Of a stretch of DNA of 64,000 nt, positions 1-64,000 are shown piece after piece. The stretch's first letter is position 1. Each line of letters begins with the position of its first letter. A model generated the notes under the pieces. The model was not told where the DNA came from, made no database searches, and saw only the letters and a program-made list of their open reading frames with translations. The DNA comes from Burkholderiales bacterium PBB1 (GTDB taxonomy: Bacteria; Pseudomonadota; Gammaproteobacteria; Burkholderiales; Burkholderiaceae_C): assembly GCA_002255905.1 (NCBI GenBank), contig NKIN01000003.1:37925-101924 (forward strand), given 5' to 3'. A program made the translations under genes and the position numbers.

Positions 1-202
1 TGAAGACTTTTTCGGCCTCGTCGTCGTAATAGCCCTTGACCACATCGCGGCCGAGTACTGCGGCGGCCCGCGGCGGAATGCTCGGCACTGCTGTCACCAC
101 CACGTAGCGGTGGTGCGCGCCCAGCCACTCTTCGTGGGCCGCCACGTAGCCCAACATGCGTTTGGTGTAAGGGCTGCCATCGGCAGCGAGCAGGATGTTC
201 AT
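1..202 (-). CDS. Universal stress protein (UspA family), C-terminus beyond the window
   Basis: The first 67 codons of a leftward gene that runs off the left edge. The start is the ATG read from position 202. The product begins MNILLAADGSPYTKRML, the first beta strand and nucleotide-binding turn typical of UspA-fold proteins (an ILLA(A/V)DGS opening). It continues with a second strand (YVVVTAVPSIPP) and an acidic helix. Usp proteins are small cytoplasmic, often ATP-binding dimers induced by starvation or stress. The ATP-binding C-terminal loop is outside the window, so ATP binding cannot be judged. It is divergent from the xdhC-like gene across about 150 bases. Confidence 0.85.
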   Translation of the reverse strand, partial: MNILLAADGSPYTKRMLGYVAAHEEWLGAHHRYVVVTAVPSIPPRAAAVLGRDVVKGYYDDEAEKVF

Positions 203-353
203 GTCGTATCCAATCGAATTGCAAGATCGATTCTGATCCCTGTGTCCAGGCAAGCTCGGACACCATAATTATCGGGCGCTGCAGCCAGTGCCCCATCACG
301 GCGGCGCCCGCTGCAAGCTTTCGCCGGTGCCACCATGAGCGAGGTCTGAAACG

Positions 354-1358
354 ATGAACAGTCTGGATCTCGACGTTCTGACGCAAGCACGTGCCTGGCA
401 TGCGCAGGGCCAGCCGGTGTGGCTGGTCACGGTGATCGAAACCTGGGGCTCGGCGCCGCGGCCTCCGGGTGCGTTGCTCGCCATGCGCGGTGACGGGCTG
501 GTGGTGGGGTCGGTGTCTGGTGGCTGCGTCGAAGACGATCTGATCGAACGTGTGCGGCATGGCGAGCGCATCGATCGTCCGTCGATGGTCAGCTATGGTG
601 TGACCAAGGAAGAGGCCGCTCGCTTTGGTCTGCCCTGCGGCGGGAATCTCCGCTTGGTGCAGGAGCCTCTGACGGAGACCGCCTGGATCGACGAGTTGCT
701 GGCGCGTACCCAGCGTCACGAGTTGGTGGCGCGTCGGCTTGATCTGGAGACGGGCCGTGTGACGATCGAGACCGCCGTGCGCGGCGAGTCCTTTCAATTC
801 GACGGTCAGTCGCTGCGCGCGCTGTTTGGCCCTCGCTGGCGTTTGCTGATCATCGGAGCGGGCCAGTTGTCCCGCGTGCTGGCCAACATGGCCCTGGCGC
901 TCGATTTCGACGTGGTCTGCTGCGATCCGCGCGAGGAATATCACCTGACCTGGGACATCCAGAACACCACCTTCAGCCGGGCGATGCCCGATGACCTGGT
1001 CGCCGATCTGCAACTCGATCCGCACAGCGCCGTGGTGGCGCTGACGCACGACCCCAAGCTCGACGACATGGCACTGCTCGAGGCGCTGAAGTCCCCCGCC
1101 TTCTATGTCGGCGCGCTGGGCTCCCGCAGCAACACCCGCAAGCGCAAGGAGCGCCTGGCTTTGTTCGATCTGTCGGCCGACGAGATCGATCGCCTGCACG
1201 GGCCGGTGGGCCTGGACATCGGCGCCCGAACGCCTGCCGAGATCGCGCTTTCGATCCTTGCCGAGCTGATTGCGGTGCGCAATGGCGTGCGGCTGAGCCA
1301 GAAGAAGGAAGGGTCTTCCTTGCCGCAAGACACGCACCGCAGCGCCATCCAGCCTTGA
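354..1358 (+). CDS. XdhC/CoxI family protein (molybdenum cofactor insertion chaperone type)
   Basis: 334 residues. The N-terminal XdhC/CoxI domain shows GSAPRPPGALL (about 32-42), GSVSGGCVEDDL (about 52-63) and GLPCGGNL (about 93-100). A Rossmann-like C-terminal half has LLIIGAGQLSR at about 163, VVALTHDP at about 228 and the family tail GLDIGARTPAEIA. XdhC proteins bind sulfurated molybdenum cofactor and load it into xanthine dehydrogenase-type enzymes. GAGG lies just upstream of the ATG, supporting this start. No molybdoenzyme subunit gene is adjacent, so the client is unknown; it may serve an enzyme encoded elsewhere. Family assignment is firm, the exact partner is not. Confidence 0.9.
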   Translation: MNSLDLDVLTQARAWHAQGQPVWLVTVIETWGSAPRPPGALLAMRGDGLVVGSVSGGCVEDDLIERVRHGERIDRPSMVSYGVTKEEAARFGLPCGGNLRLVQEPLTETAWIDELLARTQRHELVARRLDLETGRVTIETAVRGESFQFDGQSLRALFGPRWRLLIIGAGQLSRVLANMALALDFDVVCCDPREEYHLTWDIQNTTFSRAMPDDLVADLQLDPHSAVVALTHDPKLDDMALLEALKSPAFYVGALGSRSNTRKRKERLALFDLSADEIDRLHGPVGLDIGARTPAEIALSILAELIAVRNGVRLSQKKEGSSLPQDTHRSAIQP

Positions 1359-1391
1359 TCTGGGACGACAATCTCCAGGCGACTGGAGACC

Positions 1392-1937
1392 ATGGTGCGC
1401 GAATCGATCAACAGAATGCTTCTGACGGCAGCGGCCGTCTGTCTACTGAGTACCTCGCCACTGAACGCTCTGGGGGCGACGCCGGGCTTCAATGGCTACT
1501 TCGCCGGCATGTCCAAGGCGCAGGCCGAGCAGGTCGGCCTCGAGAACTGCCGGGACGGGGCGTCGACGTCGGAGGACAGCACGTCGCGCTACTGCGACAT
1601 CCCGGCCGCCAACCGTCAGTTGGGCGGCATCGTGGCCCGCCGAGCGACGCTGGAGTTTGCCGGCCTGCAGCATGACGCGGTGAACCAGATCCGACTGGAG
1701 TTCGTCAAGCCTGTCGAATCGGTCAAGGCGGCCATGCTGGCCGCGTACGGCACACCCCGCTTCGACGGGCAGACCTACCTGTGGGCGCAGGAAACGCAAA
1801 CGGTGAGCCTGAACATCATCAGCCGGCTCAATGCCATCTCGTGCGTCACCTTCGATCACGATTTCTCGGCCGACAAGGCCCGTGTGAATGCGCTCCGGCT
1901 CGAGGCGCTCAAGAAGCAAGTGGTGAAGAGCTACTGA
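1392..1937 (+). CDS. Hypothetical secreted protein
   Basis: 181 residues. The first 28 form a clear signal peptide: a positive start (MVRESINR), a hydrophobic core (MLLTAAAVCLL) and a likely cleavage after NALGA. The mature part carries three cysteines (in ENCRDG, RYCDIP and ISCVTF), which could allow a disulfide in the periplasm, and no domain I recognise. GGAG lies a few bases before the ATG. It starts 33 bases after the xdhC-like stop on the same strand, so co-transcription is possible. Function unknown. Confidence 0.7.
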   Translation: MVRESINRMLLTAAAVCLLSTSPLNALGATPGFNGYFAGMSKAQAEQVGLENCRDGASTSEDSTSRYCDIPAANRQLGGIVARRATLEFAGLQHDAVNQIRLEFVKPVESVKAAMLAAYGTPRFDGQTYLWAQETQTVSLNIISRLNAISCVTFDHDFSADKARVNALRLEALKKQVVKSY

Positions 1938-1955
1938 TCGCCTGCGCCGACGTGG

Positions 1956-2174
1956 CTAGTAATGCGGCGGCAGCTCGTCGCGCAGGCTGCGGAATGCCCC
2001 ATCGTCAGACGCCGGGCGGCGCTCGCGCAGCCCCCTCAGCTCACGCAGCAGCCGGTCGATCTGGTCCTGCTGCCTGACGATCACCTGGTTCAACTGGTCG
2101 AGCATGTCCTCGGTGTAGCTGGCCTTGACCTCCAGATCGGTCAGGCGGTGTTCGATGCGATCAGCATGGTCCAT
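1956..2174 (-). CDS. slyX: SlyX family protein
   Basis: 72 residues, the usual SlyX size. It opens with MDHADRIEHRLTDLEVK, then a heptad-rich coiled coil (YTEDMLDQLNQVIVRQQ) and the conserved end SLRDELPPHY. SlyX is a small coiled-coil protein of unknown role. It lies 17 bases downstream of the large hybrid kinase on the same strand and converges with the secreted protein at 1392-1937. The ATG at 2174 is chosen because all homologous sequence begins there. Confidence 0.88.
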   Translation of the reverse strand: MDHADRIEHRLTDLEVKASYTEDMLDQLNQVIVRQQDQIDRLLRELRGLRERRPASDDGAFRSLRDELPPHY

Positions 2175-2191
2175 GGGGGAGTGTCGGGAAG

Positions 2192-6287
<4,096 letters not shown>

Positions 6288-6295
<8 letters not shown>

Positions 6296-7391
6296 CCGGC
6301 GCTTCGTCCCGGTAGCGCTCGGCAATGGCAACGAAGTCATCGAAAGCCGCGAGGAAGGTATCGACCACGTCGGGATCGAAATGCTTGCCACGGCCTTCCT
6401 TGAGCAGGCGACCGGCCTCGGCCGTGGTCATGGCTTCCTTGTAAACCCGTTTGGATATCAGCGCATCGAACACATCGGCCACGGCCATCAGACGCGCCGC
6501 AAGCGGAATCGCCTCGCCAGCGAGGCCGTCGGGATAGCCGCTGCCATCCCACTTCTCGTGGTGCCAGTGGGCAATTTCCTTGGCGAGGGTCAGAAACTCC
6601 AGCGGTGCGTCGACATCCCGCTCGGCCTGCTCGATCGCGTTGCTGCCACATTGCGCGTGGGTCTTCATCACCACCCACTCATCGGCTGTGAGCTTGCCGG
6701 GTTTCAGCAGGATGTGGTCGGGGATGCCGACCTTGCCGATGTCGTGCAACGGTGCCGACATGGTCAGCAGTTCGATGTAGCGGTCGCTGATGAGTCCGGC
6801 AAAGCGCGGGTGGCTGCGCAGATCGGTCGCCAGCCGCTTCATGTAGCTTTGGGTGCGCAGGATGTGGTTGCCGGTTTCCGGGTCGCGTGCCTCGGCCAGG
6901 TGGGCCAGTGCGCGGATCGTGACCCGTTGCGTCAGATCGTTTTCTGCCATGCGGCGCGCGACCTCGGCCTCGAGCGCGGCATTGCGATCGTTCAGCCACT
7001 CGCGAGCCAGCTTGGCCTCGAGCTGACAGCGCACCCGCGCCAGCACGACCGCTGGCTTCAGCGGCTTGGTGATGTAGTCGCTCGCGCCGTGGGTGAATCC
7101 GCGCTCTTCGTCCGTCGCGTCAGCGAGCGCCGTCAGAAAAACCACCGGAATGTCACGCGTGACCGGGTTGGCGCGCAGCTTGGCCAGCACCGCGTAGCCA
7201 TCCAGCCCCGGCATCATCACGTCGAGCAGGATGAGGTCTGGCTTCGGCGTGCCCAGCGCCACGCGCAGGCCGGTTTCGCCGGAAATGGCCGCCAGCACCC
7301 GGTACTGGGTGCACAGCAGTTCATTGAGGACAAACAGGTTGTCCGGATCGTCGTCGACGATGAGGATCGTGGCGCCGCTGTCTGTAGGCAT
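6288..7391 (-). CDS. HD-GYP domain response regulator (c-di-GMP phosphodiesterase)
   Basis: 367 residues. The N-terminal receiver has the DDD acidic pocket (13-15), the acceptor Asp57 ([10 protein letters not shown]) and the switch lysine in ITKP (about 109). A coiled linker leads to an HD-GYP domain with the HD pair in [11 protein letters not shown] (about 214-224) and [11 protein letters not shown] (about 277-287). Such domains hydrolyse c-di-GMP to pGpG/GMP with a dinuclear metal centre. The ATG at 7391 is preferred because AAGGGA sits 9 bases upstream; a GTG at 7412 is the alternative. The stop codon lies inside the start of the hybrid kinase gene (ATGCTTAG overlap), so the two are translationally coupled and probably form one two-component circuit. 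Confidence 0.93.
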
Positions 7392-7465
7392 GGGTTCGAA
7401 TCCCTTTGACACTGCGGAAGGATCGTCCAGACGAGGAACGACAAGAACCGAATTCGGACCAGGGT

Positions 7466-7495
7466 ATTTTGTGGGTGTATCGGCGGTTGGGTCAA
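7466..7495 (-). promoter_or_regulatory. Possible sigma-70 promoter for the HD-GYP/hybrid kinase operon
   Basis: On the minus strand TTGACC (7495-7490) is followed after 18 bases by CAAAAT (7471-7466), about 75 bases before the HD-GYP start at 7391. The -35 matches five of six consensus bases and the -10 four of six. It lies in the divergent gap shared with the patatin gene. This rests on eye matching only. Confidence 0.3.
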
Positions 7496-7565
7496 AAACA
7501 TTAAGGGCGCGCGTGAGTGCCTGGGTCAGGGTCTGACCGAAAGTCTGTCATCAAAACGACTCAGA

Positions 7566-8759
7566 ATGAGCGATATGAAAAAGCCCACCGCCCCGGCACT
7601 GCGCCGTCGCACGCCGCAGAGTTCGCAGCCAGCGCTGGCCCAGGACGACGAAGAGGCCATCCTCGTGTTGCAAGGCGGCGGTGCGCTGGGTGCCTACCAG
7701 GCGGGCGTGTTCGAGTCGCTGGCCAAGGTCTATTGCGAGCCCAGCTGGGTCGCCGGCATCTCGATCGGTGCGATCAATGCCGCCTTGATCGCGGGCAACC
7801 CGGCAGGCCATCGGGTGGCTCGGCTGCGAGAGTTCTGGGAACTCGTCAGCTCGGCGCTGCCGACGCCCCTGATCGGCGCCAGCACCACCGCCACCGCCCG
7901 CGAGGCCTTGAACGAATCCCATGCTTCGCAGGTCATGCTGTTCGGGGTGCCGGGGTTTTTCAAGCCCCGTTTCCCGCCAGCGCCGTTTCAGCCGGCCGGC
8001 ACGCTCGAAGCCATCAGCTACTACGACACCTCGCCGCTGGCTGAAACCCTGGAACGGCTGGTGGATTTCAAGCGCATCAACGCCGGTGCGATGCGGCTGT
8101 CGGTGGGTGCGGTCAATGTGCGCACCGGCAACTTCGAGTATTTCGATTCGGCCAAGCAGACCCTCGATGTGCGCCACATCATGGCCAGCGGCGCGTTGCC
8201 GCCGGGTTTCCCGCCGGTCGAGATCGACGGCGAGCACTACTGGGACGGCGGCCTGGTGTCGAACACCCCGTTGCAGTACGTGCTCGACCAGCCTGGCCAC
8301 CGCCACCGCGTGGTGTTCCAGGTCGATCTGTTCGCAGCGCGCGGCGCCCTGCCGACGACCCTCGGCGAAGTGACCGAGCGCGAAAAGGACATCCGGTTTT
8401 CCAGCCGCACCCGGCTCAACACCACCCACGAAATGGATCGCCAGCGGATCGCCCAGGCGGCTCAGCGGCTGATCGCGAAGCTGCCACCGGCATTGCGCGA
8501 CGATCCCGATGTGCGTGCACTGTCGCATGTGCGCTGTGATCGCGCGGTCGATGTGGTGCACCTCATCTACCGCAGCAAGCACTACGAGAGCCAGTCCAAG
8601 GACTACGAGTTCTCACGGCTGTCGATGCAGGAGCACTGGGATGCCGGCCGCGCCGACATGGCGCACACCTTGCATGAACCGCGCTGGCTTCAGCGCGAGC
8701 GCAACGCCCATGGCGTGCATGTGTTCGACCTCACCTCGGACAGCCCGTTTTCCACCTGA
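7566..8759 (+). CDS. Patatin-like phospholipase family protein (DUF3734 type)
   Basis: 397 residues, cytoplasmic (no signal peptide). The oxyanion loop is GGGALG (37-42), the nucleophile Ser66 lies in GISIG (64-68), and the catalytic Asp226 in [11 protein letters not shown] completes the Ser-Asp dyad. A C-terminal extension of about 130 residues matches the family that carries DUF3734. Patatins hydrolyse acyl esters; related proteins act on phospholipids or on PHB granules. The gene ends 49 bases before 3-hydroxybutyrate dehydrogenase on the same strand, which favours a role in releasing hydroxyacyl units, but the substrate is inferred from context only. Confidence 0.9.
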
Positions 8760-8808
8760 GTCCCGCAGGTGCGTCCATGAACCCCTCTTTTTCCATCGAA
8801 AGCAACCC

Positions 8809-9591
8809 ATGAAGCTCCAGGACAAAGTCTGCATCGTCACCGGCGCCGCCAGCGGCATCGGCAAGGAAATCGCGCTGGTGTACGCCAGGGAAGGCGGCAA
8901 GGTCGCCATCGCCGACATGAACCTCGCAGCGGCGCAGGCCACCGCCGACGAGATCACGAAGGCCGGTGGCACCGCGATGGCGGTCGCGATGGACGTGACC
9001 AGCGAAGAGCAGGTCAATGCCGCGGTGGCCGCCGTGGTGGCCGCTTACGGTGGCGTCGATGTGCTGGTCAGCAATGCCGGCATCCAGATCGTCCACCCGG
9101 TGGAGGATTTCCCGTTTGCCGACTGGAAGAAGATGCTGGCCATCCACCTCGACGGCGCCTTCCTGACCACCAAGGCCTGCGTGCCCCACATGAAGGCCTC
9201 GGGCAAGGGCGGCAGCATCATCTACATGGGTTCGGTGCACTCGAAGGAGGCGTCGCTGCTGAAGTCGGCCTACGTCACCGCCAAGCACGGCCTGATCGGC
9301 CTGTGCAAGGTGGTTGCCAAGGAAGGCGGCAAGCACGGCATCCGCGCCAACGTGATCTGCCCCGGCTTCGTGCGCACGCCGTTGGTCGACAAGCAGATCC
9401 CCGAGCAGGCCGCCGTGCTGGGCATCAGCGAGGACGACGTGATCAAGAAGGTGATGCTGAAAGAGACGGTCGACGGGGAGTTCACCACCGTGCAGGATGT
9501 GGCCGATGTCGCACTGCTGTTCGCGGGCTTCAACTCCAACGCGCTGACGGGTCAGTCGCTCGTGGTCAGCCACGGTTGGTTCATGCAGTGA
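8809..9591 (+). CDS. bdhA: 3-hydroxybutyrate dehydrogenase
   Basis: 260 residues, a classical short-chain dehydrogenase. It has the NAD-binding TGAASGIG (11-18), the NAG motif in VLVSNAGIQ, and the YxxxK catalytic pair in SAYVTAKHG with the preceding catalytic serine region GSVHS. The [13 protein letters not shown] segment is characteristic of D-3-hydroxybutyrate dehydrogenases, which oxidise 3-hydroxybutyrate to acetoacetate in PHB degradation. The ATG at 8809 is chosen because the family sequence ([12 protein letters not shown]) begins there; earlier in-frame starts lie inside the patatin gene. It is probably co-transcribed with the patatin gene. Confidence 0.92.
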
Positions 9592-9610
9592 GTGTCGGCC
9601 CCGGCCGTGC

Positions 9611-10192
9611 TCAGAAGCGCCGGGCGATGTGCACCGCGCCGGCAGACCCGAATCCGACCACCGCACACCACGCCCGCACCAAGAGGCCGGGCGGCTCGGC
9701 GGCGTGCGAGAGGGCCTCGTCGCGGTGGTCGCACTCATCGGCCTGACACTCCCGCAGCAGCGAGAGCAAGGCTGCGTGTTCCGGGCGGCCGGCAAGGCGG
9801 TCGATCTGTTGCTGGTAGTGGTGGTCGACAAACGTTTCCACCGCGGCGATCGTCGCGTACACGGCGCGCGGACCAAACAGCGCCGGCAGCGCGCCGGTCA
9901 GGAATCCCGCCGCACGCCAGGGCACCAAAAGCCGGCTGCGCTGTGCGGCAGGCAGCCACTGCTCGATGAGATCGAGATGGCGCTGCTCGGTTGCGCGGTG
10001 GCGTCGCGCGAAGTCGCACACGCCGCGATCACGGGCGATGGCCAGCACCCCGCGGTAGATCCAGACCGCGCCGCTTTCGCCGGCGTGGTCCGATCGAAGC
10101 TCGCCGACCATGTCGGACGGAATCCCGGTCTGCGAGGGCTGCGCCGCGAACGCCGTCGGCGCTGTGCCCGCTTCAAGGTGTTGATCGGTCAT
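9611..10192 (-). CDS. coq7: Demethoxyubiquinone hydroxylase (Coq7 family)
   Basis: 193 residues. The two halves of a ferritin-like diiron carboxylate bundle are visible: Glu39 (HAGES), Glu69xxHis72 (EQRH), Glu119 (VETFVDHHY) and Glu153xxHis156 (ECDHRDEA). These are the six metal ligands of Coq7, which hydroxylates 2-polyprenyl-3-methyl-6-methoxy-1,4-benzoquinol in ubiquinone synthesis at the inner membrane. The ATG at 10192 is used; an upstream GTG extension (10291) has no family similarity. It converges with 3-hydroxybutyrate dehydrogenase and lies downstream of the alpha/beta hydrolase. Confidence 0.88.
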   Translation of the reverse strand: MTDQHLEAGTAPTAFAAQPSQTGIPSDMVGELRSDHAGESGAVWIYRGVLAIARDRGVCDFARRHRATEQRHLDLIEQWLPAAQRSRLLVPWRAAGFLTGALPALFGPRAVYATIAAVETFVDHHYQQQIDRLAGRPEHAALLSLLRECQADECDHRDEALSHAAEPPGLLVRAWCAVVGFGSAGAVHIARRF

Positions 10193-10303
10193 CGGACTAA
10201 TGTTGCCCGCACGGTGCCACTTGCGCTGACGGGCAGGTCGATACACGGGGCCGAGGCCCGGTCTTCCCTCGCCAGTGCGGCTGCTGGCCACGCTGGCAGC
10301 CAG

Positions 10304-11233
10304 TCACTTCAGAAAGTCGCGCACGGCAGCGATGGACTCGTCTGCCGCTTCTTCCTGCGGCAAGTGGCCCACGCCGGGCAGCGAGACCCGTTTGGCATGG
10401 GGTATCGCCTTGAGGTAGTCGCCTGAGTTGGCGTACGGAATCATCGCGTCGGCCTCGCCCCACACCAGCAAGGTGGGCGCCTGGATCCGCTGCAGCAGCG
10501 GGATCGGGTCGACCAGGGTGGTTTGCCGCATGCGCGCGAGCAGCGCATCGCGGCTGCCCGGTGCCAGCATCAGGTCGTGGTAGCGCGTGGTGAGGTCATC
10601 GCTCAGGAAGGTGGGATTGCCATAAGCGGGCTCGAGGCTCATGCGCAGCAGCGGCTTGGGCAGCACGAAGCGCATCAGCTCGGCGCTGAAGGGCACCTCG
10701 GGCGCCCGGCCGTACTCGAAGCCCGGGCTCGCAAAGCCATCGGGTGCGACCAGCACCAGCTTGTCCACCCGCTCGGGGTGTGTGGCGGCGAAGGTCCAGG
10801 CGATGCGCCCGCCGATCGAGTGGCCGACGATGCTGGCGCGGGCGATGCCCAACCGGTCCATCAGCGCGATCAGCAGCTGCATGCTGCGTGCGTCGGTGTA
10901 GTCACCGCTCGGGTCGGGCGCGGTGAGGCCGCAGCCGGGCAGATCGAAGCGGATCACGCGGTGGTTGCTCGACAAGGCCCGCGCCCACGGTTCCCAGCTG
11001 TGCAGGCTGCCCCCGAAGCCGTGGACCATGATGACCGCGGGCGCGTTCTTCGGCCCGCTGTCGCGCAGGTGCAGCCGCATGCCGTCGAGCTCGACGAGGT
11101 CGCCCGGTGCCGCCAGGTAGCGGGCCTCCAGCGAGGGCAGGTCCTGGTCAGGTGTCCATAACCAGTAGGCGCCCAGCAGCACCAGCAGCGCGGTGCCGGC
11201 CATCCAGGCGTAACGCTTCGAGCGAGGTTTCAA
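10304..11233 (-). CDS. Alpha/beta hydrolase, probably membrane-anchored
   Basis: 309 residues from a TTG that overlaps the upstream gene's TGA (TTGA); this start gives a basic leader (KPRSKRYAW) before a hydrophobic segment (AGTALLVLLGAYWLW), fitting a signal anchor, and GGAAG lies about 7 bases upstream. The ATG at 11203 is the alternative. The hydrolase fold shows the oxyanion VHGFGGS, nucleophile GHSIGG, acid WGEADAMIP and histidine GVGHLPQEE. This resembles the family of carbon-carbon or ester hydrolases near aromatic or ketone catabolism. Direct coupling to the esterase-monooxygenase fusion suggests a role in the same pathway; the substrate is unknown. Confidence 0.86.
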   Translation of the reverse strand: MKPRSKRYAWMAGTALLVLLGAYWLWTPDQDLPSLEARYLAAPGDLVELDGMRLHLRDSGPKNAPAVIMVHGFGGSLHSWEPWARALSSNHRVIRFDLPGCGLTAPDPSGDYTDARSMQLLIALMDRLGIARASIVGHSIGGRIAWTFAATHPERVDKLVLVAPDGFASPGFEYGRAPEVPFSAELMRFVLPKPLLRMSLEPAYGNPTFLSDDLTTRYHDLMLAPGSRDALLARMRQTTLVDPIPLLQRIQAPTLLVWGEADAMIPYANSGDYLKAIPHAKRVSLPGVGHLPQEEAADESIAAVRDFLK

Positions 11234-13665
11234 GCGAGGGCTTCCGAAGGGGAATCGATGTGCGAGTGAGCTGCATCGAAGGCGTAGGCCGAGAAGTCGG
11301 GGCGGCGCACCGCATCGACGTACTCGCGGGTGTAGCCGGGGAACAGCGCGAACACCCGACCATTGTCGTGGCGGTACCAGCTGCGGCACTGGCTCCACAC
11401 CGAGCGGCCCAGGCGCGCCTGCAGGTGGCGGTTGTGCTCGCGCATCGCCTCGGATCGCACGTCGATCCAGCGGTGGCCGCCGTCGCGCACCGACTGCATG
11501 CATGCGATCGCGTGATCGACCTCGGGCTCGATGTACAGCAGCGTGGAGGTGTGGCCGGTGGCAGTGTTCGGGCCCAGCATCAGGAACAGGTTCGGGAAGC
11601 CCGATACCGTGATGCCGTGGTACGCCTCGGGGCCATCGACCCAGCGGTCGGCCAGCGTGCGGCCTTGCAGGCCGGCGATGCGGATGGCCGACAGCGAATG
11701 CGCGACGTCGAAGCCGGTGGCGCAGACCAGCACGTCGATCGGCCGCTCGCGGCCATCGGTGGTGACGATGCCGTGCGCGGTGAGGCGCTCGATGCCCTCG
11801 GTCACCAGCTCGACGTTCGGCCGGCACAGGGCCGGGTAGAAATCGTTCGAGTAGATGATGCGTTTGCAGCCCAGAGGGTAGCTCGGCGTCAGGCGCTCGC
11901 GCAAGGCCTCGTCACTGACCTGCCGCCTGCGGTGGGCGGCGGCGGTGGCCAGCAATCCGCGACGCGCCAGCGTGCCGTCCTCGAAGCCGCGCCGCCCCCA
12001 CTCGAGCACCTGCGCCCAGTTCCAGCGCACCAGCGCCGCATACGGCGGCAGGTGGGCCAGCGCGCGATCGAGCGCGGTGTAGCGGCGGTCCATGCGAGGC
12101 ATCACCCAGTTCGCGGTACGCTGGAACAGGTGCAGCTGCTGCGCCTGCTCGGCGACCGGTGGCACCAGCTGGGAGGCCGTCGAGCCGGTGCCGATCACCG
12201 CCACCCGCTGGCCTTGCAGCGCCACCCCGTGGTCCCAGCGCGCCGAGTGCAGGCGCAGGCCTCGAAAATCATCCAGGCCCGGGATGTCGGGCCAGCGAGG
12301 CCGACTCAGCGGTCCGGCGCTGCACATGAAGAATCGCGCGCGCAGCAGATCGCCCCGGTCGGTGCGTATCTGCCATCGGCCGGTGGCCTCGTCGAACGAG
12401 GCATCGGTGATCTGCGTGCCCAGCCGCAGGTGCGCCAGCAACCCGAAACGCGCGGCCACGCGCTGCATGTAGGCCTGGATCTCGGGGGCACCGGGGAAGC
12501 GCCGGCGCCAGTCGGGGTTGGCTGCGAAGGAAAAAGAATAAGCCGGTGCCGGCACATCGACGTGCGCACCGGGGTAGGTGTTGTCCCACCAGGTGCCGCC
12601 CAGGCCCGGCTGCTTTTCCAGGATCACGAAGTCATGGGTGCCTGCACGCTTGAGCTTGACGCCGGCGCACAGCCCCGACATGCCTGCGCCGAGGATCACG
12701 ACCTCGTGGTCGATCGTCTTCGGCGCGGGGCGAGCGGCGGCCACCGGTGGCATCACGAAGCGGGCGATGCGCTCGATTGCTTCGTCGGCACTGCGCAGCA
12801 CGCCGCCGTGCGTCTGGAACACATGCCATCGCCGGGCTGTGATCTCGCAGCGCGTTTCAACGCCCGCGGCCTGCAGTGCGGCTTCCAGCTGCAGTGCCTG
12901 GTCATGCAGCAGTTCGTCCGTGCCAGCCTGGATCAGCGTGGGGGGCAGCCCATGCAGATCGGCGAACAGCGGTGACACGGGTGCCGTTTCGGCCAGGGCG
13001 GCGTCATCCAGGTAGTGCGAAGCGCAGGCGGCGGCCCAGGCGACGCTGAGCATCGCTTCGCCGGGAGGCTCGGTGGCGGGCGCATCGCGCATCGCCAGAT
13101 CGACCCAGGGCGACAGCAGCACCAGCGCTGCAGGCCGCGGCGAGCTGCCGTTACGCAGCGCCAGCGCCGTGGACAGGGCCAGGCCCCCGCCGGCTGAATC
13201 GCCCGCAACGACGATCGGGCGGTCGGCGTCTTCGCTGTGGAGGCCGCGGTAGGCCGCCAGCGCGTCATCGAGTGCGGCCGGGTGGCGATGCTCGGGCGCC
13301 AGTCGGTAATCGAGGGCAAAGACCGGCATTCCGGTGACGAGCGCCAATCGGGCCGTCAAGGCGCGGTGGGTCGCCGGCGAGCCGACGCAGAACGCTCCGC
13401 CATGCAGGTAGAGCACCACGCCGGGTGGCGAATGTGGCGCCTGCATCGAGCGCAGCCATTCACCGCGCACGCCGCCCACCGTGCCGGGTTGGACCGAGAC
13501 GCCCCGCGGCACGAGGGTGCTGCGTGACAGCACGCTCAGCCAGCGGCGCTGGAAGCCGATCGACACACCGGGCGAGAACGCCGGCTTCAGCAGCCATCTC
13601 AGTGAGGCGCGCAGCAGGGCGGCCAACAGCGTTTCGATCAGACCCCTCGGTTGATAAACGACCAT
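11230..13665 (-). CDS. Fused alpha/beta-hydrolase-3 esterase and Baeyer-Villiger-type flavin monooxygenase
   Basis: 811 residues, two enzymes in one chain. Residues 1 to about 305 form a hormone-sensitive-lipase-type esterase: HGGA (88-91), nucleophile Ser157 in GDSAGG, acid near Asp250 (GTDELLHDQ) and His281. After a short Pro/Ala linker (about 306-318) comes a class B flavin monooxygenase: FAD site GAGMSG (326-331), the Baeyer-Villiger fingerprint FRGLRLHSARWD (Phe467, Gly469, His473, Trp477), NADPH site GTGSTA (492-497) and the ATGFD motif. The predicted chemistry is ketone to ester or lactone, then hydrolysis. The ATG at 13665 has AGG about 6 bases upstream; about 29 extra upstream codons look non-coding. 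It is coupled to the downstream hydrolase. Confidence 0.9.
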   Translation of the reverse strand: MVVYQPRGLIETLLAALLRASLRWLLKPAFSPGVSIGFQRRWLSVLSRSTLVPRGVSVQPGTVGGVRGEWLRSMQAPHSPPGVVLYLHGGAFCVGSPATHRALTARLALVTGMPVFALDYRLAPEHRHPAALDDALAAYRGLHSEDADRPIVVAGDSAGGGLALSTALALRNGSSPRPAALVLLSPWVDLAMRDAPATEPPGEAMLSVAWAAACASHYLDDAALAETAPVSPLFADLHGLPPTLIQAGTDELLHDQALQLEAALQAAGVETRCEITARRWHVFQTHGGVLRSADEAIERIARFVMPPVAAARPAPKTIDHEVVILGAGMSGLCAGVKLKRAGTHDFVILEKQPGLGGTWWDNTYPGAHVDVPAPAYSFSFAANPDWRRRFPGAPEIQAYMQRVAARFGLLAHLRLGTQITDASFDEATGRWQIRTDRGDLLRARFFMCSAGPLSRPRWPDIPGLDDFRGLRLHSARWDHGVALQGQRVAVIGTGSTASQLVPPVAEQAQQLHLFQRTANWVMPRMDRRYTALDRALAHLPPYAALVRWNWAQVLEWGRRGFEDGTLARRGLLATAAAHRRRQVSDEALRERLTPSYPLGCKRIIYSNDFYPALCRPNVELVTEGIERLTAHGIVTTDGRERPIDVLVCATGFDVAHSLSAIRIAGLQGRTLADRWVDGPEAYHGITVSGFPNLFLMLGPNTATGHTSTLLYIEPEVDHAIACMQSVRDGGHRWIDVRSEAMREHNRHLQARLGRSVWSQCRSWYRHDNGRVFALFPGYTREYVDAVRRPDFSAYAFDAAHSHIDSPSEALA

Positions 13666-13861
13666 GACGAGCCTGCGTTGCAAAGCTTGCGATCGTAGCC
13701 AGTCGTCGCGTGTGCGCTGCAGTCGACAACGGCAGTCGGCAATTCCGCACATTCCCTTTCATTTGTGCTGCAAATAGAAACATCGTGATACATCGCGGCG
13801 TGGCCGCGCCATTACGCTCGTCTCAACGCTGGTTCACTGACGGATGGGGGTCCGTGCGACG

Positions 13862-14995
13862 ATGAACGATTACCTGTTGTGGGGCGCCGGTGCCGCACTG
13901 GTGGTGCTGCTGCTGGTCTTGCAGCTGCTCCGGCGGCGCGCGCGGCGACCCGTGTCCCGGCCTGAGCGGATTGAGCGGGGGGCGGCTCGTGCCGCCGCGC
14001 CGACCTCGCGCAGCGCGTCTGTCCTCGACACCGTCAGCGATGTCCATGAGCTGAATCCGGCGCGGTCAACGTTCGGCGACGATGCCCGGCTGCGCGCCGA
14101 GCGCGAGGCGGCCGAGCAGGCCGCTCGTGCCGAAGCCGACCGCGAAGCCGCGGAGTGGGAAGCGCGCCTGGTCGCGCAGCAACTGGCCGACGAAGAACGC
14201 GAGCGCGAACGCATCGCAGCCGAGCGGGCGGCGGTCGAGGTGGTTGCGGCGCCTCTGCCGCTTGAATCTGTCGTCCCTGAACCTGCAGCTCCTGAGATTG
14301 ACGAGCAGGCCGCTCTGGAGGCATTGGCCAGAGAGGCCGCCGAATGGGAAGCGCAACTCGCCGCGCAGCAGCTGGCAGAGATCGAAGCCAAAGCCGAGGC
14401 GGAACGAGCTGCCCAGGAGCTGGCGCAGCAGCTCGCCGCGCAGCAGGCTGCGTTGATCGAATCCGATCGGCAGGCTCAGGAAGATGCGGCGCGGCAGCAG
14501 GCCCTGAATGCAGCCGATGCCAGCCCCGCCGAGCCGATTGCTTTCGAGCTCACCTTCGAGCCCGAGCTGGCGCCGCCACCGCCACCAACTGCACCGGTGG
14601 CCGCGCGAACGCCGGAGCAGTGTCTGGTGATGATTGCCGACGACTCGAAGGTGGTGCGCATCAAGACCAGCCGCCTGCTGTCCAAGCACCTGTATCGGGT
14701 GTCACTGGCCGAAGATGGCCTCGATGCGGCGCGGCAGATCGAAATCGACCTGCCCGACGTGCTGATCACCGACGTCGAAATGCCGGGCATGGATGGCTTT
14801 GAGCTGACGCGCCAGGTGCGCAGCAATCCGCGCACCGCGCACATCCCGATCGTGATGATCACCGCCGATGACGAGAAGCACCGCGCTGGCGCGCTTGAAG
14901 CGGGCGTCAGCGTGCTGCTCAGCAAGCCTTACCCCGAAGACCAGCTGTTGTCGTATCTGCAATCGACCCTGACCCGCGCGGCGCCGGCGCCCTGA
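13862..14995 (+). CDS. Membrane-anchored response regulator (receiver-only output)
   Basis: 377 residues. A single N-terminal transmembrane segment (about 4-24, LLWGAGAALVVLLLVLQLL) is followed by Arg-rich cytoplasmic sequence, then about 170 residues dominated by Ala, Glu, Gln and Arg that look like a long coiled coil, a short Pro-rich linker (PPPPPTAP), and a C-terminal receiver domain. The receiver keeps its acidic pair (IADDS), acceptor Asp in LITDVEMPGMDGFE, the Thr in MITADD and Lys in LSKPYPED. No DNA-binding or enzymatic output follows. It may act as a membrane-tethered phospho-switch or scaffold. ATG 13862 is chosen; ATG 13844 would add six residues. Confidence 0.8.
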   Translation: MNDYLLWGAGAALVVLLLVLQLLRRRARRPVSRPERIERGAARAAAPTSRSASVLDTVSDVHELNPARSTFGDDARLRAEREAAEQAARAEADREAAEWEARLVAQQLADEERERERIAAERAAVEVVAAPLPLESVVPEPAAPEIDEQAALEALAREAAEWEAQLAAQQLAEIEAKAEAERAAQELAQQLAAQQAALIESDRQAQEDAARQQALNAADASPAEPIAFELTFEPELAPPPPPTAPVAARTPEQCLVMIADDSKVVRIKTSRLLSKHLYRVSLAEDGLDAARQIEIDLPDVLITDVEMPGMDGFELTRQVRSNPRTAHIPIVMITADDEKHRAGALEAGVSVLLSKPYPEDQLLSYLQSTLTRAAPAP

Positions 14996-15006
14996 CCGGG
15001 TGCCAC

Positions 15007-15585
15007 TCAGGACCAGAAGGTCAGCACCTCGTCGGCCGGTGGTTTGCCGTGCTTCGCGCGGCCGCCCAGTGTGGGCGTGCCGATGGCGATCCAGCCGACC
15101 AGCGTCTCCCCGGACTCGCAGAAGGCTGATGTCAGCACCGGCGAGCGTGCCTTCGCGCCGCTCAGCATCTTGGCGCCGTAACCCATCGCCTTGGCCGCCA
15201 GCAGCAGGTACGCCACCGCGCCGCCGACGCAAGCCCATTGCTCATGCGCAGGCACCTGAGGGTGACCCAGATCGAGTCGGGCGATCACCGCCAGCGTGAC
15301 CGGCGCGTTCAATGCGCGCTCGCGGTCGAGCGCGGCGCCGGCTGCGTCCTTGCCGGCCGCGCACGCGGCCTGCTCGAACAGCGAGGCCAGGCGGGTTCTG
15401 GCATCGCCACGCACGGCACTGAAACGAAATGGCACCAGCGCGGCGTGGTCGGGCGCGCGCAAGGCAGCCTCGGTGAGCGTGTGCAGTTCGGCGTCGCTCG
15501 GGCCGGGCTCGATCAGGTGCTTGGGGCCGGTCGAATGGCGCTCCAGCAGCGCTTGCAGCACCGGGTGGGAATCGAGTGTGGTCAT
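15007..15585 (-). CDS. Nitroreductase family protein (YdjA-like)
   Basis: 192 residues, the short single-domain flavin reductase type. It begins MTTLDSHPVLQALLERHST, with RAPDHAALVPFRF as the flavin-binding loop and later AAKAMGYGAKMLSG and GWIAIGTP, all typical of YdjA-like nitroreductases, which are FMN-dependent NAD(P)H oxidoreductases. Start ATG 15585 lies 2 bases after the upstream permease stop, so it is the last gene of the phnDCEE-type operon. The link to the transported compound is unknown. Confidence 0.88.
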   Translation of the reverse strand: MTTLDSHPVLQALLERHSTGPKHLIEPGPSDAELHTLTEAALRAPDHAALVPFRFSAVRGDARTRLASLFEQAACAAGKDAAGAALDRERALNAPVTLAVIARLDLGHPQVPAHEQWACVGGAVAYLLLAAKAMGYGAKMLSGAKARSPVLTSAFCESGETLVGWIAIGTPTLGGRAKHGKPPADEVLTFWS

Positions 15586-15587
15586 GG

Positions 15588-16403
15588 TCAGCGGTTCAGC
15601 CAGCGCCGTGCAGCGTACGACATCGCATCGACCACTGCCACCAGCGACATCATCGCCAGCAGCACGGTGCAGCTCTCGTGCATCTGGAACAGCCCCAGGT
15701 GGTACGACAGCATCTGCCCCAGCCCACCGGCGCCGACCACGCCCAGCACCGCGGCGGCGCGGATGTTGTTCTCCCAGCGGTACAGCGTGTACGAGACGAC
15801 CTGCGGCCAGATCTGCGGCAGCGTCGCCCACAGGAACACACGCAGCGGCCCGACACCGCGCACGCGCAGCGCGAACGCAGGCTCTGGAGGGGCGTTCTCG
15901 ATGCTTTCGGCAAACAGCCGACCCAGCACACCGCTGGTGTGCAGCGCCAGCGCCAACGTGCCCGAAAAAGGCCCGAGACCGGCCGCGATCAGCAGCAGCA
16001 CCGCCCACACCAGCTCGGGCACCGAGCGCAGCACGTTCAAGGCGATGCGCGCCGCGCCGCGCATCAGCGGTGTGGCAAGTCCGGGCCGACCGTCTTGCCC
16101 ACGCGCGCTGGCGCCCAGCGACAAGGCCAGGCCACCGAGCGCAGCGAGCAGCGTGCCGAGCAAGGACATCGCCAGGGTTTCCAGCGTGCCATCGAGCACG
16201 CGACGCAAGAAGACCGGTGCCGTCTCCGGCGGGAAGAAGCTGCCGGCGAATCGGGCCATCGCCTGTCGCGCGTCGGCCGACAGGAAGTCGCCTGCCTTCA
16301 AGTCCAGCGTCGCAAAGCTGGCCACCACCAGCGTGGCGATGCCCAGCGTGACCCAGCGCGCAGCGCGACGGGCGGGGGGTGGAGCGAGGGTCGATGGGGT
16401 CAT
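15588..16403 (-). CDS. phnE: Phosphonate-type ABC transporter permease (second PhnE)
   Basis: 271 residues with about six hydrophobic segments. The permease coupling loop VLGVVGAGGLGQML, diagnostic of PhnE-type permeases, is near residue 210, and VLRSVPELVWAVLLL lies mid-protein. Start and stop overlap its neighbours: its ATG sits inside the end of the upstream permease gene (4-base overlap) and its stop is 2 bases before the nitroreductase. Tandem PhnE permeases probably form a heterodimeric channel with the ATPase at 17283-18185. Confidence 0.9.
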   Translation of the reverse strand: MTPSTLAPPPARRAARWVTLGIATLVVASFATLDLKAGDFLSADARQAMARFAGSFFPPETAPVFLRRVLDGTLETLAMSLLGTLLAALGGLALSLGASARGQDGRPGLATPLMRGAARIALNVLRSVPELVWAVLLLIAAGLGPFSGTLALALHTSGVLGRLFAESIENAPPEPAFALRVRGVGPLRVFLWATLPQIWPQVVSYTLYRWENNIRAAAVLGVVGAGGLGQMLSYHLGLFQMHESCTVLLAMMSLVAVVDAMSYAARRWLNR

Positions 16404-17269
16404 GCCATCGCCTTTCTCAGCACCGCGCTGATGCGGTCCGACAACGCGACCAGCGCGATGAACACCAGCAGGATGCTGCTGACCTCACCGCCCGAGAACA
16501 TCTTCGCTGCGCTGTCGAGCAGCTGGCCCAAGCCGCCGGCGCCGACGAAGCCCAGCACCACCGACGCACGGATCGCGCATTCCCAGCGGTAGAGGGTGTA
16601 GCTCACCAGTTCAGCGGCGCACTGCGGCAGCGTGCCGAACAACAGCGCCTGCAGCCGGCCGCCGCCGTTGCGCAGCAGCGCCTGCGTCGGTGCCGGGTCG
16701 CTGCTTTCCAGGATCTCGGCGTACACCTTGCCCAGCATGCCGCCGTAGGCGATGCCGATCGCCAGCACGCCGGCCGTCGGACCCAGACCGACCACGCGCA
16801 CGAACAGCAGCGCCCAGACCAGCTCGGGCACCGAACGCAGCACCACCATCGTCCAGCGCAACAGCGTGCGTACCGCGAGCGGTAGCAGGCTCATTGATTG
16901 AGCCAGCGCGCTGACCGACAGCCGCGCGGTGGAGCCCAGCGCCAGCGGCACCGCGATCAGCCATGCCAACGTCATGCCTGCGGTGGCGATGGCGACGGTG
17001 CGCCAGGTTTCGCGCAACAGCAGCCCCAGGAACTCGGCGTCCATCCGTGGCGGCACGAAGCTGGCCAGGAAATGCCCGGTCGAGCGCAGGCTGCGCGCAT
17101 CCAGCAGCACCCAGGGCTTGAACTCGGTCAGCACCGCCAGCGGCCACAGCAGCACGGCGAGCAGCAGCACGGTGGCCCAGCGGGTGGTCAGCGCCGGGTC
17201 GCTGTGGGCGAGTGCGGCCTGGGCCGCGACAGTCGACGCGCTCAGGTTCATCTCGGAGGAGGTCGCCAC
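16400..17269 (-). CDS. phnE: Phosphonate-type ABC transporter permease (first PhnE)
   Basis: 289 residues from a GTG at 17269, chosen because TGAGG (over the stop of the ATPase gene) lies about 10 bases upstream; ATG 17251 is the alternative and has no visible ribosome site. It has about six transmembrane segments, VLRSVPELVWALLFV in the middle and the coupling loop VLGFVGAGGLGQLL near the C-terminus. It is paralogous to the next permease, so the operon encodes a permease pair. Confidence 0.9.
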   Translation of the reverse strand: MATSSEMNLSASTVAAQAALAHSDPALTTRWATVLLLAVLLWPLAVLTEFKPWVLLDARSLRSTGHFLASFVPPRMDAEFLGLLLRETWRTVAIATAGMTLAWLIAVPLALGSTARLSVSALAQSMSLLPLAVRTLLRWTMVVLRSVPELVWALLFVRVVGLGPTAGVLAIGIAYGGMLGKVYAEILESSDPAPTQALLRNGGGRLQALLFGTLPQCAAELVSYTLYRWECAIRASVVLGFVGAGGLGQLLDSAAKMFSGGEVSSILLVFIALVALSDRISAVLRKAMA

Positions 17270-17282
17270 GCTGTCATCGACC

Positions 17283-18185
17283 TCAGCGGCAGATGATCGC
17301 CACCGGTGCCTCTTGTGGTGGCCGGTGGGCGTCGGGCTCGCTGTGCCGGGGCGTCGGCGCGTCGACCAGACCCCGTGCGCCGTACAGCGCACGGACCTGT
17401 GCATCGGTGAACGCCGAGGCCGCGCCGTCGTAGACGATCACGCCGTCACGCAGCGCGACGATGCGCGGAAAGCGGCGCCGGGCCACCTCGATCTGGTGCA
17501 AGGTGCAAACCAGCGTGCGATTGGCGCTGCGGGCGGCGGCCGTCAGGCTGTCGATCACCTGCTCAGCGCGCGCCGGGTCGAGGGCCGACAGCGGCTCGTC
17601 GATCAGCCACAACTCGGCATCGGCGACCAGCGCCCGCGCCAACCCGACGCGCTGGCGCTCGCCGCCGGACAGCCGATCGACGCGTTCCCACAGCTTGTCG
17701 CTCAGGTCCATCGCGGCCAGTGCGGCTTGAGCCAGCCCCGCTTCGCGTGGGCTCCACAAGGTGCGCACGCTGGCCCACAGCGACTGCGCCGGCAACCGCC
17801 CGGCCAGCACCGCGGTGACCACGCGCTGCCGCGGTGGCAGCGGTGGCACCTGGGGCGCGAGGAACAGCCGCCCGCGCAGCCGCTGGCGCGCACCCGTCGA
17901 CAGCATCCAGGGGTCTGCGCCGAACAGGGTCAGCGTGCCTGCGAGTGGTGGCACCGCGCAGGCCAGCGCCTGCAGCAAGCTGGTCTTGCCGGCGCCTGAA
18001 GATCCGATCAGCGCGAGCTGTTCGCCGCGCCGAATCTGCAGCGACAGCCCGCGCAGCGCCTCGGCCGTGGCCCCAGGTGCGGCAGCCCCGCGCAGATCGC
18101 GCAGCGAGACGACCAGATCGCTGGTGTCGCTGTGATCGACCGCAGACACCGCGGCCGCATCGCCGGCAGCGGGGATGGCTGTCAC
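17283..18185 (-). CDS. phnC: Phosphonate-type ABC transporter ATP-binding protein
   Basis: 300 residues. It has Walker A GSSGAGKT, signature LSGGERQR, Walker B LWLIDEPLSALD and the H-loop TLHQIE, in the order of a PhnC-type ATPase. The GTG start at 18185 overlaps the binding-protein stop as GTGA, giving strict translational coupling; the first 30 residues (Ala-rich) precede the ABC domain. The C-terminal 25 residues are Pro/His-rich and not part of the fold. It energises the two permeases downstream. Confidence 0.9.
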   Translation of the reverse strand: MTAIPAAGDAAAVSAVDHSDTSDLVVSLRDLRGAAAPGATAEALRGLSLQIRRGEQLALIGSSGAGKTSLLQALACAVPPLAGTLTLFGADPWMLSTGARQRLRGRLFLAPQVPPLPPRQRVVTAVLAGRLPAQSLWASVRTLWSPREAGLAQAALAAMDLSDKLWERVDRLSGGERQRVGLARALVADAELWLIDEPLSALDPARAEQVIDSLTAAARSANRTLVCTLHQIEVARRRFPRIVALRDGVIVYDGAASAFTDAQVRALYGARGLVDAPTPRHSEPDAHRPPQEAPVAIICR

Positions 18186-19060
18186 TTCAGCAGGCCGGCG
18201 TTCTCGGCCGCGGCGCGGATGCCGCTGTAGTTCTCGGCCTTGGTGGGGATGAATCGTGTCGCGCGTTGCAGGCCGAGGATCTCCTTGCCCTGCGGTGTGC
18301 TGGCGTCCAACGCCAGGAAGGCCTGCTGCAGCTTGTTGCGCAGATCGGCCGGCATGTCGGCATGCACTGTCCAGTTGTAGTCGTAATACGGTGGCGTCGT
18401 GTAGAACACCTTGACCGCCGCCGGATCGACCTTCTTGTCGGCGACGAACTTGTCCCACACCGAGATGTTCAACGCGCCGGCATCGACCTTGCCACTGGCC
18501 ACCGCAGCGATCGTCGCGTCGTGCGCACCCGAGAAGCTGATGCGCTTGAGGTCGAGGTCGGGGTTGATCTTCGCGGCCAGCAGGAAGCTGCGCGGCATCA
18601 GGTGGCCCGAGGTGCTCGAGGCCGAGCCGAAACTGAGCGTCCTGCCCTTGAGGTCTTCGAGCTTGTGGATGCCACTGTTCGCGTCGGTGATGAAGACGGA
18701 ACGGAACTTCTCATCTTCCTCGCGCTGCACCAGCGGGATCACCTTGCCCTCCGACCGCACGCTGGCCTGAACGTAGGTGAAGCCGCCGAACCAGGCCAGA
18801 TCGACCTTCTTGTTGACCAGGGCCTCGACCGCGGCCGCGTAGTCGGTCACTGGCGTCCATTCGACCTTCACGCCCAGCTTGGCTTCCAGGTAAGCACCCA
18901 GCGGCGCGAACTTGCGCGCCAGTTCGGTGGGGGCCTCGTCCGGGATCGCCGTGACGCGCAACACCTGCTGCGCGTGCGAGGCCATGGCGAATGTGGCGGC
19001 CGCAGTGAGCAAGACCAGCGAGCGCGCCCAGCGGGCGACGCGGTGATGAGTGGGGTTCAT
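18182..19060 (-). CDS. phnD: PhnD-family ABC transporter substrate-binding protein (phosphonate or selenate-like oxyanion)
   Basis: 292 residues with a signal peptide (basic RVARWARS, hydrophobic LVLLTAAATFAM, cleavage near ASHAQQ). The mature start VLRVTAIPDEAPTELARKF and the stretch DLAWFGGFTYVQA followed by PLVQREEDEKF are those of the PhnD-type subfamily usually named putative selenate transporter binding protein. True phosphonate-binding relatives differ in this region. It is the first gene of the operon phnD-phnC-phnE-phnE-nitroreductase. No C-P lyase or selenium gene is in the window, so the ligand stays open. Confidence 0.88.
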   Translation of the reverse strand: MNPTHHRVARWARSLVLLTAAATFAMASHAQQVLRVTAIPDEAPTELARKFAPLGAYLEAKLGVKVEWTPVTDYAAAVEALVNKKVDLAWFGGFTYVQASVRSEGKVIPLVQREEDEKFRSVFITDANSGIHKLEDLKGRTLSFGSASSTSGHLMPRSFLLAAKINPDLDLKRISFSGAHDATIAAVASGKVDAGALNISVWDKFVADKKVDPAAVKVFYTTPPYYDYNWTVHADMPADLRNKLQQAFLALDASTPQGKEILGLQRATRFIPTKAENYSGIRAAAENAGLLK

Positions 19061-19152
19061 GGGAAAGGCTCCTGGGGGTGTCGGTGCACCGTGTGGACAA
19101 ACCCAGAAGATTAACGGCGTTGCGGCAACGCCCGATTTTCAAGCACGCACGC

Positions 19153-20112
19153 TCAGGGCGGGCCAGGATCCGCCTCGATCGCATCGAACAGCGCAAAGCC
19201 GCTCATGCTCGACTTGGCGCGGTACATCGCGGCGTCGGCGCTGTTGATCAGGCCCGCTTCGTCGCGGCCGTCGTCGGGAAACACCGCGATGCCGATGCTG
19301 GGCTTGACGATGAGTTCAAGGTCCCCGACGGCGATGGGTTGCGCAATGCAGTCCAGCATCAGCCCGGCCATGCGCTCGACGTTGGCGCGGTCGCCAGGGT
19401 TCATCAACAGGTAGAGGAACTCATCGCCACCGTTGCGGCAAACCGTGTCTTCCTGCCGAACATGATCCTGCAGGCGCTGGGCCACTGCCTGCAGTACCGC
19501 GTCGCCGACCGCATGGCCATGGGTGTCGTTGACCCACTTGAAGCGGTCAAGGTCGAGAAACATCACGGCCAGCGTCCAGCCGTGGCGATCTGCCAGGGAG
19601 ATCGCCTGCGACAGCCGGTCGTCGAACAGCAGGCGGTTGGGCAGGCCGGTCGTGGCGTCGTGCAGCGAGCGTCGGGTCGCTTCCCGCTCCTTGTCCTGCG
19701 AGACCTCCAGTTCGGCTTCGGCGTCGGCCAGTGCGGTTTGAGCGTGCGCCAACGCGACCTCGGTCCGCCGCAGATCATCGATGCCATCGGAGAGGATCTC
19801 GGTGACCAGGTGGAGATCGTCAGCGCAGGCCTGCACCGTGCTCTCGACGGCCTCGCCCGTCTTCAAGGCCTTGTGCGCTGACAAAGTCGTCGCCCCCTCG
19901 GCGATCTTCCTTTTTACCGCGTTGTTGGCGGCAGACAGGTCCTCGGCACAGCCCTCCACCTTGGCCTTGACCTCTTGACTCTGCTCCAGCGCCTGTTCCA
20001 GAGAGGGGGCTGGCAAGTGGGTGGGGATCGGATCGTCTGGGGTCAATTCGTTCTCCACGGAAGGGTCAGGTGTGTCAAGGCACGAGAGACCCGCATGCCT
20101 GACCGCGTTCAT
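19153..20112 (-). CDS. Diguanylate cyclase with N-terminal coiled-coil region
   Basis: 319 residues. The first 150 form a charged helical, coiled-coil-like region without transmembrane segments. The GGDEF domain follows: DATTGLPNR, metal-binding FLDLDRFKWVND, active loop NGGDEF and ADAAMYRAK. The inhibitory I-site RQED stands exactly five residues before GGDEF, so product feedback is expected. The reaction is two GTP to c-di-GMP. It lies downstream of and on the same strand as the small His/Lys-rich gene, with a gap of about 90 bases. Confidence 0.92.
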   Translation of the reverse strand: MNAVRHAGLSCLDTPDPSVENELTPDDPIPTHLPAPSLEQALEQSQEVKAKVEGCAEDLSAANNAVKRKIAEGATTLSAHKALKTGEAVESTVQACADDLHLVTEILSDGIDDLRRTEVALAHAQTALADAEAELEVSQDKEREATRRSLHDATTGLPNRLLFDDRLSQAISLADRHGWTLAVMFLDLDRFKWVNDTHGHAVGDAVLQAVAQRLQDHVRQEDTVCRNGGDEFLYLLMNPGDRANVERMAGLMLDCIAQPIAVGDLELIVKPSIGIAVFPDDGRDEAGLINSADAAMYRAKSSMSGFALFDAIEADPGPP

Positions 20113-20204
20113 TCTCGGGCACCGTCACTGCGGTGCAGACGCATGCAGGCTGATCCGCAGCAAGACCACCACCATCCGGCCCGCTTCTGTGGCCGAGGCG
20201 GGAA

Positions 20205-20456
20205 TCACTTGCCGTCGGTACTGTCGGATGATTTCTTGTTGTGCTGCTTCTGGCTGTGCTTTTCCGCGCCCTTCATGGTTTTTTCATGCTTCGGCTCTTC
20301 GCTCATGGCCTTCTCGTGCTTCGGCGCGTCGTGCATGGATTTTTCATGCTTGGGAGCCTCGCTCATGGCCTTGTCGTGCTTGTCGACTGGCGGCTGAGCG
20401 AACGAGACCGCTGCCATCGTGGACAAGAGGGCGGCAACAAGCAAGTTCTTGTTCAT
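20205..20456 (-). CDS. Small secreted His/Lys/Met-rich repeat protein
   Basis: 83 residues. A signal peptide (MNKNLLVAALLSTMAAVSFAQ) precedes four tandem decapeptide repeats of the form KH(D/E)K-x-M-x-x-x-P (residues 26-65), then a Lys/His/Ser tail. The predicted mature protein is strongly basic and His/Met-rich, suggesting binding of metals or polyanions in the periplasm, but no family is recognised. The ATG at 20456 is selected because the signal peptide starts there. Confidence 0.72.
   Translation of the reverse strand: MNKNLLVAALLSTMAAVSFAQPPVDKHDKAMSEAPKHEKSMHDAPKHEKAMSEEPKHEKTMKGAEKHSQKQHNKKSSDSTDGK
20262..20381 (-). repeat. Four tandem 30-base coding repeats
   Basis: Residues 26-65 of the small secreted protein are encoded by four consecutive 30-base units, each giving KH(D/E)KxM plus three or four variable residues. 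The units differ at several silent and non-silent sites, so this is an aged duplication and not a perfect microsatellite. Confidence 0.75.
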
Positions 20457-20624
20457 GGTGGTTTGTTCCTGTGTTGATCGGCGCTCATGGGGGCTCCGAG
20501 CGTCGTGAGCGAGCTCGGTACCGGGCCTCAACTGCTAACGCCGAGTGCAGGCCTTCGGTTTACCCGCCGCGCCAGGCCAAGGCACCGTTGCAAGGCGCGC
20601 CAGCCGCCTGCGGTACCCTGACGC

Positions 20625-21878
<1,254 letters not shown>

Positions 21879-21931
21879 CGGACGGTTCACGAGTGGCCCC
21901 CGACATCGTGCCGAGGGCCGCCTTCGTGGTG

Positions 21932-22648
21932 TCAGGTGTTGCCGCCCGCCGGGGACGAGGTGCGCATCGTGTTCGGCCCATCGCGCTGGATGCTGCTGTC
22001 TGACAGGCGCAGCGTGTCGCCATCGACGACGACCGCTGCCCCCACGGCCATGGTCTGCGCGCGGCGGAACGACCGCGTGCTGCCGTCGTCCATGCGCACC
22101 GTGACGTCGTAAACGGTTTCAGTGCGCACCCGCTTTTCGACCTCGTTGCCCGCAAAGCCGCCGCCGATGGCGCCCAGCACCGTCATCGCCGTCTTGCCCT
22201 TGCCGCCACCGATCTGGTTGCCCAGCAGGCCACCCGCGACACCGCCCGCGACTACCCCGACACCGGTACCCTGGCCTTGCTGCTGCACTGCCTGGACCGA
22301 CGCCACCACCCCGCAGGTCGCGCAAGCGACGGTGCGGGTTGTACTGCCCGGGGCGTACCACGGCGCTTGGGAACGGCTGCTGCTCGATTCACCAGGGTGG
22401 GGTGCCGCGCGGCGAGCCTGCTGGGGCGCGGTGGTCGTGCCGGCCGTCTTGGCCGAGGGTACTTCGGTCATCGCCGACGCAGGGGTGTCGATGTCGGTGG
22501 GAGCGCTCGGAGTGACCGACTTCATGACCAAGGCACCGGCGAGTGCGGCACTCACCAGGCCCAGCGCACCGAGGCCGACCCATGCCGCACGAGGCATCGA
22601 CGACTGCGAAGAACTGAGGGCGGTGTGGGGAGGGGTGGATGTGTTCAT
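21932..22648 (-). CDS. Glycine-zipper 2TM domain protein (SlyB/RickA-like)
   Basis: 238 residues. A hydrophobic segment about 20-42 (AAWVGLGALGLVSAALAGALV) probably anchors it in the inner membrane. A Ser/Thr/Pro/Ala-rich linker with CATCG follows, then a glycine-zipper hairpin (about 150-185: GVVAGGVAGGLLGNQIGGG and GAIGGGFAGNEVEK) and a beta-type end (YDVTVRMDDGSTRSF). Glycine-zipper 2TM proteins are linked to envelope integrity. The ATG at 22648 has GGGAAA about 7 bases upstream. It converges with the AI-2E transporter. Confidence 0.82.
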   Translation of the reverse strand: MNTSTPPHTALSSSQSSMPRAAWVGLGALGLVSAALAGALVMKSVTPSAPTDIDTPASAMTEVPSAKTAGTTTAPQQARRAAPHPGESSSSRSQAPWYAPGSTTRTVACATCGVVASVQAVQQQGQGTGVGVVAGGVAGGLLGNQIGGGKGKTAMTVLGAIGGGFAGNEVEKRVRTETVYDVTVRMDDGSTRSFRRAQTMAVGAAVVVDGDTLRLSDSSIQRDGPNTMRTSSPAGGNT

Positions 22649-22984
22649 GGGATTTCCCGTCTTGGAGGTATGGAGTGAGTGGTTTGGATTGAGCGATGCG
22701 CACAACCGGGCATCGTCATTGGAGATCGATCAGGTCTTGTGACAGAACGTAGTCCGAGTTCGACCCGATCGGTGCCTGCAGAGGCACACGGCAGTGGCGT
22801 CCGATCGCAGGTGCGCTGAGGGGATCTGAGTGGGAGGGGGGCACGGTTGCTCCTCGGAGAGGCATGTCCCCAGTGTGCGCAGCGGCAGGGTCCTGCGGGC
22901 ATCGGAGGCAGCCGCAATGCGTGATCGGCAACGTCCTACAGCGGCGCGGCCTGCCGCCCTTTTGGTGCAGGCCGCCGCTGAACG
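22649..22984. other. Non-coding interval of 336 bases
   Basis: It separates two leftward genes (DsbD N-domain protein upstream, glycine-zipper protein downstream). I see no convincing open frame, hairpin with T-run or strong promoter pair. It presumably contains the promoter of the glycine-zipper gene. Confidence 0.5.
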
Positions 22985-23446
22985 TCACCGGCTGGATTTG
23001 ATCCCGGACGGGGCCGGCGACAACGTCGCCGTGCTTTGCATCGGTGGATAGCACAGGCCGGCGTCGGCACATCCCTGGCTGGTCACGGTGAGGACAATGG
23101 GAGTGTCCGTCGACTCGACCGGCAGACGGATCACGACCCGGCCTCGGTGGGTTTCGAGTCGCTTGCCGAAGGCCTCGTCGAACTTGACCTGTCCGTGCGG
23201 GATCGACGGCGGACCGAGCTTCACGGTGACGGGCGCCGCGGCAAAGGCGTAGCGGTCGCGGTACAGGTAGTAGCCGTCTGCCACGGTGAACACCACCTCG
23301 ACCTGGTGTGCGTCGACCGTGCGGGCATCGAAGCGAAAGGCTTGCTCCGGAGGCAAGAAATCCTCTGCGGCTGCCGCCACGGTGCCGCAAACGCCTGGCA
23401 GAACCAGCAGCCAGGGGGTGAGGCAGCGCAGCAGAAAAGCGGTCAT
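22985..23446 (-). CDS. Stand-alone DsbD N-terminal domain protein
   Basis: 153 residues with a signal peptide (LLRCLTPWLLVLPGVCGTVAAAA). The mature part matches the periplasmic N-terminal domain of the thiol reductase DsbD: FLPPEQAFRF, DGYYLYRDR, and the redox cysteine pair in GCADAGLCYPP, followed by a short tail. In DsbD this domain passes electrons to DsbC, DsbG or CcmG after receiving them from the membrane domain. Here the membrane and thioredoxin domains are absent and the gene simply stops, so it must work with a separate membrane partner or be a relic. Confidence 0.85.
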   Translation of the reverse strand: MTAFLLRCLTPWLLVLPGVCGTVAAAAEDFLPPEQAFRFDARTVDAHQVEVVFTVADGYYLYRDRYAFAAAPVTVKLGPPSIPHGQVKFDEAFGKRLETHRGRVVIRLPVESTDTPIVLTVTSQGCADAGLCYPPMQSTATLSPAPSGIKSSR

Positions 23447-23582
23447 GGGTGGGAGGCGCTCAGGGCCCCTCCTGGGGAGCCTGGCGGCCGAGGTGGCGGA
23501 TGTCGATGTTCTGGGTCGAGGCAGACTGCGTTGCCTTACAACCGATCGGTCGCCAGTCTCGTGCCGTCTGGCGGGGCGCCCC

Positions 23583-24110
23583 TCAGTCGCTGAAGATCAG
23601 TTGCCGGGCCTTCGCCGCCGCTGCCGCGCCCTTGCGCTGCGCGATGTCGGCCACCACGCGATCGGCGACGGGCAACAGCTCGGCGACATCGGCCGCCTTC
23701 TCCACCGCCAGTGTCAGGCGGAATCCGCGCAGGCCAAGCTCGCTCGAGATCAGGTGTGTCAGCCGTGCCGTGAGTTGCGCATAGCTGGGCGAGGGTCGCT
23801 CGTCGATCAGCACATCCAGCTCGCTGCGGGCCCTGCCTGCCGAAGCCTGTGCCACTGCGGGCGCGGCCGCAGGTGGCATGCTCCAGCCAGCAATCGGCGC
23901 GGGGGCCGCATCCACAGGGGTGATCAAGCACAGTCGTTCCAGCAGTTCAAAGTCGGCTGCTGTGATGCCCGCCACACTGTTGAGCAGCAGTTCCTGCGAG
24001 CGACGCCCGTCGATCAGCAACAGCAAGGTGCGGCGTGCCCGCTCGGGCACCAGCTTGCGCATGCTGATCTCGGCGCGGCCGATGTCTGTCTTGGTCCAAA
24101 TCATGCCCAT
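23583..24110 (-). CDS. Hypothetical protein
   Basis: 175 residues, no signal peptide or membrane segment. About 15-75 read like a compact helical/winged-helix module (LVPERARRTLLLLIDGRRS, then FELLERLCLITPV), a pattern I have seen in Burkholderiales proteins of unknown role. A Pro/Ala linker leads to an alpha-helical C-terminal half (SPSYAQLTARLTHLISSELG). ATG 24110 and ATG 24104 are both possible starts with only weak ribosome sites. The protein lies between two other leftward genes but the gaps exceed 100 bases. No function assigned. Confidence 0.62.
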   Translation of the reverse strand: MGMIWTKTDIGRAEISMRKLVPERARRTLLLLIDGRRSQELLLNSVAGITAADFELLERLCLITPVDAAPAPIAGWSMPPAAAPAVAQASAGRARSELDVLIDERPSPSYAQLTARLTHLISSELGLRGFRLTLAVEKAADVAELLPVADRVVADIAQRKGAAAAAKARQLIFSD

Positions 24111-24229
24111 CGTTACTGGCCCGGTGCGAGCGCGCCCCGTCGTGCGCGGGGGCTCTTCGCCAGTCTTATCGGCAGACAGACCGCCGCCCACAGGTCTGAT
24201 GCGCTTGCGATGGCAACGGGATGTAAGCC

Positions 24230-24634
24230 TCAGGTCGTCCGATGGTGTCGGCGGCGCTTCACCTGGTGTGCCGCCCTGGCCACGGCACGCGTTGCGGCGT
24301 CACGAAGTTCTGGCGACGAACCGCGGCTGCGCATCGGCGCTTGCGTGCCCGATGCCCAGCGATCCGATGCGGCGATCGCACTGAACGCCCAGGCGACGGC
24401 GATGAACAGGCCGATCGCGCCGATCGCGCACACCACGAGCAGCACGCCTTGTTCCCAAGGATGGGTCAGCGCCGCGAACCCTGCTGCGGCCAGCAGCGCC
24501 ATCGCGAGTGCGCGCAGTCGCCCCGCGGGACCGAACATCGAGCCCAGTGCCGTGCCGTAGCTCAGCAGAAACACGAGCGCCAGCAGGTGCTGAGCCAGCG
24601 TCAGTTGATACAAAGTCTTGTGCAGTTCGCTCAT
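24230..24634 (-). CDS. Small membrane protein of unknown function
   Basis: 134 residues with three hydrophobic helices (about 12-31, 37-56 and 61-84) and a basic C-terminal tail (ending KRRRHHRTT) predicted in the cytoplasm. The ATG at 24634 has a strong AAGGAG about 9 bases upstream, which fixes the start. It lies 119 bases upstream of the hypothetical gene at 23583-24110 on the same strand. No family recognised. Confidence 0.68.
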   Translation of the reverse strand: MSELHKTLYQLTLAQHLLALVFLLSYGTALGSMFGPAGRLRALAMALLAAAGFAALTHPWEQGVLLVVCAIGAIGLFIAVAWAFSAIAASDRWASGTQAPMRSRGSSPELRDAATRAVARAAHQVKRRRHHRTT

Positions 24635-24877
24635 GGCCGAAAACTCCTTGCCGTGCAAAGCGAGATTGCGCGCGTCGGCCACGCATCGCAAGGGGTGACG
24701 AGCCGGTAGTCCATGAGCATGTGGAGCGCGTCACATTGACCGCCAATCTTTCACCGACACCTCGTATTTGAGGCTAGCGACGCTTGATTTCAAGCACATG
24801 AAGCAGGGCCATTCAGTTCGTTACGCCGAGTGATCCTGGGTGGCAATCGGCGGGCCCGACCGGGCCCGGCCCTGCCG

Positions 24878-26269
24878 TCAGGGCGATGACATCGGCCAGG
24901 GGCGCTGCGTTGGCCGCATCTGCTCCCAGGCCCAGGCCATCTGCAGCACGCCGAGGTCGTCGAAGCGTCGACCGATGATTTGCAGCCCGATGGGCAGACC
25001 GTCCGCCGTGTACCCCGCGTTGATGCTGGCCGCAGGCTGCTCGCTCATGTTGAAAGGCACGGTGTACGCGATGTGCTCGAACGGCCGTGCGGGATCGTTG
25101 GTCGGGCAAGGCAACTCGGCGGCGAAGGCCGGCATCGGTGCGACCGGTGACAGCACGAAATCGAAGGGCTGACAGGCGGCGACCGTCGCGGCGCGCATCG
25201 CCAGCGTCTGGTGGTAGTTGCGCATGAGGTCGACCCCGCTGAGCGTCGCCCCACCCTCGGCCCACGCGACGATGAAGGGCAGCACGCGGCATCGCTGTCG
25301 TGCATCGAACGCCTGCAGATCGACCCAGGCGCGGGTGCGCCAGAAGCGGTCGATGCCATCTGCCATCTCGCGATCGACGAACGGGGCGAGGGGCTCGACG
25401 ATCGCGCCTGCATCCTCGAAGGCTCGGGCGGCCGCCGTGATCGCGGCCGTGACCTCCGCCTGCGGTGCCAGGCCCCAACCGGCGTCGAGCATCAGTCCGA
25501 TGCGCAAACCGCGCAGTTCGCGGCCGAGCGACATCCAGTCGATGCGTTCGGGCGGCAGGCTCATGTGGTCGCGCCAGTCGGGTCGACTCAGCACGGCCAT
25601 CATCAGCGCTGCATCACGGACGCTGCGGGTGATGGGGCCGGCCACCCGTGCGGGGTAGGGCGCTCCGATCGGGACGCGGCCATGGCTGGGTTTGAGCCCG
25701 AAGACGCCACACCAACCCGCGGGGAGCCGGATGGAGCCGCCGATGTCGGTGCCCACCTGCAACGGGCCATAGCCTGCCGCGGCCGCGGCCGCCGCCCCGG
25801 CACTGCTGCCGCCGGGCGTACGTTCCGGATTCCAGGGGTTGCGGGTCAGTGGGTGGAAGCTGGACAGCCCTGATGACAGCATGCCCAGGTCGGGCATCGT
25901 CGTCTTGCCCAGAATCACCGCGCCCGCTTCTCGCAAACGGGCTGCAGGCGGTGCATCGGCGGGTGCCGGTCGCAGCTCGGTGGCGGCGCAACCCAGCGGA
26001 ATCGGGACTCCCAGGGTGGCGATGTTCTCCTTCAGCAGGGCCGGCACGCCATCGAGCAGCCCCATCGGTTCGCCTCGCTGCCATCTGCCCTCGGACGCCT
26101 GCGCTGCGGCCATGGCGCGGTATGCATCGACGGCGTACGTGGCATGCAGAACGGGTTCGCACGCCGTGATGTGCGCCAGCACGTCCGTCAAGACATCGAC
26201 GGGGCTCAGCGACCGGCTGCGATACGCCGCCAGCAGTTCATGGGCGCCGAGTTGATGCAGCGCTGGCAT
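24878..26269 (-). CDS. Amidase (amidase signature family)
   Basis: 463 residues, the usual length. The Ser-cisSer-Lys triad is visible: Lys80 (ALLKEN), Ser155 in TPGGSSAG and Ser179 in DIGGSIRLPA. Gly/Ala-rich signature sequence connects them, and the C-terminal NMSEQPAASI is typical. Family members hydrolyse amides, including Glu-tRNA amidotransferase A relatives; the lack of gatB/gatC neighbours argues for a free catabolic amidase. It starts 33 bases after the DUF4864 gene stop, so the two may be co-transcribed. Confidence 0.9.
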   Translation of the reverse strand: MPALHQLGAHELLAAYRSRSLSPVDVLTDVLAHITACEPVLHATYAVDAYRAMAAAQASEGRWQRGEPMGLLDGVPALLKENIATLGVPIPLGCAATELRPAPADAPPAARLREAGAVILGKTTMPDLGMLSSGLSSFHPLTRNPWNPERTPGGSSAGAAAAAAAGYGPLQVGTDIGGSIRLPAGWCGVFGLKPSHGRVPIGAPYPARVAGPITRSVRDAALMMAVLSRPDWRDHMSLPPERIDWMSLGRELRGLRIGLMLDAGWGLAPQAEVTAAITAAARAFEDAGAIVEPLAPFVDREMADGIDRFWRTRAWVDLQAFDARQRCRVLPFIVAWAEGGATLSGVDLMRNYHQTLAMRAATVAACQPFDFVLSPVAPMPAFAAELPCPTNDPARPFEHIAYTVPFNMSEQPAASINAGYTADGLPIGLQIIGRRFDDLGVLQMAWAWEQMRPTQRPWPMSSP

Positions 26270-26302
26270 GGGAGATGGCGCCTACGTTCGCGTACGGACC
26301 AC

Positions 26303-26752
26303 TCAGGTGTAACGCCCCTCGTTCTCGGCCAGTTCGCAGCCTTCGATCAGGAACAGGCCGTCGGGTTGGCGCTCCAGTGTGTAGGTGGCCAGCCATGCGG
26401 CCCCTTGCGTGTCGGTCATCTGCACGCCCAACACCACCACACCGTCGATCAACTGCGGCTTCAAGAACGCCACCGAGGCAGGGCGATAGACCACCGCATA
26501 GCGCTTGCGGACCAGGTTGATGAAGTTGTCCGGCGATCCCAGGTGCCTCCGCGCGCCGGGTGAGGCCAGCAAGAAGGCCCGGCGGGCGTCGTCGGCAGCA
26601 AATGCGTCCAGTTGGGCTTGCACCACCGCACGGGCCTTGACGGCCACTGCTGCCGGCACCTCTTCGGCGAGCGCCGCACCCATGACAGCACTCAAGCCGA
26701 GGCCGAGGCCACATGTGAACAGGGTGCGACGACGAATCGGGATGGTATTCAT
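26303..26752 (-). CDS. DUF4864 domain protein, exported
   Basis: 149 residues. The N-terminus has RRRTLF followed by a Gly/Leu hydrophobic stretch and ALAEE, a signal peptide that could be Tat-like. The mature part is a small NTF2-like alpha+beta domain: AFAADDARRAFLLASP, FINLVRKRYAVVYRP and ending LFLIEGCELAENEG, matching DUF4864. Role unknown. It precedes the amidase gene on the same strand. Confidence 0.83.
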   Translation of the reverse strand: MNTIPIRRRTLFTCGLGLGLSAVMGAALAEEVPAAVAVKARAVVQAQLDAFAADDARRAFLLASPGARRHLGSPDNFINLVRKRYAVVYRPASVAFLKPQLIDGVVVLGVQMTDTQGAAWLATYTLERQPDGLFLIEGCELAENEGRYT

Positions 26753-27003
26753 GGCAACTCCGGCAAGCGACGTTCGGGCAGATCATGCCGCGAACGCGCG
26801 AAAAAAACATCTGTTACGTGCCGACGTGCGCTTCGGATGCGCAAATGCGCACGGACCGTGCATTACGGCAGGCTTCAACCCCTGAATGCGGGGTGCCTGG
26901 GCCGGCACTTTGACGCTCGAAACTGTTACAAATAAGCCCCCACGCCCAGCCGTTGAAACAGCGCCATGGCGCACCTTGAAAAGGCGCCCGCACCTCCGAT
27001 TTG

Positions 27004-29037
27004 ATGATGCAACCAACGGCCCGATACCCTCGCCCGCACCCGTCGTTGTCCGCGATCGCGGATCGGCGCGACAGTGCCATCCGCGAGATGCGTCGCCGTG
27101 GCGACCGCGATCCGGTGGCGGAACTACAGTCGTTACTCGACAAACTGCCATCGCTGGTGGTGCGACTGCACCGCTCCGCAGCAGGGCATTGGGCGGTACC
27201 TTACGCTTGCAGTGCCTTCATAAGACTGTGCGGCATCTCGATGTCGGTGCTGCGCACTGATGCCCGTGCCCTGGTGGACTGTGTGCATGCAGAGGACCTG
27301 AGGCGCATCGAACGTGACTGGAATCAGGTGCTCGCCTCGGCCCAGCCGATCCACGAGTCCGTGCGCCTGCGCCGTCGCCACGGGCCCTGGAGCCGATTCG
27401 ACGCCAGCGCGCTGGCCGACCCGGCGCCCGATGGCGGTGTTTACTGGAACGTGCTGCTGCGACCGCAAATGTCGCCGTCAAACCTCGATGCCGATCTGCA
27501 GCAGCGGTACGAGCGCTGGCAGCTGGCTACCGCAGCCGCTGACATCGGTGTGGTGGAGTTCGATGTCGCAGGGGGCACCTTGCAGCTGGATGCCATTGCG
27601 TGTCGGCACCACGGGCTGGCCGAGGCCCCGCATGCGGTCGAGGTGGAGGCTTGGATGGCGCTGGTGGTCGAGGCCGACCGCGCTGCGGCGCGTGCCTTGT
27701 GGCTGCCGACCGTGCTGGCGGAAGACCGCATGCGCCTGTCGCTGGCTGTCGATGCGGGCGCACCGCATGGCCTGCGGACGCTGGAGTTCGTCTTGCAGGC
27801 CGTGGCCGGAGAGCAGCGCCTGGTCGGAACCTGCACCGACGTGACTCAGCGGCAGTCGATCGACGCACTGAAGCGCGACAAGCTCGATGCGGAGAAGGCC
27901 AGCCGCAGCAAGAGTGAATTCATGTCGCGCGTCAGTCACGAATTGCGCACCCCCCTGAACGGCATCCTCGGCTTCGCCCAGCTGATGGCGCTGGACAGCG
28001 AAGCACCGCTGCCGCCCGTACAAGCCCAACGCCTGGAGGTGCTTCGGCACTCTGGCTCACGGCTGCTGTCGCTGATCGACCAGCTTCTTGAGGTTTCGCG
28101 CATCGAGCAAGGGCGTCTGCGCCTGCGCAATCGGCCGGTCGATGTGCGGCGGCTGGTTGAGCGCTGCGCGGACGAAATGATGCCGCTGGCCCAGCAGCGC
28201 GGCATCGAGCTGATGGTGCAGATCGCGCCGGACATGCCAGCGGTCCGCGCCGATGCCGATGCGCTGGAGCAGGTGCTGGCGAACCTGCTGTCGAATGCCA
28301 TCAAATACAACCGACCGAGAGGCCGTGTAAGGGTGCGTTTCGAGGCCAAGGAACAAGGGGTGCTGACCGTCGATGACACCGGCATCGGCATGACCGAGGA
28401 GCAGCTCGGCAAGCTGTTCGAGCCGTTCAACCGCCTGGGCGCCGAGCGTACCGATGCCCACGGCAGCGGGCTCGGCCTGGCCATCACCCGCAAGCTCGTC
28501 CGTGCCATGGGCGGCAAGATCGATGTGCTGTCCCGTCCTGGCAAAGGCTCGCGCTTTGCGGTCTCGCTGCCGCTGGCCAAGGCCGGCAAGGCCAAACCGA
28601 CGCAGGACGTGCAGACGCCGCCGGCGTTCCCCTCGCTGTGGGATGGTGGCGTGGAGCAGGTGGTGCTCTACGTGGAAGACGACGAGGTCAATACCATCCT
28701 GATGGAGCAGATTTTCCGGTCCCAGCCGAACTGGCGGTTGCTGACCGCCACCAACGGGACCGAGGGCCTGCAGCTGGCGGATGAGCACGAGCTGTCGCTG
28801 GTGCTCCTCGACCTGAATCTGCCTGGGCTGTCGGGTTTCCAGGTGCTCGAGCGATTGCGTGCGCAGGAGCACACCAAGCACCTGCGCTGCATCGCACTGA
28901 GTGCCGACGCCTTGCCGCAGCAGATCCAGCAGGCGGTGGCGGCGGGATTCGATGATTACTGGACCAAGCCGATCGATGTGTCCGTGGTCATCGGCAAGCT
29001 CAAGGATGAGTTCCGGTTGCAGGCGGAGGCGGGTTGA
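27004..29037 (+). CDS. Soluble hybrid histidine kinase with C-terminal receiver
   Basis: 677 residues, no transmembrane segment. Two PAS-like regions (about 45-155 and 170-285) precede the HisKA phosphoacceptor His312 (SRVSHELRTPLNG). The ATPase shows NLLSNAIKYN, DDTGIGM and GSGLGLAIT, and a receiver (about 548-665) has YVEDDEVN, acceptor Asp in LVLLDLNLPGLSG and Lys in WTKPID. This is a cytoplasmic hybrid kinase whose signal enters through the PAS modules. Tandem start codons (TTG 27001, ATG 27004, ATG 27007) make the exact start uncertain. It lies about 300 bases upstream of the EAL gene on the same strand. Confidence 0.9.
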   Translation: MMQPTARYPRPHPSLSAIADRRDSAIREMRRRGDRDPVAELQSLLDKLPSLVVRLHRSAAGHWAVPYACSAFIRLCGISMSVLRTDARALVDCVHAEDLRRIERDWNQVLASAQPIHESVRLRRRHGPWSRFDASALADPAPDGGVYWNVLLRPQMSPSNLDADLQQRYERWQLATAAADIGVVEFDVAGGTLQLDAIACRHHGLAEAPHAVEVEAWMALVVEADRAAARALWLPTVLAEDRMRLSLAVDAGAPHGLRTLEFVLQAVAGEQRLVGTCTDVTQRQSIDALKRDKLDAEKASRSKSEFMSRVSHELRTPLNGILGFAQLMALDSEAPLPPVQAQRLEVLRHSGSRLLSLIDQLLEVSRIEQGRLRLRNRPVDVRRLVERCADEMMPLAQQRGIELMVQIAPDMPAVRADADALEQVLANLLSNAIKYNRPRGRVRVRFEAKEQGVLTVDDTGIGMTEEQLGKLFEPFNRLGAERTDAHGSGLGLAITRKLVRAMGGKIDVLSRPGKGSRFAVSLPLAKAGKAKPTQDVQTPPAFPSLWDGGVEQVVLYVEDDEVNTILMEQIFRSQPNWRLLTATNGTEGLQLADEHELSLVLLDLNLPGLSGFQVLERLRAQEHTKHLRCIALSADALPQQIQQAVAAGFDDYWTKPIDVSVVIGKLKDEFRLQAEAG

Positions 29038-29344
29038 ACTCGGCTCTGCTGGTAAAAGTGGTTTCCGGATGTGACGCCGCGCTGGTAGCCTCGGGCCGTT
29101 GTTTTTCGCGGTTTCTGCCGGGAGTGTTGACGGCGCGATTCCGGTGGCCGGCTGTGGTCAACCGGGGGGCGCAGTTCAACTTTCTGGTCACGGTGCCGAT
29201 GTTTCGACCACGCCATGCTTGATCGGCAGGTTTGACGGCAGCAGTCATGCAATCCACCCCTTTCCCGCGAAACCCCGCTCAGCCACCGCTCAGAACGTTG
29301 CTGCGCTGCCGCCTGACCCGCCCTCCGACCCCAGAGGACGTGCG
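29038..29344. other. Interval of 307 bases before the EAL gene
   Basis: The frame of the downstream EAL gene stays open from 29099, so a longer N-terminus is formally possible, but that sequence is Gly/Pro-rich with no domain and there is a good AGAGGA ribosome site immediately before the GTG at 29345. No terminator hairpin with T-run is visible after the kinase gene. I treat it as leader or promoter sequence. Confidence 0.5.
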
Positions 29345-31573
29345 GTGACGGCCAAGCGCACGCCCTATGCGATCCAAGGTGGCGCAGGAGGAACAACGCC
29401 CGCCAAGCGCCGGAGCGCTGCCGCAGCTCCGGCACCGGATGTGGCGGCGGGTGAGGGCGGCAGCGCCGCGTCGATGGCGATGTCGCCGCTGATCGACGGC
29501 CTGCTCGATGCCGCGTGGCTGGTCGAGCCGCAAAGCCTGCGCGTGCTGGCAGCCAATGCCCAGGCTGCCACGCTGCTGGGCATCGACGTGCAGTCGTTGT
29601 GCCGTAGCGATGCCCTCGCGCTGGCTGCGACACCGCAAGACGTGGCGTTCTGGGAGGCGGCGCGCAGCGGTGTGATGGACACCAACGACGCGCAGACCGT
29701 ACTCGGTGGCGCAGACGGCAAGCTGATACCGGTGCTGCGACGCGTCACCCGCATCGACCCGGGGGCGCTGGGTGATTCGCGACACGGTGTTTACCTGGTC
29801 GTGATGCGTGACCGGGGTCCGGAATTGCGCGCGCAGGCCGAGCTCGAGGAGCGTCTGTCGGAACTGCGTGCGACGCTCGATTCGACGACCGACGGGATCC
29901 TGGTTCTCGACCTGGGTGGCCGGATCGTCAACTTCAATCCGCGCTTCGCGGCGCTGTGGGAACTGCCTGAGGCCTTGCTGGCCGACCGCGATGACGCCGC
30001 GGTGGCGGCCTGGATGCTGCGTCGGGTGGCTGATCCGGTGACGTACAGCAAGCGCTTGCAGAGCCTCTCCGAATCGCCGGCGCTGGAAGGCTCAGACGTG
30101 CTGATGCTGCGCAACGGCAAGGTGTTTGAACGCCGCACGCTGGCACAGCGCAACCGAGGCCAGACCATCGGACGCGTCTTTGCCTTTCGTGATGTGACCG
30201 AGAGCCACCTTGAACAGCATCGAGCGCTGCCATCGTCCAGCAACGACGCGCTGACCGGCCTGCCCAGCCGCCAGCTGGTGGCCGACCGCCTCGATTACGC
30301 GTTGGCACTGGCGCAGCGCGAAGGCATCGCGTTTGCCTTGCTGCACCTGAACCTCGATCGATTCAAGCCGATCAACGATGCGCTGGGCCCGGCGGCTGGC
30401 GATCGTCTGCTGGTTGAAGTCGCCAAGCGGCTGACCAGCACGACCCGGCAGGTCGACACCGTCTGCCGCCTCGGCGATGACGAGTTCCTGATGCTGTTGC
30501 ACCAGGCCGACATGCAGCGGGCCGAAGGAGCGGCCCGGCGTGTCATCGAGGCACTGCAACCCCCCTTCATCGTTGACGGCGTGAGCCTGACGGTGACGGC
30601 CAGCATCGGGATTGCGCTGTATCCCGGAGACGGCAGCACCCCCGAAGAGCTGTTGCAGGCGGCTGATGCGGCAATGGCCGACATGAAGGCGGCCGGTGGC
30701 GCCGGCTTCCGTTTGCACCACCAGCGCGCTGGCGCCACGGTGGTCACCCTGCGCACCCGGACGAAGCTCGACCAGTCGATGCGCCAGGCGCTGGCAGCCG
30801 GCCGCTTCCGGTTGCACTACCAGCCGCAGGTCGATCTCAAGAGCGGCGAGATCGTCGGCGCCGAGGCATTGATCCGGTGGCGGGACCCCGAGCTCGGCGA
30901 CGTGTCACCCACCGAGTTCATTTCGGTGGCCGAGCGCAGCGGCTTCATCGTGGCCATAGGCGACTGGGTGCTCCAGCAGGCGGTACAGCAGGCGGCGCTC
31001 TGGCGCGCCCAGGGGCGCCAGTTGCTGATGTCCATCAACGTCTCTGCGCTGCAGTTCCAGCAGGCCGATTTCGCCGACAGCGTGGCCCGCGCACTGGCCG
31101 AGGCCGGGCTGGAGCCCCAGTGGCTGGAGCTGGAGCTGACCGAATCCATCCTGGTCCAGGACGCTCAGGAAGCGTTGCACCGCTTGCAGGCGCTGGCCGA
31201 GCTGGGCGTGAAGCTCGCGATCGATGACTTCGGCACCGGCTACTCGAGCCTGGCCTACCTGAAACGTTTCCCGATCAGCCGGCTCAAGATCGACCGCAGC
31301 TTCATCCAAGGGCTGCCCGAGGACGAGGTCGATGTCGGCATCGTCAATGCCATCGTCAATCTGGGCAAGGCGCTGCACCTCGAGATGGTGGCCGAAGGCG
31401 TCGAGACCGAAGCGCAGCGGCTGTTCATGCTGAAGACCGGCTGCACGCAGTACCAGGGCGGGCTGTGCGCTCCGGCCCTCGACGCCTTGTCGTTCGACGC
31501 CCTGCTCGATCGCGGGCCCGATTTCGAACAGGACCTCCCGGACACCGGCGACTGGATCGAAGGCAGCTCCTGA
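29345..31573 (+). CDS. PAS-GGDEF-EAL protein: c-di-GMP phosphodiesterase with degenerate GGDEF
   Basis: 742 residues from the GTG at 29345 (AGAGGA about 6 bases upstream). PAS-like regions lie about 45-155 and 168-290. The GGDEF domain (about 298-455) is degenerate: metal Asp replaced in LNLDRF (Asn336) and the loop reads GDDEF (377-381), yet the I-site RQVD is kept five residues before it. The EAL domain (about 475-725) keeps GAEALIRW, the Asn in INVSAL, Glu in LELTESI, IDDFGTGYSS, the Lys in RLKIDRSF and AEGVETE. The expected activity is c-di-GMP hydrolysis to pGpG, with the GGDEF half probably a regulatory binding domain. Confidence 0.92.
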   Translation: MTAKRTPYAIQGGAGGTTPAKRRSAAAAPAPDVAAGEGGSAASMAMSPLIDGLLDAAWLVEPQSLRVLAANAQAATLLGIDVQSLCRSDALALAATPQDVAFWEAARSGVMDTNDAQTVLGGADGKLIPVLRRVTRIDPGALGDSRHGVYLVVMRDRGPELRAQAELEERLSELRATLDSTTDGILVLDLGGRIVNFNPRFAALWELPEALLADRDDAAVAAWMLRRVADPVTYSKRLQSLSESPALEGSDVLMLRNGKVFERRTLAQRNRGQTIGRVFAFRDVTESHLEQHRALPSSSNDALTGLPSRQLVADRLDYALALAQREGIAFALLHLNLDRFKPINDALGPAAGDRLLVEVAKRLTSTTRQVDTVCRLGDDEFLMLLHQADMQRAEGAARRVIEALQPPFIVDGVSLTVTASIGIALYPGDGSTPEELLQAADAAMADMKAAGGAGFRLHHQRAGATVVTLRTRTKLDQSMRQALAAGRFRLHYQPQVDLKSGEIVGAEALIRWRDPELGDVSPTEFISVAERSGFIVAIGDWVLQQAVQQAALWRAQGRQLLMSINVSALQFQQADFADSVARALAEAGLEPQWLELELTESILVQDAQEALHRLQALAELGVKLAIDDFGTGYSSLAYLKRFPISRLKIDRSFIQGLPEDEVDVGIVNAIVNLGKALHLEMVAEGVETEAQRLFMLKTGCTQYQGGLCAPALDALSFDALLDRGPDFEQDLPDTGDWIEGSS

Positions 31574-31612
31574 GCCGGGGGAGGGCTCAGGCAATCGCAC
31601 CCGGCGTGCGCG

Positions 31613-32083
31613 TCAGAGGAATCGTTCCAGCAGGCGACGCGAGCGCCGGTCCAGTACACGGCGATCGCGCACGATGAACTGGATGCCATGGCTGTCGGTG
31701 ATCCACAGCGCGCCCTCGTGCAGGCGCCGGATGTCCTCCTCGCCTTTCAGCACGAAGTGGGTGCTGCCGCGGTCGGTCTCCACTTGCCAGATGCTGGGCG
31801 TCGAGAACGTCGACACCGAGACGATCCGGCGGATGACCGGTGTGAGCTCGCGGCTGAGCAGTTCCTCGTCGATCAACGTGCGCAGTGGCGCTGGCAAGTC
31901 GTCGAGGGACTCGATCCAGGTGACTTCGCGGCCATCGGCATCGACCAGCGACAGTCCCTCGTTCGGCGCTGCGATCGGAAACGCCCGAACCGGCACCACT
32001 CCCGCGTGGCGCACCCCGTCGGCCGTGGTCAGCAGCAGTTGCCCATGGGCATCACGCTCCAGCTGGAAGGGCGCTGCGTTCAT
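31613..32083 (-). CDS. Cyanophycin metabolism-associated DUF1854 protein
   Basis: 156 residues. It begins MNAAPFQLERDAHGQLLLT, contains PVRAFPIAAPNEGLSLVD and ends RRVLDRRSRRLLERFL, matching the DUF1854 family found beside cyanophycin genes in proteobacteria. No membrane segment or catalytic motif is visible; the fold looks beta-rich with a helical end. Its ATG overlaps the ABC transporter stop as ATGA, so the two are coupled and presumably act together. Molecular role unknown. Confidence 0.88.
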   Translation of the reverse strand: MNAAPFQLERDAHGQLLLTTADGVRHAGVVPVRAFPIAAPNEGLSLVDADGREVTWIESLDDLPAPLRTLIDEELLSRELTPVIRRIVSVSTFSTPSIWQVETDRGSTHFVLKGEEDIRRLHEGALWITDSHGIQFIVRDRRVLDRRSRRLLERFL

Positions 32084-34446
32084 GCGGGCCGCTCGCTGTG
32101 GCTGGACGTGCCTGCAGCGGCTGCCGACACCGGTGGCTCAGCGGTGCCACTGTGGGCCACCCAGTCATCGGCTGCGGCCTGGCGTGCCTGAGCCTGGTGC
32201 AGGCGCCAGTAGGCTCCGCGCCGGGCCATCAGGTCGTCGTGCGGACCGACCTCGACAATCTGGCCCCGGTCCATCACGACCAGCCGGTCGGCCTTGCGCA
32301 GGGTGGACAACCGGTGCGCGATGGCGATCGTCGTGCGGCCTTGCACCAGGTTGTCGAGCGCGTTCTGGATTTCCTTCTCGGTTTCGGTGTCCACCGACGA
32401 GGTCGCCTCGTCGAGGATCAGGATGCGCGGATCGATCAACAGCGCACGCGCGATGCTGATGCGCTGGCGCTCACCGCCGGACAGCCCTTGGCCACGCTCG
32501 CCGACCAGCGAGTCGTAGCCCTGCGGCAGCCGCAGGATGAACTCGTGCGCATGCGCGGCACGGGCGGCCGCGACGATGTCCGCACGGCTGGCATCGGGGC
32601 GGCCATAGGCGATGTTTTCGGCGATCGTGCCGAAGAACAGGAAAGGTTCCTGCAGCACCAGACCGATGTGGCGCCGGTAGTCGGCCACGCCGTAACGGCG
32701 GATGTCGATGCCGTCGACCTTGATGGCGCCGTCCGTCACGTCGTAGAAGCGGCAGATCAGGTTGACGAGCGTGCTCTTGCCCGAGCCGCTGTGGCCGACC
32801 AGGCCGATCATCTCGCCCGGCTGGATATCGAGCTGCAGCCCCCGGATCACCGAACGGTTGCCGTAGCGAAATCCGATGTCTGCCAACTCGATGCGACCCT
32901 GCGGCTGGGTCAAGGGCACCGGTGAAGCGGGCTCGGGCACGTTCGATACGTGGTCGAGGATGTCGAAGATGCGCTTGGCGCCCGCCGCAGCCTTTTGTGT
33001 CACCGAGACGATGCGGCTCATCGAGTCGAGCCGGCCGTAGAAGCGGCCGATGTACGCGATGAAGGCCGTCAGCACGCCCACGGTGATCTCGTGTTTCGAC
33101 ACTTGCCAGATGCCGAACGCCCAGACCACCAGCAGACCGATCTCGGTCAGCAGCGACACCGTGGGCGTGAACAGCGACCAGGTCTTGTTGAGCCGGTCGT
33201 TGACCTGCAGATTGCTCTGGTTGGCCGCCCTGAAGCGCTGGGCCTCGCGGCCTTCCTGTGCGAAGGCCTTGACCACGCGGATGCCGGGAATGGTGTCGGC
33301 CAGCACATTGGTCACTTCGGACCAGACCCGGTCGATCTTCTCGAAGCCGGTACGCAAGCGGTCGCGCACTGTGTGGATCATCCAGCCGATGAACGGCAGT
33401 GGCAGCAGCGTGACCACCGCCAGCCAGGGATTGATCGAGAAAAGGATCACCGCGGTCATCACGATCATCAGCACATCGGTGGCGAAATCGAGTGCATGTA
33501 GCGACAAAAAGACACAGATGCGATCAGTTTCGCTACCGATGCGGGCCATCAGGTCGCCGGTACGCTTGCCGCCGAAGTAGTCGAGCGACAGCTGCAGCAG
33601 GTGCTCGAAGGTGGTGGTGCGCAGGTCGGCGCCGATCCGTTCGCTGACCAGCGCCAGCAAGTAGGTCCGTGCCCAGCCCAGCCCCCACGCCAAGAGCGCG
33701 GCCAACAGCAGGCCGCCCAAGTACAGCGCGACATGCATGGGATCGATCTGCTGCCCGTTCTGGAACGGAATGAGGATGTCGTCCATCAGCGGGATCGCCA
33801 GATACGGAGGCACCAGGGTGGCGGCGGTGGACGCCAGCGTCAGGGCGAACCCGGCCGCCAGCGGCTTGCGGTAAGGCCGGGCGAAGCGCCACAGGCGCAG
33901 CAGCACCCAGGTCGAGGGCACTGCCTGAACCTCACGGCTGCACACCGGGCAGTCGTCGCTGTCGGGCGGCAGCGGCGCCTTGCATGACGGACACAGCGTG
34001 ACGTCGCCGGTGCCGGAGTCGGCATCGGCGTGCTCGTCCGGTGCCGAGCGCTGCCCCTGCTGCATCTCGAACAGGGTGGCCAGACGCAAGGCGTTGACGT
34101 TTTGCGCCAGGGTGAAACGCCAGATGGCCAGCCGGCCGTGGTCGTCATGGAGTGCCAGGGTGCCGACGCCGCCATGGTCGCTGTGCCGCAAGCGCAGCTG
34201 TCTGGCGGCCGGTTCGTCCAGCCGCCAGGACATCCATGCGGTTGCGTCGGTGCCTGGCGCCTGCTGCCGCGCCAGCAGCCGGTGCTCGGTGAGCACCAGT
34301 TGGCCCGCGGAAAACTGCAGTTGAGGCGTCAAGTCAACCAGCAGCGACGCGAGCGCGTTCTCGTGGGACTCGAGCGGCACAGCGTCCGAGTTCACGGCGA
34401 CGGGCAACCCTGGCACTGGGGCTGGACGGGAGTGGGAATGCTGCAT
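32080..34446 (-). CDS. Cyanophycin metabolism-associated ABC transporter with N-terminal zinc ribbon
   Basis: 788 residues, a half-transporter exporter with an extra N-terminus. Residues about 35-125 resemble a small beta domain (LVLTEHRLLAR, GTLALHDDHGRLAIWRF). A four-Cys zinc ribbon follows (Cys152, Cys155, Cys166, Cys169; CPSC and CPVC). The exporter transmembrane domain of six helices spans about 185-480. The nucleotide-binding domain has Walker A GHSGSGKST, signature LSGGERQ, Walker B ILILDEATSSVD and H-loop AIAHRLS. It is divergent from the cyanophycin synthetase genes over a gap of about 100 bases. The substrate is unknown; such fusions are known from cyanophycin loci. Confidence 0.9.
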   Translation of the reverse strand: MQHSHSRPAPVPGLPVAVNSDAVPLESHENALASLLVDLTPQLQFSAGQLVLTEHRLLARQQAPGTDATAWMSWRLDEPAARQLRLRHSDHGGVGTLALHDDHGRLAIWRFTLAQNVNALRLATLFEMQQGQRSAPDEHADADSGTGDVTLCPSCKAPLPPDSDDCPVCSREVQAVPSTWVLLRLWRFARPYRKPLAAGFALTLASTAATLVPPYLAIPLMDDILIPFQNGQQIDPMHVALYLGGLLLAALLAWGLGWARTYLLALVSERIGADLRTTTFEHLLQLSLDYFGGKRTGDLMARIGSETDRICVFLSLHALDFATDVLMIVMTAVILFSINPWLAVVTLLPLPFIGWMIHTVRDRLRTGFEKIDRVWSEVTNVLADTIPGIRVVKAFAQEGREAQRFRAANQSNLQVNDRLNKTWSLFTPTVSLLTEIGLLVVWAFGIWQVSKHEITVGVLTAFIAYIGRFYGRLDSMSRIVSVTQKAAAGAKRIFDILDHVSNVPEPASPVPLTQPQGRIELADIGFRYGNRSVIRGLQLDIQPGEMIGLVGHSGSGKSTLVNLICRFYDVTDGAIKVDGIDIRRYGVADYRRHIGLVLQEPFLFFGTIAENIAYGRPDASRADIVAAARAAHAHEFILRLPQGYDSLVGERGQGLSGGERQRISIARALLIDPRILILDEATSSVDTETEKEIQNALDNLVQGRTTIAIAHRLSTLRKADRLVVMDRGQIVEVGPHDDLMARRGAYWRLHQAQARQAAADDWVAHSGTAEPPVSAAAAGTSSHSERPA

Positions 34447-34544
34447 GTGGAGATTGCGCCGCCGACTGGACAGATGACATGGCCATCGAACGGAGCCCGC
34501 GATTCTCGCCGAGCGGCCCGCCTTGAGAACACCTTCCCTGAAAC

Positions 34545-36860
34545 ATGAAGAAATTCGACGACATACGCCTGCTTCGCATCACCTACCTGCGCGGCCCGAA
34601 CATCTGGACCTACCGCCCCGCGCTGGAGACCTGGCTGGATCTGGGCGAACTGGAAGACCACCCGAGCCACCTGCTGCCGGGCTTCAACGAGCGCCTGGTC
34701 GCGTTGCTGCCGGCCCTGGTCGAGCACCACTGCGGCGTGGGTGAGCGTGGCGGCTTCCTCGAGCGGCTGCAATCGGGCACCTGGGCCGGCCATGTGCTCG
34801 AGCATGTGGTGATCGAGCTGTTGAACCTGGCGGGCATGCCCACGGGCTTCGGCCAGACCCGCAGCACCTCGCAGCGCGGCGTCTACCGCATGGTGTTCCG
34901 GGCGCGCGACGAACACGTGGCCCGCACGGCCCTGACGGTCGGTCACCGCCTGGTGATGTCCGCGATCAACGACGTACCTTTCGATTTGAGCGCCGGCGTA
35001 GAGCAAGTGCGCGAGAAGATCGACGACTGCTACTTCGGTCCCAGCACGGCCAGCATCGTCGCTGCCGCCACCGAGCGGGGCATCCCGCACATCCGGCTGA
35101 ACGCCGGCAATCTGGTGCAACTGGGCCATGGGGCTCGGCAACGCCGCATCTGGACTGCCGAGACCGAGGACACCAGCGCCATTGCCGAAGGCATCGCCAG
35201 CGACAAGGATTTGACCAAGACATTGCTGAAGTCCTGCGGCGTGCCGGTGCCCGAGGGCGAGGTGGTGTCCAGCGCTGCGGCCGCCTGGGAGGCGGCGCAG
35301 GAGATCGGTCTGCCCGTCGTGGTCAAGCCGACCGATGGCAACCACGGCCGTGGCGTCACCCTCGACCTGATGACCCAGGAAGACGTCGAAGCCGCTTATG
35401 CAGTTGCCGAGCCTGAAGGAAGCGATGTCATCGTCGAGCGCTACATCCGTGGCCACGAGCACCGCTTGCTGGTGGTCGGTGGCAAGGTGGTTGCGGCAGC
35501 GCGCGGCGAGTCGGCCTTTGTCACTGCAGATGGCCGATCCAGCGTGCGCGAGCTGATCGAGACCCAGATCAACTGCGATCCTCGCCGCGGCACGACCGAA
35601 GACCACCCCCTCAGTCCCATCGACCTCGCCACCGACGGGGCGGTGATGCTCGATCTGCAGCGCCAGGGCCTGACCCCGAACGATGTGCCCGCTGCCGGCC
35701 GGCGTGTGCTGATCCAGCGCAATGGCAACGTCTCGATCGATTGCACCGATGAAGTTCATCCCGAAGTCGCGCACCAGGTGGCCCTGGCCGCCCGCGTGGT
35801 CGGGCTCGACATCGCCGGCATCGATGTCGTCGCTGAAGACATCTCCAAGCCTTTGCACCTGCAAGGCGGCGCGGTGGTGGAAGTCAACGCCGGACCGGGT
35901 CTGTTGATGCACCTGAGGCCCGCAGAAGGCACGCCGCGCCCGGTGGGTCGCGCGATCGTCGACCATCTGTTCCCGGAAGACGAAGACGATGGCAACAGTG
36001 GGCGCATCGACATCGTCGGCATTGCCGGATCGGTCGGCACGCACACCATGGCCAGGCTGGTCGCCTGGCTGCTGCATTTGAGTGGCCGCCGCGTCGGCCT
36101 GGCCTGCCGCGATGGCTTGTTTCTCGGCAGCCGCCAGATCGACCGCAGCGACGGTGCGCGCTGGGAGGCCGGGCATCGGTTGCTGATGAACCGCAGCGTG
36201 GACGCGGTGGTGGTCGAGAACGGTGCCCCGTCGGTGCTGAACGACGGCTTGGCCTACGACCGCTGCCATGTCGGCGTGGTCACCGATCTGACGCTGCCGG
36301 CCAACGATGCCGCCGCGCTCGCTGCCCACGATGTGTTTGGCTCCGATCAATTGGCCAAGGTGATGCGCACCCAGGTCGATGTGGTGACGACCAGCGGTTT
36401 TGCGGTGTTGAATGCCGCCGACCCGCGGATTGCCGACATGGCCTCGCTGTGTGACGGTGAAGTGATCTTCTATGCCCGCGACGGTGACAACAACGCGCTG
36501 GCGAACCACCGCACTGCCGGTGGGCGCTGTGTCTTCCTGCGTGACGGCTGGGCCGTGCTGGCCGCGGGTTCGGTGGAAACGGTGTGTGCCAATGTCGAGC
36601 ATGCGGGCCGCCGGTTCACCGCGCCCGCCAACACGGCGCTGCCCTCGGCCGATCCGACCGAAGTGCTGCTCGCCTCGATTGCCAGTGCCTGGGCCTTGGG
36701 CATCTCGCCCGAGTTGATGGCTGCCGGCATCGAGACGTTCCCGGTGGTCGTGACCACCGGTGTGATCGCTGCGGTTCAACCCACGACCGAGGTGGCGCCC
36801 CATGCATCGTCCGCGTTACCAGTGGCCCCATCCAACGAACCACTGCTGGCTCCGGTCTGA
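34545..36860 (+). CDS. cphA': Cyanophycin synthetase paralogue with inactive Mur-ligase half (CphA2-like)
   Basis: 771 residues. The N-domain (1 to about 160) carries GHVLEHVVIELL with His83, Glu86, His87 and Glu91. The ATP-grasp G-domain (about 215-460) is intact: VVVKPTDGNHGRG at 258-270, VIVERYI, VVEVNAGPG. The Mur-ligase-like M-domain begins about 488 but its P-loop is GSVGTHTM (495-502) where the partner protein has GTNGKTTT, so the ATP-binding Lys is Thr; the C-terminal ligase domain is also shorter. CphA builds Asp-Arg polymer; an enzyme with only the G site could ligate Asp (or Asp-Arg dipeptides) but not add Arg. It is followed after 45 bases by the full synthetase. Confidence 0.88.
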   Translation: MKKFDDIRLLRITYLRGPNIWTYRPALETWLDLGELEDHPSHLLPGFNERLVALLPALVEHHCGVGERGGFLERLQSGTWAGHVLEHVVIELLNLAGMPTGFGQTRSTSQRGVYRMVFRARDEHVARTALTVGHRLVMSAINDVPFDLSAGVEQVREKIDDCYFGPSTASIVAAATERGIPHIRLNAGNLVQLGHGARQRRIWTAETEDTSAIAEGIASDKDLTKTLLKSCGVPVPEGEVVSSAAAAWEAAQEIGLPVVVKPTDGNHGRGVTLDLMTQEDVEAAYAVAEPEGSDVIVERYIRGHEHRLLVVGGKVVAAARGESAFVTADGRSSVRELIETQINCDPRRGTTEDHPLSPIDLATDGAVMLDLQRQGLTPNDVPAAGRRVLIQRNGNVSIDCTDEVHPEVAHQVALAARVVGLDIAGIDVVAEDISKPLHLQGGAVVEVNAGPGLLMHLRPAEGTPRPVGRAIVDHLFPEDEDDGNSGRIDIVGIAGSVGTHTMARLVAWLLHLSGRRVGLACRDGLFLGSRQIDRSDGARWEAGHRLLMNRSVDAVVVENGAPSVLNDGLAYDRCHVGVVTDLTLPANDAAALAAHDVFGSDQLAKVMRTQVDVVTTSGFAVLNAADPRIADMASLCDGEVIFYARDGDNNALANHRTAGGRCVFLRDGWAVLAAGSVETVCANVEHAGRRFTAPANTALPSADPTEVLLASIASAWALGISPELMAAGIETFPVVVTTGVIAAVQPTTEVAPHASSALPVAPSNEPLLAPV

Positions 36861-36905
36861 CGTAGTTTTGCGCCTGACCGCTGGGTCGGGCAGAAAGCGC
36901 CATCG

Positions 36906-39473
36906 ATGAAAGTCACCCGCGTCCGCGCGCTCCGCGGCCCCAATCTCTGGACGCGCCACACCGCCATCGAGGCGGTGGTCTCCTGCACGGCACCTGAATG
37001 CGTGCTGGAAAACATCGCCGGGTTCGAATCCCGTGTGCGTGCGCTGTTTCCGGCCATCGGCGCCTTGCACGCCTCCAGTCAGCAGCAACCGAAATCGCTG
37101 GCCCACGTTCTCGAGTCGGCGGCGCTGGCCTTGCAGGCGCAGGCCGGCTGCCCGGTCACCTTCAGCCGCACCTCGGCCACCGTCGACCCCGGGGTCTACC
37201 AGGTCGTCGTTGAATACAGCGAAGAGGCTGTCGGCCGACAGGCGTTCGAGCTGGGGCAGGCGCTGGTCAAGGCAGCGGTTCACAACCGGCCGTTCGATGT
37301 CGAAGCGGCCATCCAGCAACTGCGCGCCACCCACGAAGACGTCCGCCTCGGGCCCAGCACCGGGGCCATCGTCGATGCCGCGGCCGCACGCGGCATCCCC
37401 TGGCGCCGACTGACGCAGGGCAGCCTCGTGCAGTTCGGCTGGGGCTCGCGCCAGCGTCGCATCCAGGCTGCCGAGGTCGACGCCACCAGCGCGGTGGCCG
37501 AATCCATTGCGCAGGACAAGGACCTGACCAAGAAGCTGTTGCTGGCCGCCGGCGTGCCGGTGCCGTATGGCCGCCCGGTGTCGAGCGCGGAGGAGGCCTG
37601 GGCGGTGGCCCTGGAAATCGGCCTGCCGGTGGTCGTCAAGCCTCAGGACGGCAACCAGGGCAAGGGCGTCACCGTCAACATCGTGAACCGCGAGCACCTG
37701 GAGATCGCTTACCGCGTGGCCGCCGAGATCGGCGACGTGATGGTCGAGCGCTTCCTGCCAGGCAGCGATTACCGCTTGCTGGTGGTCGGTGACCGCATGG
37801 TGGCCGCCGCCCGGCGCGATCCGCCGCAGGTGCTGGGTGATGGCGAACACACGGTGCGGCAGCTGGTGGATCAGGTCAATGCCGATCCGAAACGCAGCGA
37901 TGGACATTCGACTTCGCTGACCAAGATCCGCTTCGACGACATCGCGGTGGCTCGCCTGGGCGAGCAGGGTCTGACACCGGAATCGGTGCCTGCCAAAGGA
38001 CGCCGCGTCGTGCTTCGCAACAACGCCAACCTGAGCACCGGCGGCACCGCCACCGATGTGACCGACAGCGTGCACCCGGAACTGGCCGCACGTGCGGTGA
38101 CCGCTGCCCAAACCATCGGGCTGCACATCTGCGGCGTCGATGTGGTGTGCGAGAGCGTGCTGCGCCCGTTGGAAGAACAGGGCGGCGGCGTGGTCGAAGT
38201 CAACGCGGCGCCCGGTCTGCGCATGCATCTGGCGCCTTCCTATGGGAAGGGTCGGGCGGTCGGCGAGGCCATGATCGCCAGCCTGTACCCCCATGGCGAG
38301 GACGGCCGGATTCCGGTGGTGGCAGTGACCGGCACGAACGGCAAGACGACCACCGCCCGGCTGATCGCCCACCTGTTTTCGACCAGCGGCTTGCGGGTGG
38401 GCATGACCAACACCGATGGCGTGTATGTCGAAGGACGGCAGATCGACAGCGGTGACTGCAGCGGTCCCAAGAGCGCGCGCAACGTGCTGATGCATCCGGA
38501 TGTCGACGCCGCCGTGTTCGAGACCGCCCGCGGTGGTGTGCTGCGCGAAGGACTCGGCTTCGACCGCTGCCAGGTGGCCGTGGTCACCAACATCGGCAGC
38601 GGCGACCACCTGGGCCTGAACTACATCACCACCGTCGAGGACCTGGCGGTGCTGAAGCGGGTGATCGTGCAGAACGTGGCACCGACCGGCTACGCCGTGC
38701 TCAACGCCGTCGACCCGAATGTGGTGGCGATGGCTGCCAACTGCCCGGGCGAGGTGATCTTCTTTGCGGCCGATCGCCAGCATCCCGTCATGGTCACGCA
38801 CCGCGCTCAGGGACATCGCACCGTCTGTGTCGAGGGTGAGTGGCTGGTCGCGTCGCAAGGCGCCTGGCGCGAACGGGTTGCGCTGCGCGACGTGCCCCTG
38901 ACGCGCAACGGCGCCATCCGTTTCCAGGTCGAGAACGTGATGGCCGCGGTGGCCGCCGCCTGGGGCGCGGGTTTGGCCTGGGACGTCGTGCGACGTGGCC
39001 TGGCCAGCTTCTCGGGCGATGCCGACAACGTGCCCGGCCGTTTCAACGTGATGAACTATCGCGGGGCCACCGTCATTGCCGACTATGGCCACAACCCCGA
39101 CGCGATGCGCGCGTTGGTCTCGGCCGTGGAAGCCCTGCCCGCGCAGCGGCGCACGGTGGTGATCAGCGGCGCGGGCGATCGCCGCGACGAGGACATCCGC
39201 GAGCAGACCCAGATTCTCGGCAATGCCTTCGACGACGTTTTGCTCTACCAGGATGCCTGCCAGCGCGGGCGCGCCGATGGCGAGGTGATCCGGCTGCTGC
39301 GCGAGGGCCTCGAAGGTGCAAAGCGCACGCGGCGCATCGAGGACATCCGAGGCGAATTCACCGCGATCGACCGTGCGCTCGATCGCCTGGAGCCCGGCGA
39401 TCTGTGCCTGGTGCTCGTCGATCAGGTCGACGAAGCCCTGGCGCACCTGTCCAAGAAAGTCGCTGCGGCCTGA
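36906..39473 (+). CDS. cphA: Cyanophycin synthetase (CphA)
   Basis: 855 residues, near the usual CphA1 length. The N-domain is shorter and reads AHVLESAALAL (66-76), lacking the His and Glu seen in the paralogue. The ATP-grasp domain has VVVKPQDGNQGKG (242-254) and VVEVNAAPGL. The Mur-ligase domain has an intact P-loop GTNGKTT (476-482), the FETARGGVLREGLGFD segment and VTNIGSGDHLG. The C-terminal ligase domain includes VIADYGHNPDA and ISGAGDRRDEDI. The enzyme adds Asp to the backbone and Arg to Asp side chains using ATP. It is co-directional with cphA' and probably in one operon. Confidence 0.93.
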   Translation: MKVTRVRALRGPNLWTRHTAIEAVVSCTAPECVLENIAGFESRVRALFPAIGALHASSQQQPKSLAHVLESAALALQAQAGCPVTFSRTSATVDPGVYQVVVEYSEEAVGRQAFELGQALVKAAVHNRPFDVEAAIQQLRATHEDVRLGPSTGAIVDAAAARGIPWRRLTQGSLVQFGWGSRQRRIQAAEVDATSAVAESIAQDKDLTKKLLLAAGVPVPYGRPVSSAEEAWAVALEIGLPVVVKPQDGNQGKGVTVNIVNREHLEIAYRVAAEIGDVMVERFLPGSDYRLLVVGDRMVAAARRDPPQVLGDGEHTVRQLVDQVNADPKRSDGHSTSLTKIRFDDIAVARLGEQGLTPESVPAKGRRVVLRNNANLSTGGTATDVTDSVHPELAARAVTAAQTIGLHICGVDVVCESVLRPLEEQGGGVVEVNAAPGLRMHLAPSYGKGRAVGEAMIASLYPHGEDGRIPVVAVTGTNGKTTTARLIAHLFSTSGLRVGMTNTDGVYVEGRQIDSGDCSGPKSARNVLMHPDVDAAVFETARGGVLREGLGFDRCQVAVVTNIGSGDHLGLNYITTVEDLAVLKRVIVQNVAPTGYAVLNAVDPNVVAMAANCPGEVIFFAADRQHPVMVTHRAQGHRTVCVEGEWLVASQGAWRERVALRDVPLTRNGAIRFQVENVMAAVAAAWGAGLAWDVVRRGLASFSGDADNVPGRFNVMNYRGATVIADYGHNPDAMRALVSAVEALPAQRRTVVISGAGDRRDEDIREQTQILGNAFDDVLLYQDACQRGRADGEVIRLLREGLEGAKRTRRIEDIRGEFTAIDRALDRLEPGDLCLVLVDQVDEALAHLSKKVAAA

Positions 39474-39599
39474 CACCACCCGGCGTATTCAAATAGCCGA
39501 CACCCACGAATGGGGGCCATCGCCGGATGGATTTTCTTGCCTTGATCTCGAAAGGATCATTCGCACCCACATTCCCGCAAGGCGGACCAGGGGCGGCAG

Positions 39600-39881
39600 A
39601 TGAAATTCGAAGAGCGAGTCGAGGGCGATTACCTGATCTACGCAGGTGCGCTGGATGTCCTGCGTGGCGACGGTTACATCGGCGCGGTGGTCGTCAACCG
39701 CACGAGTCGACAGCACCGCAGGGGCCAGGAGGTCTTTCGCGATGAAAGCCTGGCCTGCGGCCACCGGTGGTCGTCTGCAGACGAGGCGCTGATGTTTGCG
39801 TTGGGCAGGGCGAGGGAATGGATCACTCAACAAGGCCGCCAGGCGCCTGAGCGCGGCGACCAGCGTGCGATGCAGCGCTGA
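39600..39881 (+). CDS. Small hypothetical protein
   Basis: 93 residues, start ATG 39600 with a G-rich stretch upstream. The sequence MKFEERVEGDYLIYAGALDVL with later SADEALMFALGRAREWI reads as a compact alpha/beta domain with a helical end, a plausible genuine protein. Its last 59 bases overlap the end of the convergent EamA gene. It lies about 125 bases after cphA on the same strand and could be the last gene of the cyanophycin operon. No family recognised. Confidence 0.5.
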   Translation: MKFEERVEGDYLIYAGALDVLRGDGYIGAVVVNRTSRQHRRGQEVFRDESLACGHRWSSADEALMFALGRAREWITQQGRQAPERGDQRAMQR

Positions 39882-40767
39882 GAGCACCGCCGAACTGATT
39901 GACCAGCAGTCCCGCCAGCACCAATCCCACCCCAGACCACTGCGCTGCGCTGAGGCGCTCCGACAGGAAGAACGAACCGGCCCACAGCCCGACGACGGGA
40001 ACCAGCAGCGAAAACGGTGCGATGCGGCCGGCCGCATGACGTTGCAGCAGCCGCATCCACAACGAGTACCCGACCAGGGTGGCCAGCAGCGCGAGGTAGG
40101 CCACAGCAGCCCACTCGCGCACACCCATCGCCGTCACCGACTGCCAGCTCGCCGCTGCACCATCGAGCGCGACGGCGATCGCCAGAAACGGCAGTACCGA
40201 CACCGCGCTGCTCCAGACGATGAACTGGAACGGATCGATCGGTGCTGTACTGCGTCCCATCAGTCGCACGAGCAGATTCGAGCCTGCCCATGACAAGGCG
40301 GCCGACAAGGTCAGCACGAAGCCCAGCAGCGTCATCTCGTGCGGACCGCTGCCGTGGCTTGCCGCAATCAGCGCAAGCCCGGCCGCAGCCATCAGCAACC
40401 CGGCGCCGTGGTGCAAACGGGCTCGCTCACCCAGCACGGGAATGGCGAGCAGCACCGTGAACAGTACCTGCGCCTGCAGAACGGTCGACGCCAGTCCCGA
40501 GGGCATGCCGAAGTGCAAGGCCGTGAACAGCAGGCCAAACTGCCCGAGTCCCTGGAGCAGGCCGTAGCTCGCGATGAAGCGCCAGGAGATGCGTGGCCGT
40601 GGCACGAGCCACAACAGCGGCAGCGAGGCCATTGCGAACCGCAGCGCGCCGAGCATCATCGGGCTGACGGCAGTCAGCGCGCGCTTCATCACGACGAAAT
40701 TCAGCCCCCAGATGATCACGACCGTGAGTGCGGCGAGCAGGTCTCCGCGCGACAACCCGCGATTCAT
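39823..40767 (-). CDS. EamA/DMT family transporter
   Basis: 314 residues with ten transmembrane helices in two EamA repeats (first from LLAALTVVIIWGLNFVVMK, second from LLGFVLTLSAALSWAGSNLLV). DMT transporters export amino acids or metabolites or exchange sugars; the substrate cannot be deduced. The ATG at 40767 overlaps the alpha/beta hydrolase stop as ATGA, so it is the last gene in a five-gene overlapping leftward operon. Confidence 0.9.
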   Translation of the reverse strand: MNRGLSRGDLLAALTVVIIWGLNFVVMKRALTAVSPMMLGALRFAMASLPLLWLVPRPRISWRFIASYGLLQGLGQFGLLFTALHFGMPSGLASTVLQAQVLFTVLLAIPVLGERARLHHGAGLLMAAAGLALIAASHGSGPHEMTLLGFVLTLSAALSWAGSNLLVRLMGRSTAPIDPFQFIVWSSAVSVLPFLAIAVALDGAAASWQSVTAMGVREWAAVAYLALLATLVGYSLWMRLLQRHAAGRIAPFSLLVPVVGLWAGSFFLSERLSAAQWSGVGLVLAGLLVNQFGGALSAASHAGRRAQAPGGLVE

Positions 40768-41726
40768 CGGCGGGCCAGGAAAGCGTCGTACAAGGCCACG
40801 AATTCGTCCAGGCGTTCGAAGTAGGGCAAGGCCCCGGTGGGCATGACGTCGAACGTCCAGTTCGTTCGCCCGGCATAGGCCGACTTGTGTCGGTAGTCGA
40901 CAAAGTCGCCGCGCACGCCGTGAACCATCCACACCGGCATCGTCAGCGACTGATACACGCGCGTGATGTCAGCGCTGAACAGATAGGCGCTGACGAACCA
41001 GTACGGCGCGAACTTGGCGCCCGGCTGGCGCGTCGTCAGTACGTCATAGTCCAGCAGCCCTTCATCGATCTGCGCACTTCCCCAGGTCTTCTTCAGGAAG
41101 TAGCGGATCACCGAGCGCTTGGTCAGCCAGCGGTACAGCCCGTCACTCCACCGTGGATTGAAGAAGGTCCGGCGCAGCCAGGCGATGCCGCGGTTGGTGC
41201 CAGTGGGGCCATTGAATGGCGCCCCGCGATTGAAGCCCGTCGGGCTGACCAAAGCGACGCTGCGAAATCGAGCCGGAGCCTCCTGAGCGGCACGTGCGGC
41301 GTACTCGCTGGACAGCGAGACGCCGATCACGTCGATCGGTCTGTCGCCATGGACACGCTGGATCTCGGCCACCATTGCATGCACCGCATCGGTCATCAGA
41401 CGCGGCAGATATGGGCGCTCGGTGCGCTCTGAAAATCCAAAGCCCGGCAGATCGGGTGCGTACACCGGGCGCTGGCGGCGGTAATGCTCAAAGAGGGGCT
41501 TCACCTCAAAGGCCGAGCCCGAGGCATTGATGCTGTGCAACAGCAGCAGGGGCGTCTTGTCGGGATCGGATGCTGCGCCATCGGCTGGACCCGCAACGTA
41601 GTACGACAAGCGGCCGGCGATGCAGTCCATCTCGATGCGATCGCCGGGCAGGGCCGGCGGCAGTGTGGGCGCGTGGGACGTGGGTGTCATCAATGGCACA
41701 CGGGACGACGCTTCAGCCGACGTCAT
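40764..41726 (-). CDS. Alpha/beta hydrolase with atypical GxSxS nucleophile elbow
   Basis: 320 residues, no signal peptide. It has a hydrolase core: LLLLHSINASGS oxyanion region, YAPDLPGFGFSER, and nucleophile elbow IGVSLSSEYAA, where the usual GxSxG ends in Ser. The acid is probably in VHGVRGDFVDYR and a catalytic His is not obvious near the C-terminus (GALPYFERLDEF has none), so catalysis may be altered. The ATG at 41726 overlaps the methyltransferase stop (ATGA). The product could serve the same pathway as the upstream esterase. Confidence 0.82.
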   Translation of the reverse strand: MTSAEASSRVPLMTPTSHAPTLPPALPGDRIEMDCIAGRLSYYVAGPADGAASDPDKTPLLLLHSINASGSAFEVKPLFEHYRRQRPVYAPDLPGFGFSERTERPYLPRLMTDAVHAMVAEIQRVHGDRPIDVIGVSLSSEYAARAAQEAPARFRSVALVSPTGFNRGAPFNGPTGTNRGIAWLRRTFFNPRWSDGLYRWLTKRSVIRYFLKKTWGSAQIDEGLLDYDVLTTRQPGAKFAPYWFVSAYLFSADITRVYQSLTMPVWMVHGVRGDFVDYRHKSAYAGRTNWTFDVMPTGALPYFERLDEFVALYDAFLARR

Positions 41727-42460
41727 GGCCGCTTGAATATCACCACATGCTGCCAAGGCAGCTTGCGCGCTGTGCGCTCCCACACCAGCGACTGATCGGC
41801 GGCTTCCAGTCGGATCTGTTGCTCTGTCATCTTGTGCAGCGACTTGATCGGAACGCTGAAGTCTTCGCCTCGGTACTCGACGAACACCACCCGTCCACCG
41901 GGCCGCACTGCGCGCACGATGCTTGCCAGCACCTCGTGCGGATACGCCAGCTCGTGATACACATCGACCATGATGGCCAGATCGACCGATGCTTCAGGCA
42001 GTTTCACATCGTCGTCGGCGCCGAGCACCGGCACGATGTTGCCGTAGCCGGGGCGCTTCGCGGTGGTCTCGAGCACGCTCAGCATCTGCGGTTGCACCTC
42101 GATCGCGTAGACCTTGCCCTGGGGCCCCACCTGCAAGGCCAGGCGTCGCGAGTAGTAGCCAGTGCCGGCGCCGACATCGGCCACATTCATTCCAGGCGTC
42201 AACGCCAGTTCGGCGATCAGCAGGTCTGCGCGCTCTTCCTTCTGCCGCTCGGTGCGCTCGAGCCAGGCGGCACCGTCGAATCCCATCATCCGGGCGATTT
42301 CGCGGCCGTGATATGCCTTGCCGATCCCGTCGGCGCTGGGTGATACCGCCTGGTAGCGCTCGTCTGGGGGTGTGGGGCTCGCCGAGATCGAACCCAGGCC
42401 CAGCAGCAGTACCAGCAGGGACGGCCATGTGCGGCGGATGAAGGCGGACGACGGGCCCAT
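41723..42460 (-). CDS. Class I SAM-dependent methyltransferase with a signal peptide
   Basis: 245 residues. The first 27 look like an export signal (FIRRTWPSLLVLLLGLGSISASP). The mature protein has a Rossmann methyltransferase core: motif I VADVGAGTGYYSRRL, acidic end of strand 2 YAIEVQP, and LAIMVDVYHEL, with PGGRVVFVEY as motif III. The ATG at 42460 lies 2 bases after the esterase stop and excludes 14 extra upstream codons. Because SAM is cytoplasmic, an exported methyltransferase is odd; either the hydrophobic leader is a membrane anchor or the activity is different. Confidence 0.85.
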   Translation of the reverse strand: MGPSSAFIRRTWPSLLVLLLGLGSISASPTPPDERYQAVSPSADGIGKAYHGREIARMMGFDGAAWLERTERQKEERADLLIAELALTPGMNVADVGAGTGYYSRRLALQVGPQGKVYAIEVQPQMLSVLETTAKRPGYGNIVPVLGADDDVKLPEASVDLAIMVDVYHELAYPHEVLASIVRAVRPGGRVVFVEYRGEDFSVPIKSLHKMTEQQIRLEAADQSLVWERTARKLPWQHVVIFKRP

Positions 42461-42462
42461 GC

Positions 42463-43629
42463 TCAGGCCGCCGATCCGATGTGGTGGCTGAAGAAGCGCC
42501 ACATCTCGCGTGTGGCATCGGGGCCGCCCGGGTCGGTGTAGGAGCCTTGCGCGCTTCCGCCCGACCAGGCGTGCCCGCCGCCGTGCACGACCCAGTGCTC
42601 GGCCTGTGGTGTCGGGCTGCCTGCCGAGCGGTAGACCGTTCGGGTATAGCGGCGCCCCTGCGGCGACATGCCGAGCTCCTGAACCGCTGCCCCGGCAGCG
42701 CTGTCGCCGCTGTCCAGTGCATCGCCCAGCGCCATTGCGATGGCATGGGTGCCATTGCCTGGGTGGACGATGCCATCGCCGTCGCCGTGGAACACGATCG
42801 TTGGCCGCGGCAGTTGTTGGCTGGCCTTGCCGATCATGCCGTTGTCCGCTGCACCGGGGTGCGATGTGACCGGCGCTGATGTGGGCGTCCTGGGCCCGTT
42901 TTTCATCGCCGACAGGGCTGACATCAGATCGTTGGCTGCGCCGCTCGCCAGCCCCGAGTGAATGCCGACCGCGGCGTAGATGTCTGGATAGGCCTGGCCG
43001 AGGTTGGCCGCCATCGCACCGCCCGCTGACAGGCCGGCAACGTAGACACGGCGGGCATCGAGCCCGTGCTGGGCGACCACAGCGCGGGTCATGCCGGCCA
43101 GCACGGCCGCCTCGCCCTGGCCGCGCAGTTGATGGTCAGGCTGGAACCAGTTCCAGCATCGCTGCGGGTTGGCATCCTGAGCCTGCGCGGGGTACAGCAC
43201 CGCAAAGCCTTGCTCGCGCCCCAGCGCGCTCATGCCCGTGCCGAGCGCGAAGTCGGCTGGATTCTGGGTGCAGCCATGCAGCATCACCACCAGTGGCAAT
43301 GGCGCACCCGGTGGGGTCTCCGACCCAGGGGGCGGGAGGTCGAGCAGGTAGTCGCGGGTCAATCCGGACTCGCTGTGGGAGCCGGTCAACCTCGAGCCTT
43401 CGACGTTGGCCGGGGCACGCGCCGCGGGTGGGGTGTCGACCGCGGTGTTCATCCACTCTGCCGCGCTGTTCTCGACCACATCACTGTGTGTGGATTGGGC
43501 TGAGGCGGTGGGCAACGGGAGGGACGGGCGCCCCAGCGCTTGCTGGATTGCCTGCGTGGCTTCGGCCAGCTTGCCCAGGCGCGTCAGCCGTGTCACCTCG
43601 GTCATCCAGTGCGGCAGGGTTTCGGACAT
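42463..43629 (-). CDS. PHB depolymerase family esterase
   Basis: 388 residues. A helical N-terminal segment (MTEVTRLTRLGKLAEATQAIQ) is typical of the intracellular-type members of this family, and there is no signal peptide. The catalytic part shows MLHGCTQNPADF, RCWNWF, the lipase box GLSAGG (Ser201), an Asp in PTIVFHGDGDGIVHPGN and His in HGGGHAWSGG. These enzymes cleave polyhydroxybutyrate or short esters. It is the second gene of the operon, 65 bases downstream of the ribbon-helix-helix regulator, and so may be under its control. Confidence 0.88.
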   Translation of the reverse strand: MSETLPHWMTEVTRLTRLGKLAEATQAIQQALGRPSLPLPTASAQSTHSDVVENSAAEWMNTAVDTPPAARAPANVEGSRLTGSHSESGLTRDYLLDLPPPGSETPPGAPLPLVVMLHGCTQNPADFALGTGMSALGREQGFAVLYPAQAQDANPQRCWNWFQPDHQLRGQGEAAVLAGMTRAVVAQHGLDARRVYVAGLSAGGAMAANLGQAYPDIYAAVGIHSGLASGAANDLMSALSAMKNGPRTPTSAPVTSHPGAADNGMIGKASQQLPRPTIVFHGDGDGIVHPGNGTHAIAMALGDALDSGDSAAGAAVQELGMSPQGRRYTRTVYRSAGSPTPQAEHWVVHGGGHAWSGGSAQGSYTDPGGPDATREMWRFFSHHIGSAA

Positions 43630-43694
43630 GGTGACTTTCGTGAGGGTGGTCAGGGCGTGCTGCGGGCAACGAAGCAGATGGACGTTCAGCGTGA

Positions 43695-44183
43695 TCATTT
43701 CAGCCGCCCTGCCAACGCCCGCTTCACTTCGGCGCTGGCGTGCAATGCACCGAGAACCTCGAGCGCCTCGATCGTGTCCAGCGCCAGTTCAGGCGTCACA
43801 TCGGCTGCAATCGACGCCAAGCCCACGACCCGCAGGGTCAGCTTCTGCCGCGCGTGCTGCAAGGCCTGCAGCTCCTGGCGGCTGATGTGCTGCAGGCCGA
43901 GCACCAGCATCTTGCGGGCCACCACCTGCTTCAAGGCGTCGCTGTGCTGGGTCAGTTGGTTGCGAATGGCGGTGCGGATGAAATCGGTGCGGTTGCTGTA
44001 GAAACCTTCACTGACCAGCAGATCGACCTGCCCCAGGTCGACATGTCCGAGGTTGATGGTGATCTTCTCCGAATCGGCGGCCTTCGCCGCGCGGTTGGGC
44101 TTCGCCTCGGGCGCCTCGTTCAGCTTGCGCGCGCTGGCTCGAGCGCGCGGGCTCGGGGTGCGGGCAGCGATGGCGGCATTCAT
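43695..44183 (-). CDS. Ribbon-helix-helix (CopG-like) transcriptional regulator
   Basis: 162 residues. After a basic Ala/Arg tail (1-40) comes a ribbon-helix-helix unit: strand KITINLGHVDLGQVDLLV, helix YSNRTDFIRTAIRNQL. The C-terminal half is helical (about 85-160) and may dimerise or bind a ligand; it lacks obvious metal ligands of NikR. The ATG at 44183 is chosen over TTG 44192. Three copies of ACCATCC-type half-sites lie immediately upstream (44199-44227), an arrangement fitting autoregulation. It is the first gene before the PHB-depolymerase-type esterase operon. Confidence 0.82.
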   Translation of the reverse strand: MNAAIAARTPSPRARASARKLNEAPEAKPNRAAKAADSEKITINLGHVDLGQVDLLVSEGFYSNRTDFIRTAIRNQLTQHSDALKQVVARKMLVLGLQHISRQELQALQHARQKLTLRVVGLASIAADVTPELALDTIEALEVLGALHASAEVKRALAGRLK

Positions 44184-44198
44184 GCGGCTCAATGTAGC

Positions 44199-44227
44199 AC
44201 CATCCGAATACCATCCATCTGGATGGT
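44199..44227. promoter_or_regulatory. Likely operator: ACCATCC direct and inverted repeat
   Basis: Three half-sites lie 16-44 bases before the regulator's ATG: ACCATCCG (44199-44206), ACCATCCA (44210-44217) and its perfect inverse TGGATGGT (44220-44227). The first two are spaced 11 bases apart, about one helical turn, and the last two form an 8-bp inverted repeat with a 2-base centre. This is the expected geometry for a ribbon-helix-helix repressor; binding is inferred. Confidence 0.6.
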
Positions 44228-44293
44228 CAATTTTCGGTGAGAAGTGGGCACATGGCCTGAGAATGCGCGCACCGTGCTGACAAAGACCTCCTC

Positions 44294-45442
44294 ATGACCA
44301 CCACGGTACCGACCATCCCCTGGTGGTCTGCGCTGGCAGCGTTGAAGCGGGATCGCTTGTTCTGGGTGCTGGCGCTGACGCTTGCCGGGTTGACCGCAGT
44401 CCAACCGCAGAAACTGGCTGACTATCCGCGGCTGGTCGATTGGCCGACGATGGCTGCACTGACCGGGCTCTTGGCGCTCACGCAGGCGGTCGAGTGCAGT
44501 GGCGCGCTGGCCCGGCTGGGTCGGTGGCTGGTGGCACACCTGTCCACCGAGCGGGTTGCAGCGTTCGGTCTGGTCACTGCGGCCGGGCTGCTGTCGACGC
44601 TGCTGACCAACGATGTGGCACTGTTCGTCGTTGTGCCGCTGACGCTGGGGCTGTGCCGCATCACCCCATTGCCCGCGACCAAGCTGATCATCTTTGAGGC
44701 GCTGGCGGTGAATGCAGGTTCGGCGCTGACGCCGATCGGCAATCCGCAGAATCTGTTCCTGTGGCAGCTGTCGAAGGTGTCCTTCGCCGAATTCACCCTG
44801 CACATGGCGCCGCTGGTGGCGTTGCTGTTCGCGCTGCTGCTGGCGCTCACGGCAATTGCGTTTCGCAGCACGCCCTTGAACGCCACTGTCCATGAACCCG
44901 CACCTGCACTGGACCGCCCACTGTTGTGGCTTGCACTGGCCTTGTATGGGCCGTTCCTGTGGGTGACCGATCGCGGGCATGCCGCCGCCGGCTGTGCCGT
45001 CGTCGTGGCAGCGATTGGGCTGCTGCGCCCTCGGGTGCTCGCCCGGGTCGATTGGGGCTTGCTGTTGATCTTCGTGCTGATGTTCGTTGACCTGCGCCTG
45101 CTGGCGTCGCTCGACGCGGTGCGCAGCGTCATCGACAGCTTCGGACTGGCTGCGCCGCAAAGACTCTATGCGGCAGGCATCGCTGCGTCGCAACTGGTCA
45201 GCAACGTGCCGGCCGCCATCGCGCTGGCCGAGTATTCGCGCGACTGGCGGGTGCTGGCGTACGCGGTGAACGTGGGCGGCTTCGGCCTTGCTGTGGGCTC
45301 GCTCGCCAACCTGATCGCACTGCGCATGGCGCCCGACACCGGCGCCTGGCTCAGCTTCCATCGCTATTCACTGCCATTTCTGCTGGCAGCAGCAGGGGTC
45401 GGGTACGGTTTGCTGTTTGCCGCGCACCTGGCCGGGCCTTGA
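44294..45442 (+). CDS. SLC13/ArsB-like anion permease
   Basis: 382 residues with about ten to eleven transmembrane helices. The repeated family signatures are visible: STLLTNDVALFVVVPLTL with SALTPIGNPQNLFLW in the first half, and SQLVSNVPAAIALAEYS with GSLANLIALRMA in the second. These are the inverted-repeat substrate loops of the ion transporter superfamily (dicarboxylate, sulfate, arsenite). The exact anion is not apparent. It is divergent from the ribbon-helix-helix regulator, across the putative operator, so it could share its control. Confidence 0.88.
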   Translation: MTTTVPTIPWWSALAALKRDRLFWVLALTLAGLTAVQPQKLADYPRLVDWPTMAALTGLLALTQAVECSGALARLGRWLVAHLSTERVAAFGLVTAAGLLSTLLTNDVALFVVVPLTLGLCRITPLPATKLIIFEALAVNAGSALTPIGNPQNLFLWQLSKVSFAEFTLHMAPLVALLFALLLALTAIAFRSTPLNATVHEPAPALDRPLLWLALALYGPFLWVTDRGHAAAGCAVVVAAIGLLRPRVLARVDWGLLLIFVLMFVDLRLLASLDAVRSVIDSFGLAAPQRLYAAGIAASQLVSNVPAAIALAEYSRDWRVLAYAVNVGGFGLAVGSLANLIALRMAPDTGAWLSFHRYSLPFLLAAAGVGYGLLFAAHLAGP

Positions 45443-45505
45443 AGGTCAGCCGCGACACCCTATATCTCCACCCTTGAGCGAACACTCACCTCAACCTCAG
45501 CGACC

Positions 45506-47392
45506 ATGACCAAACAAACACTTTCCTTCCAGGCCGAAGTCAAGCAGATCCTGCATCTCGTCACCCACTCGCTGTACTCCAACAAGGAAATCTTCCTGCG
45601 CGAGCTGATTTCCAACGCGTCCGACGCCTGCGACAAGCTGCGCTTCGAGGCGCTGAACCGGCCCGAGCTGTACGAAGACGCGCCCAACCTCGAAGTGCGC
45701 ATCAGCTTCGATTCCGAGGCTAAGACACTGACCATCCGCGACAACGGCATCGGCCTGAGTGCGGACGAGGCGGTCGCCAACCTGGGCACGATCGCCAAGA
45801 GTGGCACCCGCGAGTTCATGGCCAAGCTCGACGGGGACCAGAAGAAGGACGCCCAGCTGATCGGTCAGTTCGGCGTCGGTTTCTACAGCGGCTTCATCGT
45901 GGCCGACCGCATCACCGTCGAATCGCGCCGTGCTGGCGCCAAGCCGGGCGAGGGCGTGCGCTGGAGTTCCGAGGGCACCGGCGATTTCGAGATCGAGACC
46001 ATCGAGCGCGCCGAGCGTGGCACCGATGTGATCCTGCACCTGCGCGAGGGAGAAGACGAGTTCCTCAGCGGCTGGAAGCTGAAATCGATCATCAGCAAGT
46101 ACTCCGACCACGTGTCGCTGCCGATCCTGATGCGCAAGGAAGAGTGGGATGCCGAGGCCGCCAAGCAGGTCACCCGCGACGAGTGGGTGCCTGTGAACAA
46201 GGCCGCAGCGCTGTGGACGCGCAGCAAGAGCGACATCACCGAAGAGCAATACAACGAGTTCTACAAGCAGATCAGCTACGACACCGAAGCACCTCTCGCC
46301 TACACCCACAACCGGGTCGAAGGCCGCAGCGACTACACACAGCTGCTGTACATCCCCGCGAAGGCTCCGTTCGATCTGTGGAACCGCGACAAGCGCGGCG
46401 GCGTGAAGCTGTACGTCAAGCGCGTCTTCATCATGGACGACGCCGAGGCGCTGATGCCGGTGTACCTGCGCTTCGTCAAGGGAGTGATCGACAGCTCTGA
46501 TTTGCCGCTGAACGTGAGCCGCGAGCTGCTGCAGGAAAGCCGCGACGTGCGTGCGATCCGCGAAGGCTCGACCAAGCGCGTGATCAGCATGCTCGAGGCC
46601 CTGGCCAACAGCGAAGACGAGGCCGAGCGCGCCAAGTACAAGGCCTTCTGGCGCGACTTCGGTCCGCTGCTGAAGGAGGGTGTCGGCGAAGACCATGCGA
46701 ACGTCGAGCGGCTCTCGAAGCTGCTGCGCTTTGCATCGACGCATGCCGACGAAGATGTGTCATTTGCCGATTACCTGGGCCGCATGAAAGAGGGTCAGGA
46801 GGCGATTTACTACGTCACCGCCGACAGCCTCGCTGCGGCGAAGGGCAGCCCGCAGCTGGAGATCTACCGCAAGAAGGGCGTCGAGGTGCTGCTGCTGACC
46901 GACCGTGTCGACGAATGGATGCTGAGCCATTTGCACGAGGTCGAAGGCAAGCCGCTGCAAAGCGTGGCCAAGGGCGTGGTCGACCTGGGCGCGCTGCAGG
47001 ACGAGGAAGAAAAGCGCCAGGCCGAGCAGGCCGCCGATGCGTTCAAGCCCGTGCTCGAGCGGTTGAAGGCGTCGTTGAAGGACCGGGCGAAAGATGTGCG
47101 TGTGACCACGCGCCTTGTCGACTCGCCAGCCTGTCTGGTGGTGGACGACGGTGACATGAGCGGCCACCTGGCGCGGTTGCTGAAGCAATCCGGGCAGACC
47201 GGCTTGCCGTCGTCATTGCCCACGCTGGAAGTCAATGTCCAGCACACGTTGGTCAGCTCGCTGGAGCAGAGCCCGCATTTCGACGATCTGGCGCAGATCC
47301 TGTTCGATCAGGCGGTGCTCGCCGAAGGCGGTCAGCTCGAAGACCCGGCCGGCTACGTCAAGCGTGTCAACCGGCTGTTGATGCCGGCCTGA
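45506..47392 (+). CDS. htpG: Chaperone HtpG (Hsp90)
   Basis: 628 residues, the usual HtpG length. The GHKL ATPase domain at the N-terminus shows [32 protein letters not shown] and SEGTGDF. The middle domain has [10 protein letters not shown] and KRVISML; the C-terminal dimerisation domain ends [28 protein letters not shown]. It lacks the eukaryotic MEEVD. HtpG is an ATP-dependent folding and remodelling chaperone of the cytosol. The start [16 protein letters not shown] is the canonical beginning of the family. Confidence 0.97.
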
Positions 47393-47401
47393 TGCCAGAT
47401 C

Positions 47402-48472
47402 TCAACGCGCGGCGACTTGTTGTCTGAGTTGCTGCGCCAGTTGCTGCCAGTAGCCGCTGGTACCGAACCATGGAAAGCTGGGCGGGAAGGCCGGATCGCG
47501 CCAGCGCTTGGCCAGCCAGGCGCTCTGGTGAACGATGCGCAGCGTGCGCAATGGCTCGATCAACGCGAGCTGGCGATCGTCGAAGTCCATGAATTGCTCG
47601 TAGCCTGCAAGCAGTGACCGAAGCTGCAGCCGCGCTGCAGCTTCGTCGCCCGACAGCAGCATCCACAGGTCCTGGATGGCCGGGCCCATCAGACAGTCAT
47701 CGAGGTCAACGAAGTGCGGGCCGGCATCGGTCCACAGCACATTGCCGACGTGGCAATCGCCGTGCAGGCGGATCGGGTTCAGATCGCCGACGCGATCGAA
47801 AGACCGCTGTACCTCGCTCAGCGCCGCGTTGACCGCGTCGTGCCACTCGGGTTCGACCTCTGACGGGATGTTCCCGTGCGCAAGCAGCCAGTCACGGCAA
47901 TCCCAACCGAATTCGGCCACGGTCAGGCTGCGGCGGTGGGAAAACGGCTTGCGCGCGCCGACCGCATGCATGCGGCCGATGAAGCGACCGATCCATTCCA
48001 GCGTCGCAGGCTGTTCGAGTTCCGGCGCTCGGCCGGCCTTGCGCTGGCTGACCGCAAAACGGTAGGTGCCTTCCGCGATCGACACGGAGCCCAACGTGGG
48101 CGGCGCACCAATCAGCGTGGCCTGCAGCGGTGAGCGGGGGTCGACCTCCAGGCGCAACGGCGCTGCGACCGGAATCTCCTCGGCGGCCAGTTCGGCCGAG
48201 AACGCGTGCTCTTCGAGGATCTGGGCGTCGCTCCAGCGTTCGGGCCGGTAGAACTTGGTCACCACCGCCGTGCCGTCGATCAGGAACACCTGAAAAACGC
48301 GGTTCTCGTAGGAGTTGAGCTGCAGAAACCGTCCGTCGCTGCGCAGACCGACACCGTCCAGCGCATCGAGCATCAGCTCGGGCGTCAACCCGGAGAACGG
48401 TGTCTGTGACACAGCGACCGCGGAAGGAGCTTCAGGCGCCCCGACAACCGCATCCGATCGATCAGCGCCCAC
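47402..48472 (-). CDS. srkA: Stress response serine/threonine kinase (SrkA/YihE family)
   Basis: 356 residues. The aminoglycoside-phosphotransferase-like fold shows NSYENRVFQV, VTKFYRPERWS, catalytic loop LHGDCHVGNVLW and the metal-binding DLDDCLMGP, all hallmarks of SrkA (YihE/RdoA), which counters stress-triggered death in enterics. The GTG start at 48472 overlaps the end of the DUF2726 gene by about 11 bases; the first 25 residues are family-variable, so a later start is possible. It converges with htpG. Confidence 0.9.
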   Translation of the reverse strand: MGADRSDAVVGAPEAPSAVAVSQTPFSGLTPELMLDALDGVGLRSDGRFLQLNSYENRVFQVFLIDGTAVVTKFYRPERWSDAQILEEHAFSAELAAEEIPVAAPLRLEVDPRSPLQATLIGAPPTLGSVSIAEGTYRFAVSQRKAGRAPELEQPATLEWIGRFIGRMHAVGARKPFSHRRSLTVAEFGWDCRDWLLAHGNIPSEVEPEWHDAVNAALSEVQRSFDRVGDLNPIRLHGDCHVGNVLWTDAGPHFVDLDDCLMGPAIQDLWMLLSGDEAAARLQLRSLLAGYEQFMDFDDRQLALIEPLRTLRIVHQSAWLAKRWRDPAFPPSFPWFGTSGYWQQLAQQLRQQVAAR

Positions 48473-49370
48473 TGGCGAGTCTCACGGGCGTCCGGCGCCA
48501 CCGTGCACCTTCCTCCTCGTCGGTCAAGGCGGCGCCTTCCTCACGGTGGCTTGAGCCCGCAGCGGGTAGCCAGTCCGTCCAATCCCTCGTGGACTCGCCC
48601 GCAGACTCCGCGCCCGGGCGCTCGTCGGTGGTGAAAAACGAGTCGAGAAACACATTCGGATCTTGCTCGACCGCAGCAGGTTCGCCGCGGCGGCCAGGAT
48701 CCGGCATGCTCATAGGCGAAGCAACAGGCGCCGGCGGCTGCACTACTGCAACCTCTGGCGCCAGTGTCAGCGTCGCTGCGGGGGTGACGAGGTTGGGCGC
48801 TCTTTCTGAAGATTCGATGGGATCGCCAACGGAAGAGGGGGTTGTGGCGCCGAGCGGCGCACCGAGGGTCTCCGCGGTTCCAACCCCTGCCAGCAACGTG
48901 CGTAACTCGTCGATCGACGGCAGCGCATCGGCGGCGCATTGCAGGCGCTGGATGCCGCAGGCTGCCAGCACAGATTCCTTGATCCGTGTGCTGCGACGCG
49001 AATGGCTGCGGGCGCTGTCGAGATCGATCACCAGCAGCACATGGCCGTTCGGATTGCACACAGCAAACGTCACATGGGCAGCCCCGATCAGTTCGTACCA
49101 GTACGTCACGTGCTCAGGGGTGGCCGGCTGGCACAGTCGCACCAACGGCAGCTTGGGCAACACGATGTGCTTGGGAAAGGCCAACCGAAGCTGGTTGTAG
49201 AAGCGTCGTTCGTTGGTGTTGAGAGCGCGCCGCGCGGCCAGATTCCACTGGGTCGGTAGGGGCTGCAATCGCTTTCGGGGCGGCGCCCAGTGCCAGACCG
49301 CCAGGCCGCCCAGCGCTCCGCCGGCCAGCAAGGTGGCGATCAAGATCGACAAGGCAGTGGCGGCATTCAC
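48462..49370 (-). CDS. DUF2726 domain protein, membrane-anchored
   Basis: 302 residues. An N-terminal transmembrane segment (ALSILIATLLAGGALGGLAVW, about 5-27) is followed by the DUF2726 domain (about 45-155: NERRFYNQLRLAFP, HIVLPKLPLVRL, HVLLVIDLDSARS). A long Pro/Ala/Ser-rich low-complexity tail ends with a Trp-containing segment (DWTDWLPAAGS). DUF2726 proteins resemble a restriction-endonuclease-like fold that recognises nucleic acid or signals; function unknown. It overlaps srkA slightly and is probably co-transcribed with it. Confidence 0.86.
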   Translation of the reverse strand: MNAATALSILIATLLAGGALGGLAVWHWAPPRKRLQPLPTQWNLAARRALNTNERRFYNQLRLAFPKHIVLPKLPLVRLCQPATPEHVTYWYELIGAAHVTFAVCNPNGHVLLVIDLDSARSHSRRSTRIKESVLAACGIQRLQCAADALPSIDELRTLLAGVGTAETLGAPLGATTPSSVGDPIESSERAPNLVTPAATLTLAPEVAVVQPPAPVASPMSMPDPGRRGEPAAVEQDPNVFLDSFFTTDERPGAESAGESTRDWTDWLPAAGSSHREEGAALTDEEEGARWRRTPVRLASGR

Positions 49371-49715
49371 GGGTCAATCGACCATCGCAGAGCAGGGCGT
49401 CACGAGCCCCCGGGAGTGCCGATGCTATCGCCCTCCCGGGCAGAGGTACCCGAGGTGCGCTTATGAAAACGAACCCGCACGGGCTCCGGGCAAGCCGTCA
49501 GTCGCCACCAGGCCGATGAAACTCACCTGGTCCGGCTTGGACCTGCTATCATCACAGGCTGACCTGAATTTTCTGCCATCAGGCGGTGCGGCTGGGTCAA
49601 GCGCAATGAATTCCCGGCGAGGCTGCCATTCCAGAAGCAGTTCCAACGGAAATTCAGGATGTCGAGCGGTGTGTCTCTGACGTCCACAAGGCAAGTATTT
49701 CGTACAGGAATAACC
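49371..49715. other. rplM upstream region of 345 bases
   Basis: It separates the divergent DUF2726 gene from rplM. A -10-like TATCAT (49547-49552) lies about 165 bases before rplM, but I see no good -35 at the right distance. The last part, ending in an ACAGGA ribosome site, could hold the ribosomal protein leader. No hairpin of a known L13 leader type can be claimed by eye. Confidence 0.4.
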
Positions 49716-50144
49716 ATGAAAACCTTCAGCGCCAAACCGGCCGAAGTGACGCATGAGTGGTTTGTGATCGACGCGACCGACAAGGTCCTCGGCAGGGTGG
49801 CCAGTGAAGTCGCCCTCCGTTTGCGCGGAAAGCACAAGGCCATTTACACGCCTCACGTCGACACCGGCGACTTCATCGTCATCGTCAACGCCGACAAGCT
49901 TCGCGTCACTGGCAACAAGGCCAATGACAAGGTGTACTACCGGCACACCGGGTACCCCGGCGGCATCATTGCCACGAAGTTCAAGGACATGCAAGCCAAG
50001 CATCCGGGCCGTGCGCTCGAGAAGGCCGTCAAGGGCATGCTCCCCAAGGGTCCATTGGGTTACGCCATGGTCAAGAAATTGAAGGTGTACGCTGGTGCCA
50101 CGCACCCTCACACCGCCCAGCAGCCCAAGGCGCTGGAAATCTAA
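49716..50144 (+). CDS. rplM: 50S ribosomal protein L13
   Basis: 142 residues, the typical length. It starts [20 protein letters not shown] and contains [38 protein letters not shown] and [10 protein letters not shown], with the end [18 protein letters not shown]13 is an early assembly protein of the large subunit. ACAGGA lies just upstream of the ATG. rpsI follows 10 bases later, the usual rplM-rpsI operon. Confidence 0.98.
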
Positions 50145-50154
50145 GGGGCATGTG

Positions 50155-50547
50155 ATGATTGGTAATTGGAATTACGGCACCGGCCGTCGCAAGTCGTCCG
50201 TTGCTCGCGTCTTCATCAAGAAGGGCACCGGGCAGATCCTTGTCAACGGCAAGTCGGTCGACCAGTATTTCGGTCGCCAGACGTCGATCATGATCGTCAA
50301 GCAGCCTTTGATGTTGACGGCCAACGATGCGGCGTTCGATATCAAGGTCAATGTCCATGGTGGTGGCGAATCCGGCCAAGCCGGCGCTGTCCGTCATGGC
50401 ATCACCCGTGCGCTGATCGACTACGACGCAGCGCTGAAACCCGAACTCAGCCGCGCCGGCTTCGTGACCCGCGACGCCCGTGAGGTTGAGCGTAAAAAGG
50501 TCGGCTTCCACGGTGCACGTCGCCGCAAGCAGTTCAGCAAGCGCTGA
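50155..50547 (+). CDS. rpsI: 30S ribosomal protein S9
   Basis: 130 residues, full length. It has [21 protein letters not shown], the [21 protein letters not shown] segment, and the C-terminal tail ending RRKQFSKR, whose last residues contact P-site tRNA. The ATG at 50155 has AAGGGG about 8 bases upstream. It is followed by a clear intrinsic terminator. Confidence 0.98.
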
Positions 50548-50580
50548 TCGATCGTTGGTGCGTCTATCGCACACACCGAG

Positions 50581-50606
50581 AAAGGTCGCCCCCGGGCGAC
50601 CTTTTT
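50581..50606 (+). terminator. Intrinsic terminator after rpsI
   Basis: AAAGGTCGCC (50581-50590), a 4-base loop and GGCGACCTTT (50595-50604) form a perfect 10-bp hairpin running into a short T-run, 34 bases after the rpsI stop. It should end the rplM-rpsI transcript. Confidence 0.85.
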
Positions 50607-50665
50607 CATTCTGGACGGCCCGGTTCATAATCTAGGTCTATAGCCCAGGATCTTCAGGAGCAGTC

Positions 50666-51046
50666 ATGAACGCCGCCGCAGAACACAATCACCTTGCCGC
50701 CCCGCAAGACGAGCCGCCTCCCCCGTTGGTATTCACCGACAGCGCAGCCTCGAAGGTCAAGGAACTGGTCGATGAAGAAGGCAACCCGGACCTCAAGCTG
50801 CGGGTCTTCGTTCAAGGCGGTGGTTGCTCGGGATTCCAGTATGGGTTCACCTTCGACGAGGTGTTGAACGAAGACGATACCCGCATGGACAAAAATGGCG
50901 TCACCCTGCTGATCGATGCCATGAGCCTGCAGTACCTGATGGGTGCCGAAATCGACTACAAAGATGATCTTCAGGGCGCGCAGTTCGTCATCAAGAACCC
51001 GAACGCGACCACCACCTGCGGCTGCGGCTCCAGCTTCTCGGTCTGA
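50666..51046 (+). CDS. erpA: Iron-sulfur cluster insertion protein ErpA
   Basis: 126 residues, A-type carrier. The three ligand cysteines are present: GGGCSGFQY and [30 protein letters not shown] and [11 protein letters not shown] are typical of ErpA rather than IscA. It receives and transfers Fe-S clusters, e.g. to isoprenoid and respiratory enzymes. The ATG has CAGGAG a few bases upstream. It is separately transcribed from rpsI because of the intervening terminator. Confidence 0.94.
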
Positions 51047-51052
51047 GGCGGC

Positions 51053-52195
51053 TCAGCCGGCTGGGTACAGCGCGCCGAGGATGCGGGGGCCTCGGGCCCC
51101 GGTGACCGCGGGCAGGTTGCCTGGGTGGCGATTCATCCAGGTGCTGGCCAGCCAAGCAAAAGCCACCGCCTCCACCTGATCGGCTGCCAAGCCGAGTGCC
51201 TTGGTCGACTCGACCGAAACTTGTGGCAAGCGATGCGCCAGACGGCGCATCAATTCGCCGTTGTAAGCGCCTCCACCACAGACCAGCAAAAGGCGCGCAT
51301 CGGGCGCAAATTGCGCCATCGATTGCTGACAGCACCAGGCCGTCAGTTCGCAGAGCGTGGCCTGCACATCGACCGGGGAAAGCACCTCGCCCATGGCGGT
51401 CGCCTGCTGCAGGTATTGCGTGAGCCACGCCGGGTTGAACAGATCTCGACCGGTGCTCTTCGGCGGGGGCGCGGCAAAGTAAGCCTCGTTCTGCATCAAC
51501 CCGAGAAGCTTCCGATTGATCGTGCCAGACGCCGCCCAACTCCCGTCGCGATCGTAGGGTTCGCCGCAGTGCAGCAGGCACCAATGGTCCATCAGTACAT
51601 TACCGGGGCCGCAGTCGAAGCCGGACGTCGAGCCGTCGGCTGCCAGCACCGACAGGTTGCTGATGCCGCCAATGTTCAGTATCCCGGTGCAGAGGTGGTC
51701 ACGGCCAAACATGGCACGATGAAAGGCCGGCACCAGTGGTGCGCCCTGACCGCCTGCCGCCACATCGCGTGATCTGAAATCTGCGATGACATCAATGCCC
51801 GTCAACTCGGCCAGCAAGGCGCCATTGCACAGCTGCAGGGTGTAGCCACTGCCATCGAACAGGCCGGGACAATGCCGGACCGTTTGCCCGTGCGCGCCGA
51901 TGGCGATCACCTGCGACGGCGTCACCCTGGCAGCTTCCAGCAGAGCAGTCACGATCTCGGCATAGGCCCGCGCCACGGCATTGCTTGCCAAGGCGGCACG
52001 ATGCAGTTCGTTGCCACCGGCCGAGTTCAGGGCCAGCAATTCATTCACCAGTTCAGCCGAGAACCCATGATGCACATGCGCCCGAACTGTGGGTGCCTGC
52101 TGGCCAGTGAACTCGACCAGCACACCATCGACGCCGTCGAGTGAGGTGCCGGACATCAGCCCGATGAACAGTCCGGTGGCGATCTGGCTTGCCAT
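51053..52195 (-). CDS. anmK: Anhydro-N-acetylmuramic acid kinase
   Basis: 380 residues. The N-terminal GLFIGLMSGTSLDGVDGVL is the family signature, followed by GAHGQTVRHCPG, LNIGGISNLSV, FDCGPGNVLMDHW and LLVCGGGAYN. AnmK cleaves and phosphorylates 1,6-anhydroMurNAc from recycled peptidoglycan to MurNAc-6-phosphate. The start ATG 52195 is used because the signature begins 11 residues later; a longer upstream frame runs through the terminator. It converges with erpA and follows the M23 peptidase, also a cell-wall gene. Confidence 0.93.
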   Translation of the reverse strand: MASQIATGLFIGLMSGTSLDGVDGVLVEFTGQQAPTVRAHVHHGFSAELVNELLALNSAGGNELHRAALASNAVARAYAEIVTALLEAARVTPSQVIAIGAHGQTVRHCPGLFDGSGYTLQLCNGALLAELTGIDVIADFRSRDVAAGGQGAPLVPAFHRAMFGRDHLCTGILNIGGISNLSVLAADGSTSGFDCGPGNVLMDHWCLLHCGEPYDRDGSWAASGTINRKLLGLMQNEAYFAAPPPKSTGRDLFNPAWLTQYLQQATAMGEVLSPVDVQATLCELTAWCCQQSMAQFAPDARLLLVCGGGAYNGELMRRLAHRLPQVSVESTKALGLAADQVEAVAFAWLASTWMNRHPGNLPAVTGARGPRILGALYPAG

Positions 52196-52198
52196 CAA

Positions 52199-52223
52199 TG
52201 AAAAAGCCCGCGGTTGCGGGCTT
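52199..52223 (-). terminator. Intrinsic terminator between the M23 peptidase and anmK
   Basis: Read on the minus strand, AAGCCCGC (52223-52216), loop AACC and GCGGGCTT (52211-52204) form an 8-bp hairpin followed by TTTCA, just after the M23 peptidase stop. It lies immediately before the anmK start, so anmK needs its own promoter or read-through. Confidence 0.75.
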
Positions 52224-52259
52224 CGGAGGATCTGACATGAAACGGCATGGTGCCGGTCT

Positions 52260-53651
52260 TCACTCGAAGGTCGCGGTCGCCGGATTGGTGGATTGCGCGA
52301 TGCCCAGTTGGGTCTTGGCAGATTCGGCCAACTGCGCGAATTGCGCACGCGCTGCCGGTGCCAATGAGACGGTGTTGGCGAGGCTGGCGATCACTGATGG
52401 ATCGCGCTGCACGCCCCCCACCTTGAACTCGAAGTGCAGGTGCGGCCCGGTGGCCCAGCCTGTCATGCCGACAGCACCGATGTGCATGCCCTGAGCAACC
52501 GCCTGTCCCTTGCGCACATCGATGCGGCTCAGGTGCGCATACAGCGTGCTGCGGTCACTGGCGTGCCTGACCACGACGACATTGCCGTACCCGTTCTGCC
52601 AGCCCGCAAACTCCACGACGCCATCGCTCACGACGCGAACCGGCGTGCCGATCGGCGCACCGTAGTCGACGCCAGCGTGCTTGCGCCAGTTTTGCAGGAT
52701 CGGGTGAAAGCGCATCGCGAAGCCCGAGGTCACCCGCGAAAACTCCATCGGGCTGGCGAGGAAGGAGCGCTGCTTGCTGCGGCCGCTGGGGTCGAAATAA
52801 GCTCCACGCTGACCTGCCTGGCTGCTTTCGAACCAGATTGCAGAATGGGATTCGCCCTTGTTGACGAACTCGGCGGCCAGTACGCGACCAGCAGATTCGT
52901 TCCAGGTGATCGGTTCACCGTCGGCGGTCAGCGTCTCGTAGACCACCGAGAACGTATCGCCACGGCGCAGATCGCGGTGAAAGTTGATCTCTGTGGCGAA
53001 CACCTCGGCCAACTGCGTGGCGATGGCGTCCGGCAGGCCCGCCTCGTCGGTGGCATTGAACAGCGAGTTGACCACGACCCCGCTGCCCATCTTGGTCGTG
53101 GCCGCGAGTGGCGCGGTCTCGATTTGGGCCTCGAACTGCTGGTCACGGCGCGTGACGCGCAACCGTGTGAAATGGGTGGTGAGCTGGGCGGCGCTGCGCG
53201 CGGGATAGCGCGCAATCAGTTCCTCGAGCTGGCCAGACGCATCGGCGCGAACCTGGACCATCTTGCCGCTGCGCCCTGCGAGCAACTCGCGCGCGAGTGG
53301 GTCGCGGCGCAAAAAGGAGGCCGCGTCTGCGTCCACAACGCCCAGCCTGCGCAGCAAGCTGTCGACCGTGTCGCCTCGGCGCGTGGTGTCGTTGCGGAAC
53401 AAGGAGAGCTGTTGCTGGGCCAGGGTAGAGATCTGGGCCTGCAGATCGGCCGGCGATACCGATTCAGTGACCAGGCGCTGTACCTGGGAGTCGACAGAAG
53501 TGAGTGGCGCCACGCCGAAAGCGGTGACACCGAACCCGGCACAGCCCAGCAGGATCGCCGCGTAGAGTCTCTTGGGGTACTGGCGCACCACCTTCGCGGC
53601 GCGTTGACCCAGACGGACGGCAAAGCGATCAATCAAATCTGGTGAGCTCAA
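52260..53651 (-). CDS. M23 family metallopeptidase (murein endopeptidase)
   Basis: 463 residues. An N-terminal transmembrane segment (about 28-48, KRLYAAILLGCAGFGVTAFGV) anchors it, followed by an OapA-type/LysM-like middle region and the C-terminal M23 domain with zinc ligands in RKHAGVDYG (His, Asp) and GPHLHFEFK. Such enzymes cut peptidoglycan cross-links during growth or division. The start is TTG at 53651 with no ATG available near the transmembrane segment; a nearby TTG five codons later is the other option. It is divergent from tyrS, about 240 bases apart. Confidence 0.9.
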   Translation of the reverse strand: MSSPDLIDRFAVRLGQRAAKVVRQYPKRLYAAILLGCAGFGVTAFGVAPLTSVDSQVQRLVTESVSPADLQAQISTLAQQQLSLFRNDTTRRGDTVDSLLRRLGVVDADAASFLRRDPLARELLAGRSGKMVQVRADASGQLEELIARYPARSAAQLTTHFTRLRVTRRDQQFEAQIETAPLAATTKMGSGVVVNSLFNATDEAGLPDAIATQLAEVFATEINFHRDLRRGDTFSVVYETLTADGEPITWNESAGRVLAAEFVNKGESHSAIWFESSQAGQRGAYFDPSGRSKQRSFLASPMEFSRVTSGFAMRFHPILQNWRKHAGVDYGAPIGTPVRVVSDGVVEFAGWQNGYGNVVVVRHASDRSTLYAHLSRIDVRKGQAVAQGMHIGAVGMTGWATGPHLHFEFKVGGVQRDPSVIASLANTVSLAPAARAQFAQLAESAKTQLGIAQSTNPATATFE

Positions 53652-53889
53652 GGTTCAGGGAGCGCATCGCTCAGGATGGGGCTTGCGTGAGGCAAGCCGG
53701 ATGAATGCGGCTGTGTGACCCGTCCCGTAAACTGCGGGCCGATACAAACAGGTGAGAGCGGCAGCCTGACTCGAGATCCCTGCGCTTGCCAATGCCCCAA
53801 AACGACGCGCAAGTATACCGATGGGTTCGGCCGGTTTCGACGGGTTGAACGCGCCAATTGCCCCACCTTTTATTACGTATTTTCCCGAC

Positions 53890-55146
53890 ATGTCGCCACC
53901 CGATCCTATCGACCCGAACACGCCCGGCTTGAGCCCTTTTCCTGTGACAGAACGTGTCCTGGCGGCCTTCCGTGCCACGCAACGGGGCTGCGACGAACTG
54001 CTCCCGCAGGCTGATTGGCTCAACAAGCTGGCTCGCGCCGAAGCCACTGGCACGCCGTTGCGCATCAAGCTGGGACTCGACCCGACCGCTCCGGACATCC
54101 ATCTGGGCCACACCGTGGTGCTGAACAAGTTGAGGCAATTGCAGGATCTGGGCCACACGGTGATCTTCCTGATCGGTGACTTCACCTCGATGATTGGCGA
54201 CCCCTCCGGGCGCAACGCCACCCGGCCACCGCTGACCCGCGAGCAGATCGAGAACAACGCGAGGACTTACTTCCAGCAAGCCACCCTGGTGCTCGACCCC
54301 GAGAAGACCGAGGTTCGCTACAACTCCGAATGGAGCGACCCGCTGGGCGCGCGCGGGATGATTCAACTGGCCTCGCGCTACACCGTGGCGCGCATGATGG
54401 AGCGCGACGATTTCACCAAGCGCTACAAGGCCGGCACGCCGATCAGCGTGCATGAGTTTCTGTACCCGCTGATGCAGGGCTACGACTCGGTGGCGCTGAA
54501 GGCCGACCTCGAGTTGGGTGGGACGGATCAGAAGTTCAACCTGCTGGTGGGCCGTGCGCTGCAAAGCGAGTACGGTCAGGAGCCGCAGTGCATCCTGACG
54601 ATGCCGTTGCTCGAAGGCCTGGACGGTGTCGAGAAGATGTCCAAGAGCAAGGGCAACTTCATAGGCATCAGCGAGGCGCCCAACGACATGTACGCCAAGC
54701 TGCTGTCGATCAGCGACACGCTGATGTGGCGCTACTTCACGTTGCTGAGCTTCCGCTCTGAAGAGGAAATCGCAGCGTTGAAGGCGGAGGTCGAGGCGGG
54801 CCGCAACCCCAAGGATGCGAAGGTGATGCTGGCCAAGGAAATCACCGCCCGGTTCCACGGTGCGGCGGCGGCCGACGCGGCCGAGGCTGATTTCAACCTG
54901 CGCGCCCGCGGCGGCGTGCCCGATGTCATTCCCGAACTGTCCCTTGCGGGCGCCCCGCTGGGTATCGGGGCCTTGTTGCGCGAGGCCTCGCTGGCGCCTT
55001 CGAGCAGTGAAGCGCTGAGGTTGGTCGATGGCGGCGGTGTGAAGGTCGATGGCCAGGTGGTCAGCGATCGCGGACTCAAGCTCGATGCTGGAACCTACGT
55101 GCTGCAGGTCGGCAAACGCAAATTCGCGCGGGTGACCCTGAACTGA
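53890..55146 (+). CDS. tyrS: Tyrosyl-tRNA synthetase
   Basis: 418 residues. The HIGH-type motif HLGH is at 71-74 ([15 protein letters not shown]), the KMSKS loop is EKMSKSKGN (about 252), and a C-terminal S4 RNA-binding domain includes [17 protein letters not shown]. The short length and KMSKS form place it in the TyrZ-like subgroup. It charges tRNA-Tyr. The ATG at 53890 is preferred; the upstream 23 in-frame residues are not part of the family. Confidence 0.95.
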
Positions 55147-55171
55147 GCCGCTCGCACATCTGAGCGCGCGG

Positions 55172-56095
55172 TCAGCGGTTCAGCACACCCGAGGCGACCA
55201 GTCCGGCTGGCACATGAGGCGCCGCGTTTTCGATGTGACCGGTCTGGTCATCGAAGAAGAAATCGGGCTCGAATTCGCGCAGGAACTGGCCCTTGGCCAG
55301 CCCGCCGAGGAACATCGCCTCGTCGATCTCGATGTCCCAGTCCATCAGTGTGCGGATCGCGCGCTCGTGGGCTGGTGCACTGCGCGCCGTCACCAGCGCA
55401 GTGCGGATGCTCATCGCGGGCGTGGCTGCGTGTTGCAGCCGTTGCAGTGCCTCGAGCAATGGCTTGAACGGGCCGGCGGCCAGAGGCTTCTCGGCGCGGT
55501 CGCGTTCGTGTTCCTGAAACGCGTTCAGGCCCGCGCGCTGGTACACCTGCTCGGCCTCGTCGGAGAACAGCACCGCATCGCCGTCGAACGCAATGCGCAC
55601 CTCGTTCGGGTGGGCGGCTGAGGCCCGCGCCGAGTGGGGGTAGACACGCGCCGCCGGTACGCCGGCATCGAGGGCAGAGCGCACGTCGGCGTCGTTGGTC
55701 GACAGAAACAGGTTCGCATTCAGCGGCTGAAGGTAGCGCCACGGCGGCTGGCCGCGGGTGAACACGCCGCGCTGGATTGGCAAGCCGTGCTGTTTGGCCG
55801 AACGGAATACCCGCATGCCTGAGACGGGGTCGTTTCGCGACAGGATCACCACCTCGACGCGCTGCGTCGGTGATGGATCGTTCGTGCTCGCGGACGGTGC
55901 GCGATTGAACGCGAGCAACTTGTTGACCAGCGAGAACGCGACGCCCGGCTTGGCGGTGACATCCAGCCGATCGAGCTGCAGCCGCATATAGGCACGATCG
56001 TCGTTGGCCTCGAAGACCTCGTTCTCCTCCTCGAAATCGAACAGTGCGCGCGACGAGATCGCAACCACCAGTTGACCAGCGAGGGAGACAGGCAT
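55172..56095 (-). CDS. Cytosolic 5'-nucleotidase family protein
   Basis: 307 residues. It matches the bacterial relatives of cytosolic 5'-nucleotidase 1: LVVAISSRALFDFEEEN at the start, VVILSRNDPVSGMRVF, NLFLSTNDADVRSALDAGVPAARV, RIAFDGDAVLFSDE (the HAD-like DxDxV motif) and EAMFLGGLAKGQFLREFEPDFFFDDQ. These dephosphorylate nucleoside monophosphates. It converges with tyrS and is 76 bases upstream of the AAA ATPase stop region on the same strand. The start is ATG 56095. Confidence 0.88.
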   Translation of the reverse strand: MPVSLAGQLVVAISSRALFDFEEENEVFEANDDRAYMRLQLDRLDVTAKPGVAFSLVNKLLAFNRAPSASTNDPSPTQRVEVVILSRNDPVSGMRVFRSAKQHGLPIQRGVFTRGQPPWRYLQPLNANLFLSTNDADVRSALDAGVPAARVYPHSARASAAHPNEVRIAFDGDAVLFSDEAEQVYQRAGLNAFQEHERDRAEKPLAAGPFKPLLEALQRLQHAATPAMSIRTALVTARSAPAHERAIRTLMDWDIEIDEAMFLGGLAKGQFLREFEPDFFFDDQTGHIENAAPHVPAGLVASGVLNR

Positions 56096-56171
56096 GCGAT
56101 CGATGATACGGCGCGGTCAGGGCCGCTGGGCGCGCCTGGCCCGATCGAGACCCAGGCGGTAGCAGGCTCCC

Positions 56172-57173
56172 CTACTGAACGAAACCCATCGAAGTGCGAC
56201 GCTGCTGTGCATCCGGCAGGTCAGCGGTCGAGATCTGCGATCGGCGATCGAGCTTGGCATTGCCGAACGCCGTCATCCACGCGCGCCTCATCTCGCGCGG
56301 CGCCATCTCGCTCATGCGATCGAGCACATCGGCGTGGGGCTGCTCGTCGAAACGGCTGCCCCAGTCGTGGCTGGCACGGATCGAGGTGTACAGCTTGGTT
56401 GCGATGCGCCGAGCGGCGTCCCGATCGGGCGCCTGCACCTCGTACACGTTCATCCGGTTCAGGATCGGATCGGGGATGCCGTGCGCGTCGTTGGCGGTGG
56501 CCACCCAAATGACCTGGCTGGCGTCGATGGGTACCTCGGCAAATTCGTCGATGAAGCTGCCGGCGGTGTCATGTTCGAGCAGGCTGTAGAGCGCACCCAG
56601 CGGGTCGTAGGCGTGCTCGCCGCCGGATTTGTCGATCTCGTCGACCACCATCACCGGGTTGGCGTACTGGCCGTCGACCAATGTCTCGAAGACCTTGCCG
56701 GGCCGTGCGCCTTTCCACTGGCTCGACGCACCCGACAGCACCCAACCGGCGGTCATCGAACTCATCGAGATGAAGCCCATGCCGGTGCCCAGCAACTGCG
56801 CGAGTTCGCGTGCGAAATGGGTCTTGCCGATGCCGGGAGGTCCCAGCAGCAGCAGCGGCGTGATCTCGAGCGCATCGCGGCTGTCTTCGCACAGCGCGAG
56901 CTGGCGCTTCACGTCGTCGAGCACTTCATAGAAATTCGGCAGGTCGTCGTACAGGTGATCCATCACCGGCAGGCCCGATGGCTTGACCTGAAACCGCTCG
57001 GGGCCCAGTTCGATCATCCGTTCGTAGGTCGATCGCAAGGTTTCGTGTTCCTTGTGCGGCAGCTTGTCGAGTTTCCGGCCGACCTCGTCGACGCGGTAGA
57101 CGCTGCGCATGCGCGCAATCGGAATCCCGCCTCGTGTGCCCGACACATTCACCAGTTCATGGGAAGCAGACAT
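56172..57173 (-). CDS. AAA+ ATPase, Lon-like ATPase without a protease domain
   Basis: 333 residues from the ATG at 57173, which has GGAGG about 4 bases upstream. Walker A is GPPGIGKTH (111-119), Walker B VMVVDEIDKSG (174-184); the WKGARPGKVFETL segment resembles Lon's ATPase. A helical N-terminal part (about 20-100) precedes, the C-terminal lid ends shortly after (RRAWMTAFGNAKL), and there is no serine protease or LonB domain. It may remodel proteins alone or with a partner. It lies between the 5'-nucleotidase and the type II secretion cluster on the same strand, no partner visible. Confidence 0.85.
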   Translation of the reverse strand: MSASHELVNVSGTRGGIPIARMRSVYRVDEVGRKLDKLPHKEHETLRSTYERMIELGPERFQVKPSGLPVMDHLYDDLPNFYEVLDDVKRQLALCEDSRDALEITPLLLLGPPGIGKTHFARELAQLLGTGMGFISMSSMTAGWVLSGASSQWKGARPGKVFETLVDGQYANPVMVVDEIDKSGGEHAYDPLGALYSLLEHDTAGSFIDEFAEVPIDASQVIWVATANDAHGIPDPILNRMNVYEVQAPDRDAARRIATKLYTSIRASHDWGSRFDEQPHADVLDRMSEMAPREMRRAWMTAFGNAKLDRRSQISTADLPDAQQRRTSMGFVQ

Positions 57174-57334
57174 CGCACCTCCAAAAAACAAAGCTCGCTG
57201 GAATCATTCAACCACGTGTCGCCGCCAGGATGCTTCGGAGAAGCACCGCATTGACACGTCAAACGCTATGCATTCAGCGTGCCATCCCGCTTGGCTGGAT
57301 CAAGCCATCCCGAAGCCCGGGTCTCCCGGGCCGA

Positions 57335-57376
57335 AGGGAGCGCCCCTCGGGGGCAGGAGCGTCAGCGACTGGGGGG
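57335..57376. repeat. Burkholderiales-type intergenic repeat (CAGCGACTGGGG element)
   Basis: The gap between the AAA ATPase and gspF contains GGGAGCGCCCCTCGGGGGC followed by GTCAGCGACTGGGGGG. The core CAGCGACTGGGG (57363-57374) is found again at 58622-58633 between gspE and gspF. From memory this is a common interspersed intergenic element in this order; the copy number here needs genome-wide counting. Confidence 0.6.
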
Positions 57377-57380
57377 CTGT

Positions 57381-58595
57381 CTACTTGACCCAGGTATTGA
57401 GTTGGATGATGGGCAGCAGCACGGCCAGCACGATCAACATCACCACGGCACCCATCGCGACGATCAACAGCGGTTCGAGGATGGTGGCCATCTGCAGCGC
57501 GCGACGCTGCACCTCGGTGGCCAGTTGCTTGGCGGCGCGGTCGAGCATTTCAGGGAGCTGCCCGGTCTGCTCACCCAAGCGCGCGAACATCGCCAGCAGC
57601 CCGGGGAAGCGCTTCTTGCCGGCCAGGGCGGCTGCCAGTGGCGCGCCTTCTCGCACCCGCACCAGTGCGTCCAGCGCGTCGCTGCGCATCGCCCGGTTCG
57701 ACAGGGTCTCGGCCGCGGCCTGCAAGGCCTTCAGGATAGGCACGCCTGCGCCGGCCAGCATCGCCAGCGTGCCCGCAAAACGCGCCGCGTTGTAGCCGCG
57801 CGCGAGCCGGCCGATCAGCGGCAGGTTCAGCCAGCCAGCGTCAAAGCGTTCGCGAAACAGTGGGTTGCGCAACATCAGCAGCAGGATGCCCACGCCCGTA
57901 CCGATCGCCAGCAGCAGCAGCCAGCCGTAGCTGCGCAGGAAGCTGCTGGTGGCCAGCATCGCGATCGTCAGCGCAGGCAGCGCGCGCTTCGAACTGGTGA
58001 ACACCGAGGCCACCTGGGGCACCACATAGGTGACCAGGAAGATCACGATCACCAGCGCGATCACCGACACGATGGCCGGGTACAGGGTGGCGCCGATCAG
58101 TTTGGCCTTCAGCGCCTGGCGCTCTTCCAGGTCGTCGGCCAGCCGCTCCAGCACCTGTCCCAGCGCACCGCTTTGTTCGCCCGCGGCCACCACGCCGCGG
58201 TAGACATCGTCGAATTCGCGCTCGGCGCTCCCCAGCGCGCGGGCGAACGGCGAGCCGGCGTTGACCTCGGAGCGCAGGTGCGCCACCAGCTCGCGCTGGC
58301 GAGGGTCTTCGGCCTCGTCACTGAGGGCAGTGAGCGCCCGCTCCAGCGGCAGCCCGCTGCCGACCAGGCCAGCCAGTTGCCGTGTCCACACCGCCAACCC
58401 CGTTGCCGAGAACACCCGCGTCGTGAAGCGCAGCCCCTGGCCTGGGGTGCCCGCTGACGCGACCTGGGTCACCTCCAGAGGCACCAGCGCCTGCGCTCGC
58501 AGCTGCGCCCGCGCAGCTCGTGCGTTGTCGGCTTCGAGCAGGCCCGTCGTGGACTTGCCAGCAGCGGTCAGCGCCTCGAACTTGTACGCAGGCAT
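57381..58595 (-). CDS. gspF: Type II secretion inner-membrane protein GspF
   Basis: 404 residues, full length. It opens MPAYKFEALTAAGKSTTG, has the cytoplasmic domains with TRQLAGLVGSGLPLERAL and AGAGVPILKALQAAAETL, and three transmembrane helices (near 170, 220 and 375). The final segment MGAVVMLIVLAVLLPIIQLN is characteristic. GspF is the polytopic platform of the secretion motor that contacts the ATPase GspE. It is the last gene of the window's gsp series, 41 bases after gspE. Confidence 0.95.
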   Translation of the reverse strand: MPAYKFEALTAAGKSTTGLLEADNARAARAQLRAQALVPLEVTQVASAGTPGQGLRFTTRVFSATGLAVWTRQLAGLVGSGLPLERALTALSDEAEDPRQRELVAHLRSEVNAGSPFARALGSAEREFDDVYRGVVAAGEQSGALGQVLERLADDLEERQALKAKLIGATLYPAIVSVIALVIVIFLVTYVVPQVASVFTSSKRALPALTIAMLATSSFLRSYGWLLLLAIGTGVGILLLMLRNPLFRERFDAGWLNLPLIGRLARGYNAARFAGTLAMLAGAGVPILKALQAAAETLSNRAMRSDALDALVRVREGAPLAAALAGKKRFPGLLAMFARLGEQTGQLPEMLDRAAKQLATEVQRRALQMATILEPLLIVAMGAVVMLIVLAVLLPIIQLNTWVK

Positions 58596-58636
58596 TGGCC
58601 GTCAGCCCAGAACCGCAAGGGCAGCGACTGGGGAAG

Positions 58637-60058
<1,422 letters not shown>

Positions 60059-60075
60059 GGGTGTCTCGGCTCGCG

Positions 60076-62301
60076 TCAGTTCGCGCCTGCGGGTGTGCGC
60101 GGTGCGGGCCCCGTCGGGGGCGGCGAGATCGGCTGGGCCAGATCCTCGACGGCCTTCAGCGGCGGCACCACCGGCACGCCGTTGAGCGGCAGCAGCGGGT
60201 TGGACGGGATCCTCACGTCCTTCTGCTCGCCGCGCAGCAGCTCGTAGCGGTCGATCGACAGGCTGTTCGACGCGTTGGCGTCGCGCATCACCACAGGTCG
60301 CAGGAAGACCATCTGGTTGGTGCGCTTCTTGGTGCGCGATTCGCTGCGGAACAGGGCGCCCAGGTAAGGAATGTCACCCAGGATGGGTACCTGGGATTTG
60401 TCCACCGTGAACGTGTCCTCGATCAGACCACCGAGCACGATGATCTGCCCATCATCGACCACCACCGTCGATTCGATCGAGCGCTTGTTGGTGGTTGGCC
60501 CGGCGCTCGAGGTGCCCGGCGCCGTGCCCGAAGCGAGGCTCGACGACTCCTGGAACAGCGTCATGCGCACCGTGCCGTTCTCACCGATCTGCGGACGGAT
60601 GCGCAGCGTGATGCCGACGTCCTTGCGCTCGATGGTCTGGAACGGGCTGACCGTTGAAGTGCCGCTGCCGGTGTTGGTGTACTGGCCGGTGATGAAGGGC
60701 ACGTTGCTGCCCACGATGATCTTCGCTTCCTCGTTGTCCAGCGTGACGAGGTTTGGCGTGGAGACGATGTTGGTGTCGGCACGCGACTGCAGCGCCCGTG
60801 CGATCGCGGACAGGCCGTAGTTGTCGCCGATCTTGCGCACCACACCGATGTTGAGGCCTGGCCCGATGCCGGCGAGGGCGCCCGTCAGCGTGTCCGCTGC
60901 CGCGTTGGTGATGATGTTGGTGGTGCCATTGCCGAAGTTGGTGCCCGCACCACCGATGTAGCGGCCATTGACATTGCCGAGCGCCTGCCACTGGAAGCCG
61001 AAGTCGGCCGAGTCGTCGCCGGTGACCTCGACGATCATGGTCTCGATGAACACCTGCGCACGCCGCGCATCGAGCTGGTCGATCATCGCCCGCAATTGGC
61101 GGTACATCGGCTCGGGCGCGGTGATGATCAACGCGTTGGTGGCTGGATCGGCCTGCACGAAGCCACCGGTCGACGGCCCTGCCGAGGGCGTCACCGGTGC
61201 CGTGGCTTGGGTGGAACCACCTTGGCCGCTGAGGGCATTGACCAGGCTTTGTGTCGACGGTGCGTTCGCCGGCGACGGGCTCGTGCTGTTGTTGCTGGCG
61301 GAGGCGCCGTTGCCGCTGTAGGCGGCGCGCAGCACCGCAGCCAGCTTTGTCGCATCGGCATTCTTCAGGTAGACCACCCAGATGTTGCCGGCTGCGTTGC
61401 CGCCCTGGACCGGCTGGTCGAGCTTGTCGACCAGCGAGCGGATGGCGGCCAGCCGCGCCGGGTTCGGTGCGCGCACCAGCAGCGAGTTGCTGCGCGGATC
61501 GACCAGCACCGAGGCGCCAGTGCCGCCGGCGGCGCCGGGGGCCGACCCACCGGTCGAATCGGTCAACCGCTGCACCAGCACCGCGATGTCGCTGGCCACC
61601 GCGTGCTTCAAGGTGATGACTTCGACATCGCCTGCTGCCGGCGTGTCCATCGCCGCGATGATCTTGCCGATGCGCTGCAGGTTGTCGGCGTAATCGGTGA
61701 TGACCAGTGTGTTGTTGCCGGGGTTCGCGTTGATGGTGTTGTTGGGGCTGATCAGCGGGCGCAGCACCGGCACCAGGTTGTTCGCGTTCTCGTGCGTCAG
61801 GCGGTAGATCTGCGTCAGCACCTGGTCACCACGGCGGTTGACGTCACCGACGGAGACCGTGCCCGACTGCAGCTTGGCATCGGCCTCCGGCACCACCTTG
61901 AACAGCCCACCCACCTCCACCACGGTGTAGCCCTGGCCGCGCAGCGCGGCCAGGTAGTTCAGGTAGGCCTCGTGTGGCGCCAGCGCCTTCTCGCTGTACA
62001 GCGTCATCGTTCCCTTGACGCGTGGATCGACGACGAACTGCTGGCGCAGGATGGCAGCCATCGCCCGCGACACTGCGTCGATGTCGGCGTTGACGAAATT
62101 CAGTGTCACCGGCTCGCCACGGAATCGGCTGGCCACCGCTTCGGGGGCGGGTGCCTGCGCATGCGACAGGGTGGGCAGCACGCCCAGCGGTGACAGCAGC
62201 AGCGACAACGACAACGGTATGCACACCGCGTGGGTGCCAAGGCGCGATGCGTGTGGGCTCCAGCGGCGTGGCAGCAAGGACCTCGAGGCGCGAGCAGTCA
62301 T
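60076..62301 (-). CDS. gspD: Type II secretion secretin GspD
   Basis: 741 residues. A signal peptide ends near LSHAQ. N0-N3 ring domains follow (VTLNFVNADIDAVSRAM, DLNNTLVIT-type strands in NNTLVITDYADNL), with a Gly/Ser-rich stretch in N3. The C-terminal secretin domain has VPFITGQYT and IVLGGLIEDT, and the S-domain end SIDRYELLRGEQK. It forms the outer-membrane channel. The gene lies between gspN and gspE. Confidence 0.95.
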   Translation of the reverse strand: MTARASRSLLPRRWSPHASRLGTHAVCIPLSLSLLLSPLGVLPTLSHAQAPAPEAVASRFRGEPVTLNFVNADIDAVSRAMAAILRQQFVVDPRVKGTMTLYSEKALAPHEAYLNYLAALRGQGYTVVEVGGLFKVVPEADAKLQSGTVSVGDVNRRGDQVLTQIYRLTHENANNLVPVLRPLISPNNTINANPGNNTLVITDYADNLQRIGKIIAAMDTPAAGDVEVITLKHAVASDIAVLVQRLTDSTGGSAPGAAGGTGASVLVDPRSNSLLVRAPNPARLAAIRSLVDKLDQPVQGGNAAGNIWVVYLKNADATKLAAVLRAAYSGNGASASNNSTSPSPANAPSTQSLVNALSGQGGSTQATAPVTPSAGPSTGGFVQADPATNALIITAPEPMYRQLRAMIDQLDARRAQVFIETMIVEVTGDDSADFGFQWQALGNVNGRYIGGAGTNFGNGTTNIITNAAADTLTGALAGIGPGLNIGVVRKIGDNYGLSAIARALQSRADTNIVSTPNLVTLDNEEAKIIVGSNVPFITGQYTNTGSGTSTVSPFQTIERKDVGITLRIRPQIGENGTVRMTLFQESSSLASGTAPGTSSAGPTTNKRSIESTVVVDDGQIIVLGGLIEDTFTVDKSQVPILGDIPYLGALFRSESRTKKRTNQMVFLRPVVMRDANASNSLSIDRYELLRGEQKDVRIPSNPLLPLNGVPVVPPLKAVEDLAQPISPPPTGPAPRTPAGAN

Positions 62302-62303
62302 GT

Positions 62304-63248
62304 CTATCCGATCGAAATGACGGACCGCGCGCCATCGCGCCGTCCGATGATGTTCAGCAGGTTGCCCAGCGCCGCGTCGTTGGGGTCGGCGGCGCTGGCC
62401 TCACCCGTGAATCGCAGGCCTGCGAGGCCCCAGGTGCCGTTGCCACTCAGCAGCAAGGCACCTTCCAAGGTTGACAAGGTGATCTGCGCCGGTCCTCCCG
62501 AGGCGTTGCCGCGGCGGCTGTCCGGCGACGCGTTCAGTGGTTCTCCCCGCACCGACAGCCGGTAGCTGCCGAGTGTGTCCAGCGTGGACAGTCGCGAGGA
62601 GGCGTTGATCAGTTCGACATCCAGCCCGCCGGCCAGGCGCCAACGGCCTTGCGTCGACTCGATCGTGAGGCCTGGGGAGAGCAGCCGCGCCGTTCCGCCC
62701 AGGCGCAGGGTGTTCCACGGGGTGCCCAGACCGGTGAGCCAGGCACTCGGCCACTGACCCACCCAGTCGGCCGGCGGCGTCAGGCTCGCGGTATAGCCGT
62801 CCAGGCCGGGAACCCAACGCACGGTGACCGGGCCGTGCAGGCAGCACTCCTGGCTGAGCACCACCGCCACCCCCCAACCGCTCGGCCTCGCAGTCCAGGC
62901 CAGGCGCCCCGGCAACGCGGCCTGGTCGCGGCTGTCCGGGCCGCCCGTGAGCGCTACCACTGCGCTGCCCGTCCAGACACTGCCGCGTGCATCCAGCAGC
63001 ATCAGGCGCTGTTGCGTTGCGGCCGACACGCCAGCGGCCAGCCAACTCGCCGGCGCAAAGCAGATCAATCCGATCAGCGCACCACTGAGCGCTCCGGCCC
63101 AGCCCCAGCGCGTGCTGCCGGCGCGGGCTCGGCCCCAGGCGACTTCGGCGTAGCTCGATTCGGCCCAGCGGGAGGCAGCCATGCTGTTCTGAAACGCCGT
63201 GCGACCGCGTGCCCGCGGCCCCCGCTTGCCGGGCCAAAGGCCCCTCAT
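62304..63248 (-). CDS. gspN: Type II secretion protein GspN
   Basis: 314 residues from ATG 63248, which overlaps the gspM stop as ATGA. The N-terminal 50 residues are basic, then one transmembrane segment (about 53-75, WGWAGALSGALIGLICFAPASWL). A periplasmic beta-rich part includes ARGSVWTGSAVVAL and LLSPGLTIESTQGRWRL, typical of GspN. Two Cys pairs (ECCLHG) are visible. Role in the machine is poorly defined. It is 2 bases from gspD's start. Confidence 0.88.
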   Translation of the reverse strand: MRGLWPGKRGPRARGRTAFQNSMAASRWAESSYAEVAWGRARAGSTRWGWAGALSGALIGLICFAPASWLAAGVSAATQQRLMLLDARGSVWTGSAVVALTGGPDSRDQAALPGRLAWTARPSGWGVAVVLSQECCLHGPVTVRWVPGLDGYTASLTPPADWVGQWPSAWLTGLGTPWNTLRLGGTARLLSPGLTIESTQGRWRLAGGLDVELINASSRLSTLDTLGSYRLSVRGEPLNASPDSRRGNASGGPAQITLSTLEGALLLSGNGTWGLAGLRFTGEASAADPNDAALGNLLNIIGRRDGARSVISIG

Positions 63249-63796
63249 CGCTGACCCCCCGGGCTCAGCACCAGCGTACCGCTGTAGCCCTGTGCGCCCC
63301 GAGTGAGTTGGAGCTGTGTGGCGCGCATGCGTGATGCGCTGCGCACTTCGGCCAGCCAGTCGCGCAGTTCGTCGCCGCTCAGGCCGTTGACCGCGACGGT
63401 GGCGAGCTCGCCCTGCCATTGCAGCGATGCGCGTCCGGCAAAGCGGGTCATCGTCCCTTGCAGCGCCGCGTTGGCTTGTGCGCTCGGAACCGGTGCAATC
63501 GCGCGCAGTTCAGTGGCTTCGGCCGCCAGCCGATTCAGACGCTGGAGTTGGGTGCCTTGCTGATCGATGCGGGCAGGCGCCTCGCGCAGGGTTCGCCAGG
63601 CGGGCTGAATCGCCACGCTCCAGAGCAGCAGGACGCCGACCAGCCATGCCGCCGCGCTCAGCCCGGCACGTTCGCGTGCGGCGAGCGCTGTCCAGCGGGC
63701 CCGCAGCGTTTCTCGTGCTGTGATCCATGAAGCCGTACCCAAGCGGCGATCATCGGATCGGGTGGTGCCCGCGGGCGCGCTGGCCGGACGGCTCAT
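63245..63796 (-). CDS. gspM: Type II secretion protein GspM
   Basis: 183 residues. A cytoplasmic tail, one transmembrane helix (about 46-66, AGLSAAAWLVGVLLLWSVAI) and a periplasmic ferredoxin-like domain (about 100-175, SGDELRDWLAEVRSAS). GspM sits in the inner-membrane platform with GspL. It overlaps both neighbours by ATGA (63245-63248 and 63793-63796). Confidence 0.9.
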   Translation of the reverse strand: MSRPASAPAGTTRSDDRRLGTASWITARETLRARWTALAARERAGLSAAAWLVGVLLLWSVAIQPAWRTLREAPARIDQQGTQLQRLNRLAAEATELRAIAPVPSAQANAALQGTMTRFAGRASLQWQGELATVAVNGLSGDELRDWLAEVRSASRMRATQLQLTRGAQGYSGTLVLSPGGQR

Positions 63797-64000
63797 GGCG
63801 TCGGGCCCGCCGCGGGGCTCAGGCTGACCCGGCCATCGGCCGCATCGACCTGCCAGCCGGCCGGTTGCAACTGGCTGCGGAATTGCGTCACCTCGGCGTC
63901 GCTCCAGCCGGTGGCCGACAGCGTGAGCCGCCCCGACTCGTAGCGCAGGCTGTCCACCGGGGGCTGGCTCGGCGGCCAGGCGGCTGCGGCGGCCAGCAGC
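63793..64000 (-). CDS. gspL: Type II secretion protein GspL, C-terminal end only
   Basis: The last 68 codons of a leftward gene whose start lies right of the window. The translated end (RYESGRLTLSATGWSDAEVT, later QPAGWQVDAADGRVSL) matches the GspL periplasmic ferredoxin-like domain. The stop overlaps the gspM start as ATGA. It continues the gspL-M-N-D-E-F order. Confidence 0.85.
   Translation of the reverse strand, partial: LLAAAAAWPPSQPPVDSLRYESGRLTLSATGWSDAEVTQFRSQLQPAGWQVDAADGRVSLSPAAGPTP

Follow-up and report, generated by a model that had tools for sequence, protein, structure and literature searches.

Two adjacent cyanophycin synthetase homologues, called here P1 and P2, have lost complementary active sites. 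Judged from their residues and by analogy with characterised enzymes, they probably make up (at about 60%) a two-part enzyme derived from a tandem-duplicated three-site synthetase, in which P1 would cut primers and P2 would build the polymer. Both genes lie on the same strand, separated by 45 nt, within the window, which is the whole 64,000-nucleotide stretch of contig NKIN01000003.1 (Burkholderiales bacterium PBB1) that was analysed. The main features of the locus are the following.

34545 to 36860, forward strand: P1, a CphA1 paralogue of 771 residues with an intact N site, an altered G domain, a catalytically dead M core and no M lid.
36906 to 39473, forward strand: P2, a CphA1 paralogue of 855 residues with the N site lost, the G aspartate pocket and M site intact, and His267 changed to Gln.
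32080 to 34446, reverse strand: ABC transporter, cyanophycin metabolism-associated (NF052233; 1397 bits, cutoff 880), divergent from P1.
31613 to 32083, reverse strand: DUF1854 protein, cyanophycin metabolism-associated (NF052234; 233 bits, cutoff 150).

By profile search both proteins are cyanophycin synthetase homologues, P1 scoring 1008 bits against NF010623 (cutoff 877) and 695 bits against TIGR02068 (under the cutoff of 850), and P2 scoring 1254 and 987 bits, the latter over that cutoff. The Pfam N-terminal and ATP-grasp families match in both; both Mur-ligase families also match P2, and neither matches P1 (no Mur_ligase_C). Structure prediction places both models nearest to CphA1 in Foldseek, with TM scores of 0.85/0.90 to 7wae_C for P1 (pLDDT 88; best CphA2, 0.63/0.75) and 0.88/0.86 for P2 (pLDDT 84). 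P1 has the CphA1 fold without the M lid, and lacks a working M site and G aspartate pocket. The original prediction had described complementary losses in these two genes; its ORF positions and every residue it named read as stated when the sequence was read again, and the complementarity turns out to be real and general across the loci read. Residue numbers below are those of TeCphA1/SuCphA1 unless P1 or P2 is named, and published properties of these enzymes are given from the available portions of the papers cited.

The survey covered 399 genomes from the order of the window, with PF18921 matches in 148: two matches in 131, one in ten, three in three and four in four. A hundred regions were taken from 97 of these 148 genomes, picked to spread over families, and their ORFs, classed by best BLAST match, gave 92 P1 and 94 P2-class rows, a few of the latter belonging elsewhere. 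P1 lies upstream of P2, in tandem on the same strand, in all 90 loci holding both, with a median gap of 43 nt over 89 loci. Of the 92 P1 loci, 86 contain a homologous ABC transporter fragment, which is transcribed divergently from P1 in 83. The remaining ten loci comprise five lone conventional CphA1 (L088, L089, L110, L111, L127), three examples of a second kind of CphA locus (L053, L055, L060) and two lone P1 at a contig edge (L043, L096). No lone intact P2 was seen in the 100 loci read, and genome G376 holds a P1 remnant with no P2 seen.

The residue counts given below over 105 P1 and 101 P2 include the window and rows from family f141 of another order (12 P1, 11 P2). The gappy L130 is kept among the 105 P1 and left out of trees and identity means. 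The P2 counts (the 101, as well as those for identity and positions 603/607) omit the P2 of L072, which is in two pieces, a small M-domain-like ORF of L088, and the rows of L053 and L055, for which P2 is the best match but which fall in another clade on the tree; the 93-row P2 set of the synteny and pocket tally still includes L072, L053 and L055 and omits the L088 ORF. L265 and L266 cover one gene, counted once, and the incomplete P2 of G792 is uncounted.

The N site of SuCphA1 binds a metal ion, tentatively identified as zinc, through His79, His83 and Cys59; Glu82 acts as the base, with support from His57, Phe67 and Glu87 (PMC9262961). The corresponding features of the pair are these.

34791 to 34817, forward strand: P1 His83-x-x-Glu86-His87 and Glu91 (34815 to 34817), the HxxEH metal site, from HMMER alignment and invariance.
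34725 to 34733, forward strand: P1 His61 and Cys63, counterparts of the supporting His57 and the metal ligand Cys59, from alignment (PMC9262961).
37104 to 37130, forward strand: P2 remnant of the HxxEH helix (His67, Glu70, Ser71, Ala75), with no Cys and the Phe/Arg loop deleted.

HMMER puts P1 His83, Glu86 and His87 on SuCphA1 His79, Glu82 and His83 (PMC9262961), so that the motif superposes on the N-domain metal site; chain 7txv, an E82Q mutant according to its PDB title, differs from SuCphA1 exactly at this P1-aligned position. His61 and the third metal ligand, Cys63, are kept in P1 as well and had not been named in the original prediction. P2 reads His-x-x-Glu-Ser, with Ala at the position of the last Glu, as had been noted (His67 from 37104, Glu70, Ser71, and Ala75 at 37128 to 37130). 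It also lacks counterparts of His57 and Cys59 and, its loop being shortened, the segment bearing Phe67 and Arg70.

All eight N-site residues (H57, C59, F67, R70, H79, E82, H83 and E87) are found in 105/105 P1, window included, and together in 0/101 P2. Cys59 is present in none of these 101 either, and a single P2 row (L070) retains an HxxEH reading, with no Cys. Strictly invariant columns make up 22 of the 149 in the P1 N domain, and if relatedness is ignored, the hypergeometric probability of all eight named columns being among these is 6e-8. The chain-contacting residues R70 and Y110 are kept in P1; Glu90, another chain contact, is mostly Asn in P1 and is variable among CphA1 too. P1 thus carries the residues expected of the CphA1 N-domain metallopeptidase, as far as sequence can tell. 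P2 is ruled out as a full three-site synthetase by the loss of its N site.

The M domain shows the reverse pattern.

36027 to 36050, forward strand: P1 broken Mur-ligase P-loop GSVGTHTM (Thr499, His500), from sequence and alignment.
36366 to 36380, forward strand: P1 Arg608 to Asp612 (SuCphA1 positions 603 and 607), which touch cyanophycin in the N site (PMC9262961) and are invariant in P1.
38331 to 38351, forward strand: P2 intact Mur-ligase P-loop GTNGKTT, from sequence and alignment.
38604 to 38609, forward strand: P2 Asp567-His568 (SuCphA1 Asp585-His586), kept, from alignment.
37656 to 37658, forward strand: P2 Gln251, replacing His267 of the G domain, from alignment.

The two P-loops had been described correctly, with Thr499 and His500 in place of Lys-Thr in P1 and an unbroken motif in P2. 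The window P1 further lacks the catalytic Asp585-His586 and the C-terminal lid, and has only E558 among five M-core residues (K499, T500, E558, D585, H586). All five are present in 11/105 P1 and in 101/101 P2, where the lid residues R731 and H748 and the aspartate pocket (R323, N394, S396 and R458) are also kept throughout. Taken with the N-site counts, this makes the two losses complementary across the order of the window in the loci read, the co-occurrence that the original prediction had proposed to survey.

By these residues P2 resembles a primer-dependent CphA1, with its G aspartate pocket and M site kept and its N site lost. One departure is position 267, which is Gln in 94/101 P2 and His in chains 7lgn (Tatumella) and 7lgm (Acinetobacter baylyi according to the PDB title); in SuCphA1 the mutation H267A inactivates the G domain (PMC9262961). 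Gln267 is also found in the lone synthetase L060, in which all other G and M residues apart from Glu215 are retained, and this suggests that Gln is tolerated there.

Mean pairwise identity in P1 is 0.655 for the N domain, 0.668 for the G domain and 0.473 for the M core, and in P2 0.585, 0.713 and 0.684, with 0.713 for the lid. While the rest of the P1 M core drifts, positions 603 and 607 are Arg and Asp in 104/104 P1 rows; in P2, position 603 is mostly Arg (79/90) and 607 mostly Gln or Glu. These M-domain residues contact the chain lying in the N site of SuCphA1, whose isolated N domain is insoluble unless the loop meeting the M domain is changed (PMC9262961).

The G domain of P1 keeps its ATP residues and has lost most of its aspartate pocket.

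35325 to 35354, forward strand: P1 loop KPTDGNHGRG with Lys261 and His267, kept, from alignment.
35505 to 35507, forward strand: P1 Gly321, replacing aspartate-binding Arg323, from alignment.
35724 to 35735, forward strand: P1 GNVS, a loop shortened relative to CphA1 ANLSTGG, residues 396–399 being deleted, from alignment.
35904 to 35906, forward strand: P1 Leu454, replacing aspartate-binding Arg458, from alignment.

In TeCphA1, R323, Asn394, the 396–399 region and R458 belong to the pocket for the incoming aspartate (PMC9427784). R323 is Gly in 89/92 P1, R458 is Leu in 89/92 and residues 396–399 are deleted in 92/92; Asn394 still aligns in 86/92, in a stretch of uncertain alignment bordering the deletion. 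Among the 105 P1 rows, only the gappy L130 has any of R323, S396 and R458 (it has R323). The original prediction had credited P1 with an intact ATP-grasp site and with the possible addition of aspartate. The ATP residues do remain, but because most of the aspartate pocket is lost, a normal backbone step with aspartate looks unlikely for P1; as an Asp-adding ligase it is ruled out on this pocket, even though Asn394 still aligns. Of the 93 P1 of the order, window included, 90 retain every one of K220, K261, H267, R309, D431 and E450. These six ATP-binding and catalytic residues would be needless for cutting alone, which counts against P1 being a pure cutter.

The pair also occurs outside the order. 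In a class-wide sample of 369 genomes, 18 had a match, namely the window's own, two more from its family and 15 from other orders; 12 of these 15 have one match, and the three with P1 and P2 all belong to family f141, within which 12/36 genomes match. In the f141 P1 proteins the N site is intact in 12/12, the M site is dead in 12/12 and His267 is gone in 12/12. His267 is the only one of the six ATP-binding and catalytic G residues lost in ten of these twelve. G626 and G505 have lost the metal-binding Glu450 as well, and in G505 the KPxDGNHGRG and VEVNA stretches are absent altogether; several of the twelve are near-copies, and full decay of the G domain is seen in these two genomes. The pocket and M site of P2 are kept in 11/11 full f141 copies. 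G505 and G626 are the strongest sign that P1 is kept for cutting.

Another reading of P1 would let its N domain cut while its altered G domain, with an opened acceptor pocket, links pieces or dipeptides to chain ends, bulk synthesis being left to P2. It would account for the invariant N site, the conserved catalytic residues of the ATP-grasp and the uniformly altered acceptor pocket in the order of the window, and the G domain, conserved in proteins whose M domain drifts, would seem to be still functional. In f141, on the other hand, G-site residues are lost and the pair is retained, and this reading is considered quite improbable.

Alternatively, P1 might be a convergent CphA2, whose G domain would join beta-Asp-Arg dipeptides, the M domain having been lost as Arg addition became needless. 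CphA2 has neither the M P-loop nor the M lid (PMC9427784), as in the window P1; most P1 lack both and, like CphA2, have a non-Arg residue at 458, and the six conserved G residues of the order would serve such a ligase. Four CphA2-like ORFs from cyanobacterial genomes (L229–L232, 638–645 aa; called CphA2 by size, identity and the missing P-loop) were compared with P1: all four keep the R323 and the loop lost in P1, carry Lys in position 267 and one of Tyr, Asn and Phe in position 458, and have no N site. P1 shares with them only the non-Arg 458; H267, R323 and the loop set it apart. The N-site motif, lacking in CphA2 (PMC9262961), is present in every P1, CphA2 forms a separate clade, f141 shows damage to the G site next to a preserved N site, and no cyanophycinase able to make dipeptides was found in the genome of the window. 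Membership of P1 in CphA2 itself is ruled out by the four cyanobacterial sequences and the tree, and convergence is unlikely; the ligation of dipeptides put forward in the original prediction is thus possible and not favoured.

In a G-domain tree of 101 rows (38 P1, 37 P2), built by a quick method with SH-aLRT support only, P1 (100*) and P2 (93) come out as sister clades with 96* at the node that unites them, and CphA2 is a separate clade (100*). The 11 rows with a complete M core lie dispersed over a 104-row P1 tree, which implies at least six changes, four of them forced by starred branches. Since these eleven share Val501, where P2 has Thr, the M domain in P1 looks ancestral and repeatedly lost, which disfavours a recovery of the M site by full-length P1 through exchange with P2. 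In all eleven the changes at R323, R458 and the loop are already in place, so that the aspartate pocket was lost before the M site.

The low identity and repeated loss of the P1 M core, together with the P1 remnant of G376, could also mark P1 as a relic in decay that happens to survive next to a working P2. Such decay sits poorly with eight invariant N-site residues and an unbroken tandem synteny, which rule out a pseudogene. No lone intact P2 appears in the loci read either, the two loci with P1 alone lie at a contig edge, and in G376 no P2 was seen. A relic is thus very unlikely indeed.

The cutter-and-builder reading may be set out as follows. One tandem duplication of a three-site cyanophycin synthetase would have given P1 and P2. 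P2 would be the builder, its G domain adding aspartate and its M domain the side chain, and because it has no N-site protease it would need primers. P1 would be the cutter, its N-domain metal site cleaving cyanophycin chains into short pieces which P2 would extend. The dead M core of P1 may have been retained as one wall of the cutting cleft and to keep the N domain soluble. In the order of the window, the ATP-grasp domain of P1 seems to have kept the capacity for ATP binding and carboxylate activation, and a mixed P1–P2 oligomer is conceivable. From the division of labour first proposed, primer-making by one protein and building by the other stand as the best reading, and the addition of aspartate by P1 falls with its pocket. 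TmCphA1 works without primer when it is given SuCphA1 inactivated in G, M or both, or the isolated N domain of SuCphA1, and a heterodimer whose working N site belongs to the opposite protomer shows only a modest drop in activity (PMC9262961). These in-trans experiments look like an engineered equivalent of the pair, which by this analogy may be nature's version.

Further observations against this reading are the frequent Gln267 in P2, the replacement of Glu215 in both P1 and P2, and reports on Ralstonia eutropha. Glu215 touches the last Arg of the chain in TeCphA1 (PMC9427784), so that the side chain may not be arginine. The cphA genes of R. eutropha H16, which may not be this pair, reportedly gave no cyanophycin when overexpressed at home or in E. 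coli (PMC8560796, citing Adames 2013), and none is reported for the wild type (PMC11362209, citing Adames 2013), according to the accessible text of these papers. The same three points, with the lack in the window's genome of any match to tested cyanophycin-degrading families, would fit a pair that makes another polymer or side chain, to which cyanophycin chemistry would not directly apply. P2 nevertheless keeps the aspartate-binding R323, N394, S396 and R458 and the M catalytic residues, P1 keeps two chain-contacting residues, and the NCBI names of the neighbours are cyanophycin-associated; another product is judged improbable.

Cyanophycin turnover is also of concern here. Among CphA1-encoding genomes, 903/1,614 are beta-proteobacterial, and a recognisable cyanophycinase is encoded in only 2.8% of the 903, which was "unanticipated" to the authors (PMC10206079, available text). 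In the order of the window, a cyanophycinase over the cut-off is found in 26/399 genomes: nine of the ten with one PF18921 match, 12 of the 138 with two or more, and five with none. The tenth single-match genome is G376, with its P1 remnant. Setting it aside, the comparison is 9/9 against 12/138, where the nine come from two genera (five read, being the lone conventional CphA1 loci, and four assigned from their genus and number of matches) and the 138 are assigned from the number of matches alone; the Fisher value for this contrast does not measure how probable the biological link would be. Six of the twelve have three or four matches, and in three of these six (G055, G249 and G365) the cyanophycinase adjoins the second kind of CphA locus. 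The genome of the window, a 99.6% complete draft, has no match to Peptidase_S51, TIGR02069, Asparaginase_2, isoaspartyl dipeptidase or AstE_AspA_hybrid, PF04952 being a weak test for the CphZ dipeptide hydrolase as a short model of 76 positions. Because pair genomes mostly lack a cyanophycinase, P1 may help polymer turnover; endo-cutting alone would not give dipeptides. More speculatively, and with low confidence, P1 could be a stand-alone endo-cyanophycinase made from a dead synthetase, which would both depolymerise and prime; the altered ATP-grasp of the order might re-join pieces to a non-aspartate acceptor, the pair editing chain length.

Among known systems, SuCphA1 of Synechocystis (PMC9262961; PDB 7LG5, 7TXV) has the same three-domain fold and C-x19-HxxEH site as P1, and the same G aspartate pocket and M site as P2. 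Its three sites are in one chain, whereas here they are split over two genes, with a P1 G domain deprived of most of the aspartate pocket. The primer-dependent TmCphA1 of Tatumella (PDB 7LGN) has, like P2, no N site and an intact G aspartate pocket and M site; it was studied as a lone enzyme and has His267, whereas P2 has P1 upstream in 90 loci, and Gln267. CphA2 (PDB 7TA5, 8FXI) has lost the M P-loop, lid and Arg458, as P1 has, but P1 differs in keeping the N site and His267, in losing R323 and the omega loop, and in its clade.

For synthetases without an N site, residual chains or other small molecules had been considered the likely primer (PMC9262961). A dedicated cutter next to the builder, if true, would explain how the polymer is started in beta-proteobacteria, and perhaps how it is broken down, and either gene tested alone could miss activity. 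Neighbouring cphA copies were already known, and the complementary losses appear to be new here: no description of them was found in the open literature, including the available text of PMC10687191 and PMC5178258, key older papers lying outside this scope. In Sideroxydans (PMC5178258), adjacent copies named "CphA1, CphA2" occur as here, with no cyanophycinase on its contigs according to the accessible text, and that "CphA2" may not be of the cyanobacterial type. Accumulibacter and a "Group 1" cluster (PMC10687191) likewise have two adjacent cphA; Group 1 has an ABC transporter and, in the portions available, no cyanophycinase, and the neighbouring cphA copies of Accumulibacter are described there as evenly expressed.

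P2, the downstream CphA1 paralogue of the pair, carries a recurrent substitution in the G (ATP-grasp) domain, at position 267 in TeCphA1/SuCphA1 numbering:

37656-37658, forward strand, P2 codon for Gln in place of G-domain His267

Gln occupies this position in 94 of the 101 P2 sequences compared (the window P2 and its homologues). His267 is kept in the other seven, five of which come from f141, a family outside the order of the window; these five are among 11 P2 of that family, where P1, the upstream paralogue, has lost its own His267.

The f141 P1 proteins (L245, L246, L265-L275) combine a damaged G site and a dead M (Mur-ligase) domain, yet their N-domain metallopeptidase site is untouched. 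The extreme case is G505, where the ATP-grasp motifs are missing.

In genome G376, P1 persists only as a stop-interrupted remnant (L288) and no P2 match was found in the genome; the two genes seem to have disappeared jointly.

Features near the pair in the window:

31613-34446, divergent from P1, ABC transporter and DUF1854 protein, both of which carry NCBI names that link them to cyanophycin
42463-43698, esterase of the PHB depolymerase type (PF10503), downstream of the pair and separated from it by a few genes

Other CphA loci were observed in relatives. A second, divergent type (L053, L055, L060) occurs alongside the pair in the same genomes; it has Gln267, carries Arg or Glu instead of His79, and is adjoined by a cyanophycinase gene. 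At five further loci (L110, L111, L127, L088, L089), a single conventional CphA1 is followed by a 576-720 aa ORF similar to the CphA M domain, and cyanophycinase is present in these genomes.
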